A stretch of 64,000 nt of DNA, taken from contig LFSR01000004.1 in assembly GCA_001513155.1 (NCBI GenBank), positions 69,095-133,094 on the forward strand, read 5' to 3'. Positions 1-64,000 of this stretch are shown here, one piece after another. A program made the position numbers and the translations under genes. Under the pieces are notes generated by a model. The model worked only from the letters and a program-made list of their open reading frames with translations, was not told the DNA's origin and made no database searches. This DNA is from Syntrophomonas sp. DTU018. Its GTDB lineage: Bacteria; Bacillota; Syntrophomonadia; Syntrophomonadales; Syntrophomonadaceae. Position 1 is the first letter of the stretch. Each line of letters opens with the position of its first letter.

Positions 1-37
1 ATAAAGGTGCTCCTGGTTCCCCTTATAATCGATGCCC

Positions 38-646
38 TCAATTATTGGAGACTGGACTCTGATGTGATTCTGCAGATGCCAGCAAGGTAATCATTCTGGC
101 CATGGTATTGCTGATTTCGTCAATATTCACACAGCCTGGTTCTACCAAAATCTGCAGTGCCAGACCATCAATAATGGCTAATGTTATAGCTCCCAATGCT
201 GACGAATATACTGGATCGGTTATACCAAATACCTTTTCAAATTCCTCAGCAATAACTTTACGCCAGTTACGCTTTCTTTCCAAGAACTTTTGATTGATGT
301 TTTCATTGCCCTGAATTCCTTCTTGCAGCAGGTATAGATCCAGACGAGTAATGTCCATATCACTGGTAAACTGTTCAAAGATCATTTTGAATGCCTGAGC
401 GGGGTTGTCCTTCTCCAGGTGCTGTGATATATGGGCTTTGGCTATATCCACCAAGTTGGTAAAATGATCGGCCAAAATGTCGTTTACCAGATCATCTTTG
501 CTGGCGAAATGATAGAACAAAGTGCCTTTGCTTATACCTACGGCACGAGCTATATCTGCCAGGCTGGTTTTCTTAATACCCTTTTCAGCCATCAGCAAAC
601 GTGCTGCTTCCAGTATTTTTCTGCGGTTGTTGCTATCGTGGCTCAC
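38..646 (-). CDS. TetR/AcrR-family transcriptional regulator
   Basis: Predicted one-component DNA-binding repressor of about 202 residues. The N-terminal helix-turn-helix is typical of TetR (TSLADIARAVGISKGTLFYHF), followed by an all-helical ligand and dimer domain without recognisable specificity. I place the start at a GTG (646) because an AGGAGGT-like site lies 6 bases upstream; a longer ATG start at 700 has no good ribosome site. It is divergent from the first dsrM-like gene with about 240 bp between them, so it may control that gene and itself. Ligand and targets are unknown. The family call is confident, the regulatory link is inference. Confidence 0.85.
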   Translation of the reverse strand: MSHDSNNRRKILEAARLLMAEKGIKKTSLADIARAVGISKGTLFYHFASKDDLVNDILADHFTNLVDIAKAHISQHLEKDNPAQAFKMIFEQFTSDMDITRLDLYLLQEGIQGNENINQKFLERKRNWRKVIAEEFEKVFGITDPVYSSALGAITLAIIDGLALQILVEPGCVNIDEISNTMARMITLLASAESHQSPVSNN

Positions 647-738
647 TGCCGTACCTCCATGTGTTACTGATTCTAACTTGAGCACAAGCTTGAATACCAT
701 TAACTACAGCACTTTTATTATAAGTTTTACCTGGGGTT

Positions 739-768
739 TTGCAAGTTTTTGGCTGTATAATTATACTT
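739..768 (+). promoter_or_regulatory. Possible sigma-A promoter for the first dsrMK-like pair
   Basis: TTGCAA at 739-744 and TATACT at 763-768 are separated by 18 bases in the divergent region between the TetR gene and the dsrM-like gene. The match is moderate and rests only on inspection. Confidence 0.3.
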
Positions 769-896
769 TTATTTTTTCAATAGGAAACTGCAATCGTCAC
801 TATCAAAACACCCTATTTTACAAAGCCAGGGGAGTTTCTTAAAGTGAAAATAGAGTTGCAGTAGGCGTTTAACATTAAAAAGGGAGGGTGACGGCT

Positions 897-1784
897 TTGC
901 TCTTAGGGCTTTCTGTATATTTGGCCGTAATATTGTTTATTGGTTTGTCTGTTTACCAGTTCGTCAAATACGCCCGCATGCCTTTGCATGCCCGGATGGA
1001 ATTATATCCGGTACCCCGGGAAAGAGGACGGCATACCTACGGCGGTTCTTATATGGAAGAACCCGAATGGTGGCGCAAACCTCATCAGATCTCCAGGTCT
1101 TCAGAGCTTATTGATATGCTCAAGGAAATGCTGTTCATAAAAAAACTCTTTTCCAGCCATAGATCCCTGTGGTGGAAGTCCTATTCCTTTCATCTGGGCC
1201 TCTATTTACTTATCCTCTGGGCTATATTGCTGATTATAGGAGCTCTGGCTGAACTATCCGGTATTCCTGTGAGTCCTTCTGTTTCCTTTTGGACAGCCCT
1301 GCTTTACTATCTAACCATCATAACCGGAGTTGTTGGATTTGCCATTGCCACGGTGGGCGTAATCCTTCTTCTGATGCGGCGAGTGTTCGATCCGGTACTG
1401 AAAAAATATACCACCCCTCAGGAATATTTTAATCTGCTGCTTCTTCTGGCTGCTTTATCAACCGGGATTGCAGTATGGATTCCGGATTTGTCCTTTGCTG
1501 CCGCCCGGCAGTTAGTGGCACAGATCTTAACCCTTTCGGTGGTTCCTGATATTATGCTGGTTATTCATTTGCTTCTGGCGGAAGTGACGCTTATCTATAT
1601 ACCTCCCAGCAAGATGGGACATTATGTGGGCAAGTACTTTACCTATCATAAGATTTTGTGGGAAAACGAACCCAACCTGGCCGGCAGTCCAATGGAAGAC
1701 AAGGTAAAGGCGGCTCTGGCCAATAAACCTGCCACATCCTGGGGGGCTCCTCATATTCAGAATCCCCCGGCACCAGAAGCATAA
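897..1784 (+). CDS. DsrM-like / nitrate-reductase-gamma-type membrane cytochrome b (first copy)
   Basis: Integral membrane subunit of about 295 residues with five or so hydrophobic segments, resembling DsrM and NarI, which bind b-type hemes and pass electrons between the quinone pool and a cytoplasmic CCG-domain partner. The next gene is a DsrK-like protein 19 bp downstream, giving a DsrMK pair. A GTG at 888 touches the GGGAGG site directly, so a TTG at 897 (9 bases from the site) is the better start. It differs from the second DsrM at 6740 in length and sequence. DsrM-like role is well supported; its redox partner is not known. Confidence 0.75.
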   Translation: MLLGLSVYLAVILFIGLSVYQFVKYARMPLHARMELYPVPRERGRHTYGGSYMEEPEWWRKPHQISRSSELIDMLKEMLFIKKLFSSHRSLWWKSYSFHLGLYLLILWAILLIIGALAELSGIPVSPSVSFWTALLYYLTIITGVVGFAIATVGVILLLMRRVFDPVLKKYTTPQEYFNLLLLLAALSTGIAVWIPDLSFAAARQLVAQILTLSVVPDIMLVIHLLLAEVTLIYIPPSKMGHYVGKYFTYHKILWENEPNLAGSPMEDKVKAALANKPATSWGAPHIQNPPAPEA

Positions 1785-1803
1785 GGGGAAAGGAGAGAAA
1801 AAG

Positions 1804-3411
1804 GTGACCCATAAAGATCTGAGACCAAGCGATTTAGGAAAATCCCAGGAGCAGCTGATCCATCTGGATAACCTGATGCCTTTGAGCTTCCCTTATGATC
1901 AGCCAGATATGGAACCCGCCTTTCCTGAGGTTAAACCGGAATGGAAAGAGAAATACTGCACTTCTCTGGATGGCTGTGTGGCCCTGGATACCCTGCAGCG
2001 CCCCCAGACCGAAGCGGAGGAAAAGGAGCTGGTGCAAAAATTCCTCAGAGGGATGGAGAAGGTATTTTCCGATGCCAATAAAGGAGTATGGCAGCCTCTG
2101 CAGCTGGCTTACGATTACTGTGCCAAGTGCGACACTTGCTCCGATGCCTGCCATATTTACAAGGCTTCTGGTGATAAAGAGGTTTACCGTCCTATTTTCC
2201 GAGCGGAAGCCTTCCGCAAGCTATATAAAAGCCATATAACCGGCGGCAGCAAGTTATATAAACGCTTTGTGGGCGCAGATATGGACATAAACTGGGAAAC
2301 GGTGGCCCAGCTGGGAGAACTGGCCTACCGCTGCAACCTGTGCCGGCGCTGTGCCCAGGTGTGCCCCCTGGGTCTGGACAATTCTCTGTTTGCCAAAGAA
2401 ATCCGCAAGGTTTTCAGCCAGGAAATGGGGATTGCCCCTACACCTTTGCATGAGAAAGGCACCATGCTGCAGTTAAAGACCGGGTCTACCACAGGTATCG
2501 GCAAAGCTGCCTTTTTGGACATGGTGGAGTTCCTGGAAGAGGATATAGAAGACCGGATTGGCCGCAAGATAAAGATTCCCATCGACAAAGAAGGCGCTGA
2601 TATTTTACTGATACACAACGCCGGGGAATTTGTAGCCTGGCCGGAAAACCCGGCTGCTTTTGCCATCCTTTTCGAGGAGGCGGGTATAGACTGGACTCTC
2701 AGCAGTTCCATGATTGGTTATGACAGCGTCAATTACGGCATATGGTATGATGACGTCCAGGCCAGAAAGATCATTGAGCAGCAAATGCAGGCTGCCCGGG
2801 ATCTGGGGGTCAAGCGCATTGTCATCGGCGAGTGCGGGCACGCCCACAAAGCAGCCGGACTGGTAGCGGACCGGATGCTTCCCGCTGAAAAGAAAATCCC
2901 CGTGGAAAGCTGGATCCCTATCATGTGGGATTTGGTGAGAACCGGACGGCTCAAGTTCGATCCCAGCAAAAACAATTTCCCGGTTACTCTGCATGATCCC
3001 TGCAACATTGTCAGGCAGATGGGAATAGTTCAGCCCCAGCGGGAGATCTTGCGAGTCATAGCTCCTCAATTCCGGGAAATGACTCCTTCGGGTGTTGACA
3101 ACTACTGCTGCGGGGGCGGGAGCGGCTTTGCCATAATGCACAGCGCCAACTTTGAGCATTTCCGGAATAAGGTTAGTTCCCGGGTGAAATTTGACCAGAT
3201 TCTCAGAGCTTTCTCAGATACCATAACCGACCGTTCCGTACCCAAATATGTATGCGCTCCCTGTTCCAACTGCAAGGGAAGCATGCGGGATATATTCAAA
3301 TACTATAAGGCTACCGACAAGTTCAATCTGCGCTACGGCGGATTGGTGGAACTGATGGTCAATGCTCTGGCCAGTCTGGACCAGCCTTACCTGGAGTTCC
3401 TGGAAGGATAG
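1804..3411 (+). CDS. DsrK-like / HdrD-like iron-sulfur protein (first copy)
   Basis: Cytoplasmic iron-sulfur protein of 535 residues. Two ferredoxin-type cysteine motifs are visible at residues 106-116 (CAKCDTCSDAC) and 177-187 (CNLCRRCAQVC), followed by two CCG-type halves; the first ends in CCGGG and the second carries APCSNC. This is the HdrD/DsrK architecture that binds a catalytic [4Fe-4S] cluster for disulfide or trisulfide reduction. The second ferredoxin motif has CPLG where the canonical DsrK at 7736 has CPYG, and the first has CDTC instead of CGAC, so it is a divergent paralog. Expected to pair with the preceding DsrM-like protein. Its substrate could be DsrC trisulfide or another thiol pair. 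Confidence 0.75.
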   Translation: MTHKDLRPSDLGKSQEQLIHLDNLMPLSFPYDQPDMEPAFPEVKPEWKEKYCTSLDGCVALDTLQRPQTEAEEKELVQKFLRGMEKVFSDANKGVWQPLQLAYDYCAKCDTCSDACHIYKASGDKEVYRPIFRAEAFRKLYKSHITGGSKLYKRFVGADMDINWETVAQLGELAYRCNLCRRCAQVCPLGLDNSLFAKEIRKVFSQEMGIAPTPLHEKGTMLQLKTGSTTGIGKAAFLDMVEFLEEDIEDRIGRKIKIPIDKEGADILLIHNAGEFVAWPENPAAFAILFEEAGIDWTLSSSMIGYDSVNYGIWYDDVQARKIIEQQMQAARDLGVKRIVIGECGHAHKAAGLVADRMLPAEKKIPVESWIPIMWDLVRTGRLKFDPSKNNFPVTLHDPCNIVRQMGIVQPQREILRVIAPQFREMTPSGVDNYCCGGGSGFAIMHSANFEHFRNKVSSRVKFDQILRAFSDTITDRSVPKYVCAPCSNCKGSMRDIFKYYKATDKFNLRYGGLVELMVNALASLDQPYLEFLEG

Positions 3412-3556
3412 CCATAATTGTTTCTGATAATGCGATTAGGTATTGATATTTTACAGGCTATGAGGTGGAGGCTAAGTTTAAGATAGGGAAATCAAAATCG
3501 CTTACCGGTTTTCCATATGCGACGTTTAGCTACCGTAGAGGAGGTGCAAAAGGCCA

Positions 3557-3745
3557 GTGTTTATAGTTTCTATTGATGAGGAACTCTGCGAAGGATGCGA
3601 ATTGTGCGTTGAAGGCTGCCCGGCAAGCATCCTGGGATTCGATGGAGAGAAGGCTATTATATCCGGGGATGAGACGGAATGTATGGGATGTGAGGCCTGC
3701 ATTACCGTTTGTGAAAGTGGAGCTATCTCGATTATGGAAGTCTAG
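3557..3745 (+). CDS. 2[4Fe-4S] ferredoxin
   Basis: Small 62-residue ferredoxin with two complete cluster motifs, CEGCELCVEGCP and CMGCEACITVCE, in the standard bacterial 2[4Fe-4S] arrangement. GTG start preceded by GAGGAGGTG. It lies 34 bp upstream of dsrA and about 145 bp after the dsrK-like gene, so it is probably the first gene of the dsrAB transcript or a bridge between the two. It could donate electrons to DsrAB; this is inference from position. Confidence 0.85.
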   Translation: MFIVSIDEELCEGCELCVEGCPASILGFDGEKAIISGDETECMGCEACITVCESGAISIMEV

Positions 3746-3779
3746 GTCTTATCATGATTAACCTTAAAGGAGGATTGTC

Positions 3780-4970
3780 ATGCCGGAAGATAGGAAAACA
3801 CCTCAATTAGATGAGCTGGAAAAGGGCCCCTGGCCAAGTTTTGTCACGGAAATGAAAAGGGCCGCCGCCAAAAGCCCGGCAGCCGAAGAATTGTTAGGTT
3901 TGCTGGAACGCTCCTATGAGGACAAGATCGGCCACTGGAAGCATGGCGGTATTGTCGGCGTGAAAGGTTATGGCGGAGGAGTCATCGGCCGTTATACTGA
4001 CCTGCCCGAAGAGTTTCCCCATCTTAAAGAATTTCACACTGTCCGGGTCAACCATCCCAGCGGGTGGTTTTACACCACTGATGCCCTGCGCACCCTCTGC
4101 GATGTATGGGAAAAGCACGGCAGCGGTTTAACCAATTTCCACGGATCCACAGGGGATATCATTATGCTGGGAACCACCACTGACCAACTCCAGCCTACAT
4201 TTGATGAGTTAAGCGAGGCTGGCTTTGACCTGGGTGGATCGGGGTCTGCTCTGAGAACCCCCAGTTGCTGTGTAGGCCCGGCCCGTTGTGAATATGCCTG
4301 CTATGATACTCTGGACATGTGTAATAATATTACCCACGAATTCCAGGATGAACTCCATCGTCCTGCGTGGCCTTATAAATTTAAAATCAAGATGTCGGGA
4401 TGCCCCAATGATTGCGTAGCAGCTATTGCTCGTGCTGACTGTGCGGTTATCGGCACCTGGCGGGACACTATTATTATTGATCAGGAAGAAGTCAAAGCCT
4501 ATGCCGAAAGCGGCATGAATATCCAGCGGGAAGTATGCGACAAGTGTCCGACCCGGGCTCTGGAATTCAATGCGGAAACCAAAGAACTCACTGTGATTCC
4601 GGAAGACTGCTCCCACTGCATGCACTGCATAAACGTGATGCCCAAAGCCATTCGCCCCGGCAAAGACAGAGGAGCTACCATTCTCGTAGGCGGAAAATCC
4701 ACCATAGTGAAATCTGCCTTCATGTCCTGGGTAATCGTCCCCTTTATGAAAATGGAACCACCCTATACCGAGTTTAAGGACTTAATCCGCCGTATATGGG
4801 AGTGGTGGGATGAAAATGCCAAAACCCGTGAACGACTGGGCGAATTGATTTACCGCGTAGGTATGGGAACTTTCCTGCGGGAAGTAGGTCTGCCGGCCGT
4901 ACCCCAGATGATATTCCGGCCCCGGGCCAATCCCTACGTATTCTGGCAAGAAGATGAAATCAAAAAATAG
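3780..4970 (+). CDS. dsrA: Dissimilatory sulfite reductase alpha subunit
   Basis: Alpha subunit of the cytoplasmic DsrAB enzyme that reduces sulfite. Siroheme/[4Fe-4S] ligands are present as C164-x5-C170 and C208-x3-C212 (SGCPNDC), and a ferredoxin domain (CPTRA then CSHCMHC) follows. N-terminal GPWPSFV and WKHGGIVGV are typical of DsrA. At 396 residues it is shorter than the roughly 437-residue Desulfovibrio form as I recall it, lacking an N-terminal insertion, a loop before the ferredoxin domain and the C-terminal tail. AAGGAGG lies 7 bases before the ATG. dsrB follows after 58 bp. The family call is certain; whether it works reductively rests on context. Confidence 0.97.
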
Positions 4971-5028
4971 CTGATGATGCGCCTGTTAAAGGGCAAGAGT
5001 TCATAAAGGGATAAGAGGTGAAGATCTG

Positions 5029-6087
5029 ATGGCAAAAATCGATATTGGGCCTCCTGATTATAGAAATTTTCTTCCTCCTGTAATTAAAGAGAATTATGGA
5101 AAATGGAAATACCATGAACTGGTGAGACCCGGAGTTCTCAAGCATGTAGCCGAATCAGGTGATGAACTGTACACGATCCGGGTTGGTTCTCCCCGTCTGG
5201 TAAGCGTTGACTTTATTCGTAACATCTGCGATATAGCCGACAAGTATTGCAAAGGGTATCTGCGCTTTACCAGCCGGAATAACATCGAGTTTCTTACCGA
5301 TGATGCTGCCAATGTGGAGCCCATAATTGAAGCCTGCCGGGCTCTGGGATTGCCGGTAGGCGGAACGGGACGTTCCATCAGCAATATCGTGCATACACAA
5401 GGCTGGATACATTGTCATACACCGGCTTCCGATGCTTCCGGAATTGTGAAAGCGGTCATGGATGATCTCTATGAGTACTTTGAGCGGGACGATCTGCCCG
5501 GTAAATTGAGAATAGCCATGGCCTGCTGCTTGAATATGTGCGGTGCCGCCCACTGCAGTGACATTGCTATCGTAGGTGTACACCGGACACCTCCGGTCCT
5601 CGATCACGAAATCATCCGCAAAGGTGCGGAAATACCCAGCTTGGTAGCTTGCTGTCCCACCGGAGCCATTCGGCCCGATCCCAAGAACAAGAGTGTGGCA
5701 GTTAAAGAAGACAAATGCATGTACTGCGGCAACTGTTATACCATGTCCCCGGGCATGCAGATCCTGGATGCCAAAAATGATGGTCTTGCCATAATGGTGG
5801 GGGGCAAGGTCTCCAATGCCCGTTCTTATCCAAGTTTTTCCCGGCTGGTGATACCCTTCTTGCCCAACAACCCGCCCCGCTGGCCGGAAGTTACCGAAGC
5901 AGTACGCAACATAGTGGAAACCTGGGTCAAGCATGCCCGTAAGGGAGAGCGTTTGGGTGAATGGATTGAACGCATAGGTTGGGAAAGATTCTTTACCCTG
6001 ACCAATATACCCTTCTCGGATAAATGCATTGACGATTATATTTTCTCTCGGGAAACGTTCCGTACCAGTGCCGCTTTCAAGTATTAA
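5029..6087 (+). CDS. dsrB: Dissimilatory sulfite reductase beta subunit
   Basis: Beta subunit of DsrAB, 352 residues. It has the highly conserved [12 protein letters not shown] segment, the siroheme-cluster cysteines [12 protein letters not shown] (C167, C171), and a ferredoxin domain with CCPTG plus CMYCGNC at 230-236. The residue at position 240 is Ser where many DsrB proteins carry a fourth Cys in CYTMCP; the alternative proline-linked Cys is present, so one cluster can still be bound. The C terminus ([13 protein letters not shown]) is typical. No dsrD follows; the next gene is an RsbRD-like protein after a hairpin-bearing gap. Confidence 0.97.
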
Positions 6088-6156
6088 GGAGGCAGTATAG
6101 AATCAACATTCCCATTCCCTCTGTTTTCCGTTGGAGAAAAAAAGGCTCTCCAATAA

Positions 6157-6199
6157 GGATAGGAAGGACCGAGCGGCAATAGCCCTGTCCTTCCTGTCC
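6157..6199 (+). other. Strong hairpin between dsrB and the dsrMKJOP block
   Basis: A 13-bp stem (GGATAGGAAGGAC at 6157-6169 pairing with GTCCTTCCTGTCC at 6187-6199, one G-U) with a 17-base loop. No T tract follows, so it is more likely an RNA processing, stability or attenuation element between dsrAB and dsrMKJOP than a simple terminator. Confidence 0.5.
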
Positions 6200-6254
6200 C
6201 GATCCCAACCGGGATCTATTTATAGTCAGATATGTGAAAATAGGAGCAATACCG

Positions 6255-6743
6255 ATGGAATCCGATATCTATAAAATCTTAAAGAACAAGCAGCAGTCCA
6301 TTTTATCCAGGTGGGTACCAGCCGTCCTGGGTCATGACAACCAAAACCAGCAGTTTACCAGAACCAGGGAAAAAGACCGGTTTTCAGATCCCCTGGGTTA
6401 CGAAATAGCTGTCGGCACCGAAGGGATCCTGCACTGGCTGCTTCATAATGACCCGGATATGGATGTGACCAAACCCCTGGAAGCTATTTGCCGGATTAAG
6501 GCGGTTCAGGATTCCCGGCCCTCAGAATCTTTGCATTTTCTATTTGACTTAAAGACCATCATTCGCGAGTGCCTGAAAGAGGAAAGGGATATAAACCAAT
6601 ATACTGAGGAAATATGGGAAATCGACAGGCGGATAGACGAGATGGCTTTACTGGCTTTCGACCTGTTTAATGCCTGCCGCCATCAGATATATAGGTTGCA
6701 GACAGAAGAAATTAAAAGGATGTATGGGAGAGGTTTAGGATGA
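6255..6743 (+). CDS. RsbRD N-terminal-domain-like protein in dsr locus
   Basis: Predicted soluble helical protein of 162 residues. It resembles the RsbRD-type N-terminal domain proteins (globin-like sensor fold) often encoded next to dsrMKJOP in sulfate reducers; similarity is by eye. I prefer the ATG at 6255 since AGGAG lies 8 bases before it; a GTG at 6234 lacks a site. Its stop overlaps the dsrM start (ATGA), implying translational coupling with the DsrMKJOP complex. A redox or sulfur-sensing role would be guesswork. Confidence 0.6.
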   Translation: MESDIYKILKNKQQSILSRWVPAVLGHDNQNQQFTRTREKDRFSDPLGYEIAVGTEGILHWLLHNDPDMDVTKPLEAICRIKAVQDSRPSESLHFLFDLKTIIRECLKEERDINQYTEEIWEIDRRIDEMALLAFDLFNACRHQIYRLQTEEIKRMYGRGLG

Positions 6744-7729
6744 AAATCTGGGCTCCTCTGTTGGCAGTACTGGCTTTAGTTATTATAGCCTGGCTGGGGG
6801 CAGGTGTTTTTGAATGGACCAGTCTGTTCGGGATAATTATTCCCTACACCGCCTTCGCCATATTAGTACTGGGATTTATTTATCGGGTAATAAAATGGGC
6901 CCAATCCCCAGTTCCCTTTCGCATTCCCACTACCTGCGGGCAGCAAGAGTCTTTGCCTTGGATAAAACAGGATAAAATCGAAAATCCCTCTAAAACCTGG
7001 GAAGTAGTGGGACGGATGGCTTTGGAAATCCTGTTCTTCCGTTCCCTGTTCCGTAACACCCAAACGGAAAAAAGGGAAGACAAACTTGGCTTTGGATCAT
7101 CCAAATGGCTTTGGCTGGGGAGCCTGGTGTTTCACTGGTCCATGCTGATCATTGTCCTCAGGCATCTGCGTTACTTTTTATACCCGGTGCCAGCTTTTGT
7201 GCAGGGTTTGGAGAAGCTGGACGGCTTCCTGCAAGTTGGAGTCCCGGTATTATATTTAACTGATGTGTTTGTGGTTTTGGGAATAACCTATCTCTTTTTA
7301 AGACGGGTGGTCATTCCTCAGGTAAAATATATTTCCCTGGCTGCCGATTATTTTCCCCTGTTTTTGCTGCTGGGCATTGCCACCAGCGGTATCCTGATGC
7401 GCTACGGGTTAAAGGTGGATATTGCCAGTGTAAAAGACTTTGCTATGAGTCTGGTTACTTTCAAACCGCAGGTAATCCCGGAAATAGGAACTATCTTTTA
7501 TGTTCATCTGTTCCTGGTTAGCAGTCTGGTGGCTTATTTCCCCTGGAGTAAGCTGATGCACGCCGGCGGAATCTTTATGAGTCCTACCAGGAATCTGGCC
7601 AACAACAGCCGGGCTGTCAGGCATATTAATCCCTGGAACTATGAGGTTAAGACCCATACTTATGAAGAGTATGAGGATGAGTTCCGGGAGAAGATGCGCA
7701 AAGTCGGATTGCCGCTGGAAAGGGAGTGA
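6740..7729 (+). CDS. dsrM: DsrM, membrane cytochrome b of DsrMKJOP
   Basis: Integral membrane subunit of 329 residues with about six hydrophobic segments, including an N-terminal pair, matching DsrM of DsrMKJOP. It is expected to bind b hemes and exchange electrons with menaquinone and with DsrK. It begins in a 4-bp overlap with the upstream gene and is followed after 6 bp by dsrK, so the operon is tight. Clearly different from the first DsrM-like protein at 897-1784. Confidence 0.9.
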   Translation: MKIWAPLLAVLALVIIAWLGAGVFEWTSLFGIIIPYTAFAILVLGFIYRVIKWAQSPVPFRIPTTCGQQESLPWIKQDKIENPSKTWEVVGRMALEILFFRSLFRNTQTEKREDKLGFGSSKWLWLGSLVFHWSMLIIVLRHLRYFLYPVPAFVQGLEKLDGFLQVGVPVLYLTDVFVVLGITYLFLRRVVIPQVKYISLAADYFPLFLLLGIATSGILMRYGLKVDIASVKDFAMSLVTFKPQVIPEIGTIFYVHLFLVSSLVAYFPWSKLMHAGGIFMSPTRNLANNSRAVRHINPWNYEVKTHTYEEYEDEFREKMRKVGLPLERE

Positions 7730-7735
7730 TAAGAC

Positions 7736-9352
7736 ATGGCCAAGTTACCCAAGAAAGAAGAATTGCTCCAGTATAATTACCAGGTACCTGCAACTGACTG
7801 GATGGATACTCCGGTGGAATTCAAACCTGGCACCTATTGCTACGGAGCCAAAGGGAAAAACCTTGAGGCAGTTGGATTTCCCAATGCCCGCGATTGGTCA
7901 CCCAGCGAAGAAGACTGGAAATTGCCGGAAGACTGGAAGGGGACTGTTCTTGAGGGTATTGCCGATCGTTTGTCGAAATACAGGTCTTTTAGGCTTTTCA
8001 TGGATATATGCGTCCGCTGTGGTGCCTGTGCCGATAAATGTCATTTTTACATTGGCTCAGGTGATCCCAAAAACATGCCGGTCTTAAGAGCTGAGCTGTT
8101 ACGGTCGATTTACCGGCGTTATTTCACTACGTCCGGCAAATTACTGGGCCGTTTGGCGGGTGCCAGGGATCTGACGGAAGAGGTTATCAAAGAATGGTGG
8201 TATTATTTCTTCCAGTGCACCGAATGCCGGCGCTGTTCAGTATATTGCCCCTACGGGATTGACCAGGCGGAGATCACCATGATGGGCAGGGAGCTCTTGA
8301 ACCTGCTCGGGTTAAATACTGACTGGATTTCCGGTCCGGTGGCCAATTGCTACCTGAAAGGCAACCATGTGGGCCTGGAACCCCAGACCATTATGAGCAA
8401 TATTGAGATTATGCTGGAAGACATTGAGACCATTACCGGCAAAAAAATTGAACCCCGTTTCAACCGCAAGGGGGCGGAGATCCTGTTTGTGGCCCCATCC
8501 GGGGATCTCTTTGCTGATCCGGGGATTTATACCTGTATGGGTTATTTAATGCTATTTGAACAGATAGGTCTGGATTATACCATGAGTACTTATGCTTCGG
8601 AAGGCGGAAATTTTGGCTTCTTTACTTCCAATGAAATGGCCAAAAGGCTCAATGCCAAGATTTACGCTGAAGCCAAACGGCTGGGGGTCAAATGGATACT
8701 GGGCGGAGAATGCGGGCATATGTGGCGGGTAATCAACCAGTACATGGATACCTGGAACGGTCCCGCCGATTTCCTGGAAGTGCCGGTATCTCCTATTACA
8801 GGGACCAAATTCACCAACGCTGCTTCCACCAAAATGGTTCATATTACTGAGTTTACTGCTGATCTGATCTATCACAACAAAATCAAATTGGATCCCAGCC
8901 GTAACGATCACTTGCGGGTTACTTTCCATGATTCCTGCAATACAGCCAGGGGTATGGGCTTGCTGGAAGAACCCCGCTACATTCTCCAAAAGGTGTGCAA
9001 TCACTTTTATGAAATGCCCGAGGAGACAATACGGGAAAAGACCCTGTGCTGCGGGAGCGGAGCCGGATTAAACGCCGGAGAAAACATGGAAATGCGTTTG
9101 CGGGGAGGATTTCCCCGGGCCAATGCGGTCAGATATGTTCACGAAAGGTATGGCGTAAATGTATTGGCAAACATCTGTGCCATTGACCGGGCTGCTTTTC
9201 CGGCTCTGATGAATTACTGGGTTCCTGGAGTTGAGGTAATGGGCGTTCATGAACTGCTGGGAAATGCGCTGGTAATGGATGGCGAGATCGAAAGGACCAT
9301 GGACCTGCGTATGCGGCCACTGCCGGGTAAAGGGGATGACGATGATGTATAA
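7736..9352 (+). CDS. dsrK: DsrK, CCG-domain catalytic subunit of DsrMKJOP
   Basis: Cytoplasmic catalytic subunit of 538 residues. Canonical DsrK cysteine motifs are present: CVRCGACADKCHF (92-104) and CTECRRCSVYCPYG (161-174), then CCG-type motif TLCCGSGAG and the late NICAIDR segment. DsrK binds the special [4Fe-4S] cluster thought to reduce the DsrC trisulfide. The C terminus ends in an acidic run whose codons overlap the dsrJ start. Lies between dsrM and dsrJ in the classic order. Confidence 0.93.
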   Translation: MAKLPKKEELLQYNYQVPATDWMDTPVEFKPGTYCYGAKGKNLEAVGFPNARDWSPSEEDWKLPEDWKGTVLEGIADRLSKYRSFRLFMDICVRCGACADKCHFYIGSGDPKNMPVLRAELLRSIYRRYFTTSGKLLGRLAGARDLTEEVIKEWWYYFFQCTECRRCSVYCPYGIDQAEITMMGRELLNLLGLNTDWISGPVANCYLKGNHVGLEPQTIMSNIEIMLEDIETITGKKIEPRFNRKGAEILFVAPSGDLFADPGIYTCMGYLMLFEQIGLDYTMSTYASEGGNFGFFTSNEMAKRLNAKIYAEAKRLGVKWILGGECGHMWRVINQYMDTWNGPADFLEVPVSPITGTKFTNAASTKMVHITEFTADLIYHNKIKLDPSRNDHLRVTFHDSCNTARGMGLLEEPRYILQKVCNHFYEMPEETIREKTLCCGSGAGLNAGENMEMRLRGGFPRANAVRYVHERYGVNVLANICAIDRAAFPALMNYWVPGVEVMGVHELLGNALVMDGEIERTMDLRMRPLPGKGDDDDV

Positions 9353-9737
9353 CGGCGGAAAGATTATAACCGGTCTGATAATTTTTGCCCTGATAATTAC
9401 CGCTCCCTTCTGGCTGAACATCGGTCAGGCCGACGAACCGCCGGAGATCAGCCTGGATACCCCGGTGATTAACCAGCTGAGTGAAAAGGAGTGCATTGAA
9501 TCAGCGGAATTCATGCGCAGCCAGCATCCACAGCTTCTGAACGATTGGCGTGATCAGGTGGTGCGGGAAGGGAAGACGGTCTACACCAGCAGCTCTGGAA
9601 AGGAATACCAGATCAGTCTGGATAACACCTGCCTGCAATGCCATTCCAATCGAAGCGAATTCTGTGATGCTTGTCATGCCTATACGTCAGTGGACCCATA
9701 TTGCTGGGATTGTCATGGTGGAGGTATAGCTAAATGA
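9342..9737 (+). CDS. dsrJ: DsrJ, triheme cytochrome c
   Basis: Extracytoplasmic triheme cytochrome of about 131 residues, anchored by an uncleaved N-terminal helix (roughly residues 7-26). Three heme-binding motifs are visible: CLQCH, CDACH and CWDCH. A conserved upstream cysteine in KECIESAEFMR corresponds to the unusual distal heme ligand of DsrJ. I choose ATG 9342 (or 9345) because AAAGGGG precedes it; it overlaps the end of dsrK. The stop overlaps dsrO (ATGA). Presence of this cytochrome in a spore former implies a c-type cytochrome maturation system elsewhere. Confidence 0.9.
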   Translation: MMYNGGKIITGLIIFALIITAPFWLNIGQADEPPEISLDTPVINQLSEKECIESAEFMRSQHPQLLNDWRDQVVREGKTVYTSSSGKEYQISLDNTCLQCHSNRSEFCDACHAYTSVDPYCWDCHGGGIAK

Positions 9738-10519
9738 TGAACAGACGGGATTTTCTCAAAATAATGGCATCGCTGGGAATTGGCAGCGCGCTGGTGTTGG
9801 AAGGAATTGACCGGATAGGTACGGCAGCAGACACCATACCCGGCAGCAAAAACCTTCAGGCCGGGCACTGGGGAATGGTGATTGATGTCAGCAAGTTTAA
9901 AACTCCCGAAGATATTCAACGGGTAGCCGCCGCCTGCCATAAATATCACAATGTGCCGGAGATAAATGATCCCCAGCATGAAATTAAATGGATCTGGCAG
10001 GAAGACTTCGAGCATACTTTTGCCGAACTGGAAAGCGAGTATCTCAGCGAAAAAGTAAAGCAGATGCAGTTCCCGGTTTTGTGCAATCACTGTGAAAATC
10101 CGGCCTGTGTAAGGGTATGCCCCACTCAGGCAACCTTCAAGCGCCCGGATGGGATCGTAGCTATGGATTACCACCGCTGCATCGGCTGCAGGTATTGTAT
10201 GGCCGCCTGTCCCTACGGAGCCAGGAGTTTCAACTTCTTTGATCCGCGTCCCTACATTGAGGAAATTAACAGTGCGGTTCCCACCCGGACCAAAGGAGTA
10301 GTAGAGAAATGTACTTTCTGCATGGAAAGATTGGATAAGGGACAGCAACCGGTATGCGCAGAGGCTTCCGGAGGTGCTATTATATTTGGCGACCTGAGTG
10401 ATCCTGACTCCCCGGTCCGGAAAGTTCTCAGGGATAATTTCTTCCTGCGCCGCAAAGTGGAACTAGGAACCGGACCAAGTGTCTACTACATTATCGGAGG
10501 AGGCGGCTCAAATGCTTGA
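9734..10519 (+). CDS. dsrO: DsrO, Tat-exported iron-sulfur protein
   Basis: Ferredoxin-like subunit of 261 residues with a twin-arginine signal (RRDFLK at residues 4-9) and hydrophobic stretch, so exported folded. Cysteine clusters CNHCENPACVRVCP, CIGCRYCMAACP and CTFCMERLDKG are as in DsrO/NrfC/PhsB proteins. It should relay electrons between DsrJ and DsrP on the outer face of the membrane. Overlaps dsrJ at its start and dsrP at its end. Confidence 0.92.
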   Translation: MMNRRDFLKIMASLGIGSALVLEGIDRIGTAADTIPGSKNLQAGHWGMVIDVSKFKTPEDIQRVAAACHKYHNVPEINDPQHEIKWIWQEDFEHTFAELESEYLSEKVKQMQFPVLCNHCENPACVRVCPTQATFKRPDGIVAMDYHRCIGCRYCMAACPYGARSFNFFDPRPYIEEINSAVPTRTKGVVEKCTFCMERLDKGQQPVCAEASGGAIIFGDLSDPDSPVRKVLRDNFFLRRKVELGTGPSVYYIIGGGGSNA

Positions 10520-11690
10520 GAAGGCTTTACGAGGAAGCAAAGGATATTATGCCTGGGTAGGGCTGTTAATAATCCTGGCTGTGGTTGGACTGACTGCCTA
10601 TCTCAAGCAGTTTGACTACGGCCTGGGAGTCACGGGTTTGAGCCGTGACGTCAGCTGGGGCCTGTATATTTCCCAGTTTACCTTTATGGTCGGGGTAGCC
10701 GCTTCAGCAGTGATGGTGGCCATTCCCTACTACCTGCATGATTACAAGACCTTCGGGAAAATAGTGATATTGGGAGAGTTTTTGGCAGTAGCAGCGGTAA
10801 TCGTGTGTATCCTGTTCATATTTGTGGACCTGGGACAGCCCACGCGTTTGCTTAACATAATCCTGCATCCTTCACCCAGATCCATAATGTTTTGGGATAT
10901 GTGCGTGTTACTGGGCTACCTGTTGCTGAACTTTATCATCGGCTGGACTGTATTGGGGTATGAGAAGAAAGGCTTTCCCGCTCCCCGCTGGGTGAAAATA
11001 CTCACCTACATTGCTATTCCCTGGGCCATAAGCATTCATACGGTAACGGCTTTTCTATATGCAGGTCTGCCCGGGAGGGCATACTGGTTAACAGCTATTA
11101 TGGCCGCAAGATTTCTGTCTTCTGCTTTTGCTGCAGGGCCGGCTCTGCTGATCCTTCTCTGCCTTATATTGCGCCGGTTTACATCTTTCAAGACTTCTAA
11201 CCAGGCCATCCAGTCACTGGCCGTGATTGTGACCTATGCTATGATCGCCAATGTGTTCTTCTTCATGTTGGAGGTTTTTACCGCCTTTTACAGCAACATT
11301 CCGGGACATATGGTTACCCTGCAGTATTTGTTTGCCGGACTGAACGGCAGCAACAATTTGGTTCCCTTCATGTGGATTGCTGCTATCCTGGCTTTTTTAG
11401 GAATCATATTATTGCTGATTCCCAGGGTGCGCCGCAATGAAAAAGCCTTAATCCTGGCCCTGATATCCGTATTCATTGCTACCTGGCTGGACAAGGGCAT
11501 CGGGCTGGTTTTGGGAGGATTTGTTCCTAATGCTTTTGGACTTGTTACCGAATATGTACCTACGGTAACAGAGTTGACCATAATCATGGGGGTTTATGCC
11601 ATTGGGTTGCTGACCCTGACAATCCTGTACAAGGTGGTGATTGGTGTTAGAGAACAAACCGAAGTTGGCGATATTAGCCCAGGAGTTTAG
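10512..11690 (+). CDS. dsrP: DsrP, NrfD/PsrC-type membrane quinone-interacting subunit
   Basis: Polytopic membrane protein of 392 residues with about ten hydrophobic segments and no cofactor motif, matching DsrP of the NrfD/PsrC family, which exchanges electrons with menaquinone. I start it at ATG 10512, overlapping dsrO by 8 bp, because GGAGGAGG sits 10 or so bases upstream. It ends the DsrMKJOP block. Confidence 0.9.
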   Translation: MLEKALRGSKGYYAWVGLLIILAVVGLTAYLKQFDYGLGVTGLSRDVSWGLYISQFTFMVGVAASAVMVAIPYYLHDYKTFGKIVILGEFLAVAAVIVCILFIFVDLGQPTRLLNIILHPSPRSIMFWDMCVLLGYLLLNFIIGWTVLGYEKKGFPAPRWVKILTYIAIPWAISIHTVTAFLYAGLPGRAYWLTAIMAARFLSSAFAAGPALLILLCLILRRFTSFKTSNQAIQSLAVIVTYAMIANVFFFMLEVFTAFYSNIPGHMVTLQYLFAGLNGSNNLVPFMWIAAILAFLGIILLLIPRVRRNEKALILALISVFIATWLDKGIGLVLGGFVPNAFGLVTEYVPTVTELTIIMGVYAIGLLTLTILYKVVIGVREQTEVGDISPGV

Positions 11691-11712
11691 GAGCAGTGAT
11701 TTACAGTTGTCA

Positions 11713-11746
11713 ATTATGCTAGGGCGGAATACCGCCGCAGCATGAT
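11713..11746 (+). other. Hairpin upstream of dsrC
   Basis: Two coaxial stems: ATTATGCT (11713-11720) with AGCATGAT (11739-11746), and inside it GGCGG with CCGCC around an AATA loop. There is no T tract. It lies 30 bp before dsrC and may be a 3' end stabiliser of the dsrMKJOP mRNA or a processing site that raises dsrC levels. Confidence 0.45.
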
Positions 11747-11776
11747 TTAAAACCAAAAATAAGAAGGAGGTATATT

Positions 11777-12094
11777 ATGCCGGAACTGAAAGTTGGAGAT
11801 CGCGTGATATTGCTTGACGAAGATGGTTTTTTGGACAATCCCTCGGACTGGGATGAAGAAGTTGCCAAAGCTCTGGCTCAAACCGAAGACGTGCCCGAGC
11901 TGACCGAGGAACACTGGGAGATTATCAACTACCTGCGCAAATACTATGCAGAATTCGGCGTTGCTCCCATGGTAAGAAAGCTGTTAAAAGATACCGGAAA
12001 AACTCAAGCCGAAATTTATGACCTGTTCCCCAGCGGCCCGGGCAAGGGAGCTTGCAAGATAGCCGGATTGCCGAAACCTACCGGTTGTGTGTAA
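11777..12094 (+). CDS. dsrC: DsrC, sulfur-carrier protein of sulfite reduction
   Basis: Small 105-residue DsrC/TusE family protein. The C-terminal swinging arm carries both functional cysteines, C93 and the penultimate C104, 11 residues apart (ACKIAGLPKPTGCV), which is the arrangement of true DsrC that accepts sulfur from DsrAB as a trisulfide. A strong AAGGAGG site precedes the ATG. A hairpin separates it from dsrP, consistent with separate control or mRNA processing. Confidence 0.96.
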   Translation: MPELKVGDRVILLDEDGFLDNPSDWDEEVAKALAQTEDVPELTEEHWEIINYLRKYYAEFGVAPMVRKLLKDTGKTQAEIYDLFPSGPGKGACKIAGLPKPTGCV

Positions 12095-12239
12095 TAAGGG
12101 GCAGTTAATTGCGGCCACCCGGGAATCAAGAAGTATAAGAGAGCAAGATCAACACAATCAGAGCAGAGATATTTTCCTCAGTCAATTTCAATAAACGTCA
12201 GGGTATTGCTTTTGATATTTCATGAAGGGAGTTGGAGCG

Positions 12240-13571
12240 ATGACGCAGCAGAAAACAGAATCTTCCGGTGGCATTTCCGAGCTGTGGAAAAAAGAAGACT
12301 GGTGGGCGGTCTGGCTTGGCCTGGGCATTGTAATAGTCGCCTTGATTTTGTGGGCCTCTGGCGGCACCATTAAGAGTATCGCAGTTAGTGTCCCCAGTTA
12401 TGACCAGTTCAGCGCAGTACCAGCCTTCTTTGCCCAAAAGATTGGTGGTCTGATAGGATTATTCGTTGTTCTGCTGGCGATATTTTCTATTGCTGTAAAA
12501 CTTCTTGGCCATAGCTTGAAAGAATTTATACCTGGATTCCTGATTCTGTTTTTAATGGCAATTGTAGTTCAAATTCTTGGCTCCTGGAACCCTATGAAGG
12601 AGTATAACCTGGAAGCCCCGGTTCTGGCTCTTATCATAGGTATGATACTGGGTAACTTTACCAAGATACCCAAATGGTTTGATACATCATTGCGCACCGA
12701 ATTCTATGTAAAGACAGGAATCGTATTACTGGGCGCAACCTTACCCTTTACCATGATTGTATCCGCGGGGCCGATTGCGTTTGGTCAGGCCACAGTAGTA
12801 GCAGTTACCACATTCCTGGTAATTTACTATGCCGGTACCAAATGGCTCGGATTAGATAGGCGCTTTGCCGCAACTTTGGGAGCAGGCGGCTCTATTTGCG
12901 GTGTATCAGCGTCTATTGCTGTCGGAAGTTCTGTGAACGCAGAATCCGATCACGTTTCCATTTCAATTGCCATGGTAGTTATTTACGCTACGATTATGGT
13001 CTTTTTACTCCCCATAATGATTAATTTTCTTGGTATCCCTGACGGACCTGCCGGTGCCTGGATCGGTACATCAGAGTTTGCCGATGCAGCTGGTATGGCC
13101 GCAGCAGCTCAAATAAGCGACAAGGCAGTAGAGTCCTTTACCTTAATGAAGGTCGTTGGCCGGGATATGTTTATCGGCGTTTGGTGTTTTATTCTGGCTC
13201 TTATTTCTGTGACCAAATGGGAAAGAAGAGAGGACAATACCAAACCTGATGCCAAACAGATTTGGACTCGTTTCCCCAAATTTGTCTTAGGTTTCTTCGT
13301 GGCTTCCATAATAATGACTTTTGTCATTGCCGGTGTTGATCCCGCTGCTGCCGATACAGTTAACTCCGACGTCATATCACCGGTTAAGACCCTGAGAACC
13401 TGGTGCTTTGTGTTATGCTTCCTCTGTATCGGCTTAACTACCCGGTTCAGGGAACTGGCCAGGGCAGGTTTGAAGCCTTTCTTGGCTTTCACCATAGGCG
13501 TACTCGTAAATGTGCCTCTGGGCTACATCTTCTCCGTCCTGCTGCTGGGTGACTTCTGGGCATCCCTTTAG
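12240..13571 (+). CDS. YeiH-family putative sulfate/sulfite exporter
   Basis: Polytopic membrane protein of about 443 residues with 10-12 hydrophobic segments and the glycine-rich GAGGSICGVSASIAVG segment typical of the UPF0324/YeiH 'putative sulfate exporter' family. The start is ATG 12240, preceded by AAGGGAG; an in-frame ATG at 12222 has no site. It follows dsrC by 145 bp. Export of sulfite or a related anion would protect or balance the pathway, but substrate is inference from location. Confidence 0.75.
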   Translation: MTQQKTESSGGISELWKKEDWWAVWLGLGIVIVALILWASGGTIKSIAVSVPSYDQFSAVPAFFAQKIGGLIGLFVVLLAIFSIAVKLLGHSLKEFIPGFLILFLMAIVVQILGSWNPMKEYNLEAPVLALIIGMILGNFTKIPKWFDTSLRTEFYVKTGIVLLGATLPFTMIVSAGPIAFGQATVVAVTTFLVIYYAGTKWLGLDRRFAATLGAGGSICGVSASIAVGSSVNAESDHVSISIAMVVIYATIMVFLLPIMINFLGIPDGPAGAWIGTSEFADAAGMAAAAQISDKAVESFTLMKVVGRDMFIGVWCFILALISVTKWERREDNTKPDAKQIWTRFPKFVLGFFVASIIMTFVIAGVDPAAADTVNSDVISPVKTLRTWCFVLCFLCIGLTTRFRELARAGLKPFLAFTIGVLVNVPLGYIFSVLLLGDFWASL

Positions 13572-13632
13572 TGCTGCAGTGGCTTCTGTGAGTATCATAT
13601 ACTAGATTCTGCCTAGGGCAGGTAATATAAGC

Positions 13633-13659
13633 CAAGGCCTCCCCATTGGGGAGGCCTTG
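13633..13659 (+). terminator. Hairpin after the YeiH-family gene, possible terminator
   Basis: Stem AAGGCCTCCCC / GGGGAGGCCTT with ATT-type loop, 11 bp and very stable. It is followed by GCCAAAAAAG rather than a T run, so intrinsic termination is uncertain. Confidence 0.4.
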
Positions 13660-13683
13660 CCAAAAAAGGGGGAATAATATTAA

Positions 13684-14052
13684 ATGAAAAAAGGAGCTAT
13701 CCTTTGTGTTCAAAGGGCCCGCTTCTTTTTCTATTTCTTCGAAGAAGGAGAATGGAAACGAAAAGAGAAAACTCCCCTAGAAAAGTTCTTGCTCCTTAAA
13801 AAAGCGGGGCCCGATGATATTCGCGCTCTTAAAGATGCCCTTTCCCGGCGGTTGGAAAGGATTGCACAGATGGTGGAAATATTGACCAGTGCTCATGATG
13901 ATTGGGCCATTACCACTAAAAAAGATTATATCCTTTTGGAAACGGAGACCTTAGATTTTACTGAAGCGGTCAAACTGCTGAATGCCCATGGTTTCACCAA
14001 TGACGACTTTGTCCTGCGCTGTGAATATAGACGTAAATGGGGCATGATGTAA
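13684..14052 (+). CDS. Conserved-looking hypothetical protein, 122 aa
   Basis: I do not recognise this protein. It is basic and hydrophilic at the N terminus with an aromatic-rich start (ARFFFYFFEEGEW), then a helical middle with Arg and Glu, and no signal peptide or cysteine motif. ATG start with AAGGGGGAAT upstream. Lies between the YeiH-family exporter and a LysR regulator, so it may belong to the same module; no function can be assigned. Confidence 0.6.
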   Translation: MKKGAILCVQRARFFFYFFEEGEWKRKEKTPLEKFLLLKKAGPDDIRALKDALSRRLERIAQMVEILTSAHDDWAITTKKDYILLETETLDFTEAVKLLNAHGFTNDDFVLRCEYRRKWGMM

Positions 14053-14200
14053 CTAGTTTTGCAATGCCATATAAGCCTAATGACTTGATGAGATTTCCCG
14101 GTTCCTTGAGTGACACTTTTATATGTTGGAAAAACTGAGCAAATAAATACAGTTGCCGGTGGGAAAAGCCACAGAAGGTGTAAGAAAAGGACGGGGTTGC

Positions 14201-15124
14201 ATGTATAATCAGGACTTTATTGTATTTAAAGCAGTTGCCGAGACCAAAAACATCACCTTGGCAGCTAAGCAGCTGCACATTAGTCAGCCGGCAGTGAGCC
14301 TGCAGATTCAGAACATCGAGAATTTCTATGGGACCAAATTTTTCGAGCGCAGTAATCGCGGGGTAACTTTAACCAAAGCCGGTACTATCTTTTATGAATA
14401 TGTATGCAGAATGCTGGAGATGACGAAGAAGGTCCAGGAAGAACTCAATGAACTGGCGGAGGATCGCCATGAAGAAGTGAAGATAGGAGCTACTTTGACC
14501 ATTGGTGAGTATATACTGCCCAGAATACTGGCTTATCTGTATAAAATGCGGCCCGATATTGATTTTAAAGTAACCATTGCCAATACCGAGAATATTACCC
14601 GGGATATACTGGAAAGAAAATACCGTATCGGTCTGGTAGAAGGAACGGTTCCCCGGAATAAAGACCTGGAAATCGAGAACTTCTGGCACGACGAGTTAGT
14701 GGTAGTGGTGCCTTATCATCATCCCTGGGCGCAAAAAGGCAGCATTACCCTGAACGACCTGCGTAAAGCCAAAATGATTCTGCGGGAAGTGGGATCGGGA
14801 ACCCGCAGTATATATGAATTGTTTTTGGCGGACAAGGGTTTGTCACTGTCGGACTTGAATATAACCATGGAACTGGGGAGTACCCAAGCTATCAAGCAGG
14901 TAGTGGCGGCTGGTCTGGGGGTTACGGTTATCTCAGCCCTAACGGTGCGCAAGGAATGTGAGGAAAATATTCTTAAAGCAGTCAAAATCCAGGATTGTTA
15001 CATGGGAAGACCCTTGAACATACTTACCAATGCCAACAATGCCAAGACCAAAGAAGAACGCTTTTTTATAGATTTCCTTCATAACAAGGAACTCCTGGAG
15101 AGGGTTGTCAATAACGAATGCTAG
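14201..15124 (+). CDS. LysR-family transcriptional regulator (CysB/YeiE-like)
   Basis: LysR-type regulator of 307 residues. The winged helix-turn-helix is at the N terminus (TLAAKQLHISQPAVSLQIQN), followed by a two-lobed substrate-binding effector domain. The ATG at 14201 preceded by AAAAGG is preferred to the TTG-like upstream extension. In Escherichia coli YeiE, a LysR protein, is linked to yeiH, so a sulfite or sulfur-oxyanion sensing role is a reasonable guess here, where a yeiH homolog lies just upstream. It is not divergent from its likely target. Confidence 0.88.
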   Translation: MYNQDFIVFKAVAETKNITLAAKQLHISQPAVSLQIQNIENFYGTKFFERSNRGVTLTKAGTIFYEYVCRMLEMTKKVQEELNELAEDRHEEVKIGATLTIGEYILPRILAYLYKMRPDIDFKVTIANTENITRDILERKYRIGLVEGTVPRNKDLEIENFWHDELVVVVPYHHPWAQKGSITLNDLRKAKMILREVGSGTRSIYELFLADKGLSLSDLNITMELGSTQAIKQVVAAGLGVTVISALTVRKECEENILKAVKIQDCYMGRPLNILTNANNAKTKEERFFIDFLHNKELLERVVNNEC

Positions 15125-15139
15125 AATTATTGGAAATGC

Positions 15140-15178
15140 AGCGGGAAAGGTCCTAATGAGATCGCTTCCCGCTTTTTT
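15140..15178 (+). terminator. Rho-independent terminator after LysR gene
   Basis: AGCGGGAA at 15140-15147 pairs with TTCCCGCT at 15166-15173, and TTTTTT follows. Confidence 0.85.
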
Positions 15179-15344
15179 ACTGTTTACCCAGGTATATCAG
15201 CCATAGGTCATCAATTATAGTGATAATAACATTATCAAATTTTACTTAATATAAGGGGAATGTTACATTTCAAGTAGAGAAAAGCGGCGGTTTTAGATGT
15301 AAGCAACGTGTTTTGCAGCTAATAAGGTGAGCTGAGGTGACATA

Positions 15345-16724
15345 ATGAGACTGGCTATTGGGGCACCTCAGGGTCGTTCGGGTAAAACCACTGTGACGCT
15401 GGGTCTTATTCTGGCTCTGCGGCATAAGGGTTTAACTGTTCAGCCCTTTAAAAAAGGACCGGATTTTATTGATCCCAGCTGGCTTAGCCTGGTGGCGGGA
15501 AGAGAGTGCCGTAATCTGGATCTGTACTTTCTGGATAAAGAGCAACTGGCTTATCATTTTTACGCTAGCTGCCAGGACGCCGATATTGCGGTAATTGAAG
15601 GAGCTATGGGCCTTTTCGACGGCTTGGACCTGGAGGGGAGTGACAGTACGGCGGCTGTGGCCCAGGCCGTTGCGGCTCCTGTGATTCTGGTTATCGATGC
15701 CACGCGCATGACCCGCAGTGCTGCTGCTTTAGTAAAAGGGTTTGCCACCTTTGACGAAAATACCAGGATTGCAGGGGTTATCTTAAATAAGGTAGCGCGC
15801 CCACGTCATGAAGCCATGCTGCGTAAATCCATTGAAAGCTATACCGGGATACCAGTAGTAGGTGCTGTTCCCAAACAGAATAACCTGGTCATAGCCGATC
15901 GTCATCTCGGCCTGGTACCGGCAGCAGAAATGGAGAAAACCCTGGAGATCATTGAATGCCTGCAAAAAGCGATAAATGACTCTACCGATCTGGATAAGAT
16001 ATTGAATATCGCCAAAAGTGCATCACCCATACCGGTTATGGAAAACCAGGATTTCCATTCCCCCAAGAAGGCCAGAATCGGTGTAATACGGGATAAAGTC
16101 TTCAGCTTTTATTATCCGGAAAACTTAGAAGCCTTAAGCTCAGCGGGAGCCGAGTTGGTATATATAAACAGTCTTGAGCAGGAAAGTTTGCCGGATGTGG
16201 ATGGTCTGTATATTGGAGGTGGTTTCCCGGAAGTATTTGCAGCAGAATTGGAGAAAAACACCGGATTGCGAATTTCTATACGCAAAGCGGCAGCCATGGG
16301 TATGCCCATCTATGCTGAATGCGGGGGTCTGATGTATCTGGCCCGCAAGCTGTATTATGAAGGGCAAAGTTATGAGATGTGCGGTGTATTGCCCTGTGAT
16401 ACCAAGATGTCCAGGCAGCCCAAAGGCCATGGTTATACAGCTATGAATACCGTTGCTCCCAACTTCCTGTTCCCGGTGGGAACTGTGGTAAGAGGGCATG
16501 AGTTTCATCATTCCCAGATCTGTAACTATAATCCCAAGGAAATACAGCACATTTTTCAGGTGGAAAGAGGTTACGGTTTGAACGGCAAAATAGATGGCAT
16601 CATTCATCGTAATACCATAGCTTCCTATAATCACGTATATGCCGGGGCGTATCCCGAATGGGCGGTTAATTTTGTAGCTAAGGCCAGTGGCCAGGAGGCA
16701 GCCAAAACTACCATACCCGGTTAA
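15345..16724 (+). CDS. Cobyrinic acid a,c-diamide synthase family amidase, likely DsrN
   Basis: Glutamine-dependent amidotransferase of 459 residues. N-terminal P-loop (GAPQGRSGKTTVT) and dethiobiotin-synthetase-like domain, then a class I glutaminase domain with nucleophile Cys in YAECGGLMYLA and late His in RGHEFHH. This is CbiA/CobB architecture. Within dsr loci the homolog is DsrN, which amidates siroheme to the siroheme amide found in DsrAB. No other cobalamin genes are nearby, favouring DsrN. GAGGTG precedes the ATG. The function is inferred from context; a true CbiA remains possible. Confidence 0.8.
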   Translation: MRLAIGAPQGRSGKTTVTLGLILALRHKGLTVQPFKKGPDFIDPSWLSLVAGRECRNLDLYFLDKEQLAYHFYASCQDADIAVIEGAMGLFDGLDLEGSDSTAAVAQAVAAPVILVIDATRMTRSAAALVKGFATFDENTRIAGVILNKVARPRHEAMLRKSIESYTGIPVVGAVPKQNNLVIADRHLGLVPAAEMEKTLEIIECLQKAINDSTDLDKILNIAKSASPIPVMENQDFHSPKKARIGVIRDKVFSFYYPENLEALSSAGAELVYINSLEQESLPDVDGLYIGGGFPEVFAAELEKNTGLRISIRKAAAMGMPIYAECGGLMYLARKLYYEGQSYEMCGVLPCDTKMSRQPKGHGYTAMNTVAPNFLFPVGTVVRGHEFHHSQICNYNPKEIQHIFQVERGYGLNGKIDGIIHRNTIASYNHVYAGAYPEWAVNFVAKASGQEAAKTTIPG

Positions 16725-16751
16725 AGGGTAGAAAAACAGGAGGGATAGCTT

Positions 16752-17117
16752 ATGCGTATACACCATGTGGGAATCTGTGTGACGGATGTGGAAAAAGCTC
16801 TCGACTTTTATACCAGAGTGCTGGGATTCAAGCAGGAGGAGACCATTAATATCGGCGGGGTCAATTATTATTTCGTGGGTGACGGCAATATCAGCATTGA
16901 GATCGAAGCCTCTCACAATCCCGGCAGCAACCCTCATGACAATGGCATCGGCCACATTGCGCTGGCAGTGGATGACCTGGAAGCTATTGCAGAAAAACTG
17001 CGCCAGGAGAATGTTAACTTTTTACTTCCCCCTTCCCAATTCAGACCTGACCGTAAGATTGCTTTTATCGAAGATCCCCACGGCATTCGCTTGCAATTAA
17101 TTCAGTTCCTGGAATAA
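16752..17117 (+). CDS. VOC-family (glyoxalase/bleomycin resistance/epimerase-like) protein
   Basis: 121-residue metalloenzyme fold with paired beta-alpha-beta-beta-beta modules. Likely metal ligands are His5 (IHHVGI), Glu near 49 (ISIEIE) and His near 68 (GIGHIAL); the fourth position, Glu in many members, appears as Gln in LQLIQF. It is shorter than typical methylmalonyl-CoA epimerase. It sits 27 bp after the DsrN-like gene with its own AGGAGG site, so it may be co-transcribed. Substrate unknown. Confidence 0.75.
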   Translation: MRIHHVGICVTDVEKALDFYTRVLGFKQEETINIGGVNYYFVGDGNISIEIEASHNPGSNPHDNGIGHIALAVDDLEAIAEKLRQENVNFLLPPSQFRPDRKIAFIEDPHGIRLQLIQFLE

Positions 17118-17162
17118 TAAAAGTACCGGGTTTTAAAAGCGAATAGATGGGGAGGTAGTGGG

Positions 17163-18674
17163 ATGCAATCCGCCCTTTTGATGGATCACGAGGAAAAGGT
17201 AAACAACAGTCTATTTTACGTTTTTTCCCTGGCATCGACGGCTTTTTTTCTGCTAATAGTCCTAGTACTGCATGTCCCCATTATCAGAAGTGCCAGTATT
17301 CTCCTGGGCGTGGCAGCAGCCATACTGGCCCGCCTGCTCAGCAAAGGCAAATATAAGCATCTTCAGAAGTATCTTTACGTGCTGGTGATGTCTGCTCTAA
17401 TAACCGGCATTTTTATCGCTTTAGACCAGGCTAATCGCGGAGTAGTATTTCTTCCTTTCATAATTCTCATTGCCGCAGCTATGTATTATAACACCCGATT
17501 AGTAGCCTTTTATGTAGCTGTCACCTTCCTTTTCAATGGACTGGGTTTTGTATTAGCCCGGGGAGCTTATCTGGCCAATTACCCACCTTCATTTTGGCTT
17601 TTCTGCCCATTGCTGTTCATAGTAGCTGCGGTTTTGGCCATCTTTTTAGTACATAAGGCCAGTGAGCTCATAATGTTAGCTGCCTCAAAGCAGAAGGAAG
17701 CTGATGAGCTGACTTCCATGTTAAGGGAGACCTTGAGCAATGTATCAGCTCATAGTGCGTCAACTTTAACTATCAGCGAGGATTTGGCAGCCAGAAGCCG
17801 TGACATTACGGCCTTAATGGCCAATATTGCCCGGCAAACCAGTTTCATAGCCAGCGGTATGGAGGAAATATCAGCTTCCGCCCAGGAGATTTATGCTTCC
17901 AGTGAACAAGCCGATGCCATGTTGGATTCAATAAGAAAGGAAGTGGATAAGGCACGGGATGAGGCCCGGCAGATTGACGAAAGGGCGGAAGCAATACTGC
18001 AAAGAGCCACTGAATCACGCGAGGCAACTATGCAGCTTTTTGCAAGTATACATAAAGAAGTGGACCAGGCTATAGCTGAAAGCGGAGCAGTAGAGGAAAT
18101 ATCTGCATTAGCCGGGCAAATCTCGGATATAGCCAGCCAGACCAACTTGCTGGCATTAAATGCCTCTATTGAAGCCGCCCGGGCGGGAGAATATGGCCGG
18201 GGTTTTGCCGTGGTAGCCCAGGAAGTGGGAGCTTTGGCGGAAAAATCGGCGGTGGCTGTTCAGCATATCCAGGGAATGACCCAGCAGGTTTATCAAGTTA
18301 TGCATCGCCTCATCGACCAGTGCAATAACCTGCTGCGCTTTGTAAGTGAAGATGTAACCAGGGACCAGAAGATCTTGGAGGACGTAGGGCAAGCTTACAA
18401 AGGGGATGGAGAAATTATCTCCCATCTGACGGAAATGCTGCAGAACAGCATCTCATCGCTGGCCAACGGAATGCAGAATATTGTTAGGAGTATCGAGACC
18501 ACAGCTGCTACCATTGAACAGACTACGGTTAAATCAAAAGAGATTGCTGCCAGCAGTGAAGAAAGCTCTCAAGCGGCAGAAAGAATTGATGCTTTAGCTC
18601 AGCAAATGCAAGAGAATACTCGGCAATTAAACCAGCTTATGAGCGGCTTACAGCTCTCCACAATTTCTTCCTAA
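17163..18674 (+). CDS. Methyl-accepting chemotaxis protein without periplasmic domain
   Basis: Chemoreceptor of 503 residues. The first 170 or so residues form about six membrane segments with no sizeable extracellular sensor. A long coiled coil follows, carrying the conserved hairpin tip ([30 protein letters not shown]), then a C-terminal signalling helix. The sensing mode is probably via membrane or energy state. It precedes a duplicated terminator. Confidence 0.9.
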
Positions 18675-18707
18675 AACCAGTAGCATGAAACTGCATAATC
18701 TCATTAA

Positions 18708-18729
18708 ACGCCTGCAGTATTGCAGGCGT
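18708..18729 (+). repeat. First copy of MCP-gene terminator hairpin (duplicated)
   Basis: A 22-bp sequence forming a 9-bp stem with GTAT loop. It is identical to 18883-18904 but is not followed by a T tract here; the flank is GAGAG. It looks like one half of a target duplication made by the element at 18730-18882. Confidence 0.8.
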
Positions 18730-18882
18730 GAGAGTTTCAAAAAAGTTGCTAAAAGAGATCGCCACGTCGCTGCGCTCCTCGCGATGACATACCAAAAGGC
18801 CATCTTATGTGTCATTGCGAGCCCCGGAGGGGCGTGGCAATCTCGAACGTCTAACCGCTAAAAGACTTCTTTGACAGTCTGG
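18730..18882. mobile_element. MITE-like palindromic element A, ~153 bp
   Basis: Non-coding element lying exactly between two copies of a terminator hairpin. Its core is an imperfect palindrome: GAGATCGCCACGTCGC at the left and GTGGCAATCTC at the right. The outer ends are weakly inverted (GAGAGTTTCAAAAAAG versus, on the complement, CAGACTGTCAAAGAAG). The same architecture and length recur at 54757-54910, and core arms recur at 34.3-34.6 kb and 46.2-46.5 kb. No open reading frame. Probably non-autonomous. Confidence 0.75.
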
Positions 18883-18904
18883 ACGCCTGCAGTATTGCAG
18901 GCGT
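18883..18904 (+). terminator. Second copy of duplicated hairpin, functional terminator
   Basis: Identical 22-bp hairpin to 18708-18729, here followed by TTTTCCC, so this copy keeps the original T tract and probably ends transcripts from the chemoreceptor gene side. Confidence 0.75.
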
Positions 18905-18983
18905 TTTCCCTTGTTTGCCGGGCATAAACTCCGCCTGGGGCAAATATAATCTAGAAAACAGAAATTAGGGAGGTGCAGCCTTT

Positions 18984-20129
18984 ATGCGGCCCTGGAAAAG
19001 GCTAGCCTGGATTTTGATAGGCGTGCTGGCCTTTAATTTAGCGGTAGTCACCCCGGTACAGGCCGACCAGGTGGAGGTAGAAGCAGAAGCTTATATTCTC
19101 ATGGATGCCGACTCCGGCAAGGTTTTGCTGGCCAAAAATGAGCACAAGCGTCTTCCCCCTGCCAGTATGACCAAGCTGATGACCATGATTCTGGCAGCTC
19201 AGGATCTGGAAGAAGGCAAAGTTACTGTAAAAGATAAAGTGGTGGCCAGTGAAGAAGCCTGGAAAATGGGAGGTTCCCAGATATACCTGGAACCAGGAGA
19301 AGAAATGACTTTTGAGGATATGATGATCGCTATTGCGGTAGGTTCAGCCAATGATGCCTGCGTAGCTGTAGCCGAACACCTGGAGGGAACTCATCAGAAT
19401 TTCGTGGATCGCATGAACCGGCAGGCCAAAATGCTGGGACTGAAGAACAGTCATTTCGTAAACTCCTATGGACTGCCGGCGGAAAATCACTACAGCAGTG
19501 CCTATGACCTGGCAGTTATGGCCCGTTATGCCCTGCAGTATCCTAAAATCCTGGAATATACCTCTATTAAAGAATATAACTTGCGGCAAGGTGAATTTAA
19601 GCTTTTCAATACCAATAAGCTGTTATGGTGGTATGAAGGCACCGATGGCTTCAAGACCGGATGGACCAGTGAAGCCAAGTATTGCCTGACAGCCACCGCC
19701 AAAAGAGATGGCTTGCGCCTGATCGGGGTAGTGATGGCCTCCCCCAATCAGAATGGCAATCATCGTGACATGATGAAGCTATTCAATTATGGTTTTGCCA
19801 AGTATGCCTTCAAAAGCTTTTTCAGCCAGGGCAGTGTCTGCGGGGTGGTTCAGGTAGGCAAAGGTATCAAGGAAAGGGTGGAAGTGATTGCGGAAGAGGA
19901 TGTAGGGTCCATAGTAGAAAAAGGGCAGGAAAAGAAAATAACTATGGAAAAAAGACTCCCCGCCTATGTGGATGCCCCGGTAGTCCAGGGACAAAAACTT
20001 GGGGAAATCCGGGTCTATAATGACGGGGATTTGGTAAAAGAGGTAAATCTCGTGGCCGCTGAGGATATACCCCGCTCCGGATTGCTGAAAGAGATTTTGA
20101 AGATGCTTGCCGAAACCTATCTATTGTAG
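18984..20129 (+). CDS. dacF: D-alanyl-D-alanine carboxypeptidase (DacF/penicillin-binding protein)
   Basis: Exported serine DD-carboxypeptidase of 381 residues that trims peptidoglycan stem peptides. Signal peptide in the first 27 residues; active-site motifs SMTK (PASMTKLM), SAN (GSANDACV) and KTG (FKTGWT) are all present; a C-terminal beta domain and amphipathic end follow. It heads the spoIIA operon as in other endospore formers, supporting the DacF name and forespore-related expression. Confidence 0.92.
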   Translation: MRPWKRLAWILIGVLAFNLAVVTPVQADQVEVEAEAYILMDADSGKVLLAKNEHKRLPPASMTKLMTMILAAQDLEEGKVTVKDKVVASEEAWKMGGSQIYLEPGEEMTFEDMMIAIAVGSANDACVAVAEHLEGTHQNFVDRMNRQAKMLGLKNSHFVNSYGLPAENHYSSAYDLAVMARYALQYPKILEYTSIKEYNLRQGEFKLFNTNKLLWWYEGTDGFKTGWTSEAKYCLTATAKRDGLRLIGVVMASPNQNGNHRDMMKLFNYGFAKYAFKSFFSQGSVCGVVQVGKGIKERVEVIAEEDVGSIVEKGQEKKITMEKRLPAYVDAPVVQGQKLGEIRVYNDGDLVKEVNLVAAEDIPRSGLLKEILKMLAETYLL

Positions 20130-20224
20130 ATGGAATTTTGTGGAAGGTAAAAATCTCCTGCCTGTAGAATGTTAAGGGGCACATACAAGTACCATTTGCT
20201 GCGGCTTGAGGAGGAGAAAAGCAG

Positions 20225-20557
20225 GTGAATGCAGATTTCAAACAGGTGGGTGATACACTGGTGGTACGCATCACCGGAGAACTGGATATGCTGGTGACCG
20301 ATCAACTGCGGCAGGCTATTGATCAGAGGCTGGACACCGCCGGCATACGTACTCTGGTTTTGAATTTGGAGAAGGTCACCTTTATTGACAGCTCAGGGCT
20401 GGGAGTAATAATTGGCCGCTATAAAAAGGTAAGGGCTCAGCAGGGGAGAATGTATATTGTAGGGGCTTCCCCGTCAGTAGAAAAGATTTTGCACTTTTCA
20501 GGAATTAACAAGCTGGTGCCCCTGTACAGGAGTGAAAAAGATGTGGTCAGCAACTAA
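20225..20557 (+). CDS. spoIIAA: Anti-sigma F factor antagonist SpoIIAA
   Basis: STAS-domain protein of 110 residues. The phosphorylatable serine lies in TFIDSSGLGVIIGRY. In the forespore, dephosphorylated SpoIIAA releases sigma F from SpoIIAB. GTG start with GGAGG 10 bases upstream. First of three tight genes spoIIAA-spoIIAB-sigF. Confidence 0.95.
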   Translation: MNADFKQVGDTLVVRITGELDMLVTDQLRQAIDQRLDTAGIRTLVLNLEKVTFIDSSGLGVIIGRYKKVRAQQGRMYIVGASPSVEKILHFSGINKLVPLYRSEKDVVSN

Positions 20558-20591
20558 GGGGAGGTGGACCAGCCCTGGGCTGGAATTGCGC

Positions 20592-21038
20592 ATGAATGTG
20601 AAGAATTATGTCCGTTTTGAATTCTGCAGTCTTCCGGAAAACGTATCCTTTGCCCGCTCCTGCGTGGGAGCTTTTGCCTCACAGATGGACTGCACCCTGG
20701 AGGATATCGAAGAAATAAAACTGGTAGTATCGGAAGCCGTGTCCAACAGCATTATTCACGGCTATGCCAATGATCCCGGCCAAAAAATCGAAGTTGAAGT
20801 GACTATTTATGATAACGGCAATCTGGAAATTATAGTCAAGGACTACGGCAAGGGTATAGAGGATATTGACCAGGCTTTACAGCCCACCTACTCCAGCGAT
20901 TCTACCCGTATGGGTCTGGGATTTACCTTTATGCGTTCCTTTATGGATGAAATGGAAGTAATCAGTGAGCCCGGCAAAGGGACAAGCGTCCGCCTGCTGC
21001 GTCATTTTCCTTCTCAAGGCAATCAAGCCATGGCGTAA
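20592..21038 (+). CDS. spoIIAB: Anti-sigma F factor SpoIIAB (serine kinase)
   Basis: GHKL-type ATPase and serine kinase of 148 residues that holds sigma F inactive and phosphorylates SpoIIAA. N box EAVSNSIIHGY, G1 DYGKGI and G2 GLGFTF are visible. I start it at ATG 20592, which gives the family length; the AAGGGGAGG at 20556-20564 is far from this codon, so an alternative upstream CTG or TTG start cannot be excluded. Confidence 0.92.
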   Translation: MNVKNYVRFEFCSLPENVSFARSCVGAFASQMDCTLEDIEEIKLVVSEAVSNSIIHGYANDPGQKIEVEVTIYDNGNLEIIVKDYGKGIEDIDQALQPTYSSDSTRMGLGFTFMRSFMDEMEVISEPGKGTSVRLLRHFPSQGNQAMA

Positions 21039-21050
21039 GGGGGGAGGTTG

Positions 21051-21794
21051 ATGTCCTCTGCCCATTCTTATGAGGATAACGAGGATCTCCTGTTAAGAGC
21101 CAAACAGGGCGATGAGGAAGCCCGGGAACAAATCTACCAGGCCAATGTGGGTTTAATATATATGGTTCTGGAAAGGTTTAAAGGTACTTCCTATGATTAT
21201 GAGGATTTGTTTCAGGTAGGATCCATCGGTCTGCTGAAGGCTATCGACAAGTTCGACTTCTCTTTTCAGGTACGGTTTTCCACTTACGCAGTGCCTATGA
21301 TTATAGGAGAGATTAAGAAGTTCCTGCGGGACGACGGCATGGTAAAGGTCCAGCGTGGTTACAAGGAACTGTACGGGAAAATCCGCTGGGCCCAAGAAAA
21401 ACTGCGCCATGACCTGGGGCGGGAGCCCAGTGTTAATGAGATTGCCGCCTGCCTGGAAATGGACAAGGAAGAAATCGTGCTGGCCATGGAAGCCTGCCAG
21501 GCGCCGGCCTATATCTACGATGTCCTTCCCGGGGAAGAAAAGGATCAGGTATCCCTGGTGGACCGCCTGGCATCCGAGGAAAACACCGTTAGAATCCTGG
21601 AACAGATGGCCTTGCGGGAAGCCTTGGGCAAGCTGGATGACAGGGAAAGGGAGGTCATCCTGCGGCGTTTTTTCAAAGATGAAACCCAGTCGGTAATAGC
21701 CGAAGACCTGGGGGTTTCCCAGGTACAGGTATCCCGCATAGAAAAAGGAGCCCTGCAGAAGCTCAGGAACCTGCTGAATGAACAGACCTCCTAA
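21051..21794 (+). CDS. sigF: RNA polymerase sigma-F factor
   Basis: Sporulation sigma factor of 247 residues controlling early forespore genes. Region 2 (DYEDLFQVGSIGLLKAIDKF), region 3 and region 4 helix-turn-helix (IAEDLGVSQVQVSRIE) are all present. ATG 21051 lies 4 bases after GGGGAGG; a TTG at 21048 is too close. Operon position after spoIIAB identifies it as sigma F and not sigma G. Confidence 0.94.
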   Translation: MSSAHSYEDNEDLLLRAKQGDEEAREQIYQANVGLIYMVLERFKGTSYDYEDLFQVGSIGLLKAIDKFDFSFQVRFSTYAVPMIIGEIKKFLRDDGMVKVQRGYKELYGKIRWAQEKLRHDLGREPSVNEIAACLEMDKEEIVLAMEACQAPAYIYDVLPGEEKDQVSLVDRLASEENTVRILEQMALREALGKLDDREREVILRRFFKDETQSVIAEDLGVSQVQVSRIEKGALQKLRNLLNEQTS

Positions 21795-21813
21795 AGAACT
21801 GACGACCGACACG

Positions 21814-21872
21814 GGGACGTAAAACTTGTATTCTTCTCGTTTTGCCGGAGAAGATAAGTTTTACGTCCCTTA
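21814..21872. repeat. GGGACG-type inverted repeat after sigF
   Basis: GGGACGTAAAACTT near 21815 pairs with AAGTTTTACGTCCC near 21857-21870, with further pairing inside (CTTCTC / GGAGAAG). It ends with CTTAG and may act as a terminator. It resembles the repeat at 46067-46152, which also ends in GGGGACG. Confidence 0.6.
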
Positions 21873-21880
21873 GTCTATCT

Positions 21881-22093
21881 AAGCAGGAGTATTGGCCGGC
21901 TCGCTACGGGACTTCCTCGCCTGCAACCCATCGGCAAACTTTAAGTGCGAAGGGGACCGTTCGTAATTCGGTATCCATGCACTCAGTACTCACTGCTCGA
22001 AACGTACTGTTTCTCGCTCCCCTTCGCAGCCCCAGTTTCAACCTGGGTTGCCACGGCTCGTCGTAAGTCGCTCGCCGGCTAATGCTCCTGTTT
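21881..22093. repeat. Long imperfect palindrome, ~213 bp, MITE-like or structured RNA
   Basis: Outer arms AAGCAGGAGTATTGGCCGGC (21881-21900) and, on the complement, AAACAGGAGCATTAGCCGGC (from 22093) match at 16 of 20 positions. Inner arms include TGCGAAGGGGA with TCCCCTTCGCA and CAACCCA with TGGGTTG. No credible coding sequence. Together with the preceding repeat it fills the 400-bp gap between sigF and the dodecin gene. Confidence 0.6.
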
Positions 22094-22198
22094 CCCTGCC
22101 TAGTTTTTTCAGTCATTAATCGATGTTTGCATTTTGCATAAACCGCCTGCATTCTATCCAAGCTAATAGCAACTGATACAAAAGGAGGTTGGACTAGA

Positions 22199-22393
22199 TT
22201 GCAGGTAAAGGTTGCAGAAATTGTAGCTGAATCCCAGCGCGGCTGGCAGGATGCTATTGAAAATGCGGTTATGGAGGCTTCCCGCAGGTATCCCAATGTA
22301 ACCGGTGTGGAAGTCTACAATTGGACAGCCGATTGTCAGGATAACAAAATTGTGGAATACAAAGCCAATATCAAGATTGCTTATGTAGAATAA
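22199..22393 (+). CDS. Dodecin-family flavin-binding protein
   Basis: Small 64-residue protein with the beta-alpha-beta-beta dodecin pattern (SQRGWQDAIENAVMEAS, VTGVEVYNWTAD, VEYKANIKIAYVE). Dodecins assemble as 12-mers and store or buffer flavin (or bind CoA). The Trp in YNWTAD fits the flavin-stacking position. TTG start 10 bases after AAAGGAGG. Inserted between sigF and spoVAC and bounded by its own terminator, so likely a separate unit. Confidence 0.88.
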   Translation: MQVKVAEIVAESQRGWQDAIENAVMEASRRYPNVTGVEVYNWTADCQDNKIVEYKANIKIAYVE

Positions 22394-22407
22394 TCATATT
22401 TCTTCCC

Positions 22408-22439
22408 AGCAGCACCCCGGATACGGGGTGCTGCTTTTG
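22408..22439 (+). terminator. Terminator after dodecin gene
   Basis: AGCAGCACCCC (22408-22418) pairs with GGGGTGCTGCT (22425-22435); TTTTG follows. Confidence 0.85.
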
Positions 22440-22499
22440 TTGGGGAATAAAGGGATCTGGGTTAGCCCATAATATTTCTGGTAAGGGAGGCGACAGCTT

Positions 22500-22961
22500 G
22501 TGAATACAGCAGAAGATCGACTGAAAAAAATAGAAGCTCAGGAGTACCAGGATATGGTTGATCAGACTAAACCCAAGCCCACAGTAGTCAAAAACTGTAT
22601 TTGGGCCTTTGTAGTGGGCGGTCTGATTTGTACTCTGGGGCAGGTTATCATGAATTTTTTCAGTGCCCGGGGATTAAGCCAAGTGGATGCCGGCTCGGCT
22701 ACAGCTGTGGTACTGGTTTTCTTGGCTGCGCTGTTTACCGGGTTAGGATGGTATGACGTTTTAGGCAAGCGTGCCGGAGCTGGTTCCATTGTACCTATTA
22801 CTGGTTTCGCTAATGCTATCGTGGCATCGGCCATGGAGTTCAAGCGGGAAGGCTATATTTTCGGAGTGGGAGCCCGCATCTTCAGCGTAGCAGGTCCTAC
22901 GCTGGTATTTGGCTTTGTCGTAGCGGTAGTAATAGGACTTATCAAGGTTGTTTTCGGCTAA
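22500..22961 (+). CDS. spoVAC: Stage V sporulation protein AC
   Basis: Inner forespore membrane protein of 153 residues with three or four hydrophobic segments; part of the SpoVA channel that moves dipicolinic acid into and out of the spore. GTG start after GGGAGG. First of spoVAC-spoVAD-spoVAE, the minimal set seen in many Clostridia; spoVAA and spoVAB are absent here. Confidence 0.92.
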   Translation: MNTAEDRLKKIEAQEYQDMVDQTKPKPTVVKNCIWAFVVGGLICTLGQVIMNFFSARGLSQVDAGSATAVVLVFLAALFTGLGWYDVLGKRAGAGSIVPITGFANAIVASAMEFKREGYIFGVGARIFSVAGPTLVFGFVVAVVIGLIKVVFG

Positions 22962-22974
22962 GAGGTGACAGCAT

Positions 22975-23991
22975 TTGGCCAACCAGAAAAAACTGGGCAT
23001 GCAGAGCATTAAATTCGAAAATCCGCCGGTTCTGACAGCCTGGGCAACCATAGTTGGCCCCAAAGAAGGAGAAGGTCCCTGGGGATCCTATTTTGACTGG
23101 ATTCTTGAGGATTATGAATTCGGGGAACAAACCTGGGAAAAAGCAGAATCCAAGCTGCTGCGGGAAACGGTCAAGCTGGCTTTGAGCAAGAAAAATTACC
23201 AGCCCCAGGATATTGAATTAATGGTTTCCGGCGATTTGCTGAACCAAATCACCTCTTCCAATTATGCTGCCCGGGAACTGCAAATACCTTTCCTGGGTAT
23301 GTACGGAGCTTGTTCTACTATGGCTGAATCACTGTTAACTGCAGCCATGGCTATCGACGGGGGATATTTTGAAAGGGCGGTAGCGGCGGTAAGCAGTCAT
23401 CATTATACCGCGGAACGACAGTTCCGTTTTCCCACCGAACAGGGTACCCAGCGTTCCATGACCGGTCAATGGACTGTAACCGGGGCAGGGGCAGTAGTCC
23501 TGGAAAAAGGGGTATATGGCGGTCCGCGGGTAACCTGTGCCACCATCGGCAAAATTATTGACTTGGGCCAAAAAGATGTCAATGACATGGGCAGTGCCAT
23601 GGCTCCTGCTGCGGCGGATACAATAAAGCAGCATCTTGATGATACCAATCGCCCCTCCGATTATTACGACTTGATAGTAACCGGTGATCTGGGCAAAGTA
23701 GGTTCAGCTCTGATTAAACAGCTGTTCGTTAAGCATGGGATTGTTCCTGAGCCCAATTACAGCGACTGCGGAGTCTTGATATTCAATGAGACTCAGGATG
23801 TCCATGCCGGGGGAAGCGGCTGTGGGTGTTCTGCGGCTATGCTGTGCGGACCCCTGCTGAAAAAAATGGAGGAAGGCAAGATAAAGCGGTTGCTGCTGGT
23901 AGCCACCGGTGCTCTGATGAGTCCCACTACTAGCTTTCAAGGGGAAAGTATCCCTGGTATCGCTCACGCGGTAGCTCTGGAATATCTGTAA
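22975..23991 (+). CDS. spoVAD: Stage V sporulation protein AD
   Basis: Soluble thiolase-fold protein of 338 residues that binds dipicolinic acid in the SpoVA complex. Family features include MYGACSTMAES and the SGCGCSAAMLCG segment. TTG start with GAGGTGA upstream, 13 bp after spoVAC. Confidence 0.93.
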   Translation: MANQKKLGMQSIKFENPPVLTAWATIVGPKEGEGPWGSYFDWILEDYEFGEQTWEKAESKLLRETVKLALSKKNYQPQDIELMVSGDLLNQITSSNYAARELQIPFLGMYGACSTMAESLLTAAMAIDGGYFERAVAAVSSHHYTAERQFRFPTEQGTQRSMTGQWTVTGAGAVVLEKGVYGGPRVTCATIGKIIDLGQKDVNDMGSAMAPAAADTIKQHLDDTNRPSDYYDLIVTGDLGKVGSALIKQLFVKHGIVPEPNYSDCGVLIFNETQDVHAGGSGCGCSAAMLCGPLLKKMEEGKIKRLLLVATGALMSPTTSFQGESIPGIAHAVALEYL

Positions 23992-24006
23992 ACGGGGTGA
24001 ATAGCT

Positions 24007-24366
24007 GTGAACTCATTGGTAATGGCCTTTTTGGTTGGAGGAATAATTTGTCTTATTGGTCAGCTGGTTATGGATCTGACTAAACCGGCCATAACTCCGG
24101 GACATATTCTGGTAGGGTATATAAGCATTGGAGCTATCCTGAGCGGATTAGGGCTTTACCAGCCTTTGGTTGACATTGCCGGAGCGGGTGCTACCGTGCC
24201 TTTGTCAGGTTTCGGGCATTCCCTGGTTCAGGGAACATTAAAAGCCGTAGAAACCAAAGGCCTGTTAGGGGCTATATCCGGGGGAGTGGAGGCAACCGCT
24301 GCCGGTATTACCGCAGCTATTGTTTTCGGTTATGTAGCGGCGGTGCTTTTTGACCCCAAAGGCTAA
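24007..24366 (+). CDS. spoVAE: Stage V sporulation protein AE
   Basis: Small membrane protein of 119 residues with three or four hydrophobic segments, homologous in layout to SpoVAC (both contain GAGATVPLSGFG-like loops). Third SpoVA channel subunit. GTG start 15 bp after spoVAD. Confidence 0.92.
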   Translation: MNSLVMAFLVGGIICLIGQLVMDLTKPAITPGHILVGYISIGAILSGLGLYQPLVDIAGAGATVPLSGFGHSLVQGTLKAVETKGLLGAISGGVEATAAGITAAIVFGYVAAVLFDPKG

Positions 24367-24396
24367 TCCTGGACATCTCCAGTTTTACTGAAATAC

Positions 24397-25926
24397 ATGG
24401 AAATATTCCGGGAAAGAAGGGATTCCTTGCGCGATAAAGACCAGCATCTTTACCTGTCCCGTAATTTTCAGGAAAACCTGGATTTTTTCCAGCAGGAACT
24501 GGGCTTTGGCGAAAGTTTTGACATTATCGTCAGGGAAATGCGCATCCTGGGACGCCAGGCGGCTTTTATCTGTATTGACGGGTTTGTGAAGGATGACGTA
24601 TTGACCCAGGTTATGAAACTCCTGCTGAAGCTGGAGGGGCTGGAGTTTGGTTCAGCTACTGTAAGGACGGTATTGGAGAGAAATCTTCCCTATATAGAAC
24701 TGAGTACGGAAGCACAGATTGATGAACTGATTTACCTGGTGATGGCCGGGTCCATCCTGTTATTGGTAGATGGCTGTGAAGAGGCCTTTGTAATCGATGC
24801 CCGCACCTACCCGTCCCGTAATCCGGAGGAACCCGATATTGAAAGGGTAGTGCGCGGTTCCCGGGATGGTTTTACCGAGACCCTGGTTTTCAACACCGCT
24901 CTTATTCGCAGAAGGATCCGGGATCCCAAGCTGCGGGTAAAGCTGGTAAGGATTGGCCGCCGCTCCAAAACCGATATCTGCCTGCTGTACCTGAAAGACG
25001 TGGCCGATCCGGCTCTGGTGGATAACCTTACCAAACGCATTGAGGCAGTGGAAATTGACGCTATACCCATGGCGGAAAAATCGGTTGAAGAAATGATTAC
25101 CCAGGGCAATTGGTGGAATCCCTTCCCCCGGGTGCGCTACACGGAGCGTCCGGACGTAGCCGCCGTTCACCTTTTGGAAGGGCATGTTCTGGTTATGGTG
25201 GACACCTCGCCTAGTATTATGATCGCTCCGGCCACTTATTTTCATCATATCCACCATGCCGAGGAATACCGGCAGAATCCTGCCGTGGGAGCTTATATCC
25301 GCTGGATCAGGTTTTTGGCCATTATAATTTCTATATTTGCTACTCCCCTGTGGCTGCTGGCAGCCCTGGAACACGATCTCCTCCCAGCCTCTCTGAAGTT
25401 TATAGGCCCGGAGAAAGTGGGAGAACTTCCTTTGCTGCTGCAGTTCCTTATAGGAGAGGTGGCTTTGGATTTTATGCGCATGGCGGCTATTCATACCCCA
25501 TCTCCCCTGGCCACGGCTCTGGGAGTTATCGCAGCTTTGCTGATAGGGGAAGTAGCCGTCACCATCGGACTGCTGGTCCCCGAAGTAATTCTCTATACAG
25601 CAGTGGTGGCGGTGGGTTCCTTCAGTACTCCCAGCTATGAACTGTCCATGGCCAACCGGCTGGTTAGACTGTTTTTGCTGCTGGCGGTGGGGTTCTTCCG
25701 CTTGCCGGGGTTTTTAGCGGCTTTGGTTTTGGTGCTGGTATTGGCTGCCTTTACCAAGTCTTTTGGGGTTCCTTACCTATGGCCGTTAATTCCCTTTAAC
25801 TGGCCGGCTCTAAAAGCTATACTGGTGCGTTCGCCGGTTCCCATCCAGAACAGCCGGCCCAGTATATTAAACACCCGGGATAAGTGGCGCCAGCCTGCTC
25901 CTGCATTTAAGAGAAGGAGGCCTTGA
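24397..25926 (+). CDS. spoVAF: SpoVAF/GerA-family spore germination membrane protein
   Basis: GerA-type protein of 509 residues: a large N-terminal cytoplasmic domain, then about five membrane segments from residue 300. Its position directly after spoVAE marks it as SpoVAF, an auxiliary factor in spore germination and dipicolinate release. The TGA stop overlaps the ATG of the next gene by one base, which ties the following unknown gene to the spoVA transcript. Confidence 0.9.
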   Translation: MEIFRERRDSLRDKDQHLYLSRNFQENLDFFQQELGFGESFDIIVREMRILGRQAAFICIDGFVKDDVLTQVMKLLLKLEGLEFGSATVRTVLERNLPYIELSTEAQIDELIYLVMAGSILLLVDGCEEAFVIDARTYPSRNPEEPDIERVVRGSRDGFTETLVFNTALIRRRIRDPKLRVKLVRIGRRSKTDICLLYLKDVADPALVDNLTKRIEAVEIDAIPMAEKSVEEMITQGNWWNPFPRVRYTERPDVAAVHLLEGHVLVMVDTSPSIMIAPATYFHHIHHAEEYRQNPAVGAYIRWIRFLAIIISIFATPLWLLAALEHDLLPASLKFIGPEKVGELPLLLQFLIGEVALDFMRMAAIHTPSPLATALGVIAALLIGEVAVTIGLLVPEVILYTAVVAVGSFSTPSYELSMANRLVRLFLLLAVGFFRLPGFLAALVLVLVLAAFTKSFGVPYLWPLIPFNWPALKAILVRSPVPIQNSRPSILNTRDKWRQPAPAFKRRRP

Positions 25927-26921
25927 TGTTGTTAAAAGTCGGAATACCGCACAGTCTTTTTTATTATTACTATTATCCTCTGTGGAAAACTTTTTTCGAA
26001 GAACTGGGAGCCCAGGTGGTCAAATCTCACCCCACCAGCCGGCTGACGGTTGATCAGGGAGTACGGCTGGCGGTAGATGAAGCTTGTTTTCCCATGAAGG
26101 TTTATTTCGGCCATGTTAAGGAACTGGCGGATCAGGGAGTTGACTACCTGTTTGTACCCCGCCTGGTCAGCGTGGAACCGAAAAGCTATATCTGCCCCAA
26201 ATTCATGGGACTGCCCGATATGATCAGGGCCAGTATTCCCCGCCTGCCTCCTTTGATCGATATAACCGTGGATATCAGCAAAACTGACAAGTATCTGCAC
26301 AAGGATATTGTCCGGGTAGGACGCATTTTCGGAGCCAGCCCTAAGAAAACCCGGGCTGCTTACCAAAAGGGCCTGGAGGAACTGAGGTTTTTCCGGACCC
26401 TAGCTGCCCAGGGTTTATCCCCCCAGGAAGCCATGCAGGTGTGGGAGGGGAACCAGTTGCCGGCAAGGGAACCGGAACGGTTAAGACTGGGGATATTGGG
26501 CCATGGTTATTCTCTTTATGATGGGGTTATCAGCATGAATTTGCTCCAGCACCTGCGGGGATTGGAATGCAGACCGGTGCTGGCCGAACATGTTGACCCT
26601 GATATGATCGAAAATTATGCCGCCACTTTAAGCAAACGGGTTTTCTGGACCCTGGGCCGTAAAATGGTAGGCAGTGCACTCTATTTCGATCAGGACCAGG
26701 AGATTGACGGGATTGTCTACCTGGCCTGTTTCGGCTGCGGCCCTGACTCCCTGATTGGAGAAATAATTGAACGGCGCATAGTGAACAAACCCTTTATTAT
26801 GCTAACGGTTGATGAGCATACAGGAGAGGCGGGGCTGATCACCCGGATAGAGGCCTTTGTGGACATGATAGAACGCAATAGGAGGAGATCCTTTGAAGAT
26901 AACTTTTCCGCACATGGGTAA
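25926..26921 (+). CDS. DUF2229 / CoA-dehydratase-like protein, part 1
   Basis: Soluble protein of 331 residues resembling the DUF2229 half of large CoA-enzyme-activase fusions and the D-component of 2-hydroxyacyl-CoA dehydratases. Likely cluster or redox cysteines lie in DEACFPMKV, SYICPKFMG and ACFGCGPDS; the C terminus (DEHTGEAGLITRIEAFVD) is shared with the next protein. AGGAGG 5 bases before ATG 25926. Translationally coupled to spoVAF. Function unknown. Confidence 0.75.
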   Translation: MLLKVGIPHSLFYYYYYPLWKTFFEELGAQVVKSHPTSRLTVDQGVRLAVDEACFPMKVYFGHVKELADQGVDYLFVPRLVSVEPKSYICPKFMGLPDMIRASIPRLPPLIDITVDISKTDKYLHKDIVRVGRIFGASPKKTRAAYQKGLEELRFFRTLAAQGLSPQEAMQVWEGNQLPAREPERLRLGILGHGYSLYDGVISMNLLQHLRGLECRPVLAEHVDPDMIENYAATLSKRVFWTLGRKMVGSALYFDQDQEIDGIVYLACFGCGPDSLIGEIIERRIVNKPFIMLTVDEHTGEAGLITRIEAFVDMIERNRRRSFEDNFSAHG

Positions 26922-28020
26922 TTCCCATATAGCCATTAAAGCTCTGCTCACCGGCCTAAAGCTGGAAGTAATACTGCCGCCCCCCATAACGAAACGGACT
27001 TTGGAACTGGGGGTAAAGTACTCACCGGAGTTTGCCTGCCTGCCCTTGAAGATCAATGTGGGCAATTTTATCGAAGCTCTGGAACAGGGAGCAGACACGG
27101 TGCTGATGGCGGGGGGATGGGGACCCTGCCGATTTGGCTACTATGCTCAGGTTGAAAGGGATATACTGCAGGACCTGGGCTATTCTTTCCGTATGGTGGT
27201 TCTGGAGGCGCCTGATTTCAAGCTGTCGGAACTGCTGAACCAGATAAAAGACCTGGCGGGCAATGTGACCACTCTGGAAGCTTTGCGGGCAGCCCGCTTC
27301 GCCTGGTATAAGCTTAATGCAGTGGACCGCTTGGAAAGCTGCCTGGAAAGAGTACTGCCCCGGGCTGTGGATAAGGACAAAGTGATGAACCTCTATCATC
27401 TGGCCCTTCGGGAGATAGATGGAGCGGACAGCCGTGAGCAGGTCAAAAGGGTTTTAAACAACCGGATCATAGAGATGGAAAAAATGGAACAGCACCGTGA
27501 ACCTGTACTGCGCATTGGGCTGGTAGGGGAAATCTATACCATATTGGAGCCCAGCTGCAACTACCATATAATCGAACAACTGGGCCGGATGAATGTGGAA
27601 GTCAAGCGTTCAGTCTATACCAGTAACTGGGTCAATGATCACCTGCTGGGAGGTCTGGCCAAGGGGACCAACCGCAGGCAAATACTGGCCAGTGCACGCC
27701 CTTACTTGAATTACTTCGTGGGGGGACATGGCCGGGAGACGGTGGGATATACGGTAGAATTTGCCCGGCAAAGTTTTGATGGCATTATCCAGATCGGCCC
27801 TTTGACCTGCATGCCGGAAATAGTAGCCCAATCTGTGCTGGGTCAGGTGGGAGAACAGGAAGGTATCCCGGTAATGACCATGTATTTTGATGAACACTCA
27901 GCAGCTGCCGGCATTCAAACCCGCCTGGAAGCTTTTGTAGATATGCTGCAGCGCCGCAAAAGGTTAGGCCAGTTGCCTATACAGGAGGAGGATATACATG
28001 CACATGTACCTGGGTGTTGA
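26893..28020 (+). CDS. DUF2229 / CoA-dehydratase-like protein, part 2
   Basis: Second dehydratase-like protein, 375 residues. Conserved cysteines appear in SPEFACLPLKI, GGWGPCRFG and GPLTCMPEI, and the end (DEHSAAAGIQTRLEAFVDML) mirrors that of the first. Starts at TTG with AGGAGG, overlapping the previous gene by 29 bp. In many Clostridia these pieces occur joined in one very long protein; here they are separate. Substrate unknown. Confidence 0.75.
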   Translation: MKITFPHMGNSHIAIKALLTGLKLEVILPPPITKRTLELGVKYSPEFACLPLKINVGNFIEALEQGADTVLMAGGWGPCRFGYYAQVERDILQDLGYSFRMVVLEAPDFKLSELLNQIKDLAGNVTTLEALRAARFAWYKLNAVDRLESCLERVLPRAVDKDKVMNLYHLALREIDGADSREQVKRVLNNRIIEMEKMEQHREPVLRIGLVGEIYTILEPSCNYHIIEQLGRMNVEVKRSVYTSNWVNDHLLGGLAKGTNRRQILASARPYLNYFVGGHGRETVGYTVEFARQSFDGIIQIGPLTCMPEIVAQSVLGQVGEQEGIPVMTMYFDEHSAAAGIQTRLEAFVDMLQRRKRLGQLPIQEEDIHAHVPGC

Positions 28021-28993
28021 TATTGGATCGGTAAGCAGCAATTTTGTTCTGGTGGACAGCCGGGGGCAGCTGCGAGACAAAGTCTACCTGCGGACCCAGG
28101 GGAATCCGGTACAAGCCATTAAAGAAGGCTTTGCTGCTATCGACTCTACCCTGAAAAAGCAGGGGTGGCAAATCAGGGGAGTAGGCGCAACCGGCAGCGG
28201 CCGTCAGCTGGCGGGGGTGCTGCTGGGGGCGGATGTAATTAAAAACGAGATCACTGCTCATGGGGTGGCGGCTTCCTGGCTGAATCCGCAGGTGCGAACC
28301 ATTATCGAAATCGGCGGTCAGGATTCCAAGATAATATTGCTGAAAAACGGCATAGTGAATGATTTTGCCATGAATACCGTCTGTGCTGCGGGAACTGGTT
28401 CCTTTTTGGATCAGCAGGCAGCCCGCTTGAACATCCCCATTGAGGAGTTCGGACAACGGGCCATAACTTCACGCCAACCGGTACGCATCGCCGGACGCTG
28501 CGGGGTTTTTGCCGAGTCAGACATGATTCATAAACAGCAGATGGGGTACCCGGTGGAAGATATTCTCATGGGCTTATGTGAGGCTCTGGCTCGTAATTAT
28601 CTGAATAATGTGGGCAAGGGCAAAAAAATCATGGAACCAGTATTTTTTCAGGGGGGAGTAGCTGCTAACCAGGGGATGAAACGAGCTTTTGAGCAGTTGC
28701 TGGGCTGCCCGGTGCAAGTTCCGGAACACCATGAAGTAATGGGGGCTATTGGTGCGGCCTTGCTGGCCAGGGAGGCCAGGGAACGCAGCTTAGGCCCTGG
28801 CCAGTTTAAAGGCCCTAGTTTTGTTCTGGAAGGGGAGTTTACCAGTCGCAGTCAGGAATGCCGCGGATGCCCCAATCTATGCGAAGTTGTTTGTATTAGC
28901 CGCGACGGACAGCCCCTGGCCTACTGGGGGGACCGCTGCAAGAAGTGGGAAGGATCTTTAAGCAATAAGCGAAGCAGTCTGAAAGTGGTCTAA
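27998..28993 (+). CDS. BcrAD/BadFG/HgdC-type ATPase (CoA dehydratase activase)
   Basis: ASKHA-fold ATPase of 331 residues. Phosphate-binding motifs GVDIGSVSSNFVLVD, GATGSG and EIGGQDSK are clear, with the bridging cluster cysteines in NTVCAAGTG and GRCGVFAESD. A C-terminal extension adds CRGCPNLCEVVC and DRCKKW. Such activases use ATP to drive a single electron into a partner, presumably the two preceding proteins. Overlaps the previous gene by 23 bp. Confidence 0.82.
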   Translation: MHMYLGVDIGSVSSNFVLVDSRGQLRDKVYLRTQGNPVQAIKEGFAAIDSTLKKQGWQIRGVGATGSGRQLAGVLLGADVIKNEITAHGVAASWLNPQVRTIIEIGGQDSKIILLKNGIVNDFAMNTVCAAGTGSFLDQQAARLNIPIEEFGQRAITSRQPVRIAGRCGVFAESDMIHKQQMGYPVEDILMGLCEALARNYLNNVGKGKKIMEPVFFQGGVAANQGMKRAFEQLLGCPVQVPEHHEVMGAIGAALLAREARERSLGPGQFKGPSFVLEGEFTSRSQECRGCPNLCEVVCISRDGQPLAYWGDRCKKWEGSLSNKRSSLKVV

Positions 28994-29664
28994 AGTGGTT
29001 TTTGCCAGCAGACCACTATAAAGCCGGGAGAATTGCTATACCGCAGGGATTCTTCCGTTTCCCTGGTGAACAGGCTGTCTTCTGCCTCGGGAGGAATAAA
29101 AAGACATTCACTCCATCCGCAGATATGTTCAGGAGCAAGATTCTTCAGGTCTTGTAATGATTTGAAATCGGCATATCTGAATACTGAACCAGGCTGTTTG
29201 GCTTGTTCCATATAGAGCTTTCCCCAGGGGCTTTCCCGGTTTATGGTGCCTATTAACAGTTGACCACCTGGTCTCAGGACCCGCCATAATTCAGCAAATG
29301 CCCTTTCTGGTTCAGTTACGAACTCCCAGGCGGCCATGGAGAATACTCCCGCAAAAGAACCATCAGGAAAATCAAGGGAATGAAGGTCCATTTTTAGGAA
29401 TTGGATATCCAGATTTAAAAGGGAAGCTTTGTTTCTGGCCAAAGACAGCATGTCTTCCGATATGTCGATACCGGTAACCTTGGAGCCCATCTGAGCCAGT
29501 TTAATGCTGAAGTTTCCTGTGCCGCAGCCTGCATCAAGAACAGGCTGATTGGGGTACGGAGAAAATAATTTCAGAGCAGCCTCAGTTTCCAGTTCATCTA
29601 TAAAAGCTCCTCTGGGGTTTTGGTACCAAAGATCATAATTGGCTGCTATTTCCCCGGTAAACAC
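28990..29664 (-). CDS. Class I SAM-dependent methyltransferase
   Basis: Methyltransferase of about 224 residues with motif I LDAGCGTGNFSIKLA, an acidic post-I residue in VTGIDIS, and a type 11 domain. I start it at GTG 29664, 9 bases after AGGAGG; an ATG at 29673 is too close. It is last in the thiamine-transport operon, overlapping the ATPase gene by 32 bp, so it is translated with it. Substrate unknown; convergent with the activase gene, overlapping its stop. Confidence 0.8.
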   Translation of the reverse strand: MFTGEIAANYDLWYQNPRGAFIDELETEAALKLFSPYPNQPVLDAGCGTGNFSIKLAQMGSKVTGIDISEDMLSLARNKASLLNLDIQFLKMDLHSLDFPDGSFAGVFSMAAWEFVTEPERAFAELWRVLRPGGQLLIGTINRESPWGKLYMEQAKQPGSVFRYADFKSLQDLKNLAPEHICGWSECLFIPPEAEDSLFTRETEESLRYSNSPGFIVVCWQKPL

Positions 29665-30397
29665 TGGTATCATCCTCCTCTGGTTCCAGCAACTGCAGAA
29701 TATTCTTTTTGATAGACTGGTGGGTGGTTATATCTGGCTGTTCTGGGACAGCAAACTCCTGCAGGATTCTAGCCGGACGGGCTGACAGTACCAGAATGCG
29801 GTCCGCCATTATAAGAGCTTCTTCAATATCATGGGTTACAAACAAAATTGACCACCGGTATCGGGATTGCAAGTCTTTCAGCCACAGGTGCATACGCCTT
29901 CTGGTTATGGCATCCAGAGCAGCAAAAGGCTCATCCAGCAGGAGAATATCCCTGGCAAATAAATAGGTTCTAAAAAGGGCAGCTCGTTGGCGCATACCTC
30001 CGGAAAGCTGCCGGGGATAATAACTGGAAAAATCACTGAGACCAAACTCGGTCAGGTGCTGCTGGGCTATCTGCCGGGCCTGTTTTTTCGGGGTACCTTT
30101 TAAAATCAGCGGAATAGCCACATTATCCAAAATAGTACGGGAGGGAAGGAGCAGGTCTTTTTGCTGCATATAGCTGACTCGTCCGGTCCTTCCCGTCCAA
30201 TCCTCGCCGTCAATAAGAATCTGTCCCTGATCGGGGGATATCAGACCGGCCACTATGTTCAGCAAGGTACTCTTGCCGCAGCCGCTGGGACCCAATATCA
30301 CTACTGATTCGTACTGGTTTACCGATAGGGAAATATTATCCAGGGTGTGAATACGCCCCAGGGTTTTGCTGACTCCCTTAATCTGCAGGTACCCCAT
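29633..30397 (-). CDS. ABC transporter ATPase, thiamine/pyrimidine (ThiZ-type)
   Basis: ATP-binding subunit of 254 residues: Walker A GPSGCGKST, signature LSGGMRQR, Walker B DILLLDEPF, switch His in VTHDIEEA. It powers import by the adjacent permease. The TPP riboswitch at the head of the operon suggests a thiamine precursor such as hydroxymethylpyrimidine. Confidence 0.9.
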   Translation of the reverse strand: MGYLQIKGVSKTLGRIHTLDNISLSVNQYESVVILGPSGCGKSTLLNIVAGLISPDQGQILIDGEDWTGRTGRVSYMQQKDLLLPSRTILDNVAIPLILKGTPKKQARQIAQQHLTEFGLSDFSSYYPRQLSGGMRQRAALFRTYLFARDILLLDEPFAALDAITRRRMHLWLKDLQSRYRWSILFVTHDIEEALIMADRILVLSARPARILQEFAVPEQPDITTHQSIKKNILQLLEPEEDDTSVYRGNSSQL

Positions 30398-30403
30398 TGT
30401 CCT

Positions 30404-31399
30404 TTACTCCTCTTCTGGCAAAAATTGATTGGTGAAAGCCTTTTCCGGATCTATATTCTGTTCGATAAGCTGGTGGCCAAACATGAAGTCGGCGTATGCT
30501 TTCCATACACTGGCTTTCATTTCGCCCCAGCGGGGAGCATCAGCCTGGTACTCTCCGGCCAGGTATTCCTGACTGGCTACAACCAGCTCCCGGTCCAGTT
30601 CCGGCACTGCTTGGAGCAGAATTTCAGCAGCTTCTTGCGGGTTTTCTATAGCATACTGGTAACCCCGGGAAGTGGCCCGCATGAATTTTTCTATTAGCTG
30701 CGGGTTTTCTTTGATCTTGGCTTCACTGGCTATAATCACCGGGGTATAAAAGTCCAAAGCCGGATGTTTATCCCGCAGTTTAATAAAGTTCAAATCCACA
30801 TTTCTGAGCTCTGCTTCAATACCGGTCCATCCCCAGTAAATCCAGGTAAAATCTACATCCCGTTCAATACTGGTAAAGAAGTCACTGCTGCCGATGTTCA
30901 AGATATTCACTTTGGAAAAATCGGCCCCCTCTTGCTCCATGATTGCCTTTATCATAGCTTCTTCTGCCGGGGAACCCCAGCCTCCGTAAGTTTTGCCTTC
31001 AAAATCCCGGGGGCTCTTTATGTTTTTGCTTACCGGAGAAGCAAATCCCGAAGTATTATGCTGTATCACTGCAGCGATGGCCACTACCGGTATGTTTTGG
31101 GAACGGGCAACTGTTACCTCTTCCTGGTAGCTTATACCAAAATCACCCTGGCCGGCGGCTATCAGCTGGGATGCTCCTCCTTCACTGGGCTGAATAATTT
31201 CCACATCCAGTCCTTCTTCCTCATAATATCCCAGATTCTGGGCTACATATAATCCGGTGTGATTGGTATTGGGAAACCAATCCAAAACCACGGTAACTTT
31301 GGTTAAATCCGAAGTACTGCCTGGTTCTTGACTCTGACAACCGCTCAGGCCAAGAACCAAAAGGGAAAGGATCAAAATCAGTACTGCCAAGTTGCGCAT
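30404..31399 (-). CDS. ABC transporter substrate-binding lipoprotein, NMT1/THI5-like (ThiY-type)
   Basis: Lipoprotein of about 331 residues with a signal peptide and lipobox LGLSGC. The mature part is an NMT1/THI5-like periplasmic-binding fold (VVLDWFPNTNHTGLYVAQN), typical of pyrimidine-precursor binding. The ATG at 31399 is chosen because it starts the signal peptide just after GAGGTTTGG; a longer reading frame upstream has no site. Confidence 0.88.
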   Translation of the reverse strand: MRNLAVLILILSLLVLGLSGCQSQEPGSTSDLTKVTVVLDWFPNTNHTGLYVAQNLGYYEEEGLDVEIIQPSEGGASQLIAAGQGDFGISYQEEVTVARSQNIPVVAIAAVIQHNTSGFASPVSKNIKSPRDFEGKTYGGWGSPAEEAMIKAIMEQEGADFSKVNILNIGSSDFFTSIERDVDFTWIYWGWTGIEAELRNVDLNFIKLRDKHPALDFYTPVIIASEAKIKENPQLIEKFMRATSRGYQYAIENPQEAAEILLQAVPELDRELVVASQEYLAGEYQADAPRWGEMKASVWKAYADFMFGHQLIEQNIDPEKAFTNQFLPEEE

Positions 31400-31418
31400 T
31401 TTCCAAACCTCCTCAGTA

Positions 31419-32201
31419 TTAGTTCCATTCTTCTTCCGGCAGGTTGGGGCGGTTCCAGGGTACCAGCCAGTATTCCAGACCATCGGTGCATTTAACTAAA
31501 AGATAGCTGAGCAGGCAGATTACCAGAACCGCTGCCAAAACCTCATCGATGGCAAAGGCTTTTTGCTTGATGGTCATGAAATACCCCAATCCCCGCTGGG
31601 CTCCCACCCATTCACTGATAACTGCTGCCATCAGGCTGTAGGTAGCCGAGATGCGTATGCCGGTGAAAAAGGCAGGCAGGGCAGCAGGCATTTTCACCAT
31701 GAAAAAGGTAGCCAGAGGGGAAGCGCCCATGGAATGAAACAGGCTGAGCTGATCAGGATCAACCTCATCTAAACCGTTGAGCAGGTTAATGACAATGGGG
31801 AAAAAACAAACCAGAACTACGATGACTATTTTGGGAGCTATGCCCCAACCCAGCCAGAGGGGGAGCAGAATGGCCAGAATCACCAAAGGAATGGTCTGAG
31901 AGAGGATCAACAGAGGATAAATCATTCCATACAGCCAGTTAATATTGTGCAATAGCAGGGCCATCAGGAAAGCTATGGCGATGGCCAGCAGCAATCCGCC
32001 TAAAGCTTCTCCCAGGGTAACTCCGGTATGATACAATAACAGATTCCTTATATGATACCCGGCGGATATGACCTGGCTGGGGGCCGGCAAAATGAATTGG
32101 GGAACCTGAAAAATGCGTACCGCTCCTTCCCAGATCAGCAGCAAGCCGGCTATAGACACGAAGGGTGCCAGTTGTTCAGCGGTATTTGTAGGTCTTTTCA
32201 T
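31419..32201 (-). CDS. ABC transporter permease (ThiX-type)
   Basis: Membrane subunit of 260 residues with six hydrophobic segments and the permease EAA-type loop (GASPLATFFMVKMPAALP). ATG at 32201 overlaps the end of the thiamine-binding gene by 26 bp, showing tight coupling. Partner of the ATPase and binding protein downstream. Confidence 0.88.
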   Translation of the reverse strand: MKRPTNTAEQLAPFVSIAGLLLIWEGAVRIFQVPQFILPAPSQVISAGYHIRNLLLYHTGVTLGEALGGLLLAIAIAFLMALLLHNINWLYGMIYPLLILSQTIPLVILAILLPLWLGWGIAPKIVIVVLVCFFPIVINLLNGLDEVDPDQLSLFHSMGASPLATFFMVKMPAALPAFFTGIRISATYSLMAAVISEWVGAQRGLGYFMTIKQKAFAIDEVLAAVLVICLLSYLLVKCTDGLEYWLVPWNRPNLPEEEWN

Positions 32202-32463
32202 CCATGGTCACTCCGTCCGGTTTGTAATCAATCTTAACCACCGAAATTACCCGGCTGGCTCCGCCCTGAACGCACACCTCCTGGGCTTTTTTTACCAGGT
32301 CCAGCAGGGAATCCAACTCACCTTCAATGGTTGTTTCCATGGGGCCAACTACGTATTTCAGGCCGGAAGCCTGAATTATCTCAATAACCTGGTCTACCAG
32401 GGGATAGATCTTTTCTTCCTCCACCACTGGCAGGATTTGCAGGCTCAAATTAACAACCGGCAA
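32176..32463 (-). CDS. Thiamine-binding protein, MTH1187/YkoF-like
   Basis: Small 95-residue protein of the MTH1187/DUF77 family (VVNLSLQILPVV, VGPMETTIEGELDSLL). Members bind thiamine-type ligands and often sit in thiamine operons. The start is TTG 32463, 8 bases after GGGAGG and just past the riboswitch terminator; a longer frame would read through the riboswitch and is rejected. Confidence 0.82.
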   Translation of the reverse strand: MPVVNLSLQILPVVEEEKIYPLVDQVIEIIQASGLKYVVGPMETTIEGELDSLLDLVKKAQEVCVQGGASRVISVVKIDYKPDGVTMDEKTYKYR

Positions 32464-32487
32464 AGCATATCCCTCCCGTAAAAAATA

Positions 32488-32519
32488 ACTGCTTACCCCA
32501 TAAAAATGGATAAGCAGTC
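32488..32519 (-). terminator. Riboswitch-controlled terminator
   Basis: On the minus strand ACTGCTTATCC pairs with GGGTAAGCAGT across an ATTTTTAT loop and is followed by TATTTTTT. It lies between the TPP aptamer and the first gene, so it is the likely expression platform. Confidence 0.85.
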
Positions 32520-32538
32520 GCAGCAACAATAGTCTAAC

Positions 32539-32628
32539 TATGGTTCCTACGCTGGCATTACCCAGATCAGGTTCCAGGGTCAGGACAACACAGTCCACTC
32601 TCAGCCGGATTCTTCCAGCTCCCCTTTT
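32539..32628 (-). promoter_or_regulatory. TPP (THI-box) riboswitch
   Basis: Minus-strand sequence carries the conserved TPP aptamer blocks: GGGGAGC at the 5' end, CGGCTGAGAG, then GACCCTGGAACCTGATCTGG and GTAATGCCAGCGTAGG. It controls the thiamine-binding/ABC transporter operon, presumably switching transcription off when thiamine pyrophosphate is high. Confidence 0.95.
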
Positions 32629-32711
32629 TCGGTTAACCTCATTATAGATCCAGGTATTCCTCCGGTCAAATCAATTGTTGTAATTGGGCGGATAAATAAT
32701 TTAAATTAGAC

Positions 32712-32741
32712 TTGTTAAAACTCAACCGTATGTGTTACACT
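32712..32741 (+). promoter_or_regulatory. Possible promoter of trpB2
   Basis: TTGTTA at 32712-32717 and TACACT at 32736-32741 with 18-base spacing, 56 bp before the gene start. Confidence 0.35.
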
Positions 32742-32796
32742 AGACCACAAGTTTTAGTAAGCTTAGCTGAGATTAGAATGAGAGGAGAATGTTGAG

Positions 32797-34158
32797 ATGA
32801 GTAGAGAAGAGTTTACCAAAATCATGCTGCCTGAGGACAAAATGCCCAAATTTTGGTACAATGTGCAGGCAGATATGCCCAACCTTCCAGCACCTGGACT
32901 GCATCCCCACACTAAGCAACCTTTAACCCCGGCTGACTTGGAGCCCCTTTTTGCGCGGGAATTAATTGCCCAGGAAGCTTCTACGGAAAGATACATTGAG
33001 ATTCCCGCAGAAGTGCGGCAGCTCTATAAGCAGTACCGGCCTTCCCCTCTGTACCGGGCTCGCCGGTTAGAGAAGGCCCTGGATACACCCTGCCGTATTT
33101 ATTATAAATATGAAGGGGTCAGCCCGGTAGGAAGCCACAAGCTGAATTCCGCATTGCCCCAGGTATTCTTCAACAAAATACAGGGTATTAAGCGCCTGAC
33201 TACCGAAACCGGAGCAGGACAGTGGGGGACTGCTCTGTCGCTGGCCTGTAAACTGTTTGGTGTTGAGGCCATGGTGTATATGGTAAAAGTCAGTTATCAC
33301 CAGAAACCTTACCGGCGTTCCATAATGGAATTGTACGGAGCCACCTGTGTAGCCAGCCCCAGTACTCTTACGGAAAGTGGGCGCAAGGTGTTGGCCCAAG
33401 ACCCTGATTCGCCGGGAACTCTGGCTATCGCCATAAGCGAAGCGGTAGAGGATGCCATGCAGCGAGATGATACCAATTACTCCCTGGGCAGTGTTTTGAA
33501 TCATGTGTGCCTTCACCAGAGCATCATTGGCCAGGAGGCCAGGCTGCAGCTGGAGATGGCGGGAGATTATCCGGACATGGTTATAGGCTGCTGCGGCGGG
33601 GGCAGCAACTTTGCCGGTATAGCCTTTCCTTTCCTGCCCGACAAGCTGTCCGGGAAAAATATACGTTTAATTGCCGTGGAACCGGCAGCCTGCCCTACTC
33701 TGACCAAGGGGGTATTTGCTTATGATTTTGGTGATGCGGCCGGTTTGGTGCCGATTATGAAAATGTATACCCTGGGACACAGTTTTACCCCTTCGGGTAT
33801 TCATGCGGGAGGCTTGCGCTATCATGGGGATTCTCCCCTGGTGAGCCAGCTCTACCATGACGGTTTGCTGGAAGCAATAGCAGTTAAACAGAATGCCACC
33901 TTTGCTGCAGCCATGCTGTTTGCTCAGACGGAATGTATTGTGCCGGCTCCGGAATCAGCCCATGCCATCCGGGTGGCGATAGATGAAGCCCTCAAAGCCA
34001 AAGAGGAGGGGGTCAGCCGGACCATATTGTTCAATTTAAGCGGCCACGGAAACCTGGACCTGGGTTCCTATGACCGCTACCTGTCCGGAGAGACCGAGGA
34101 TATTGAATTCTCCTGTGAGGAATTGGAGGCAAGTTTGCAGGACCTGCCCCAGATATAG
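32797..34158 (+). CDS. Tryptophan synthase beta chain-like protein, TrpB2 type
   Basis: PLP enzyme of 453 residues, longer than TrpB1 (about 400) as expected for TrpB2. The Schiff-base lysine is in GSHKLNSA, and the glycine-rich phosphate loop is CCGGGSNFAG. TrpB2 condenses indole or phosphoserine with serine. No trpA or other trp gene is adjacent, and it stands alone between a promoter and a terminator, suggesting indole salvage. Confidence 0.9.
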   Translation: MSREEFTKIMLPEDKMPKFWYNVQADMPNLPAPGLHPHTKQPLTPADLEPLFARELIAQEASTERYIEIPAEVRQLYKQYRPSPLYRARRLEKALDTPCRIYYKYEGVSPVGSHKLNSALPQVFFNKIQGIKRLTTETGAGQWGTALSLACKLFGVEAMVYMVKVSYHQKPYRRSIMELYGATCVASPSTLTESGRKVLAQDPDSPGTLAIAISEAVEDAMQRDDTNYSLGSVLNHVCLHQSIIGQEARLQLEMAGDYPDMVIGCCGGGSNFAGIAFPFLPDKLSGKNIRLIAVEPAACPTLTKGVFAYDFGDAAGLVPIMKMYTLGHSFTPSGIHAGGLRYHGDSPLVSQLYHDGLLEAIAVKQNATFAAAMLFAQTECIVPAPESAHAIRVAIDEALKAKEEGVSRTILFNLSGHGNLDLGSYDRYLSGETEDIEFSCEELEASLQDLPQI

Positions 34159-34211
34159 AAGCTGTATAGAACCTGAATACCAGACATGTAAATATGCCTT
34201 TGCCAAAGCCC

Positions 34212-34238
34212 AAAACCCTGGCCTTGAGCCAGGGTTTT
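34212..34238 (+). terminator. Terminator after trpB2
   Basis: AAAACCCTGG and CCAGGGTTTT pair across a CCTTGAG loop and end in TTTTTG. Confidence 0.85.
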
Positions 34239-34339
34239 TGCTGGTTTGCCTTGCCCGGCAAATTCCATTATGATAAAAACAGCATTTGTTACCTGCAGCA
34301 CCTGCCACGATGAATGAAAAGTGATCTTGCGTATCAGTG

Positions 34340-34638
34340 CTGTGAAAATAACTGCGCTGTGTACTTATGAGGAGCAAAGCGAAGTGGCGATCTGCTAACT
34401 CAAACCGTAAGAAAACATGGAGATTACCACGCCCTTCATGGCGCTCGCAATTTTCACCAGTAAAACAGGCCACGATAAACGAAAACTTAAGTCTGTCATC
34501 GCTATGAAAGGAATTCTTAATTGTCATTGCGAGCCCCGACGGGGCGTGGCAATCTCATTCATAATCAGCCGGGCTTACCGGTTGAGATCGCCACGTCGCT
34601 TCGCTCCTCGCGATGACACAGCGCAGTCATTTTCACAG
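34340..34638. repeat. Composite repeat element C with 23-bp terminal inverted repeats
   Basis: Terminal arms at 34340-34362 and 34616-34638 are inverted copies with one mismatch (CTGTGAAAAT then A/G then ACTGCGCTGTGT). Inside are four arms of the GAGATCGCCACGTCGC / GTCATTGCGAG family, two of them degraded (34364-34457) and two fresh (34520-34619). It occupies most of the 550-bp gap between trpB2 and trmK; no coding sequence is seen. Confidence 0.7.
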
Positions 34639-34675
34639 TAATGATACACCCGACGTGTCGGTGATACATTAGGAA

Positions 34676-34689
34676 GCTGTTTTCACAGC
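34676..34689. repeat. Solitary terminal-repeat copy before trmK
   Basis: GCTGTTTTCACAGC, itself palindromic, matches the TIR of elements C and D (GCTGTGAAAA). It ends 7 bases before the AGGAGG site of trmK. Confidence 0.5.
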
Positions 34690-34709
34690 AATTACAGGAG
34701 GGATTTGCT

Positions 34710-35387
34710 CTGGAACGCCTGCGGGTTATAGCGGAACTGCTGGAACCGGGACAGCCTGCTGCTGATATCGGTGCCGACCATGCCCTCCTGTCTATCTACC
34801 TGTTAGAACAGGAAATCGCTCCCTGGGTAATAGCCACGGAATTAGGTAACGGACCCTATCAGCGACTGTACCAGGCAGTTAACGACAGTCCCTATGCCGA
34901 CCGGATCGAGGTACGGCAGGGAGATGGTTTGCAGCCTTTGAAACCGGGGGAAGTATACAATGTAATCATAGCCGGTATGGGAGGAGAAACCATTGCTCAG
35001 ATTCTCAGCTATGATTGGGAAAAAGCCGGCAGTTTTACCTGCTTTGTTTTCCAGCCTATGAGTCGTCCAGGGTTCTTACGTAAAGTTTTAGCCCACCAGG
35101 GATGGGAGATAAGGGATGAAAGACTGGTGTGGCAAAACCGGCGTTTTTTTGCCATGATAAAGGTAGTGCCGGGGAATATCCCCTACCGGCTGACACCGCT
35201 GGAAACAGAAGCAGGGCCTATTTTGCTTCGCCAGGATGATCCATTGGTACAGGCTTACCGCCAGTGGCTCCAGAAAAAATACCAGCGCCTACGAAAAAGC
35301 CTTCTGGGAAGCAAAACCAGCCCCAATAATGAACTGCTGGCGGAAACGGAAGAAAAGCTAAGGGAATTGGAGGTATATTTAAGGTGA
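34710..35387 (+). CDS. trmK: tRNA (adenine(22)-N1)-methyltransferase TrmK
   Basis: Methyltransferase of 225 residues that methylates A22 of tRNA. Motif I is ADIGADHALL, the catalytic-loop motif is IAGMGGE, and ISVRQGDGL-type spacing (IEVRQGDGL) is present. No ATG, GTG or TTG occurs in frame upstream before a stop at 34662; the only fitting start is CTG 34710, placed 8 bases after AGGAGG and exactly at the family N terminus (ERLRVIAELL). Its stop overlaps the nif3 GTG. The upstream region is repeat DNA. Confidence 0.85.
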   Translation: MERLRVIAELLEPGQPAADIGADHALLSIYLLEQEIAPWVIATELGNGPYQRLYQAVNDSPYADRIEVRQGDGLQPLKPGEVYNVIIAGMGGETIAQILSYDWEKAGSFTCFVFQPMSRPGFLRKVLAHQGWEIRDERLVWQNRRFFAMIKVVPGNIPYRLTPLETEAGPILLRQDDPLVQAYRQWLQKKYQRLRKSLLGSKTSPNNELLAETEEKLRELEVYLR

Positions 35388-36547
35388 AGATCCGGGTAAA
35401 AGATATCGTGCAGATCTTGGAAAGGCATTATCCCTTAAATCTAGCGGAGAAGTGGGATAATGTGGGCTTGCAGGTCGGTTCAATGGGACGGGAAGTCTCG
35501 AAAGTAGTGGTAGCTTTGGAACTGGACCACCAGGTTTTGGATCGAGCCTGGCAGGAAAATGCCGACCTGATCATAACACACCATCCTCTGATTTTTAAGG
35601 CTTTGTCCAGTATTAAAGTGGATTCGCCCGTAGGCAGTCTGATTCGCAAGCTGATCATGGCTGACATCAGCCTGTATGCTGCCCATACCAATTTGGACAA
35701 TGCTCCCCGGGGAGTAAATCAACTGCTGGCTGAGACCATCGGATTGACGGATATTGAGCCTCTTATTCTGAGAAGTGCCGGGCAGCGGGAATCGTTGTAC
35801 AAGCTGGTGGTTTTTGTGCCCCTGACCCATATTAATGAGGTCCGGGAAGCAATATGCCGTGCAGGAGCCGGATTTATCGGCAAATATTCTGATTGTACTT
35901 TTAGGGCTCAGGGGATAGGAACTTTCAAGCCTGGAGAGGACACGGATCCTTTTATAGGGCAGATCGGCCAGCTGGAAGAAGTAGAGGAAGTCCGGCTGGA
36001 AACCATATGCCCCCAACATCGCCTAAAGGGCATACTGGATGCCATGCTGGAAGCCCACCCCTATGAAGAGGTGGCTTATGACCTGTATAAGCTGGAGAAC
36101 CAGGGAACCTTGTTCAGCCCTGGAAGAAAGGGCAAGCTGCAGCAAGCTATCCCCCTGGGACAGCTGGCTGAGCAGGTGCGCATCAAACTGGCTTTGCCTG
36201 CCTTGCGTCTGGTGGGACATCCAGATACTCCCGTACAGAAAGTAGCCGTAGTAAGCGGCTCAGGAGCTAGTTTTATTAATGAAATTGCCGGACAAGCTGA
36301 TGTGCTTATCACCGGGGATTTAAAATATCATGAGGCCCGGGAGGCCGCTGCCTTGGGATTGGCAGTGATTGATGCCGGTCATCAGGCTACTGAAGAACTG
36401 GTGGTTAAAGAAGTATGCCAGTTGCTAGCCCGGGAAAGTGCTCATGCCGGGTGGGAGGTCGAGATTGTTCCCGTCTACATGTCACCAGCCTGGACGTATC
36501 TTGGGGTAATAAACGGTGAAAAGAAGGAACCTGCCAAAAACATGTAG
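35384..36547 (+). CDS. Nif3-like dinuclear metal centre hexameric protein (YqfO)
   Basis: DUF34/NIF3 protein of 387 residues with a PII-like insert between two halves, the longer YqfO type. Metal ligands are visible in ITHHPLIF, AAHTNLDNA and, near the C terminus, DAGHQATEE. GTG start overlaps trmK; the trmK-nif3 pair is a common Firmicute arrangement. Molecular role is unsettled. Confidence 0.88.
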   Translation: MKIRVKDIVQILERHYPLNLAEKWDNVGLQVGSMGREVSKVVVALELDHQVLDRAWQENADLIITHHPLIFKALSSIKVDSPVGSLIRKLIMADISLYAAHTNLDNAPRGVNQLLAETIGLTDIEPLILRSAGQRESLYKLVVFVPLTHINEVREAICRAGAGFIGKYSDCTFRAQGIGTFKPGEDTDPFIGQIGQLEEVEEVRLETICPQHRLKGILDAMLEAHPYEEVAYDLYKLENQGTLFSPGRKGKLQQAIPLGQLAEQVRIKLALPALRLVGHPDTPVQKVAVVSGSGASFINEIAGQADVLITGDLKYHEAREAAALGLAVIDAGHQATEELVVKEVCQLLARESAHAGWEVEIVPVYMSPAWTYLGVINGEKKEPAKNM

Positions 36548-36589
36548 AAATAGATAGAAAAGGTAAACAGATGCGAGGGAGGTCCACCG

Positions 36590-37615
36590 TTGTTACGGAT
36601 AAAGATAAGCAATCTCAAACCAGGGGCTCGTTTGGGAAAGGATATCTATAGCTATGATGCGCAACTGCTGTTGCCCCGGGGAACGGTTATTACCCAGGAA
36701 CATTTACATCATTTTGCGGCGCGTGGTATAGAAGAAGTATTTATTATGGATTCCCGGCCTAGGCCCAAGAGCGGGAAGCCCTTTGCTGATGTTTATGTGG
36801 ATTCCCTGCAGGCAGTCAAGAGCTTCATGCTGGAGGCAAAACTGGGAAAATCCCTGGACGTGGAAGAAATAAAAACCACTACCGAAATGCTGTTCCTGCA
36901 GGTATTTGATGAAATCGATCTGTTCCGGCAGATACGCTTAATGAAAGAAAAGGATGATTACCTGTTCACTCATTCGGTGAACGTGTCATTGTTGTGTATA
37001 CTTATAGGGCGCTGGATGAAGTGCGATGAACAGGTGATCAGAGAACTGGGTGTAGCCGGACTCCTGCATGACATAGGCAAGGTATACATTGACAGTGAGA
37101 TCCTCAACAAACCCGGCCAGCTTACTAAGGAAGAATATGAAGAAGTTAAAAAGCATACCACCCTGGGCTACAATTTGATTGTGCAGAACGGATCTTTCTC
37201 TCACGATGTTGCCAATGCAGCCCTGCTGCATCATGAAAGGGCCGACGGCAGCGGCTATCCTATAGGGACCAAAGGATACAATCTTCCCTTTTATGCAGCG
37301 GTCACCGCTGTTGCTGATGTTTACGATGCTATTACCTCAGATCGTGCTTATTCCTCTCGTTCCTCTCCATACACTGCTGCGGAAATCTTGTGGGAGGAAT
37401 CTTTCGGCCGGCTGGATCCCCGCATTACCAAAGTATTCTATGATAAGATCGCCAATTTTTATGTGGGCAATCAGGTGCGCCTCTCCAATAATGAAATAGG
37501 TGTTGTCATTTTCGTTGATCCTTCCATGCCTACCCGGCCTATTGTTATGGTGGACGATAAGTTTTATAATCTGGCCACTGATAGGAGTATTTTTATTCAG
37601 GAAGTTATTGATTAG
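36590..37615 (+). CDS. HD-GYP domain protein (putative c-di-GMP phosphodiesterase)
   Basis: 341 residues. The HD dyad is in LLHDIGKVY, with further ligands in HSVNVS and HHERADGSGYP (the GYP motif). The N terminus is a small regulatory domain without a receiver fold. HD-GYP proteins degrade cyclic di-GMP. TTG start with GAGGGAGG upstream. Likely a single gene after the trmK-nif3 pair. Confidence 0.88.
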   Translation: MLRIKISNLKPGARLGKDIYSYDAQLLLPRGTVITQEHLHHFAARGIEEVFIMDSRPRPKSGKPFADVYVDSLQAVKSFMLEAKLGKSLDVEEIKTTTEMLFLQVFDEIDLFRQIRLMKEKDDYLFTHSVNVSLLCILIGRWMKCDEQVIRELGVAGLLHDIGKVYIDSEILNKPGQLTKEEYEEVKKHTTLGYNLIVQNGSFSHDVANAALLHHERADGSGYPIGTKGYNLPFYAAVTAVADVYDAITSDRAYSSRSSPYTAAEILWEESFGRLDPRITKVFYDKIANFYVGNQVRLSNNEIGVVIFVDPSMPTRPIVMVDDKFYNLATDRSIFIQEVID

Positions 37616-37833
37616 CGTATTTACCGCCTTTTTGGGGAAATATATTTATAAAAGCCCGTATTTATGGGCTAATGAATAAAAGCTGCAATAAAATGGAAGA
37701 CTTAAAGTATTGATATCAAACCAGTGCATTAGGAAAAAATATTGCAAAATTTTTAGTGTAACAGCAGGAATTCCCGTTTTTTTGGGGAAAGTTATCTATG
37801 GTTTTAATTTCACTGAAAAGGGAGGACTATGTA

Positions 37834-38163
37834 GTGAACAAATCGGAACTTGTCAAAGCGTTAGCTGAGAAGGCTGAGATCACTCAAAAGGATGCAGCCA
37901 AAGCACTGGATGCCCTCGTAGAAACTGTTCAGCAGGCTCTGGCCAAAGGTGACAAGGTGCAGATCATTGGGTTCGGTAGCTTTGAGGTTCGCGACCGGAA
38001 GGAAAGAAAGGTCATCAGCCCGGCCACTGGACAGGAAATCAAAGTTCCTGCCACAAAAGTCCCCGCTTTTAAACCTGGCAAATCCTTGAAGGAAGCTGTT
38101 GCAGCTGAAAAGAAAGCAGCACCTAAAGCCGCTGCTAAGAAAAAAACCGCCAAGAAAAAATAA
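37834..38163 (+). CDS. hup: HU-family DNA-binding protein with lysine/alanine-rich tail
   Basis: Histone-like HU protein of 109 residues; core (NKSELVKALAEKAE, GFGSFEVRDRKERK) of about 90, plus a C-terminal extension rich in Lys and Ala (APKAAAKKKTAKKK) resembling an H1-like tail. The start is GTG 37834, 8 bases after GGGAGG; an ATG at 37798 is rejected. Monocistronic with a terminator downstream. Confidence 0.93.
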   Translation: MNKSELVKALAEKAEITQKDAAKALDALVETVQQALAKGDKVQIIGFGSFEVRDRKERKVISPATGQEIKVPATKVPAFKPGKSLKEAVAAEKKAAPKAAAKKKTAKKK

Positions 38164-38193
38164 GCTGCTTTTGGTTTTGAACAGAAAACCCAG

Positions 38194-38222
38194 GGAGGTA
38201 TGGAAACATACCTCCTATTTCT
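38194..38222 (+). terminator. Terminator after hup
   Basis: GGAGGTATG (38194-38202) pairs with CATACCTCC (38207-38215) across a GAAA loop, followed by a T-rich stretch. The rest of the gap to the next gene (38223-38501) holds no further element that I can support. Confidence 0.75.
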
Positions 38223-38501
38223 TTGTTAAAAGAAGCGCCTTATAAGAATTATAGCATTAGAAATTGTCGTATCAGCTTGTATGTTTCTTTATAAATGAAC
38301 TGGCCGATTAAAGCGAGGAGCAGCTCTGCTGCTGATTCCTTATTTATTTTATAAGGGACACAAAAAAGGATTTACATCTGGAACGTAGTATTACGTAAAT
38401 CATAGGATAATTACCAAAAAACAAATTATCGTCAGCTTTAATAAATACCTGTTCCTTTGGCAGATGCCAGAGGTTTTTTTTCCACCAGAAGGAGGACACC
38501 T

Positions 38502-39560
38502 ATGGAGATCAGACTGGAAATAGAACAGAGGGAGTTAAACACCTTGAGTCCGCTGGCCAGCCTGTCCAGCAGGTCTAAAGGCAGGGCCATCGAGGAACCG
38601 CCTGATCCTATCCGTACCAACTATATGCTGGATAGAGACCGGATAGTTCATTCCAAGTCCTTTCGCCGCTTAAAACATAAAACCCAAGTGTTTATTGCTC
38701 CCCGGGGGGATCATTATCGCAGTCGCCTGACTCACACCCTGGAAGTAAATCAAATTGCCAAAACCATAGGTGCCGGGCTGAATCTGAACCTGGATCTGAT
38801 TGAAGCAATTGCTCTGGGCCATGATGTAGGCCACACTCCCTTCGCCCATGCCGGGGAACAAGTTTTGGACCGGCTCATGGTTAAAGGTTTTCGCCATAAC
38901 GAGAATAGTATCAGGGTATTGACCCGGGTAGAACAACATAAGGGCCGCTCTGGGTTAAACCTGACTCAGGAAGTGTTGGACGGTGTCCTGTACCACAGCG
39001 GATACGGCAAGGATGGGCCTCTGCCCAGCACCCTGGAGGGGCAGGTAATCAGACTAAGCGATAAGATTGCCTATGTGCAGCATGATATTGATGATTCCAT
39101 TCGCGCTGGACTGCTTACTTTGAATGATTTGCCCAAACACTGCTTGGAAATCCTGGGGGATACCCATAGTAAGCGGATTGCCACGCTGGTAACCGATACC
39201 ATTTATCATACCCGGGCAATGATGGAAAAATCGCCCCAATCGGTAAAGGTGGAGCCCAGTCCGGTGGTGGAAAAAGCTCTGCGGGATCTGCGGGCGTTTA
39301 TGTTTGAAACCATTTATGAGGGGCCGGTTTGCCAGGCTGAGCGATCTCGAGCCAGTTTTGTCATCGAACATTTATTCAAGTATTACCTGCACCATCCTGA
39401 AAAAATGACCCCTTTGTATCGTCAGATAGCTGATGAAGAGGGACTGGAACAGGCGGTGGCTGATTATATTTCCGGCATGAGCGACGCCTATTGCATTGCT
39501 GCCTTTGAGGACATATATGTGCCCCAGTCACTGGTTCCGGGACAGGCCAGAGATAGTTAA
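38502..39560 (+). CDS. dgt: Deoxyguanosinetriphosphate triphosphohydrolase-like protein
   Basis: HD-domain dNTPase of about 352 residues. Motifs SKSFRRLKHKTQVF, RLTHTLEV and GHDVGHTPFAHAGE are characteristic. It removes triphosphate from dNTPs and is commonly upstream of dnaG in Clostridia. ATG 38502 follows AAGGAGG by 6 bases. Confidence 0.92.
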   Translation: MEIRLEIEQRELNTLSPLASLSSRSKGRAIEEPPDPIRTNYMLDRDRIVHSKSFRRLKHKTQVFIAPRGDHYRSRLTHTLEVNQIAKTIGAGLNLNLDLIEAIALGHDVGHTPFAHAGEQVLDRLMVKGFRHNENSIRVLTRVEQHKGRSGLNLTQEVLDGVLYHSGYGKDGPLPSTLEGQVIRLSDKIAYVQHDIDDSIRAGLLTLNDLPKHCLEILGDTHSKRIATLVTDTIYHTRAMMEKSPQSVKVEPSPVVEKALRDLRAFMFETIYEGPVCQAERSRASFVIEHLFKYYLHHPEKMTPLYRQIADEEGLEQAVADYISGMSDAYCIAAFEDIYVPQSLVPGQARDS

Positions 39561-39650
39561 GGCCAACTTTCCGCGGAAAAAGCTGTCGTTACATTTATTC
39601 AACATTTTTGGAGGATTTTCGCCAAGCGCAGCGAATACATGGTGAGATGT

Positions 39651-41435
39651 ATGAGTAGATTTTATGAAGATGTTGTGAATGAAATAAACTCCCGGTTGGA
39701 TATTGTCGATATAGTATCCGAAACCGTGCACCTGACCCGTAAAGGTAATCGTTACTGGGGGTTGTGCCCTTTTCACCAGGAGAAGACTCCTTCCTTTTCG
39801 GTTACTCCGGAACGAAATCTGTTTTACTGTTTCGGCTGTCAAACCGGGGGCGATTTGGTTACCTATATTATGAAACGGGAAGGGCTGGAGTTTAAGGAAG
39901 CCGTGGAATACCTGGCCAACCGGGCAGGAGTCACCGTGCAGAAAGAATCCCCGGCGGCCCGCCGCAAGCAGGACCAGATGCGGGGAGTGCTGGCAGCCAA
40001 CCAGGCAGCAGCTCAGTTTTACCATGAGGTATTGCTCAGTTCTGAAGGAAAGAAAGCCCTGCAATATCTGCAGCAGCGACATCTGACCCCGGAAATCATA
40101 GAAAAGTTTTGCCTGGGATATGCTCCTGATAAGTGGAACGTTATTGAGAATTTTTTATTTAAAAAAGCTTTTTCCCAGGAGCAGGTGAAATCAACCGGAC
40201 TGATTAAACGTAGTGATCAACAGGATCGATATTATGATTTATTCCGGGACCGAGTTATATTTCCTATTCACGATTTGCGGGGTGAAGTAGTAGGATTTGG
40301 CGGAAGGGTTCTTGATGACAGTTTGCCCAAGTACCTGAATACTCCGGAGACGGAGCTGTTTTCCAAGCGCAGGAACTTATACGGTCTGTATCAGGCCCGG
40401 CAGGCGATGCGCTCTCTTAATCAAGCTATCGTAGTAGAAGGCTATATGGATTGCCTGAGACTGCACCAGGCGGGAATAGAAAATACGGTGGCTTCATTAG
40501 GGACGGCTCTGACCCAGGAACAGGCTCGGATACTGCGCAGATTTGTCGAAGAAGTAATCCTGCTGTTTGATGGGGATGAAGCCGGGCAGAGACAAGCCCT
40601 GAGAGCAGTTGAGATTTTGCATGCTGAAGGACTAAAGGTGTGGGTGGTGTCGCTTCCTGCCGAAAAAGATCCAGATGAATACCTGGATTTGCATGGAAAA
40701 GAGGAATTTTTGCAATATATACAGAATAGTAAAGTTGATCATATAGAATTCAAACTAAATAGATATATTAGTAATGAGCCGGAACTACATCTGGATGCAT
40801 GCATTAGGATTATAAAAGCCCTGCATTCAGATATCGCCTCCCTGGAAAGCGAGCTGGAAAAGGATTATTATACCCGTTTATTATCCCGGCGTTTGCAGGT
40901 AGAGGAAAATCTGATACGCCGTGAACTTAATAAACTGGGCGGACCAAGCAGAAGCTCAAGTCTGAATAAAAATGGAATATACAGGGATAATACTAGATAC
41001 GGTAAAACTAGCTTGGAAGAGCGGTTACTGGTATCTATGCTGAAAAATCCTGAAATTTTCACAGAAATTCAAAGGTCAGTAGGACTTAATATATTTCAGC
41101 AGAAAGAGTATCGTCAGTTGATAAAGAGTTTTGCTGATCTGCAGCCTATAAATCAGGACACCTGGGAAGAACTAGGTATTATAGCTCGACAGGAGGGATT
41201 TACCGAGGCATACGCCCGGGTAATGTTTTTAATGGAAGAAGAAAAAGGTCTCAATCTGGTAGAAGTGAGGGGTATTATTCGCCGCATACAGATGCGGCGC
41301 AGAAAACTACGCTGGCAAAAGTTTCAGGAACGCCTGAATGAAATGAGTGAAACCGCTGATTTCGATCAATTGCTCAGATTTATCTTGGATTTGGATGCGT
41401 TTATCAATCCGACCCATAAAGGGGTGAAATCATGA
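39651..41435 (+). CDS. dnaG: DNA primase
   Basis: Primase of about 594 residues. N-terminal CHC2 zinc ribbon ([11 protein letters not shown] then YCFGC), TOPRIM core ([25 protein letters not shown]), and a C-terminal helicase-interaction region. The start may be ATG 39639 or 39651; the second has GGTGAG upstream. Overlaps sigA by 4 bp (ATGA). Confidence 0.95.
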
Positions 41436-42508
41436 ACATGGACAGGAAATTGGCCGAATCCATCAGCGCACTGGCTGAAAAAGGAAAAAAGAAAAAAGGC
41501 CTTACTTATAAAGAAATCATCGAAGATCTGCAAGGGTTCAACCTGGATCCCGATCATATAGATGATATTTTCGAGCATTTGCAGTCTTTGGGAATAGGAA
41601 TCGGTGCCGACGGTGATATTGATGACGATGCCGACCATGAGAGCATAGAAACTGAAGATGTTACTATACCTGACGGCATTGAAATAGATGATCCTGTCCG
41701 CATGTACCTAAAGGAAATCGGGCGGGTGCCTCTTCTTACTGCTGAGGAAGAGATCGAGCTTGCCCACCGCATTGAGGCCGGAGACGATGAAGCCCGCCGC
41801 CAGTTGGTGGAAGCTAATCTTCGCTTGGTAGTCAGCATAGCCAAGCGTTATGTGGGCCGCGGTATGCTTTTCCTGGACTTGATTCAGGAAGGCAACCTGG
41901 GGTTAATGAAGGCTGTAGAGAAGTTTGATTACCGCAAGGGTTTTAAGTTCAGTACTTATGCTACCTGGTGGATAAGGCAGGCCATAACTCGTGCCATCGC
42001 CGATCAGGCCCGGACTATTCGTATACCGGTACATATGGTAGAAACCATTAACAAGTTGTCCCGGGTGCAGAGGACCCTGCTCCAGGAGAAGGGACGGGAA
42101 CCTACGCCGGCGGAAATAGCCGAGGCTATGGACATTCCGGTGGAAAGAGTTATTGAAATTATGAAAGTTGCCCAGGAACCAGTTTCCCTGGAGACTCCGA
42201 TCGGCGAAGAAGATGACAGTCATCTGGGAGATTTTATCACTGATGAAGACGCAGAATCTCCGGAAGAGTCTGCTTCCTTTGTACTGCTGCGGGAACACCT
42301 GGATGGAATCCTCAATACCTTGACCGACCGGGAGGAGAAAGTATTAAGGCTGCGTTTTGGTCTGGATGATGGCCGGCCACGCACCCTGGAAGAGGTTGGC
42401 CAGGAATTTGGCGTAACCAGGGAGCGAATTCGCCAGATTGAAGCCAAAGCCTTGCGTAAATTGCGTCATCCTTCCCGTAGCAAAAAACTGAAAGATTATA
42501 TAGAATAA
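41432..42508 (+). CDS. sigA: Primary RNA polymerase sigma factor SigA/RpoD
   Basis: 358 residues. Region 1.1-like N terminus is short and acidic; regions 1.2, 2 ([20 protein letters not shown]), 3 and 4 ([19 protein letters not shown]) are intact. Housekeeping sigma factor; coupled to dnaG as in most Firmicutes. Confidence 0.97.
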
Positions 42509-42522
42509 TCTTAAGCGGGAAG

Positions 42523-42552
42523 TTGACAAGAGGCTCTTCACCATTATATAAT
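42523..42552 (+). promoter_or_regulatory. Promoter of tRNA-Asn
   Basis: TTGACA at 42523-42528 and TATAAT at 42547-42552, both perfect, with 18-base spacing, 18 bp before the tRNA. Confidence 0.85.
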
Positions 42553-42569
42553 GTGTGTCGTTGGGACTT

Positions 42570-42644
42570 TCCTCGATAGCTCAACGGTAGAGCATCCGGC
42601 TGTTAACCGGAGGGTTGTAGGTTCGAATCCTACTCGGGGAGCCA
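42570..42644 (+). tRNA. tRNA-Asn (GTT)
   Basis: Cloverleaf with acceptor TCCTCGA / TCGGGGA, anticodon loop CTGTTAA giving GTT, T arm GGTTCGAATCC and encoded CCA. Confidence 0.96.
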
Positions 42645-42658
42645 TCTTTGCAGACTAC

Positions 42659-42694
42659 AGCGGTAACCCCCTGTATGAGAGTTACCGCTTTTTA
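42659..42694 (+). terminator. Terminator after tRNA-Asn
   Basis: AGCGGTAAC (42659-42667) pairs with GTTACCGCT (42681-42689), then TTTTA. Confidence 0.8.
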
Positions 42695-42721
42695 CTTGAA
42701 GGCTTGGATAGATTATTTCTA

Positions 42722-42750
42722 TTGACGTTTCACCGCAGATCAACTATACT
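42722..42750 (+). promoter_or_regulatory. Promoter of the tRNA-CAT/Glu/Val group
   Basis: TTGACG at 42722-42727 and TATACT at 42745-42750 with 17-base spacing, 26 bp upstream of the next tRNA. Confidence 0.75.
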
Positions 42751-42776
42751 ATCACATGCAAGGTCGCGGTAAATAC

Positions 42777-42852
42777 GGGCCTATAGCTCAGTTGGTAGAG
42801 CTACCGGCTCATAACCGGTTGGTCCCAGGTTCGAGTCCTGGTAGGCCCACCA
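42777..42852 (+). tRNA. tRNA with CAT anticodon (Met or Ile2)
   Basis: Acceptor GGGCCTA / TAGGCCC, anticodon loop CTCATAA, encoded CCA. The G1-C72 pair excludes an initiator. Elongator Met and lysidine-modified Ile2 cannot be separated with certainty by eye. Confidence 0.93.
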
Positions 42853-42931
42853 TTTGAGAAGTGAGATGTGGGAAGTTGGAAGTGAGAATGTTATTCCCGC
42901 TATCCGACTTCCGACTTCAGAATCCAGTTAG

Positions 42932-43006
42932 GGCCCCGTGGTCAAGCGGTTAAGACACCGCCCTTTCACGGCGGTAACAGGGGTTCGAGTCCCCTCGGGG
43001 TCACCA
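42932..43006 (+). tRNA. tRNA-Glu (TTC)
   Basis: Acceptor GGCCCCG / CGGGGTC, anticodon stem CCGCC / GGCGG with loop CTTTCAC, encoded CCA. Confidence 0.96.
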
Positions 43007-43009
43007 TTC

Positions 43010-43085
43010 GGGCGGTTAGCTCAGTTGGGAGAGCACCTGCCTTACAAGCAGGGGGTCACTGGTTCGAGTCCAGTATCGCCCACCA
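43010..43085 (+). tRNA. tRNA-Val (TAC)
   Basis: Acceptor GGGCGGT / ATCGCCC, anticodon stem CCTGC / GCAGG with loop CTTACAA, encoded CCA. Confidence 0.96.
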
Positions 43086-43099
43086 TTGACGATAAAGAA

Positions 43100-43127
43100 A
43101 GCCTGTCAATTGCCTGACAGGCTTTTT
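43100..43127. terminator. Bidirectional terminator between tRNA cluster and minus-strand gene
   Basis: AGCCTGTCA (43100-43108) pairs with TGACAGGCT (43115-43123); T tract on the plus side and A tract before it give termination in both directions. Confidence 0.85.
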
Positions 43128-43144
43128 GAATTTTCTGTTCTTAT

Positions 43145-44020
43145 TTACAGCTCATAAGACCGGGGCCACACCAGTATTCTCTCGCCGCCTTTCCCTCCGG
43201 CAAGTACGCGGGCATATTCAGCGGCATCATCGGTACTGAGGGCCACGGCTTCCCCCGGATACCCTCTGGGTTTAAGGTGAGTCCAGGAACCGATGTTAAA
43301 GAAAGTCTCCAGGGGGTCATCCGAGTACCCTACCTGCAGCATTACCCGCACGTGTTCGCTATGGCTATCATTTTTTACCAGGAAAGTGGCTTTAGTCCTG
43401 GCACCCAAAGGGATAGGTGTAGAAGCTTCCAAGGGCACACCTCGGGAAGGATGCGGAATAACCAGGGTCTCCATGTCATAGGTTTTCAGCTTGTCATTGG
43501 CAAATTTGATATGCAGTTCCGGCCAGGCTTCTCTTTCTTCATAGTTGGTACTGCGAAAGCCCACCAGATTATTATGGCTTTCGTTTCCTTTCAGCAGCAA
43601 GCCGTAGTTGGGAATGGAGCCATCATACCAGCCTCGTACCAGGTCAGTAATATTTATGCGTACTTTTTCCTCCTGAAGGTCGGAGAATATGATGACTGTT
43701 CCATCTGGTACTGTTTTTGCCTTGGGCTGGTTGTTCCAGGTTACCGAATACTGGTTCCATTTATTGAGCAGGCGATGGACAGTTATATTTATAGGCAGCC
43801 TTGAAACCTCATTGCGGTAAACAGTTAGCTCCAAAATAGCCTCTTCTATGATGTGGGCCGGAGGGATTTTATCTAAGTTAAACTGCAGCAGGGACCGGTA
43901 ATCATCACCTGGCTTTAAGTATTGGCTTACGAACAGGGCAATTTCACTGCCGAAGTTCTGGCTGGCATACCATTCTGATATATAGGCGTCCTGGAAAGGC
44001 AGTATTGATACTTTAGCCAT
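43145..44020 (-). CDS. DNRLRE-domain protein
   Basis: 291 residues. The N-terminal two thirds match the DNRLRE beta-sandwich pattern (ASQNFGSE, RSLLQFNLDKIP, NWNQ-type NKWNQYSVTWNNQP, NYGLLLKGNES), usually an extracellular or surface carbohydrate-binding-like module. The C-terminal third (TKATFLVKNDSHSEHVRV) is a separate beta-rich domain seen in Clostridia proteins of unknown function. No signal peptide, so it may be a spore or cytoplasmic structural protein. Function unknown. Confidence 0.7.
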   Translation of the reverse strand: MAKVSILPFQDAYISEWYASQNFGSEIALFVSQYLKPGDDYRSLLQFNLDKIPPAHIIEEAILELTVYRNEVSRLPINITVHRLLNKWNQYSVTWNNQPKAKTVPDGTVIIFSDLQEEKVRINITDLVRGWYDGSIPNYGLLLKGNESHNNLVGFRSTNYEEREAWPELHIKFANDKLKTYDMETLVIPHPSRGVPLEASTPIPLGARTKATFLVKNDSHSEHVRVMLQVGYSDDPLETFFNIGSWTHLKPRGYPGEAVALSTDDAAEYARVLAGGKGGERILVWPRSYEL

Positions 44021-44277
44021 AGTATCACCCTTTCCATCGGATTTTCTACCCTAGCATACGTAATAGCACGGATATTTGTTACTGTTAGCCAGAAAATTTC
44101 CTAAGTATCCACATTCGATATACATATAACATAATTGGAATTAATGCCAAACAATGTAACCTTATGACGGGGAGTTTAATAAGATGTGGTAGAAAAGCGA
44201 AAACCCGCCCCTAGGATCCCGCCGGAAAGGCAGTTCTTGGGAAGGGTGCTGAAATCAAACAACAGGAGGTATGAGAG

Positions 44278-44820
44278 ATGACCAATTATAAGGATGATGG
44301 AGGCAAGGATTTCTATCCCCGTCGGCATCACCGCCCCAAAATCAACCAGACTATTCTCGCCTGCGGACAAGGCAGCGGCCTGATTGTTCCCGATCATAAT
44401 GAAGAAAACTCTCAGCTTATTAATCCCTATACTATTGCCAGTGTTTCCATCGACACTTCGGAGTTAAAGAAGGCTAATGTGAAAATTGAATTCTCCAGCA
44501 TTATTACTTTCCGGGAAAACGATGGAGCAGATCTGCGCTTGACTTTCCAATTGAGCAAGTCCTACCAGTTTGGCCAAAGGATTCCTCTGGGCACCTGGAC
44601 CTTTGAAAGAGACTTTGAGGCTGACGAAGATGTGGATACCACAGACTCCTTTGCCTTCCATTTCTGTGAATGCGATGCCTGCCCGGGCTGTGCCTATTAC
44701 ACCGTTGAACTCATTAATGTAGAAAGCGATGGAGTAGATTTCGTGGCCATCACCAGCCCCATGATCAGTGCTTTGGCAGTGGGCCCCCTGGATGATGACG
44801 ACCACGACGACTATTATTAA
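44278..44820 (+). CDS. DUF4489-like hypothetical protein
   Basis: 180 residues resembling the DUF4489 family of Clostridia (ILACGQGSGLIVP). A His/Arg-rich start, a beta-rich core with CECDACPGCAYY, and a tail rich in Asp and His (LDDDDHDDYY) that could bind metal. Strong GGAGG before ATG and a dedicated terminator. No function known. Confidence 0.6.
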   Translation: MTNYKDDGGKDFYPRRHHRPKINQTILACGQGSGLIVPDHNEENSQLINPYTIASVSIDTSELKKANVKIEFSSIITFRENDGADLRLTFQLSKSYQFGQRIPLGTWTFERDFEADEDVDTTDSFAFHFCECDACPGCAYYTVELINVESDGVDFVAITSPMISALAVGPLDDDDHDDYY

Positions 44821-44829
44821 TAATTAAAC

Positions 44830-44868
44830 CACAAGAACCCGGGGATGCCCCGGGTTCAGCTTTTTTAT
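44830..44868 (+). terminator. Terminator after DUF4489-like gene
   Basis: GAACCCGGGG and CCCCGGGTTC form a 10-bp stem with ATG-type loop; AGCTTTTTT follows. Confidence 0.85.
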
Positions 44869-44872
44869 GCCT

Positions 44873-45319
44873 CTAATTTTTACTGGTCTTGGCAGAAAGA
44901 AAGTCTAACTGTTCAAAGCGCTCGACCAGTTCATGGCGCAACTGCTCTCCATTTTCATAATCGTCGGGATGCAGCCTGAGCCTGGTGCCGGTACTGGTTT
45001 CGATTATAAAGGAAGGCTCGCCTAATAACGATCTTAACCAGCAGGTTTTAACTTTTTTAATCTCAGCAAAGGTTATGCAGAGGTTTTCTCCATTTTGACC
45101 GAAAACTATGGTTTTATCATCCAGTTCCACATAGTTCCCCACCCGTTTTTGGCCCTGCAAGCGGGTGATTAAGAGTATTGCCAGACCCAGCAGGGCGATT
45201 GCAAAGCCTGCCAAAGGGGAATACAACCGCCATATGGCAAATCCGGCAATGAGCAACAACAGCAGCCAGATCCAATTATCAGAGTGGCGAGTCTTTTCGG
45301 TTACTTCATAGCGGGTCAC
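44873..45319 (-). CDS. Small membrane protein, 148 aa, PH-like tail
   Basis: Unrecognised. Residues 16-55 form two hydrophobic segments (WIWLLLLLIAGFAIW, AIALLGLAILLI); the remaining 90 residues look like a beta-rich PH-type domain (VELDDKTIVFGQ, EPSFIIETSTGTRL). Likely membrane anchored with a cytoplasmic domain. Confidence 0.55.
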   Translation of the reverse strand: MTRYEVTEKTRHSDNWIWLLLLLIAGFAIWRLYSPLAGFAIALLGLAILLITRLQGQKRVGNYVELDDKTIVFGQNGENLCITFAEIKKVKTCWLRSLLGEPSFIIETSTGTRLRLHPDDYENGEQLRHELVERFEQLDFLSAKTSKN

Positions 45320-45356
45320 TGCATCACACCCTTTCTTATTCCATCACTTTCCCTCC

Positions 45357-45938
45357 TTATTGTGTCAGGAAAGTGTATTCTTGGCAAGGGTGTACTAAGG
45401 CATCAGGACACTCCGTCAAGGTGAAAGATTCAATCAGCCAGCGGTTGGAGTGTTTACCTATAGTAATCTGGTAGTGAAAACGGTCTCCTGACCGGTAACA
45501 GTCATAATAGTCCCTTTGAAAGATTATCGCCCCATCATCCAGGACCCGATAATACAGATCAATGAAGTCGGCTTCTGTAAGAATAGGGAATCCTTCTCCG
45601 GGAATTAACTGGAGTCGCTGGTATTGGGAGTTCCAACGGGTTAAATACAACAGCAGGTTGTTGCTGAATGAACAGGTAAAACCCTGCTGGAGAAAGGATT
45701 GAGCCTGTTGGACTGTGCAGCCGTGGATGGGAAAGAGCATATCGCCCACCTGATCACGGGCACTTACGAACTCTTCATAAACAGCCAGACATCTAAGCAA
45801 TTCAGCGTAGATCGGAGCTTGCTGTTCGGTGACCGGTTCAACCGGCATAAGTTCAGGACAGGCAGCGGCAGGCTGGACCAGCAGGCACGTCATGATAACA
45901 GCAGCCAAAAAGTATTTGCCAGCGGACAAAGCCATCAC
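45357..45938 (-). CDS. Secreted hypothetical protein, 193 aa
   Basis: Unrecognised. Signal peptide of about 26 residues (FLAAVIMTCLLVQPAAA) then a mature domain of 165 residues with several Cys and aromatic residues (DGAIIFQRDYYDCYRSG). The layout suggests an exported NTF2-like or similar small domain, but no confident match. Lies 37 bp upstream of the small membrane protein and is probably co-transcribed. Confidence 0.55.
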   Translation of the reverse strand: MMALSAGKYFLAAVIMTCLLVQPAAACPELMPVEPVTEQQAPIYAELLRCLAVYEEFVSARDQVGDMLFPIHGCTVQQAQSFLQQGFTCSFSNNLLLYLTRWNSQYQRLQLIPGEGFPILTEADFIDLYYRVLDDGAIIFQRDYYDCYRSGDRFHYQITIGKHSNRWLIESFTLTECPDALVHPCQEYTFLTQ

Positions 45939-46066
45939 TCCTTCGGGTAGAGTGACTTCTATTATAGATATCCCGGCACGGATTAACTGGCGAAATCACT
46001 GGTTTCCCCTCGACAGTTTGGCTGCCATACTTGTAACTTTCTCTAATATCCACCAATATAAGCAAG

Positions 46067-46152
46067 GAAGACGCGGGGACGTTTAACCTGTCTTCTTCAC
46101 GCCGTCTTTCTTTTCCCCTCACAAAAGACAGGTTAATCGTCCCCACGTCTTC
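46067..46152. repeat. GGGGACG-type inverted repeat, 86 bp
   Basis: Arms of about 28 bp (GAAGACGCGGGGACG ... and, inverted, CGTCCCCACGTCTTC) flank a T/C-rich centre. Related in sequence and layout to the repeat after sigF. Upstream of element D in the 570-bp gap between the minus-strand secreted protein and degV. Confidence 0.75.
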
Positions 46153-46173
46153 AAAGTGACCGTTTATGTCATT

Positions 46174-46457
46174 GCTGTGAAAATAGCTTTCATGTCAGTA
46201 AAAAGGCAACCATTGTGTCATCGCGAGCGCGTAGCGCGTGGCGATCTCTATGGCAACTAACGGTGTGAGTTAACAGATCGCCACGTCGCTTCGCTCCTCG
46301 CGATGACAAGCTTAAGTTTTCATTTATCGTGGCCTGCACCGCAGGTGATGATTGCGAGTCCAGCGAAGCAATCTCAAAAGAGGCTCATAGGCTGCGAAAA
46401 AGAGATCGCCACGTCGCTGTGCTCCTGGCGATGACACAAAGAAGCTATTTTCAAAGC
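46174..46457. repeat. Composite repeat element D
   Basis: Terminal arms GCTGTGAAAATAGCTT (46174-46189) and its inverted copy (46442-46457, one mismatch) enclose several GAGATCGCCACGTCGC / CATCGCGAG arms (46209-46250, 46278-46308, 46347-46375, 46403-46437). Same family as elements A, B and C. No coding sequence seen. Confidence 0.7.
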
Positions 46458-46512
46458 CATAACAGAAAAGAATCGTCTTTCCTGTCATGGCTTTGTGCTC
46501 GTATTTTATGAT

Positions 46513-47361
46513 TCAGCCTTGTTCTACAATGCAGACTCCCAGTAAACCTGGTCCGGTGTGGACTCCCAGGGCGGGGCTGATATCAGAGGCAATCAGCTCT
46601 TTTATATTGGGAAGATGCTGAAGTCTTTCCAGCAACCGATGAAATTCTTCCCGGGCTCCCCCGTGCATTACTGCCAGCTTGATGGGACCTTTTTGTACCG
46701 CGTGTTCCACTATCTCTGCCAACTTTTCAATGGACTTGCTGCGGCCGCGAGCCTTGGCATAGGTGTAATATTTGCCCTCCTCGTCTACCGATATAATCGG
46801 TTTAAGATGCAGGAATTGTCCCAGCATAGCTGCTACCGAACCAATGCGGCCGCCTCTGCGCAGGTATTCCAGGGTTTCCAGAACATAATAAACCTTAACC
46901 CGGGAGCGCAGCTGGTGCAAGTTGTCCAGTGTTTTTTGCCATCCCAGGCCGGAAGCTATGTCCCGGGCTGCTTCCAGGACCATCCAGCCAGTACCGATTG
47001 ATAAGGTACGGGTATCAACAACCTTGATGACCAGGTCTTCAAATTCCTGGGCTATCATCTGCACCAGGTCAACGGTTCCGGAAAGGGCACTGGACAGATG
47101 GACTGCCAGTACATGAGTAAAGCCTTCCCGGCGTATCTCTTCCAGTAAGCTGCTGACCTCATGAGGGGTGGGCATTGATGTGGTAGGTATTTCCTCCGGC
47201 ATACGATCGTAGACTTCCTGGGGATGTATATTGATCCGGTCCTTATAGCTTTTTTCCGGATAAATAACCGATAAAGGCAGTACCTTGATACGGAACCGTT
47301 CGATCAGTTCCCTGGGCAGGTCACAAGCACTATCGGTGAGCAAAGCAATTTTTTCCCGCAA
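46513..47361 (-). CDS. DegV-family fatty-acid-binding protein
   Basis: 282 residues. Motifs TDSACDLP, TTSMPTP and HLSSALSGT are the DegV lipid-binding signatures; such proteins (FakB) hand fatty acids to a kinase. I start at TTG 47361, 8 bases after GAGGAGG; a start further up would overlap the site. Confidence 0.9.
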   Translation of the reverse strand: MREKIALLTDSACDLPRELIERFRIKVLPLSVIYPEKSYKDRINIHPQEVYDRMPEEIPTTSMPTPHEVSSLLEEIRREGFTHVLAVHLSSALSGTVDLVQMIAQEFEDLVIKVVDTRTLSIGTGWMVLEAARDIASGLGWQKTLDNLHQLRSRVKVYYVLETLEYLRRGGRIGSVAAMLGQFLHLKPIISVDEEGKYYTYAKARGRSKSIEKLAEIVEHAVQKGPIKLAVMHGGAREEFHRLLERLQHLPNIKELIASDISPALGVHTGPGLLGVCIVEQG

Positions 47362-47463
47362 AATCGAATCCTCCTCAAACAATTGAACTAATTAAACAAC
47401 TACCCCCATAATATCCTTACCGGGGACAGGGATCAATAAAAATCAGAAAATATTGCGGGCAGC

Positions 47464-47493
47464 TTGACATGGGACAATGCTATTAGCTAGAAT
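47464..47493 (+). promoter_or_regulatory. Promoter of the ylxM-ffh operon
   Basis: TTGACA at 47464-47469 and TAGAAT at 47488-47493 with 18-base spacing, 44 bp before ylxM. Confidence 0.7.
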
Positions 47494-47536
47494 CTACAAG
47501 TAAAGTAATTTTCCTTGTCACCCTGGAGGCTGGCCG

Positions 47537-47878
47537 ATGCTTGACAAGCTGGAACAGATTATCCTGCTGAAAGACTTTTATGGTCCCCTGTTAACCCAGC
47601 GGCAACAGGAGGTCCTTAATCTCCACTATGAGCAGGATTGGTCTTTGTCGGAGATAGCCAGCCATTTAAATATAACCCGGCAAGCAGTATATGATTTGCT
47701 GAAGAGGTCAGAACGCTTGTTAATGGAATATGAGGAACGCTTGCAACTGGTAAAACGCTTTCAGGATACCCAGGAGCAAATTGAAGAAGTATACAGATTA
47801 CTGAATAATTCCCAGGCAGACCGGGACACCATCCAGAAAGCAGTGGACATACTGCGCCAGGTGAGTGACTCTATTTAG
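47537..47878 (+). CDS. ylxM: YlxM-family SRP-associated helix-turn-helix protein
   Basis: 113 residues with a sigma-70 region 4-like fold (LTQRQQEVLNLHYEQDWSLSEIA). UPF0122 proteins are encoded just before ffh and modulate SRP function. ATG after GGAGG-like sequence; 16 bp before ffh. Confidence 0.88.
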   Translation: MLDKLEQIILLKDFYGPLLTQRQQEVLNLHYEQDWSLSEIASHLNITRQAVYDLLKRSERLLMEYEERLQLVKRFQDTQEQIEEVYRLLNNSQADRDTIQKAVDILRQVSDSI

Positions 47879-47894
47879 GTAAAGGAGAGGTACG

Positions 47895-49238
47895 GTGGCA
47901 TTTGAAGGATTAACAGACAGGCTCCAGGATATCTTTCGCAAGCTGCGCGGGAAAGGCAAAATCACCGAGGAAGATGTAAAAGTTGCCATGCGGGAAATTC
48001 GCCTGGCCCTGTTGGAAGCGGACGTAAACTTTAAAGTGGTCAAGGATTTTGTAAACCGGGTCAGGGATCGTGCCGTCGGCCAGGAAGTGTTGAGCAGCCT
48101 TACCCCTGGACAGCAGATCGTTAAAATTGTCCACGATGAAATGACTGCCTTGATGGGAGGCTCTGAGAGCAAGCTCAACCTGTCATCCAAGCCTCCTACA
48201 GTAATTATGGTGGTGGGACTGCAGGGATCCGGCAAGACTACCACCGTGGCTAAACTAGCTAAAACTCTGATCAAACAGGGGCGCCGTCCCCTTTTGGTGG
48301 CATGTGATATTTACCGTCCTGCGGCTATTAAACAGCTGCAGGTTTTAGGAGAGCAGACCGGAGCTCCGGTTTTTTCCATGGGCCAGAATAACCCGGTTGA
48401 TATAGCTCGTGCATCCTTAGAGCATGCCCGCAGCAATAACCGGGATATAGTGATACTTGATACCGCAGGTCGTCTTCATATTAATGAAGAACTGATGGAG
48501 GAATTGGCCAATATCAAAAAGCAGGTTGACCCCGATGAGATTCTGCTGGTAGTTGATGCCATGACCGGACAGGATGCCGTTACTGTTGCTGAAAGCTTCC
48601 ATGCTCAACTTGGTTTGACCGGGGTAATACTGACCAAGCTGGATGGCGATACCCGCGGCGGAGCAGCTCTTTCTGTCAAAGCCGTTACCGGATGCCCCAT
48701 TAAGTTTGTGGGTACTGGTGAGAAGCTGGATGCCCTGGAACCCTTTTATCCCGATCGCATGGCCTCAAGAATTCTGGGTATGGGGGACATTCTCAGCCTG
48801 GTGGAAAAAGCCCAGGCTACCTTTGACCAGGAAAAAGCCCGGGAAATGGAACGCAAGATCCGCAAACAGGAGTTTACCCTGGAAGATTTCCTGCAGCAGA
48901 TGCAGCAGATGCGTTCTATGGGACCTCTGGAAGACCTGCTGGGGATGATACCCGGTTTAGGCAAGCAGATGAGAGAGTTAAAGGGGCAGGTGGATGAGAA
49001 AGAATTAGCACAGGTAGAGGCTATTATCCTGTCAATGACTCCGGCTGAGCGCCGCGATCCCAGTATCATTAACGGCAGCCGCAAGAAGAGAATAGCCCGG
49101 GGCAGCGGTACTCGTGTCCAGGATGTTAATCGGCTGTTGAAACAGTTTGAAGAGTCCCGTAAACTAATGAAGCAGTTTGCGGATTTGGGAACCAAAAAGG
49201 GCCGGAGGGGCATGCCCCCCATAAAATTCCCCTTTTAA
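47895..49238 (+). CDS. ffh: Signal recognition particle protein Ffh
   Basis: SRP54 GTPase of 447 residues. N domain, G domain (GLQGSGKTTTVAKLA, DTAGRLH, TKLDGDTRGG) and methionine-rich M domain (QQMQQMRSMG) that binds SRP RNA and signal peptides. GTG start. Leads rpsP after 88 bp. Confidence 0.97.
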   Translation: MAFEGLTDRLQDIFRKLRGKGKITEEDVKVAMREIRLALLEADVNFKVVKDFVNRVRDRAVGQEVLSSLTPGQQIVKIVHDEMTALMGGSESKLNLSSKPPTVIMVVGLQGSGKTTTVAKLAKTLIKQGRRPLLVACDIYRPAAIKQLQVLGEQTGAPVFSMGQNNPVDIARASLEHARSNNRDIVILDTAGRLHINEELMEELANIKKQVDPDEILLVVDAMTGQDAVTVAESFHAQLGLTGVILTKLDGDTRGGAALSVKAVTGCPIKFVGTGEKLDALEPFYPDRMASRILGMGDILSLVEKAQATFDQEKAREMERKIRKQEFTLEDFLQQMQQMRSMGPLEDLLGMIPGLGKQMRELKGQVDEKELAQVEAIILSMTPAERRDPSIINGSRKKRIARGSGTRVQDVNRLLKQFEESRKLMKQFADLGTKKGRRGMPPIKFPF

Positions 49239-49326
49239 CAGGATAGTCTTAGAATACCTCACTGGATGAGGGATTCTGACTATATAAATTTATTGTACCA
49301 GGATTCGATATCGAGGAGGTGAATGC

Positions 49327-49593
49327 ATGGCAACCAAAATCAGACTGAGAAGAATGGGTGCAAAGAAAAGACCCTTTTACCGTATTGTTGTAGCTGATGC
49401 CCGTTCTCCCCGGGATGGACGGTTTATTGAAGAAATAGGTTATTATGATCCTGCTACCACCCCGGCAACCATAAAAATTGACGAGGAGAAAGCCTTAAAA
49501 TGGCTGGCGAATGGAGCCAAGCCCTCGGATACGGTGAAATCTTTGCTGCAAAAACAAGGGGTTTTGGCCAAATTTGCTGCAAGTCGCAAGTAG
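49327..49593 (+). CDS. rpsP: 30S ribosomal protein S16
   Basis: 88 residues, typical S16 ([21 protein letters not shown]). Strong GAGGAGGTG before the ATG. Order rpsP-khpA-rimM-trmD-rplS is standard. Confidence 0.97.
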
Positions 49594-49615
49594 TCCCAAA
49601 ACAGGGGGTGAAAAG

Positions 49616-49846
49616 ATGAAGGAACTGGTTGAATTCATCGCCAGATCCCTAGTAGACAACCCCGATGATGTGCAGGTAACAGAGATCCAAGAAAACAACT
49701 CCATCATCATCGAATTGCGGGTGGCTCCCGATGATATGGGGAAAGTCATCGGCAAACAAGGGAAGATTGCCAAATCAATTCGTACCCTGGCCAAAGCTGC
49801 TGCAGCCAAGGCCGGTAAAAAAGTAGCGGTAGAGATAATGCGCTGA
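49616..49846 (+). CDS. khpA: KH-domain RNA-binding protein KhpA
   Basis: 76 residues, a single KH domain with GKVIGKQGKIAKSIR in place of the GXXG loop. Works with KhpB/Jag in RNA binding and cell elongation. ATG 49616 after AGGGGGTG. Confidence 0.92.
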   Translation: MKELVEFIARSLVDNPDDVQVTEIQENNSIIIELRVAPDDMGKVIGKQGKIAKSIRTLAKAAAAKAGKKVAVEIMR

Positions 49847-49862
49847 AGTAAGGGGGGATAGC

Positions 49863-50384
49863 TTGAATCCGGATGAACTGGTCAGTATTGGCAGGATATC
49901 TGGAACCTACGGTTATAAGGGAACGGTAAAAGTGACTCCCTTGACTGATTTTCCGGAACGTTTCCAGAATCTCAAACAGGTTTATCTGCATCATGGGGGA
50001 ACCGTACGGCCAGTGGAATTGGAATCAGCTGTACCCCGAAATCAGGTTATATTGGTTAAAATCAGCGGCGTGGAATCAAAGGAAGAGGCCCAGCTCTATC
50101 GCGGCGCACTGTTGATGGTGGAAGAAAAGGATGTTTATCCCCTGCCGGAAGGGGTGTACTATCATTTTCAGCTGCGAGGACTGGATGTTTATGATTCTCA
50201 CTACGGTTACCTGGGGAAATTAACTGATATTTTGGAAACAGGAGCTAATGATGTATATGTGGTAAAGTCCCCTAAACATGGGGAAATCCTCATTCCGGCT
50301 ATTGGTGAGGTAATCGACAGCATTGATCTGGACCTAGGTGAGATGAGGGTTACTCTGCTGCCCGGCTTACTTGATTCCGAGTAA
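49863..50384 (+). CDS. rimM: 16S rRNA processing protein RimM
   Basis: 173 residues, two beta-barrel domains, with GRISGTYGYKGTVKV and the PRC-type YYHFQLRGLDV / DVYVVKSP segments. Aids 30S maturation with S19. TTG start. Confidence 0.94.
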   Translation: MNPDELVSIGRISGTYGYKGTVKVTPLTDFPERFQNLKQVYLHHGGTVRPVELESAVPRNQVILVKISGVESKEEAQLYRGALLMVEEKDVYPLPEGVYYHFQLRGLDVYDSHYGYLGKLTDILETGANDVYVVKSPKHGEILIPAIGEVIDSIDLDLGEMRVTLLPGLLDSE

Positions 50385-50437
50385 CTCCGTGTATAAGCCG
50401 TTGTAACTAGTAATCCGCCTTGATCTGGGAAGGACCT

Positions 50438-51166
50438 ATGATTATTGATATTTTAACCTTATTTCCGGAGATGTTTGTTTCTCCTCTCACGGAGAGCATA
50501 CTCAAGCGGGCCCAGGAAAAGGAACTGGTCACCATCCGCACCATAAACATTAGGGATTTTGCCCCCGGCAAACACCGCCAGGCAGATGATTATCCCTATG
50601 GCGGAGGCGCCGGCATGGTTATGAAAGCCGATGTGGTGGGGGCAGCGCTGGAAAAGGTGAAGACCGAAGACTCCTGGGTAATAATGATGTCCCCTCAGGG
50701 CAAACCCCTCCAGCAAAAACGGGTATTTGAGCTGGCCAAAATCAGCCATCTCATCATCCTGTGCGGGCATTATGAGGGAATTGATGCCCGCATTATGGAT
50801 GAAATTGATGAGGAAATATCCATAGGGGATTACGTCCTGACCGGAGGCGAACTTCCCGCCATGGTATTGGTGGATGCGGTAGTGCGAGTATTGCCTGGAG
50901 TTCTGGATGAGCAATCCCCGTTGGAGGAGAGTTTCAGCAACCGTTTGCTGGAATATCCCCAATATACCCGTCCAGCAGAGTATAAGGGCAAGAAAGTGCC
51001 GGAGATTCTCTTGTCAGGCCATCATGAGAATATCCGGCGCTGGAGAAAAAAGCAGAGCCTGCTCAATACCCTGCTGAAAAGGCCCGATTTGCTGTTAAAC
51101 AGGGATTATGACCTGGAGGAACGCCAACTGCTGGAAGAAATTATTTTCGAGGGAGATCTGGACTAA
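50438..51166 (+). CDS. trmD: tRNA (guanine(37)-N1)-methyltransferase
   Basis: 242-residue SPOUT methyltransferase. Knot motifs GGGAGMVMKADV, LCGHYEGID and SIGDYVLTGGE are intact. ATG 50438 preceded by GGGAAGG. Directly followed (same base) by the next gene. Confidence 0.96.
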   Translation: MIIDILTLFPEMFVSPLTESILKRAQEKELVTIRTINIRDFAPGKHRQADDYPYGGGAGMVMKADVVGAALEKVKTEDSWVIMMSPQGKPLQQKRVFELAKISHLIILCGHYEGIDARIMDEIDEEISIGDYVLTGGELPAMVLVDAVVRVLPGVLDEQSPLEESFSNRLLEYPQYTRPAEYKGKKVPEILLSGHHENIRRWRKKQSLLNTLLKRPDLLLNRDYDLEERQLLEEIIFEGDLD

Positions 51167-51766
51167 GTGAGACAGTCCCGCGTGTATATTGCTCTGATGC
51201 ACTATCCCATGTACAACAAGCGGATGGATGTGATCACTACCTCAGTTACCAACTTGGATCTTCACGATATTGCGCGCACAGCACGCACCTATGACGTGGA
51301 TGGCTTTTTTGTAGTTCATCCCTCGGAAAGTCAGCATGAGCTGATCCGGAGAATAACCGGCTTCTGGCAACAGGGATATGGGGCCAGTTATAATCCGGAC
51401 CGCAAAGAGGCTTTTGATTTGCTGAAAGTAGTTTATAATCTGGAAGAAGCTGTAGCTGCAGCAGCTCAGGAAAGTGGTCTGCCGGTAAACCTGGTGGCTA
51501 CTGATGCCAGGGTACAGCCCAACTCGGTTAGCTTTGCCCAGCTCAAAACCGCTATCCAAAATGAGAACAAGGCTTTCATCATACTGTTTGGCACCGGCTG
51601 GGGGATGCATAAAGACCTGCTGCAAAAGTGTCATTACATCCTGGAACCGGTTGAGCCAGGGCGCAGCTACAATCACTTGTCAGTGCGCAGCGCAGCAGCC
51701 ATTATCCTGGATCGCCTGCTGGGAGAAAGCTGGTATAACCACGGGGATTTTCTTGAGCAGTGCTGA
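51167..51766 (+). CDS. Predicted SPOUT RNA methyltransferase (TM1570-type)
   Basis: 199 residues of the TM1570/PF09936 type: VYIALMHYPMYNKR at the N terminus, ILFGTGWGMHK in the knot and SVRSAAAIILDRL at the end. Often found between trmD and rplS in Clostridia. GTG start abutting the trmD stop. Target RNA unknown. Confidence 0.82.
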   Translation: MRQSRVYIALMHYPMYNKRMDVITTSVTNLDLHDIARTARTYDVDGFFVVHPSESQHELIRRITGFWQQGYGASYNPDRKEAFDLLKVVYNLEEAVAAAAQESGLPVNLVATDARVQPNSVSFAQLKTAIQNENKAFIILFGTGWGMHKDLLQKCHYILEPVEPGRSYNHLSVRSAAAIILDRLLGESWYNHGDFLEQC

Positions 51767-51798
51767 TAGCTGTGCTATAATACTTTTGTTCTGTAACT

Positions 51799-51850
51799 AA
51801 GGCGGTCCGCTGCACTCGATTAAGGTGTATGAACGCCTTGCGGAAGGAGG
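51799..51850 (+). promoter_or_regulatory. rplS leader pseudoknot (candidate L19 autoregulatory RNA)
   Basis: AAGGCG (51799-51804) pairs with CGCCTT (51834-51839), and TCCGC (51806-51810) pairs with GCGGA (51840-51844). The order 1-2-1'-2' is a pseudoknot. Stem 2 ends at the AAGGAGG ribosome site (51844-51850). A competing hairpin AAGG (51822-51825) / CCTT (51836-51839) could open it. Consistent with the L19 leader family, though I cannot align it. Confidence 0.5.
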
Positions 51851-51859
51851 TCGGAACGT

Positions 51860-52210
51860 TTGAACGACATTATCAGATCCATAGAAGAAGAACAGTATAG
51901 AAAAGATCTGCCCAGGTTCGGCCCGGGAGATTCGATCAAGGTTCATGTTAAGGTTGTTGAAGGTGGCCGGGAAAGAATTCAGGTATTCGAAGGAACGGTA
52001 ATCAAAATCAGAGGTGCCGGACTTTCCCAGACCTTTACCGTGCGCCGTATATCATACGGGGTAGCTGTAGAGCGTACATTCCCCATGCACAGTCCCAAGA
52101 TTGCCAAGATTGAAGTGGTCCGCCGGGGTAAAGTGCGCCGGGCTCGCTTGTTCTACCTGCGGGATAAAGTGGGCAAGAAGGCACGGGTTAAGGAAAAGGG
52201 TCGGTATTAA
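51860..52210 (+). CDS. rplS: 50S ribosomal protein L19
   Basis: 116 residues, L19 ([23 protein letters not shown]). TTG start 9 bases after AAGGAGG. A terminator hairpin follows; lepB, often next, is not here. Confidence 0.97.
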
Positions 52211-52230
52211 AGGTAACATAAAACAGGAGG

Positions 52231-52261
52231 AGAGAATACCCAAAAGGTATTCTCTTTTTTT
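52231..52261 (+). terminator. Terminator after rplS
   Basis: AGAGAATACC (52231-52240) pairs with GGTATTCTCT (52246-52255); TTTTTT follows. It ends 11 bp before rbgA, so rbgA expression needs read-through or its own promoter. Confidence 0.85.
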
Positions 52262-52272
52262 AGGGGGATATT

Positions 52273-53118
52273 ATGACCATCAACTGGTATCCAGGTCACA
52301 TGGTTAAAGCCAGGCGGGAAATTGAGGCCAGCCTGAAACTGGTGGATATTGTTGTTATGCTGCTGGATGCCCGGGCTCCTCTGTCCTGCCGCAATCCGGA
52401 TCTGGAACAAATGGCCCAGCGCAAGAAAATCATTATGGTATTAAATAAAAGCGACCTGGCTGATCCGGCTGCTACCCGCGGCTTTGTAAAGCACCTGCGC
52501 CAGGAAGGCCTGCCGGCGGTGGCAGTGGATTCCCTAAAGGGGCAGGGAATTCGGCAGGTAGTGGATGCGGTTCACCAGGCCTTCGAAAGCCAGCGGCAGG
52601 ATATGCTGCGCCGGGGCCGTCGCATACGGCCGGTGCGGCTGATGGTAGCCGGGGTTCCCAATGTGGGGAAATCCACCTTTCTCAACAGTTTAGTTGGGCA
52701 GAAAATGGCTCGTACAGGTGCCAAGCCCGGGATTACCCGGGGCAAACAGTGGATAAGAGTCCGGGACGATATGGAGATCATGGATACTCCCGGGTTGCTG
52801 TGGCCTAAAATCGAAAGTGAAGAGCAAGGCCTGAAATTGGCTCTCTTAAATATAGTCGGGGAAAACGCTTATGAAGAATATGAAGTTGCCCTTTACTTGT
52901 TAGGGGTATTGCGCCAGCAGTCTCCCCGGTTGTTTACAGAGTATTATAAACTCAAACAGGTAGCCGAAGATGACGAGGAACTGTTGCAGGATATAGCCCG
53001 TCAGAGAGGCCATCTGCTCAAAGGAGGTCAGCCTGACCCGGAAAAAACAGCCCGGCAAATAATAAACGATTTCCGCACCGGTAATCTGGGGCGCCTGACC
53101 CTCGATCAACTGCCCTAA
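52273..53118 (+). CDS. rbgA: Ribosome biogenesis GTPase RbgA (YlqF)
   Basis: 281-residue circularly permuted GTPase: G4 NKSD precedes G1 GVPNVGKSTFLN, then G3 DTPG. Needed for late 50S assembly. ATG start after AGGGGG. Confidence 0.94.
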   Translation: MTINWYPGHMVKARREIEASLKLVDIVVMLLDARAPLSCRNPDLEQMAQRKKIIMVLNKSDLADPAATRGFVKHLRQEGLPAVAVDSLKGQGIRQVVDAVHQAFESQRQDMLRRGRRIRPVRLMVAGVPNVGKSTFLNSLVGQKMARTGAKPGITRGKQWIRVRDDMEIMDTPGLLWPKIESEEQGLKLALLNIVGENAYEEYEVALYLLGVLRQQSPRLFTEYYKLKQVAEDDEELLQDIARQRGHLLKGGQPDPEKTARQIINDFRTGNLGRLTLDQLP

Positions 53119-53136
53119 AAGCCAAAAAAGCCTCCT

Positions 53137-53211
53137 GGCCAGTTCTGGAGATATTTATTCAAAATCAAGGTAATCCTTGGCAGTCCGAATAAATATCTTC
53201 GGAAGCTGGCC
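53137..53211 (+). terminator. Long inverted-repeat terminator after rbgA
   Basis: Two arms of about 24 bp (GGCCAGTTCTGGAGATATTTAT and, inverted, the sequence ending at 53211) form a long imperfect stem, ending in CTTTTT. Beyond it, 53221-53387 holds only AT-rich promoter-like sequence with a small palindrome (AGTTATTATAATGATAACT, 53334-53352). Confidence 0.65.
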
Positions 53212-53387
53212 TTTTTCCTTCTTCTCGAATGAATTGCTCTCAATGGTTTTGCTGAAAGCTACGATAATTACCCAGATTTTATCGAATACTTAGCAGGATT
53301 TTTTTCCTAGCCCCCGAATATAATTACACTGGCAGTTATTATAATGATAACTAATAGTTATAATTTTCGGGAGGTAAGAGGGCTGTT

Positions 53388-54458
53388 ATGGACAGAAGTA
53401 AATGGTTTATATTGCTGGCGGGATTGTTCATTGGTGCCATCGCGGTAGTATTGGTGAAACTGGGCAATCCCCCCAATATGGGTTTTTGCATTGCCTGTTT
53501 CCAGCGGGATATCGCCGGTGCCCTGGGCCTGCACCGGGCTGCGGCAGTTCAATATGTGCGCCCGGAGATTATTGGTTTATTGCTGGGAGCTATGCTGACC
53601 TCCATGTTTGCCGGAGAGTTTAAGACTCGAGGCGGCTCTGCTACCTTTGTGCGTTTCATCATGGGCGTTTTTATGATGATCGGTGCACTGGTATTTTTGG
53701 GCTGTCCTTTGCGGGATATCCTGCGCATGGCCGGAGGGGACTATAATGCTGTAGTAGGTCTGCTGGGCTTCATTGCTGGTGTAGCCAGCGGAGTATTCTT
53801 CCTGCGCCGGGGATTCAATCTGGGACGGGCCGAGTACAGCCATAGCAATGTAGGCGGTCTGTTGATGCCCCTGTTTTTTGTGTTCCTGCTTTTCCTGTTG
53901 ATCAAAGGTACCGTTTTCAATCCGGATGCCGGCGGACCATTATTCTTCAGCAAGGAAGGGCCGGGTTCTATGGCTGCTCCCGTAGCTATTTCCCTGGCAG
54001 TAGGTTTGATTGTGGGCTTTTTGGCTCAGCGTACTCGCCTGTGCATGAGCGGGGGCATTCGTGATTTTATACTGATCCGGGATAATTACCTGCTGTTAGG
54101 CTTTATAGGCATATTCATAGGGGCTCTGATCCTGAACATAGCTTTTGGCTTCTTCAAACCTGGATTTAATGACCAGCCTATTGCTCATACCATGCATATC
54201 TGGAACTTCCTGGGCTTGTACCTGGTGGGATTGACCGCCACTCTCCTGGGAGGATGCCCGCTGCGCCAGCTTATTATGACCGGGGAAGGTGATATTGACG
54301 CTGCTGCCGTAGTTGCAGGTATGCTGGTAGGAGCAGCTTTCAGCCACAACTTCTTGTTTGCAGCCAGTGCTGCCGGGGTACCTACCTATGGACAAATTGC
54401 CTGTGTGATTGGCATTTTGGTAGTGGCTTGGATAGGCTGGAGCTATCGCGAAGCATAG
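53388..54458 (+). CDS. YedE-family transporter (predicted selenium or sulfur-anion transporter)
   Basis: Membrane protein of 356 residues with 9-10 hydrophobic segments in two YeeE/YedE-type halves. Cysteines lie in MGFCIACFQRD, FLGCPLRD, RLCMSGG and GGCPLRQ. The first matches the selenium-linked YedE form (CIACFQRDIAGALGLH); the related YeeE/TsuA imports thiosulfate. Followed 12 bp later by a TusA-like carrier, as in both systems. Confidence 0.8.
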   Translation: MDRSKWFILLAGLFIGAIAVVLVKLGNPPNMGFCIACFQRDIAGALGLHRAAAVQYVRPEIIGLLLGAMLTSMFAGEFKTRGGSATFVRFIMGVFMMIGALVFLGCPLRDILRMAGGDYNAVVGLLGFIAGVASGVFFLRRGFNLGRAEYSHSNVGGLLMPLFFVFLLFLLIKGTVFNPDAGGPLFFSKEGPGSMAAPVAISLAVGLIVGFLAQRTRLCMSGGIRDFILIRDNYLLLGFIGIFIGALILNIAFGFFKPGFNDQPIAHTMHIWNFLGLYLVGLTATLLGGCPLRQLIMTGEGDIDAAAVVAGMLVGAAFSHNFLFAASAAGVPTYGQIACVIGILVVAWIGWSYREA

Positions 54459-54469
54459 GAGGTTTGACA

Positions 54470-54682
54470 ATGGAAAAAGTGGATGTCAGAGGATTAAGTT
54501 GTCCCATGCCGGTAATTAAAACTAAAAAAGCCATAGATCAAGGGGCGCAGGAGTTACTGGTATTGGGAACCAGTCAGGTATCCAAGGAAAATGTATTGAA
54601 ACTGGCGAAATCCCAGGGTTACCAGGCCGAACTCATTGTAGACGGCAAGGATAACTGGGAAATGAAACTAACCCGTAAATAA
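54470..54682 (+). CDS. TusA/YedF-like sulfur or selenium carrier
   Basis: 70-residue SirA/TusA-fold protein with the CPMP motif (GLSCPMPVIKTKKA) whose Cys carries a persulfide or perselenide. It lacks the DsrE-like C-terminal domain of full-length YedF. Likely partner of the preceding transporter. Confidence 0.85.
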   Translation: MEKVDVRGLSCPMPVIKTKKAIDQGAQELLVLGTSQVSKENVLKLAKSQGYQAELIVDGKDNWEMKLTRK

Positions 54683-54730
54683 TAAGGCAATATTGTGGCA
54701 GACTATTTAAATTAATCGCGATACAATAGA

Positions 54731-54756
54731 GGAGAACCCGGCGAAAGGGTTCTCCT
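54731..54756 (+). repeat. First copy of tusA-locus terminator hairpin (duplicated)
   Basis: A 26-bp sequence (stem GGAGAACCC / GGGTTCTCC, loop GGCGAAA) identical to 54911-54936, here followed by CAGACTG and not by T bases. Confidence 0.8.
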
Positions 54757-54910
54757 CAGACTGTCGAGAAAGGCCATGTAAAGAGATCGCCACGTCGCTA
54801 CGCTCCTCGCGATGACAATACCGAAATCCATCTTATGTGTCATTGCGAGGCACGAAGTGCCGTGGCAATCTCGAACGCCAAACTATTAATCAGCTTTTTT
54901 GACTCGCTGT
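54757..54910. mobile_element. MITE-like palindromic element B, ~154 bp
   Basis: Same size and core (GAGATCGCCACGTCGC ... GTGGCAATCTC) as element A at 18730-18882. Its ends read CAGACTGTCGAGAAAG and, on the complement, ACAGCGAGTCAAAAAAG. It lies precisely between two exact copies of a terminator hairpin. No coding sequence. Confidence 0.75.
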
Positions 54911-54936
54911 GGAGAACCCGGCGAAAGGGTTCTCCT
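54911..54936 (+). terminator. Second copy of duplicated hairpin
   Basis: Identical to 54731-54756, followed by TATTTGTT. It retains the likely original downstream T-rich flank. It lies 29 bp before the CapA-like start. Confidence 0.65.
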
Positions 54937-54965
54937 TATTTGTTGTTATGAAGGTGGACAAACAG

Positions 54966-56144
54966 GTGAAGAAGAGTGTAGTAATAGTACTTTTCCTAAT
55001 ATGTCTGGGCTTAGCCAGCTCATATTGGATCAACCTGTCATTAACCCAGCAGGCTGTGGTCACTCCTGTATCAGGGGAAGCCAATCCTCAACCCCAAGCA
55101 GAGCCGGATATTATTGAGAATATCACCTTGGCGGCTGCTGGAGATTGCTTGATGCACAATACCCAGATTTGGTCCGGCCAGCAGCCGGGAGGCGGCTACA
55201 ATTTCGATGCTTTTTTTAAGCAGGTCCAGCCTATAATTGCCTCAGCTGATTACAGCTCTACTAATTTCGAGGCGCCCATGGCAGGTGCCGCGTCTGGATA
55301 TACTGGTTATCCTCTTTTCAACAGTCCTGATGAAATGGCATCGGCTTTTAAACAAGCGGGATTCGACTTAGTAGTAACAGCCAACAATCATATTCTGGAT
55401 CGCGGTGTCCAGGGAGCCCTGCGGACCCTGCAGGTCCTGGAACAGGCCGGGCTGGATACAGTGGGGGTATACTCCAGCCAGGAAGCCAGTGAACAATTTC
55501 TGATCAAAGACCTGAAGGGGATCCGGGTGGGTTACCTGGCCTATACATACAGCACCAACGGCATACCAGTGCCGGATGATAAACCCTATCTGGTCAACTT
55601 TTTGGAGCGGGAGAAAATACTGAAAGATATTAGTATCTTGAGACCCCAGGTGGATATCGTGATTTTAGTCTTGCACTGGGGGCAAGAATACAGTCCCAAG
55701 CCTTCCGAGGAACAGAAAGCTCTGGCCCGGGAGTTTTGCGCAGCTGGAGCGGATGTGATCCTGGGCAGTCATCCGCATGTTATCCAGACCATGGAAGTTA
55801 TTCCGGTTGAAGGCAGAAATTGTTTTGTCATTTATTCCATGGGCAACTTTATCAGCCATCAGATAGGCCTGGAGCGCAACAGCGGTGTCATATTGCTAAT
55901 GGAATTCAGGAAAAATTTTACCCTTAATGAAACCAAGCTGACCAGGGTAGACTATATTCCCACTTACAGTCACCCCTATTATGACAATGGCCGACAGCAG
56001 TTTAGAGTAGTGCCGATAGAAGACACCATCCGCAGGATTGAACAGGGGGAAGAACCCTATCTTGGCCGGGGAGACATTCCCACCCTGCAGGCGGTACTGA
56101 ACCATACCCGCAGCCAATTAGGAGAAGGATATTCTTTTAATTAA
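54966..56144 (+). CDS. CapA-family protein (poly-gamma-glutamate synthesis type)
   Basis: 392 residues with an N-terminal signal anchor (VVIVLFLICLGLASSYW). The metallophosphatase-like domain has AAGDCLMHN, NFEAPM, ANNHILDRG and GSHPHVIQ. CapA/PgsA proteins act in polyglutamate or cell-envelope polymer formation. I start at GTG 54966, preceded by GAAGGTGG, because upstream codons run through the terminator repeat. Confidence 0.82.
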   Translation: MKKSVVIVLFLICLGLASSYWINLSLTQQAVVTPVSGEANPQPQAEPDIIENITLAAAGDCLMHNTQIWSGQQPGGGYNFDAFFKQVQPIIASADYSSTNFEAPMAGAASGYTGYPLFNSPDEMASAFKQAGFDLVVTANNHILDRGVQGALRTLQVLEQAGLDTVGVYSSQEASEQFLIKDLKGIRVGYLAYTYSTNGIPVPDDKPYLVNFLEREKILKDISILRPQVDIVILVLHWGQEYSPKPSEEQKALAREFCAAGADVILGSHPHVIQTMEVIPVEGRNCFVIYSMGNFISHQIGLERNSGVILLMEFRKNFTLNETKLTRVDYIPTYSHPYYDNGRQQFRVVPIEDTIRRIEQGEEPYLGRGDIPTLQAVLNHTRSQLGEGYSFN

Positions 56145-56223
56145 CAGAAAAAGGGAGAAAAAAGGCGATCCCATTTTCTGCTATGATATAATTATGCCAA
56201 TATTTAATATCGAGGGGATATTG

Positions 56224-58179
56224 ATGGAATACGAGCATCTTCTGGCACCAGCTTTTATAGGCCAACGGTGGATCAAGAACCGGGTAGTTATGGCCCCTAT
56301 GGCTACGGGATTTGCAGCTAACAGCGGGGAGGTTACCGATACCCTGGTAGCCTATTACGCAAGACGGGCTCGTGGGGGAGTCGGAACCATTATTGTAGAG
56401 GCTGCCTGTGTAGACGGCACCCGGGGACGGGAAGGAATGCAGCAGATACGTATTGATAGTCCCGTTTATCTGTCGGGGCTGGCCCGCCTGGCCGAAGCCA
56501 TTAAAAGCTATGAATGTGCGGCTTTTATCCAACTGTTTCATGCTGGCAGGCAAACTGCAGAGATAATTACCCATGGACAAGCCCCGGTGGCTCCCAGTGC
56601 CATTCCCTGTCCGATTATGCGCACCATGCCCCGGGAACTGACTACCACCGAAGTTGAAGAAATCAGGGATAAATTCATAAGCGCAGCCGTTTTGGCCGCT
56701 CAGGCTGGCTTCGATGGAGTAGAAATACATGCTGCTCATGGCTATTTAGTGAATCAATTTCTTTCTCCTGATACTAACCTGCGTACGGATAAATACGGGG
56801 GAAGCTTGGAAAACCGCATGCGCTTTTTGCTGGAAATTGTAACCGGCATCAAACAGCTATGCCCGCAGCTGTTGCTGTCAGTTCGCCTCAATCTGGATGA
56901 CTTTACACCAAACGGACTGAAATTGGACGAGAGCCTGCAGGTATGTCAGGCCCTGGAACAGGCTGGTATCGATGTGCTGCATGTTTCCTGCGGAACTTAT
57001 CCCTCGGGTTTGACCAGTATCGAGCCTTCCTCATACCCGGAGGGATGGAGGATGTATCTGGCTCAGGAAGCTAAAAAGGCGGTCAGCATTCCGGTTATTG
57101 GCGGGGGAATGATACGCCAGCCTGCTTTTGCCGAGCAGGTGTTAAAAGACGGTCAGGCTGATTTCGTGTTTCTCGGCCGGCCATTGCTGGCTGACCCAGA
57201 TTGGGTACTGAAGGCTGCCCAGGGACGGGAACAGTTTATTCGCCCCTGTATAGTATGCAATAAATGCATTGGCAATAAATTTAAGGGATTATCCTTGCAC
57301 TGTACCGTCAATCCTTATGTGGGAAAAGAAAAGGAGCCCCCTGTTGTTTTCTACCGTAAGGGCAGCCGGCGGAAAGCAGTAGTGATTGGCAGCGGGCCTG
57401 CAGGTATCCAGGCAGCTTTGACTTTGGATCGATACGGATTAAAGGTGATTTTGTACGAACAGGACGACAAAATCGGGGGAATGCTCAATCTGGCTTCTGT
57501 TCCTCCTTTTAAATACCGCATCAAGCACTACCGGGATTATTTGGAGCACTGCCTGCAGGAATCCGGTGTGGAGATTGTCCTGGGGCACCAATATACTGCC
57601 GGGGATCTGGCGTTTGACAATCCCGATTATGTGGTAGTAGCCAGCGGTTCTCTCCCCTGTATCCCCGAGAAATGGAGATCTGCAGCTGGAGGGAAAGGCT
57701 TTACAGTTAATGAACTGTTGGCAAGGTCCCATTCGGTGGAAGGGAAAACGGCAGTAGTTATCGGAGGAGGACTAACTGGCTGCGAAGCCGCTGATTACCT
57801 GGCATCAAACGGCAAACAGGTTATTCTTCTTGAACGGCAAGGCCAGCTGGCACCCGCCATGGAAAAGAAAAACCGCCGGGATCTGCTGAACCGCCTGCGG
57901 GATGCCGGTGTAGTAATTAAACTGGAAGCTCAGGTTACTGATATTGATAATGGATGTTTGCAGCTGGTTGATTCCCAGGGTATGGCGGAGACTTTGGAGG
58001 CTGACATAATAGTATTTGCTATGGGGTACAAGCCCAACTGGGAACTCTACGAACAGCTGCGGCGCATTCACCCCCGGGTTAATATAGCCGGAGATGCGGG
58101 ACATATTGGGGACATACGTACGGCGGTATTACAGGGGTTGAAGGCAGCTCAGCAAATATTGCAAGAGGATGAGTTTTAA
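56224..58179 (+). CDS. NADH:flavin oxidoreductase / 2,4-dienoyl-CoA reductase family (old yellow enzyme)
   Basis: 651 residues: N-terminal FMN TIM barrel (MAPMATG, HAAHGYLVNQFLSP), a [4Fe-4S] site (CIVCNKCIG then HCTVNP), and a C-terminal FAD/NAD(P) domain (GSGPAGIQAALTL, VIGGGLTGCEAADYL). This is the FadH-type fusion. ATG 56224 after GAGGGGA. Likely reduces enoyl or related substrates; the substrate is not known. Confidence 0.9.
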   Translation: MEYEHLLAPAFIGQRWIKNRVVMAPMATGFAANSGEVTDTLVAYYARRARGGVGTIIVEAACVDGTRGREGMQQIRIDSPVYLSGLARLAEAIKSYECAAFIQLFHAGRQTAEIITHGQAPVAPSAIPCPIMRTMPRELTTTEVEEIRDKFISAAVLAAQAGFDGVEIHAAHGYLVNQFLSPDTNLRTDKYGGSLENRMRFLLEIVTGIKQLCPQLLLSVRLNLDDFTPNGLKLDESLQVCQALEQAGIDVLHVSCGTYPSGLTSIEPSSYPEGWRMYLAQEAKKAVSIPVIGGGMIRQPAFAEQVLKDGQADFVFLGRPLLADPDWVLKAAQGREQFIRPCIVCNKCIGNKFKGLSLHCTVNPYVGKEKEPPVVFYRKGSRRKAVVIGSGPAGIQAALTLDRYGLKVILYEQDDKIGGMLNLASVPPFKYRIKHYRDYLEHCLQESGVEIVLGHQYTAGDLAFDNPDYVVVASGSLPCIPEKWRSAAGGKGFTVNELLARSHSVEGKTAVVIGGGLTGCEAADYLASNGKQVILLERQGQLAPAMEKKNRRDLLNRLRDAGVVIKLEAQVTDIDNGCLQLVDSQGMAETLEADIIVFAMGYKPNWELYEQLRRIHPRVNIAGDAGHIGDIRTAVLQGLKAAQQILQEDEF

Positions 58180-58869
58180 GTGCGTACCAGGCAGGTTGGT
58201 TTGACTCCGGAAGAAAGTTGCCGCTTAGAAGGGATGATGAAGTTTGAACACCAGGCGGCAGCTAATGGATACCGTTTTATAGCCGGTTTGGACGAAGCCG
58301 GCCGTGGCCCTCTGGCCGGACCGGTAGTGGCGGGAGCAGTGATCCTGCCGGACGGCTTTGGAATAGAGGGAATCAATGATTCCAAGCAGTTAAATCCTTC
58401 CCTGCGGCGGGAATTGGCTGCCGAAATCAAGAAGCAGGCTATTTCCTGGGCAGTGGCTTCCGTATATCCTCCCTATCTGGATAAGATCAATATATACCAG
58501 GCTACTATTCAAGCCATGCAGCTGGCGGTGAAGAATTTAAATCCTCAGCCGGATTATCTGCTCATTGATGCCCTTAAATTACCCGATATACATATTAAAC
58601 AGCAGTCTATCATTAAAGGAGATACCTTGAGTGTATCTATTGCTGCTGCATCGATTTTGGCTAAGGTGGAGCGGGATAATGCTATGGAGGCTTTCGATCT
58701 CTTGTATCCGGGTTATGGGTTTGCCCGCCATAAAGGTTACGCTACCAAAGAACATATACAGCTGCTTATGGAAAAGGGCCCCTGCCCTATACACCGGGAG
58801 AGCTTTGAACCAGTCAAAACACTGATCAGGGGAGGAACCTATGGAGAACAACCTGGTCTCTTTGAATAG
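58180..58869 (+). CDS. rnhB: Ribonuclease HII
   Basis: 229 residues. Catalytic motifs GLDEAGRGPLAGP and LIDALKLP are present. Removes ribonucleotides from RNA/DNA hybrids. GTG start abutting the previous stop; the end overlaps ylqG by 29 bp. Confidence 0.94.
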   Translation: MRTRQVGLTPEESCRLEGMMKFEHQAAANGYRFIAGLDEAGRGPLAGPVVAGAVILPDGFGIEGINDSKQLNPSLRRELAAEIKKQAISWAVASVYPPYLDKINIYQATIQAMQLAVKNLNPQPDYLLIDALKLPDIHIKQQSIIKGDTLSVSIAAASILAKVERDNAMEAFDLLYPGYGFARHKGYATKEHIQLLMEKGPCPIHRESFEPVKTLIRGGTYGEQPGLFE

Positions 58870-60439
58870 GGTGTTTCTTAATATAACCAGTCCTGGGGAC
58901 AAACGCGGCCTGGTGTTCAACCAGGGGGATATCCTGCGGGGAGTGGTAAGGGACGTAGATATCAACGGAATGGTCCGGGTGTTAATTCAAGGCCAGTTGA
59001 TTGAAGCTATGTCTGAAGTAAAGGTAAACAGCGGGCAAGACCTTAATCTACTGGTGGAGGAAGTGCGCCCGGGTCGCATTACCCTAAAAGTTCTGACCCC
59101 GGAAGTCATGAATCGGCTGGAACAAGCCAATCTGGCCGCACAGCTCAAGGAACTGGGCTTCAAAGCCAGTGAGGAAAACATCAGGTTGGCCCGCAATCTG
59201 TTGGAAAACCATCTGCCGGTAAATAGATCGACCATGGGCCAAGCCGCCCAAATACTGCAGCACCTGGGAGGCAGCGCTCCGGAAAACTGCAGGCTGGCCG
59301 CCTTGGCGATAAGATATGGTATCCCCGCCAGTCCCGATGTGTTGGAAAGATTAATGAACTTTTTCAATTCCAAACCGGACATATCCGCTCTATACCAGCA
59401 AATCAGCCGTATCTTGGCTCGCTACCCGTACCTGCAGGAACCAGCTCTAAAGGTTACCGGCGCTCTACCTGAGGCTAATTTGCCAGCCAACCAGTCTGAA
59501 TTGCAAACTGGCAGCAGCCCGCCTGCTGCTGAGCCCAGTGCTTTCAGCAGAATATCCAGCCAGGTGTCCGCTGATCAAAGCCTTCTCAAGGGACCAACCG
59601 GGGCAGGGATAAATCAGCCCGAGATTCCAGCATCTATTGTTGCCAATAGGGTGAGTCCCGGAGCTATTGCTGCCAACTACCAACCGGCAGCGGGAGAGAT
59701 TGCTAATCATGACTACGGAGGTCCTTCCGGCCTGCCTGCTGCCAATGCCCTTGTTGTCGGTAAACTATGGCTGCTAATACAGGCCCTCTTAGGGAATATG
59801 ACGGTGGAAGGGGAGGCAACGGCTAAGCCTGTACAAACCCAACTGCAGCAAATACTGTTGTCCCGGCCTGATATCCTGCAGGGGTGGCTTCTGACCGAAA
59901 CAATTTTAGAAATCAATCTGCCGGAAAATCACGCCTTACGAGAATTGGCAGGTTTGATAAAAAACCTAGAACATGAGCTAAGTGGGCAGCAGATTGTCAA
60001 TACCATAGGGCGTTTTTCTCCTGATACCAGTTTTCCAGGGATATACCTGACCTTTCCTTTGCAAATAGATCAGAACCAGTATGCTATGTGCGAACTGCGC
60101 CTGCGCCGGTACCATCGCCAAGCCAGCAGGCAGAAAGATTCATTGCAGATTGCAGTATCCCTGGATACTCCTCATATGGGGATTGTGGTATTTCATGTGG
60201 TTTGGAGAAAATCGGGCATATTGGATATCCAGGGAGTAGTGGAAAAGGAGACCGTCCGGACTTTCCTGCAAAACCACTGGTCAGAGCTGAGGGCAGGTTT
60301 GGAAAAATTGGGATACCAGGTTAACAATCTGGGCATTAGAGTTGCCGGTGTACGTACTGAGGCGGAATCCCTTCGGCCCACTTGGCCATCTGTTGCAGGC
60401 GCGAATATCCGGCCAATAAGTATAGACATTACCATTTGA
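58841..60439 (+). CDS. YlqG-like protein with FliK-type C-terminal domain
   Basis: 532 residues. A beta-rich N terminus (VLIQGQLIEAMSEV), a low-complexity Ala/Pro middle (residues about 195-290) and a C-terminal hook-length-control-like domain (MGIVVFHVVWRKSGILDIQG). The position rnhB-ylqG-ylqH matches Bacillus. No flagellar genes are nearby, so a flagellar role is doubtful. Confidence 0.65.
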   Translation: MENNLVSLNRVFLNITSPGDKRGLVFNQGDILRGVVRDVDINGMVRVLIQGQLIEAMSEVKVNSGQDLNLLVEEVRPGRITLKVLTPEVMNRLEQANLAAQLKELGFKASEENIRLARNLLENHLPVNRSTMGQAAQILQHLGGSAPENCRLAALAIRYGIPASPDVLERLMNFFNSKPDISALYQQISRILARYPYLQEPALKVTGALPEANLPANQSELQTGSSPPAAEPSAFSRISSQVSADQSLLKGPTGAGINQPEIPASIVANRVSPGAIAANYQPAAGEIANHDYGGPSGLPAANALVVGKLWLLIQALLGNMTVEGEATAKPVQTQLQQILLSRPDILQGWLLTETILEINLPENHALRELAGLIKNLEHELSGQQIVNTIGRFSPDTSFPGIYLTFPLQIDQNQYAMCELRLRRYHRQASRQKDSLQIAVSLDTPHMGIVVFHVVWRKSGILDIQGVVEKETVRTFLQNHWSELRAGLEKLGYQVNNLGIRVAGVRTEAESLRPTWPSVAGANIRPISIDITI

Positions 60440-60450
60440 GGTGAACTTTT

Positions 60451-60738
60451 ATGAAGGGGGACAAAACAGGCCCAGATCGTGCTGTAGCCCTGGGGTATGA
60501 TCCTGAGAAAGATGAGGCTCCACGGGTACTGGCTAAAGGCAGGGGGGTTATTGCGGAGAATATTCGCAAACTGGCTCAGGAACATGGTATTCCCATCCAT
60601 GAAGATCCCCAGCTGACCGATTACCTGATGGCCTTAGATCTATACCAGGAGATTCCTCCCGAAGTATATCCGGTAGTTGCGGAAATTCTGGCTTTCATAT
60701 ATCGTATGAATCAAAAGTTTAACCATAACGGGGCATGA
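60451..60738 (+). CDS. FlhB C-terminal-domain-like protein (YlqH)
   Basis: 95 residues matching the soluble C-terminal part of FlhB/EscU (AVALGYDPEKDEAPRVLAKG, DYLMALDLYQEIPPEVYPVVAEILAFIY) without the membrane part and without the NPTH cleavage motif. Pair partner of the FliK-like gene upstream. Confidence 0.85.
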   Translation: MKGDKTGPDRAVALGYDPEKDEAPRVLAKGRGVIAENIRKLAQEHGIPIHEDPQLTDYLMALDLYQEIPPEVYPVVAEILAFIYRMNQKFNHNGA

Positions 60739-60742
60739 TCTT

Positions 60743-61090
60743 ATGCGCAAAAAGGTTGGTACCCAGGGGGAAGAATTAGCGGTTCAGTATTTGCGGCAGA
60801 AGGGGTACCGCATACTGGACCGTAATTATTATAGCCGCTACGGCGAAATCGACGTTATTTGTGAGCGGGATCGGGACATCATATTTGTAGAAGTAAAGAC
60901 CAGAAGAAGTGACCGCTTTGGCAGCGCGGAAGAATCAGTTACCCCGGCCAAGCAACAGCGCCTCAGGAAAACGGCATTGCATTACCTCCAGCAGAGGGAT
61001 CAGCCTTTCAGGGAGCTGCGTTTTGATGTGATTACAGTGCGATTGGGGGAACGCGATCCGGTAATAAATCATATTAAGAATGCTTTCTAA
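60743..61090 (+). CDS. YraN/UPF0102 family putative endonuclease
   Basis: 115 residues with the restriction-endonuclease-like core GEIDVICERDRDIIFVEVKTRR. Family role is unclear. 4 bp after ylqH. Confidence 0.9.
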   Translation: MRKKVGTQGEELAVQYLRQKGYRILDRNYYSRYGEIDVICERDRDIIFVEVKTRRSDRFGSAEESVTPAKQQRLRKTALHYLQQRDQPFRELRFDVITVRLGERDPVINHIKNAF

Positions 61091-61172
61091 GTAAGAAACA
61101 TCTGCAGCAAGGAAAAGGTAGTTCCTTGCTTGCGAGGCAATACTGGAGAAGAGATAGGAGAGGATAGTTGGA

Positions 61173-61997
61173 ATGCTAATTTACGGTAAGGAAATCAGGG
61201 AAGCGTTAAAAGAAAGGATAAGGCAAACAGCCCGGCAAATCAGCATGAAAATGGCAGTTATTCAGGTTGGTGATGACCAGCCTTCCCAGGTATATGTTAA
61301 CAGCATACGCCGTTTCGGCGAGGAAGTGGGAGTAACAGTGGAAGTCCATAAGCTGCCCGAATCTGTACAACAGTCCCAGGTAGAAGAATTGATTCATAAA
61401 CTAAATAACGACCCGGATACAACCGGTATAATGATCCAAACACCTTTGCCGGATCATCTAAACACCAGTTACCTGATTAACTTGATTCAGCCCAGCAAAG
61501 ATGTGGAAGGCATACATAATTACAACCTGGGCAAGTTGATCAGCCGCGAGGAAGGGGTTAAGCCTTCCACCCCCAAGGCTATTGTGCGGATGCTCAAAGA
61601 GCATGGTGTTTCTATCAACGGCAAGAGGGTAGTTATTGTGGGACGCAGTACCATTTTGGGAAGTCCTCTGGCGGTAATGATGACTACGGAGAACGGCACT
61701 GTTACAGTGTGCCACACCCGCACGGTAGATCTGGCTGAGGAAACTCGCCGGGCTGATATTCTCATAGCTGCAGCAGGACGAATGAATCTGATAACTGCTG
61801 ATATGGTAAAAGAAGGTGCGGTTATAATTGATGCCGGGATCAATTTTGACGAGAACGGTAAAATGGTAGGAGATGTAGCGGAAGATGCCAAGGGAAAAGC
61901 CAGCCTGGCCAGTGCCGTACCCGGCGGGGTAGGAGTAATAACCGTAGCTGAGCTCTTTGATAATCTATGTATTCTGGCCCAATCTGACCGGATGTAA
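61173..61997 (+). CDS. folD: FolD-like methylene-THF dehydrogenase/cyclohydrolase, catalytic Lys missing
   Basis: 274 residues of FolD architecture: QVGDDQPSQVYVNSI, IMIQTPLP (Gln89), KDVEGIHNYNLG (Asp110), GRSTILGSPLAVMM and PGGVG. The tetrahydrofolate-site Tyr41 is present, but the residue four later, normally the catalytic Lys of the cyclohydrolase (E. coli Lys54), is Ile45. The usual TPVPGGVGP is SAVPGGVGV. It may be dehydrogenase only or a divergent paralog. Confidence 0.85.
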   Translation: MLIYGKEIREALKERIRQTARQISMKMAVIQVGDDQPSQVYVNSIRRFGEEVGVTVEVHKLPESVQQSQVEELIHKLNNDPDTTGIMIQTPLPDHLNTSYLINLIQPSKDVEGIHNYNLGKLISREEGVKPSTPKAIVRMLKEHGVSINGKRVVIVGRSTILGSPLAVMMTTENGTVTVCHTRTVDLAEETRRADILIAAAGRMNLITADMVKEGAVIIDAGINFDENGKMVGDVAEDAKGKASLASAVPGGVGVITVAELFDNLCILAQSDRM

Positions 61998-62024
61998 ATA
62001 GATTAGTTTCAGCTTTTGCTTGGC

Positions 62025-62046
62025 GGGCTGCGCTGCAGCGCAGCCC
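62025..62046. terminator. Palindrome between convergent folD and thioesterase genes
   Basis: A perfect 22-bp palindrome (GGGCTGCGCT and its inverse) with no T tract; possibly a shared termination point. Confidence 0.4.
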
Positions 62047-62056
62047 TGGTATAACT

Positions 62057-62548
62057 TTAATACAAGGGAAGCCAGCAAACCTGGGGATTAGCTTTTCTGG
62101 CTGCGACCCGCTGCTTGCCTGCTTCATATTCAGCCCTTTCCATATCGTTTTGCAGCAATAGAGGAGGTACTTTTTTCGGCCGCATGTTTTCGTCCAAAGC
62201 AACAAAGGTAAAATAGGCAGTCATACAGCATTCCTTGGTTCCCTGCAATAAGTCCTCGGCCCAGATGGAAACGGCAATCTCCATGGAGGAATTGGAAACA
62301 TAAGTAAGGTAAGCACTGCACGTAGCTAAATTGCCTACGAATACCGGATGATGAAAGTTTATATTGTCGATACCGGCGGTTACTACAATAGCCCGGGAGT
62401 GTTTAGTAGCGCAAGCTCCTGCACAGTTATCCATCATCTTCAATAGTTCACCGCCGTGAGCTGTGCCCGCAGGATTCGTCTGGCTGGGCAGGATAATCTG
62501 ACTAAGGGTGTTGGCTGATTCAGCAATGGTTTTGGGTTCTAAATCCAA
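62057..62548 (-). CDS. Acyl-CoA thioesterase (hotdog fold)
   Basis: 163 residues with two hotdog motifs (NPAGTAHGGELLKMMDNCAG, TAYFTFVALDENMRP), the BFIT/YkhA-type acyl-CoA hydrolase pattern. I place the start at TTG 62548, 5 bases after AGGAGGTGA; a longer frame runs through untranslated sequence. Hydrolyses fatty acyl-CoA. Confidence 0.85.
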   Translation of the reverse strand: MDLEPKTIAESANTLSQIILPSQTNPAGTAHGGELLKMMDNCAGACATKHSRAIVVTAGIDNINFHHPVFVGNLATCSAYLTYVSNSSMEIAVSIWAEDLLQGTKECCMTAYFTFVALDENMRPKKVPPLLLQNDMERAEYEAGKQRVAARKANPQVCWLPLY

Positions 62549-62662
62549 CCAAATCACCTCCTTAATATCGTATGGTAATTTTATAGCAAAGAGGGAAAAA
62601 AAAACAATTTTAGGCAGGTTATTTTTGGATAAATTGCCCCAGTTTTGGAGGGAGGTTATATT

Positions 62663-63196
62663 GTGCGCCAACCGGATAGAAATCGCTCCAAACCAGCTCA
62701 TCAGCCTCGTCCCCGCATCAAAATACCAATAACGCCATTGGAATTTTTGCTGGAACTGGTCTCCATTTTGGGATTAGTAATTGCCGCCCTGATACTGATT
62801 AAATTATGGCCGGATCTTCCGGCCTCTATTCCCAAGCATTTCGGCCCCACCGGGGAAGTGGATGCCTGGGGTGACCGCAGCTCTCTCTATTTTGTGTTAG
62901 GGACTAACCTGTTCCTTTATGTAATGCTGACAATCGTCAGGAGATTCCCCCATACCTTTAATTACCCAGTAAGGATAACCGCCGATAATGCCCAGCGCCA
63001 GTACCAGCTGGCAATATGGTATATGGCTTTGCTTAAAGCCCAGGTGGTTTGGCTGTTTGTCTACCTGGAATGGCAGATAATCCAGGTCGCTCTGGAGCGC
63101 AGCAGCGGTCTGGGAACCTGGTTCCTTGTCGTGGTTTTGGTAGGGCTGCTTCTGCCTATTTTAATCTATGTACTGGTTGCCAGGAAAAGCCAATAG
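62663..63196 (+). CDS. DUF1648-like membrane protein
   Basis: 177 residues with four or so hydrophobic segments and the DUF1648 signature (LPASIPKHFGPTGEVDAWG). Related to SdpI-type immunity/signal proteins in general layout. GTG start after GGGAGG; the N-terminal tail is basic. Precise role unknown. Confidence 0.7.
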   Translation: MRQPDRNRSKPAHQPRPRIKIPITPLEFLLELVSILGLVIAALILIKLWPDLPASIPKHFGPTGEVDAWGDRSSLYFVLGTNLFLYVMLTIVRRFPHTFNYPVRITADNAQRQYQLAIWYMALLKAQVVWLFVYLEWQIIQVALERSSGLGTWFLVVVLVGLLLPILIYVLVARKSQ

Positions 63197-63269
63197 AACA
63201 TTAATAATAGTGCCCCAAGAAGTGTTTTGCCGCCGAATTGGAACAAAAAGCTCCTAAAAGCGGCAATAC

Positions 63270-63297
63270 TTGACTAGGTTGATAGGACTGCTATACT
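63270..63297 (+). promoter_or_regulatory. Promoter of the riboswitch gene
   Basis: TTGACT at 63270-63275 and TATACT at 63292-63297 with 16-base spacing, 60 bp before the aptamer. Confidence 0.65.
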
Positions 63298-63357
63298 GGG
63301 AATAGAATAAATGGGGAAATTACTCATGTTAAAATGAGTTGAGAAAGTTGAATAAAT

Positions 63358-63450
63358 GGTTCCGAGGTCATATTTCCTAAGGCCTGGCTATGGAAATGAC
63401 CCGTTAGGGTATATTGGGAAACTAGTATGCCTCCCGTCTGGAAAGGAGCC
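63358..63450 (+). promoter_or_regulatory. Molybdenum/tungsten cofactor (Moco/Wco) riboswitch
   Basis: P1 GGTTCC (63358-63363) with GGAGCC (63445-63450), GAGG with CCTC, and the strongly conserved GCCTCCCGTCTGGAAAGG block (63429-63446), which matches my memory of the E. coli moaA leader. A GAAA tetraloop (63418-63421) and an 11-nt receptor (CCTAAG at 63376 and TATGG at 63389) are both present, as in the Moco RNA fold. Mo versus W subtype is not decided. Confidence 0.85.
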
Positions 63451-63485
63451 TTTAACTCACACCATCAATCAGGTTGTGGTGCCGT

Positions 63486-63520
63486 GATGCTGTTTGCTTT
63501 GATCCAGGCAGCATCTTTTT
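63486..63520 (+). terminator. Expression-platform terminator of the Moco/Wco riboswitch
   Basis: GATGCTG (63486-63492) pairs with CAGCATC (63509-63515), then TTTTTT. An upstream overlapping stem (CACCAT with GTGGTG) could act as antiterminator. Confidence 0.8.
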
Positions 63521-63537
63521 TATTGGGGGAGATAACG

Positions 63538-64000
63538 GTGAAGGTTGGGGTAATCTGTTCTGAGGAAGAAACTCGATATTTGCATTTCAAGACTGGTGAG
63601 AGTTTGGAGAACCTACCGAAGCATCACCTGTTAGGCAGTATTGTCCAGTTAATGAAGAAATATCCCTATCCAGGTGACCTGGCCCCTGAAAGTATTGATT
63701 GGGTTACCAACGTTGCCCTGGAACTGGAGCAAATCTATAAGCCCAAGTTTGTTTTCTTAAGCTATGCTAATTTTTACCTTATCTCACTTCTTAAACATCC
63801 CGGGCTGTATGATCAGGAGGCCTTGCGCAGGCATCTGTTTGCGGAAGTGGAACGCTTTTTGCGCCAGACGGGATTGACGCCGTTTATAGTTGGAACCGGT
63901 GGTACTTTGCCTCTGGAAGGAGAAGTGGATTTAACTGAGCTGGACGGCTTTGTAACCGCCAGCCGGCTGGGACCTGTCTATGCCGGTCTTTACCAACCCT
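63538..64000 (+). CDS. Unrecognised protein under Moco/Wco riboswitch, 3' end outside window
   Basis: Open frame from GTG 63538 (GGGGGAG 7 bases upstream) to the window edge, at least 154 residues. I recognise no family. It begins KVGVICSEEETRYLHF; the rest is mixed hydrophobic and charged with no cysteine cluster or signal peptide, and GTGGTLPLEG is the most regular stretch. The riboswitch implies a link to molybdenum or tungsten cofactor use or synthesis. Partial gene. Confidence 0.7.
   Translation, partial: MKVGVICSEEETRYLHFKTGESLENLPKHHLLGSIVQLMKKYPYPGDLAPESIDWVTNVALELEQIYKPKFVFLSYANFYLISLLKHPGLYDQEALRRHLFAEVERFLRQTGLTPFIVGTGGTLPLEGEVDLTELDGFVTASRLGPVYAGLYQP

Follow-up and report, generated by a model that had tools for sequence, protein, structure and literature searches.

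In most DDE transposons, a given enzyme produces target duplications of nearly constant length. The IS1182 family is listed in ISfinder with very variable repeat lengths. That members of this family target hairpins was known previously. IS1272 and TnSha1, both of the IS1182 family, insert into inverted repeats, many of them terminators, with no sequence preference (PMC5678879, PMC4923244). Insertion of IS1272 removes and replaces the target hairpin without any duplication, as found by Wan and colleagues (PMC5678879), and TnSha1 removes the hairpin in the same way (PMC4923244). Duplication of a whole stem-loop has been drawn as a possible, hypothetical pathway for the family (PMC5678879, Fig 13b). 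For ISCbo5, another member, the available text of its description gives all insertion sites but one as hairpins at gene ends, probably transcription stops (PMC3098183). Duplication of a whole hairpin by a MITE was not found described in the literature searched, which lay mostly outside subscription journals and ISfinder. This is the arrangement at the locus analyzed here.

The elements and their hairpins in the window

The window, which is the whole stretch of 64,000 nucleotides that was analyzed, belongs to contig 30 of an assembly with 59 contigs and 2.56 Mb in total (G000). At locus A the 22-bp sequence ACGCCTGCAGTATTGCAGGCGT occurs in two exact copies, 18708-18729 and 18883-18904, situated 153 bp apart, as the earlier note had described, and both copies are perfect hairpins. 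Its observation that the distal copy alone keeps a T tract was also borne out, TTTT following the right copy only. The note took the 153 bp between the hairpins as the element. The spacing is correct, but when family members are compared the element is seen to span 18730-18881, a length of 152 bp, with ends GAGAG.../...GTCTG. The G at 18882 is best read as the first base of a 23-bp duplication, with a single mismatch against the A at 18707. Locus A is situated between the 3' end of the gene at 17163-18674 and the gene at 18984-20129, which from their translations appear to be of the chemotaxis type and of the D-Ala-D-Ala carboxypeptidase type, respectively. A scan of the 64 kb for duplicated hairpins gave just two pairs, the second being at locus B (54731-54936), where the hairpin is GGAGAACCCGGCGAAAGGGTTCTCCT. 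The features of the two loci are:

18707-18729 (+): left copy of the target hairpin, locus A; exact over 22 bp and, if one mismatch is allowed, 23 bp long; not followed by a T tract
18730-18881 (+): MITE, non-autonomous, IS1182-type, locus A, 152 bp; based on about 40 related cores in the same genome and on comparison of copies
18730-18746 (+): left terminal inverted repeat, GAGAGTTTCAAAAAAGT; family form GAGAGTGTCAAAAAAGT
18752-18848 (+): internal imperfect palindrome, GATCGCCACGTCG...TGTCATTGCGAG...GGCAATCTC
18865-18881 (-): right terminal inverted repeat, CAGACTGTCAAAGAAGT, sequence as on the minus strand
18882-18904 (+): right copy of the target hairpin, locus A; T tract retained 3' of it
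54731-54756 (+): left copy of the 26-bp target hairpin, locus B; sequence different from the locus A hairpin
54757-54910 (+): second MITE, of another subfamily, locus B; left end CAGACTGTCGAGAAAGG
54911-54936 (+): right copy of the 26-bp target hairpin, locus B

The locus A element has the properties of a MITE: it is short and non-coding, has imperfect 17-bp terminal inverted repeats, and is dispersed, with 48 members examined in one genome, most of which have a target-site duplication at both ends. It contains no IS1182 transposase gene and is too short for one, and it is therefore filed as an IS1182 derivative and not as an IS.

Parts of the internal palindrome also occur outside the locus A type of MITE, as a separate repeat. 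Two larger composite repeats in the window (34338-34690 and 46163-46468) have ends like GCTGTGAAAATAGCT / AGCTATTTTCACAGC; they contain the TGTCATTGCGAG core palindromes, lack the MITE ends, and are probably a second element family with the core in common. Other genera of the family have many copies of part of the core palindrome (GCCACGTCGC...) that lack the ends of this MITE (L056, L057, L058 and L059, in genomes G008, G013, G031 and G028, respectively). Rfam places a TPP riboswitch at 32527-32635 (-) and a molybdenum cofactor (Moco) RNA motif at 63348-63464 (+) of the window.

Copies in the genome and their targets

The element core has about 40 matches in its own genome, and longer variants were added by an end-based search. 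In 42 of the 48 family members examined, the two ends of the element adjoin copies of a duplicated sequence of 16 bp or more. Upon pairing the left flank of one locus with the right flank of another, a duplication was found in 1 of 2256 combinations, showing that the duplications at the loci are not due to chance. They range from 16 to 35 bp with a mean of 25.3 bp, and 22 are exact. In nearly all cases the duplicated unit is the whole local hairpin, with its limits at the two feet of the stem, and the sequence of this hairpin varies from locus to locus. The stems are poor in the copy tested at L021, L031, L035, L036 and L043. Among the six members that failed the duplication test is L007, where one hairpin stands on either side of the element but its two copies differ in length by one base.

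A T run and/or an A run lies beside the hairpin in 38 of the 42 duplicated targets, and the published targets of IS1272 and ISCbo5 are mostly terminators (PMC4923244 and, in the text available, PMC3098183). Both facts speak for a possible, though rather unlikely, reading in which the target is the terminator as a working unit, offered by a paused RNA polymerase, transcription-induced supercoiling or a lagging-strand fork hairpin, and not a cruciform in resting DNA. Duplication of the hairpin would then reflect where the two strands become accessible. However, 4 of the 42 targets have neither run, and the orientation of the element is not significantly tied to the direction of the terminator (18 versus 11 relative to the T/A runs, p = 0.26). 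An orientation bias was dropped from consideration on the same figures.

Hairpin duplication also occurs around MITEs outside this family. In G346, a genome from another Bacillota family, there are MITEs with a different interior and with ends CAGACTGTCAAAAAAGTG / CAGCGTGTCGATAAACT, several of which have the local hairpin duplicated. Examples are duplications of 22 bp (C14:90313/90550), 29 bp (200860/201315), 25 bp (233247/233414), 23 bp (300751/301030) and 24 bp (407732/408116). Metagenome phage contigs carry hairpin-duplicating MITEs as well (L356, L358, L382, L386, L388 and L474). Searching genome contigs with a 15-base end pattern, which is too short and gave mostly chance matches, yielded as exceptions the copies L124, L149 and L182 in a related Bacillota MAG.

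IS1182 relatives and the mobilizing enzyme

PF13751, PF05598 and PF01609 had no match in G000, an assembly from which repeats longer than 1 kb may be missing. No autonomous element with exactly the ends of the MITE was found in the genome itself or in 54 genomes of the family, and the search over 63 genomes of the class and 399 of the phylum gave no autonomous partner in the genus or family. The IS1182 elements of the same bacterial family were not favored as the partner, their duplications being 4 or 9 bp.

On phage contig L410 the end CAGACTGTCGAAAAAGT adjoins a hairpin and leads into a 496-residue transposase of the IS1182 family (NCBIfam NF033551, 407.7 bits where the cut-off is 270; PF13751, PF05598). 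Thermocaproicibacter and Subdoligranulum plasmid relatives have CAGCCTGTCGAAAAAG ends on hairpins. These autonomous ends are resembled by the MITE ends CAGACTGTCGAAAAAGG and CAGACTGTCAAAGAAGT, and the probable link of the MITE to IS1182 rests on this similarity together with the same target behavior. If an unrelated transposase family mobilized the MITE, and the IS1182-like ends and targets had converged, the failure to find an IS1182 gene in the window's assembly would be accounted for. This is improbable, because the subfamily end CAGACTGTCGAAAAAGG agrees with the L410 end in 16 of 17 bases and both groups duplicate whole hairpins.

In Firmicutes and Proteobacteria, autonomous IS1182 elements, whose ends include CAGACTGTAGACAAA and CAGACTGCTGACAAA, gave 12 distinct insertions flanked by an exact duplication of the whole hairpin, 16-30 bp long. 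The duplications are 30 bp in Sutcliffiella, 24 bp in Peribacillus, 24 bp in Acetoanaerobium, 19 bp on a B. subtilis plasmid, 22 bp in Macrococcoides, 23 bp in R. leguminosarum, 21 bp in Providencia, 16 bp in K. oxytoca and 22 bp in E. faecium, with further Providencia insertions at 21, 20 and 28 bp. One identical Providencia IS is found at two different hairpins. The MITE has the hairpin target and hairpin duplication of these autonomous members, and, judged by sequence, autonomous elements with the same end type have the same outcome as the MITE. The Klebsiella IS, sought in E. coli genomes as a population test, had no match there.

In five autonomous elements the hairpins at the two ends differ, and two copies of ISEfa7 have no duplication. 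Complete but unlike hairpins at the two ends were seen at L066, L206, L027 and L034, and at L410, L504+L513, L505 and L506. Such elements were at first viewed as contradicting hairpin duplication. This was answered by the Providencia copies L525 and L526, which have the same left flank and different right flanks, with an exact duplication at L526: a later rearrangement can yield mismatched hairpins. The pair suggests recombination or adjacent rearrangement between copies.

In a transposase tree, in which long branches make the exact joins unsure, the hairpin-type enzymes fall together (fork support 92/93). The IS1182 relatives of this bacterial family, at which the duplications measure about 4 or 9 bp, lie elsewhere in it. 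Other IS1182 lineages are situated inside long GGCATGGGGACGGTTCTTTTGCC-type palindromes with duplications of 4 or 9 bp (L249-L254, L245 and L226, in G027 and G004).

Empty sites and the outcome of insertion

Fifteen reconstructed sites were searched for in three congeners. At nine loci (L001, L002, L005, L008, L009, L012, L016, L019 and L046), a single alignment to at least one congener spans both flanks and shows one hairpin and no element. The clearest case is L306, compared with L009 (89% identity); locus A itself is empty in G002 (L328 compared with L001, 72% identity). L022 and L024 were left out of this count, since in the congeners extra sequence lies between the two flanks. The single hairpin at the empty sites shows that the hairpin preceded the element and was doubled upon insertion.

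In G001 the terminator of locus A is also filled, by a member of a longer subfamily that lies in the opposite orientation (L336 and L199). This filling is put together by a presumed join across two contigs that both end inside the element, and would mean either that the same target was hit independently or that an inversion took place. Near a contig end, the interior of the G001 MITE copies L195, L200, L201 and L203 is broken by sequence that we take to resemble the ends of a group II intron (CGTACGGTTCTGTGAGAGGG, reverse strand).

Intergenic 3' ends are the safest sites, so that random insertion with long staggered cuts might populate terminators if selection kept such insertions as harmless. 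This is very improbable, as selection cannot set the limits of a 16-35 bp duplication at the stem feet in nearly every copy. That the hairpins are long variable ends carried along by the element, with nothing duplicated at the target, would look alike at a single locus, but it is refuted by hairpins that vary by locus and stand alone at the empty orthologous site, and there is practically no chance that it is true.

The preferred reading, with a probability of about 0.85, is that the MITE is a transposase-less derivative of the IS1182 family, moved in trans, and that its hairpin-length duplication results from joining at the base of the hairpin. An IS1182 transposase would bind an extruded hairpin or cruciform and act at the base of its inverted repeat, in most cases a Rho-independent terminator. 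The 3' ends of the element would be joined to two 5' feet, one per strand, at opposite feet of the hairpin. The stagger would thus be the whole hairpin, whatever its length or sequence, and gap repair would copy the stem-loop to give the target duplication. The comparison of copies and sites establishes, at the level of sequence, the family, the ends, the duplication of the local hairpin, its limits at the stem feet and the single hairpin at the empty sites. The substrate was probably an extruded cruciform or a single-strand hairpin; a cruciform and a hairpin formed during transcription or replication look the same in the sequence. The joining at two 5' feet is likewise inferred. The MITE copies of this genome were presumably moved by an IS1182 enzyme, none having been found in the assembly.

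The earlier note had proposed that insertion recognizes a hairpin or cruciform and duplicates it. The two comparisons it called for, of copies across the genome and of empty sites in relatives, support this, and so do the independent MITEs, the phage-contig copies and the autonomous IS1182 relatives. It would have given up the idea had most copies lacked duplicates or had one hairpin recurred at every locus; most copies do carry duplicates, and the hairpins differ between loci and are single at empty sites. As for its claim that structure and not a fixed sequence is recognized, the duplication of locus-specific hairpins stands, and structure itself may be the cue.

The chances are slightly better than even that, in one clade of IS1182 transposases, the secondary structure of the DNA is all that decides the target and joining takes place at both feet of an extruded hairpin, making the duplication length a property of the target and not of the enzyme. 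If true, this would be transposition measured by structure, with an outcome opposite to the hairpin replacement of IS1272, and common to ISs and MITEs and to Firmicutes and Proteobacteria. That the duplication length varies with the hairpin, over 16-35 bp, points to strand transfer directed by structure. The 48 MITE copies, the empty sites and the 12 autonomous insertions form a natural data set on a genome scale, and an element between two copies of one hairpin is a signature by which more can be found. Landing after genes, with a hairpin and T tract left in place, suggests multiplication at low harm.

In kind the element is ordinary: the IS family to which this MITE is assigned is known, and so is the preference of that family for palindromes. 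Its outcome, a duplication set by the target's own structure, with empty sites and cases across phyla, is unusual. Among its nearest known counterparts is the ISEfa7-like group of IS1182 (NF033551), which has the same end type (CAGACTGT...), hairpin targets and whole-hairpin duplication in the 12 autonomous insertions; the window element differs in being 152 bp long and without a transposase gene, its mobilizing enzyme not having been found in the assembly. The L215/L249 and L214/L253 types, from the same bacterial family, have the same transposase family and lie in several cases in long palindromes, but they duplicate about 4 or 9 bp within the palindrome and not the hairpin as a whole, and they stand apart in the tree. 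Bacterial MITEs in general are likewise short, lack an ORF, have terminal inverted repeats and target duplications, and are multicopy and intergenic (PMC10969869); the duplication length here is variable and set by the target hairpin, a case not named in the available portion of that account. ISCbo5 is likened by description and not base by base, the accessible part of its report speaking of a "surrounding hairpin" without stating a duplication (PMC3098183). IS1272 and TnSha1 share with the window element the inverted-repeat and terminator targets. The copies do not follow the IS1272 pattern of hairpin loss without duplication, the hairpin being on both sides in 42 of 48; in contrast to IS1272 and TnSha1, the family of the window element duplicates the hairpin.

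Follow-up and report, generated by a model that had tools for sequence, protein, structure and literature searches.

DDE transposons normally leave a short target duplication whose length is fixed by the enzyme. The closest described relatives of the element studied here, IS1272 and TnSha1 of staphylococci (IS1182 family), have as targets stem-loops of unrelated sequence and varied size, many of them confirmed terminators (PMC5678879, PMC4923244). IS1272 deletes the stem-loop, wholly or in part, and produces no target duplication (PMC5678879, PMC4923244); duplication of a whole hairpin appears only as the hypothetical pathway (b) of Wan et al. 2017 (PMC5678879). Hairpin and terminator targeting is thus known in the IS1182 family (PMC4923244, PMC5678879). 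The present element resembles IS1272 and TnSha1 in its link to an IS1182-family transposase and in its hairpin or terminator targets of varied size. However, IS1272 removes the stem-loop, whereas here the hairpin is found on both sides, and deletion without duplication was not what we observed.

The element has ends matching those (CAGACTGTMGACAAA) of the ISEfa7 branch of the family and shares whole-hairpin duplications with this branch, whose members are autonomous and 1.5-1.85 kb long, whereas ours appears to be a 154-bp non-coding derivative. It is also similar to the bacterial MITEs RUP, Chunjie and QMITE, which are short, non-coding, multicopy and intergenic, with terminal inverted repeats, but the relevant passages of PMC10969869 mention neither terminator-hairpin targets nor hairpin-length duplications. 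Compared with the available papers, two features are new: a branch in which duplication of the whole hairpin is the rule, and a MITE family with 47 such cases in one genome. In the open literature, we found no paper reporting whole-hairpin duplication as observed, nor the target habit of the ISEfa7 branch; ISfinder lay outside this search. The IS1182 entry of the ISfinder family table leaves room for long direct repeats, which curators may thus have noted.

Loci A and B and the MITE family of the host genome

The window (the whole stretch of DNA analysed, 64,000 nucleotides) contains two related elements, at locus B (54731-54936) and at locus A, with the following features.

54470..54682, + strand: TusA-type sulfurtransferase gene (PF01206), upstream neighbour; the locus B hairpin lies downstream of this gene
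54731..54756, + strand: left 26-bp copy of the target hairpin, native upstream context retained (exact repeat, folding, orthologous empty sites L226, L231 and L236)
54757..54910, + strand: non-coding MITE, very probably of IS1182 type, 154 bp, with CAGACTGTCGAGAAAG at the left end and, in reverse complement, ACAGCGAGTCAAAAAAG at the right end
54783..54872, no strand: internal palindromic repeat GAGATCGCCACGTCGC...GGCAATCTC, present outside MITEs too
54911..54936, + strand: right 26-bp copy of the target hairpin; the native T-rich tract TTATTTGTTGTT comes next
54948..56144, + strand: PGA_cap (CapA-like) protein gene (PF09587), downstream neighbour
18708..18729, + strand: left copy of the locus A hairpin, 22 bp (direct repeat mapped)
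18730..18882, + strand: locus A MITE, related to the locus B element
18883..18904, + strand: right copy of the locus A hairpin, 22 bp, followed by TTTCCC (empty ortholog L239)

The initial annotation had placed a 154-bp element between exact 26-bp hairpin copies at locus B, and its coordinates were correct. Both copies of the hairpin (GGAGAACCCGGCGAAAGGGTTCTCCT) are exact, with 154 bp in between, and the hairpin folds into a 9-bp stem with a 7-nt loop (-9.3 kcal/mol as DNA, z -4.2). Allowing up to 3 mismatches, the 26-mer occurs in the window at these two places only (shuffles expect 0), and its 25-nt core has only these two sites in the whole 2.56-Mb genome. Since the 26-mer (window) and the core (genome) are confined to locus B, the refuting case foreseen in the initial annotation, namely the same hairpin at many unrelated sites without the element, was not encountered. 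The other case that it mentioned is real as well: locus A carries an element of the same family between copies of a different hairpin (ACGCCTGCAGTATTGCAGGCGT), unlike that of locus B in sequence and 22 bp long versus 26 bp.

These two loci belong to a large family. A DNA search of the host genome with the element region gave 44 matches, and a scan with the element ends gave 168 hits versus 26 for the reversed control. At least 47 MITE copies with hairpin direct repeats as outer flanks were mapped, mostly 151-154 bp in size with long forms up to 374 bp; the family is thus short, non-coding and multicopy. Its ends in the host, CAGACTGTCRAAAAAG, match the IS1182 branch ends given above. The 47 duplications represent 47 different hairpin sequences of 15-35 bp (median 24), exact in 26 cases. 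The hairpins hit are usually terminator-like, with a T-tract on the right or an A-tract on the left at 39 of the 47 sites (T alone is found in about 5% of random 8-nt windows). The same MITE family is present in three congeneric genomes, with hairpin duplications of 25 bp (L082), 28 bp (L083) and 19 bp (L084).

As a separate observation, the inner palindromic repeat also occurs outside the mapped MITEs, where GAGATCGCCACGTCGCTTCGCTCCTCGCGATGACA and its relatives form clusters at positions 34444-34644 and 46190-46456 of the window. A first-pass listing of this repeat gave 177 candidate places in the genome.

The hairpin target is duplicated whole, with edges at the stem foot and a length set by the target

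The flanks of the insertion sites were joined around one hairpin copy and searched in three congeneric genomes (G001, G002, G003). Six sites (locus B, locus A, and sites on C13, C15, C2 and C57) align straight through, with a single hairpin and no element. The empty locus B was recovered in G001, G003 and G002 and the empty locus A in G002, while the empty C2 site of G001 aligned over 406 bp at 88% identity with an identical hairpin. In several hairpins, most of the differences among species fall in the loop, which is what conservation of the stem would produce. Because 47 elements lie in 47 different hairpins and the orthologous empty sites carry the hairpin once, the hairpin repeats are target-derived, as the initial annotation had argued from loci A and B. 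Every mapped copy is flanked by hairpins, which would also be expected of element-borne ends moving with the element. However, all 47 differ in sequence, the locus B core is unique in the genome and the empty orthologs with a single hairpin refute this reading, to which we attach practically no probability.

Across the reconstructed sites, pairing between the two sides has values of 0.83-1.0 over the positions that lie 1-7 bp inward from the duplication edge; the edge base itself gives 0.64, and beyond it the values drop to 0.3-0.5. G-C pairs start 1 bp inside the edge; thus, the joints are at the foot of a GC-rich stem. The set of autonomous IS described below gave a like pairing picture, with slightly more A-T pairs at the foot. 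When duplication length was simply correlated with the maximal stem of the reconstructed site, the relation was weak (0.40) because A/T tracts lengthen the stem with mismatches, so that the position-by-position profile constitutes a cleaner test. This profile at the edges of the 47 mapped copies bears out the earlier suggestion that duplication length follows the hairpin.

Transposase candidates and the autonomous IS1182 branch

No IS1182 (NF033551), DUF772 (PF05598) or DDE_Tnp_1 (PF01609) gene was detected in the host genome (59-contig assembly), nor was a Y1 (REP/HUH) transposase in a PF01797 search. The window element is an orphan MITE in this genome, with no partner transposase in the 59 contigs. 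As MITEs can outlive their partner, this lowers the probability of membership in the IS1182 family without abolishing it. Relatives do carry IS1182 genes. One such locus, L108 of G038, has an exact 24-bp hairpin copy on each side and starts with CAGACTGTAGACAAA. The IS1182 DDE transposase profiles (NF033551, PF05598 and PF13751; cut-off 270 bits) gave 474 bits for L108 and 333 bits for a second locus, L113. As for the terminal repeats, the MITE end CAGACTGTCGAAAAA and the IS end CAGACTGTCGACAAA are identical at 14 of 15 positions. L113 is a broken IS1182 gene from the same taxonomic family as the host, with its left end missing and its right end, CAGAGTGTCAAAGAA, directly before a hairpin; over those 15 positions, this end equals the MITE variant CAGAGTGTCAAAGAAG. 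At the level of order and class, searches for the L113 transposase recovered only G019 and G033. Among all the elements recovered, no intact IS had exactly the ends of the MITE.

The HUH/REP transposase hinted at in the initial annotation is not borne out. RAYT systems act on hairpins, and the palindromic inner repeat of the element resembles a REP sequence, so that mobilisation by a REP/RAYT (HUH, Y1) enzyme could be considered. Nevertheless, the genome is without Y1_Tnp, the full-length relatives whose ends match carry genes for IS1182-family DDE transposases, and the target duplications are long, while to our knowledge HUH transposition makes none; this origin is very improbable. Some other DDE family, now absent, may also have mobilised the MITE, its IS1182-like ends being convergent. 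The lack of an IS1182 gene in the host would fit such a history, as would the fact that most MITE variants depart from the IS consensus at position 9 and beyond, but IS1182 copies share the first 8 bases, the target class, the duplication and the edge position, and the end of L113 matches a MITE variant, which makes convergence improbable.

A first end-scan of the IS1182 genes of relatives mixed several branches. Two groups of loci were rejected as partners, as they lie inside palindromic repeats and show no duplication: L111, L115 and L121 (ends CAGACTGTGTGA), and L119, L253 and L254.

With L108 and L109 as queries, a scan across GTDB genomes returned 80 loci. Both ends were recognised in 65 of them, and 57 of these 65 lie between whole-hairpin duplications of 18-36 bp, with 57 different sequences; several of the other 8 run into contig ends or stretches of N. 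L154, L204 and L207 are IS copies of the branch without a clean duplication. Within the scan, the branch is spread across the Bacillota, with hosts in Neobacillus, Bacillus, Cytobacillus, Sporosarcina, Enterococcus, Selenomonadales and Tissierellia. In the tree, ISEfa7 groups with Enterococcus loci that have whole-hairpin duplications. Thus, MITE and autonomous branch show the same target outcome. Since the compared IS copies of other IS1182 branches show no duplication, the habit seems to be a trait of this branch, the others being sampled little.

Among these other branches, L111, L121 and L249-L254 (ends CAGACTGTGTGA or GAGACCACTG) are inserted inside palindromic repeats, many with GGGGACGG, and show no duplication. 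Such insertion is a third target outcome in the IS1182 family.

Candidate mechanism of hairpin duplication

On the sequence evidence, the window element is very probably a non-autonomous MITE of the IS1182 family, mobilised by a DDE transposase that would pick a hairpin and join the element at its 5' feet, duplicating the whole hairpin. The enzyme would recognise its target by shape, as a hairpin or palindrome that is typically an intrinsic terminator. It would then link each 3' end of the element to one of the two target strands, at the 5' foot of the hairpin on that strand, and gap repair of the stretch between the two joints would leave a full copy on each side. As this stretch is the whole hairpin, hairpin length sets duplication length, which is the outcome recorded above. 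The source transposase may have been lost from the host genome or be missing from the assembly.

Strand-transfer chemistry and cruciform extrusion are putative here, and identical scars would be expected from a protein that recognises the palindrome in double-stranded form. IS1182 machinery that recognises a double-stranded inverted repeat through its two half-sites, instead of an extruded or single-stranded hairpin, is a possibility of lesser weight: junctions would be alike in either case, so that sequence alone cannot separate the two, but joint spacings of 15-36 bp without shared sequence would be hard for a rigid dimer. We rather favour, with some reserve, a DDE branch that recognises the hairpin or cruciform and makes its joints at both 5' feet, so that the cut spacing would be set by the folded target and not by the enzyme, termination would be kept both ways and the insertion would do little harm.

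The native T-tract stays with the right copy and the native A-tract, belonging to the opposite strand, with the left copy. As each outer copy keeps its own tract, a terminator should survive in each direction. The stability of the diverged copies agrees with such survival: among 21 diverged duplication pairs in the host, 10 could be decided, and in 9 of these the hairpin on the tract side is more stable than its partner (a small, post hoc comparison).

Taken over more than 100 separate insertion sites (47 MITE, 57 IS), duplications of 15-36 bp track the target fold. Whole-hairpin duplication supplies the missing outcome of pathway b beside the deletion by IS1272 in one family, and the duplications constitute an in vivo record of structure-directed integration. 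They also suggest how elements can use terminators as safe sites, and provide a simple signature for finding IS1182-type MITEs.

Also, the orientation of 35 short host MITEs relative to the terminator T-tract looks biased (25 vs 7, p 0.002, post hoc). The autonomous IS copies are oriented without bias relative to the T-tract (17 vs 20).
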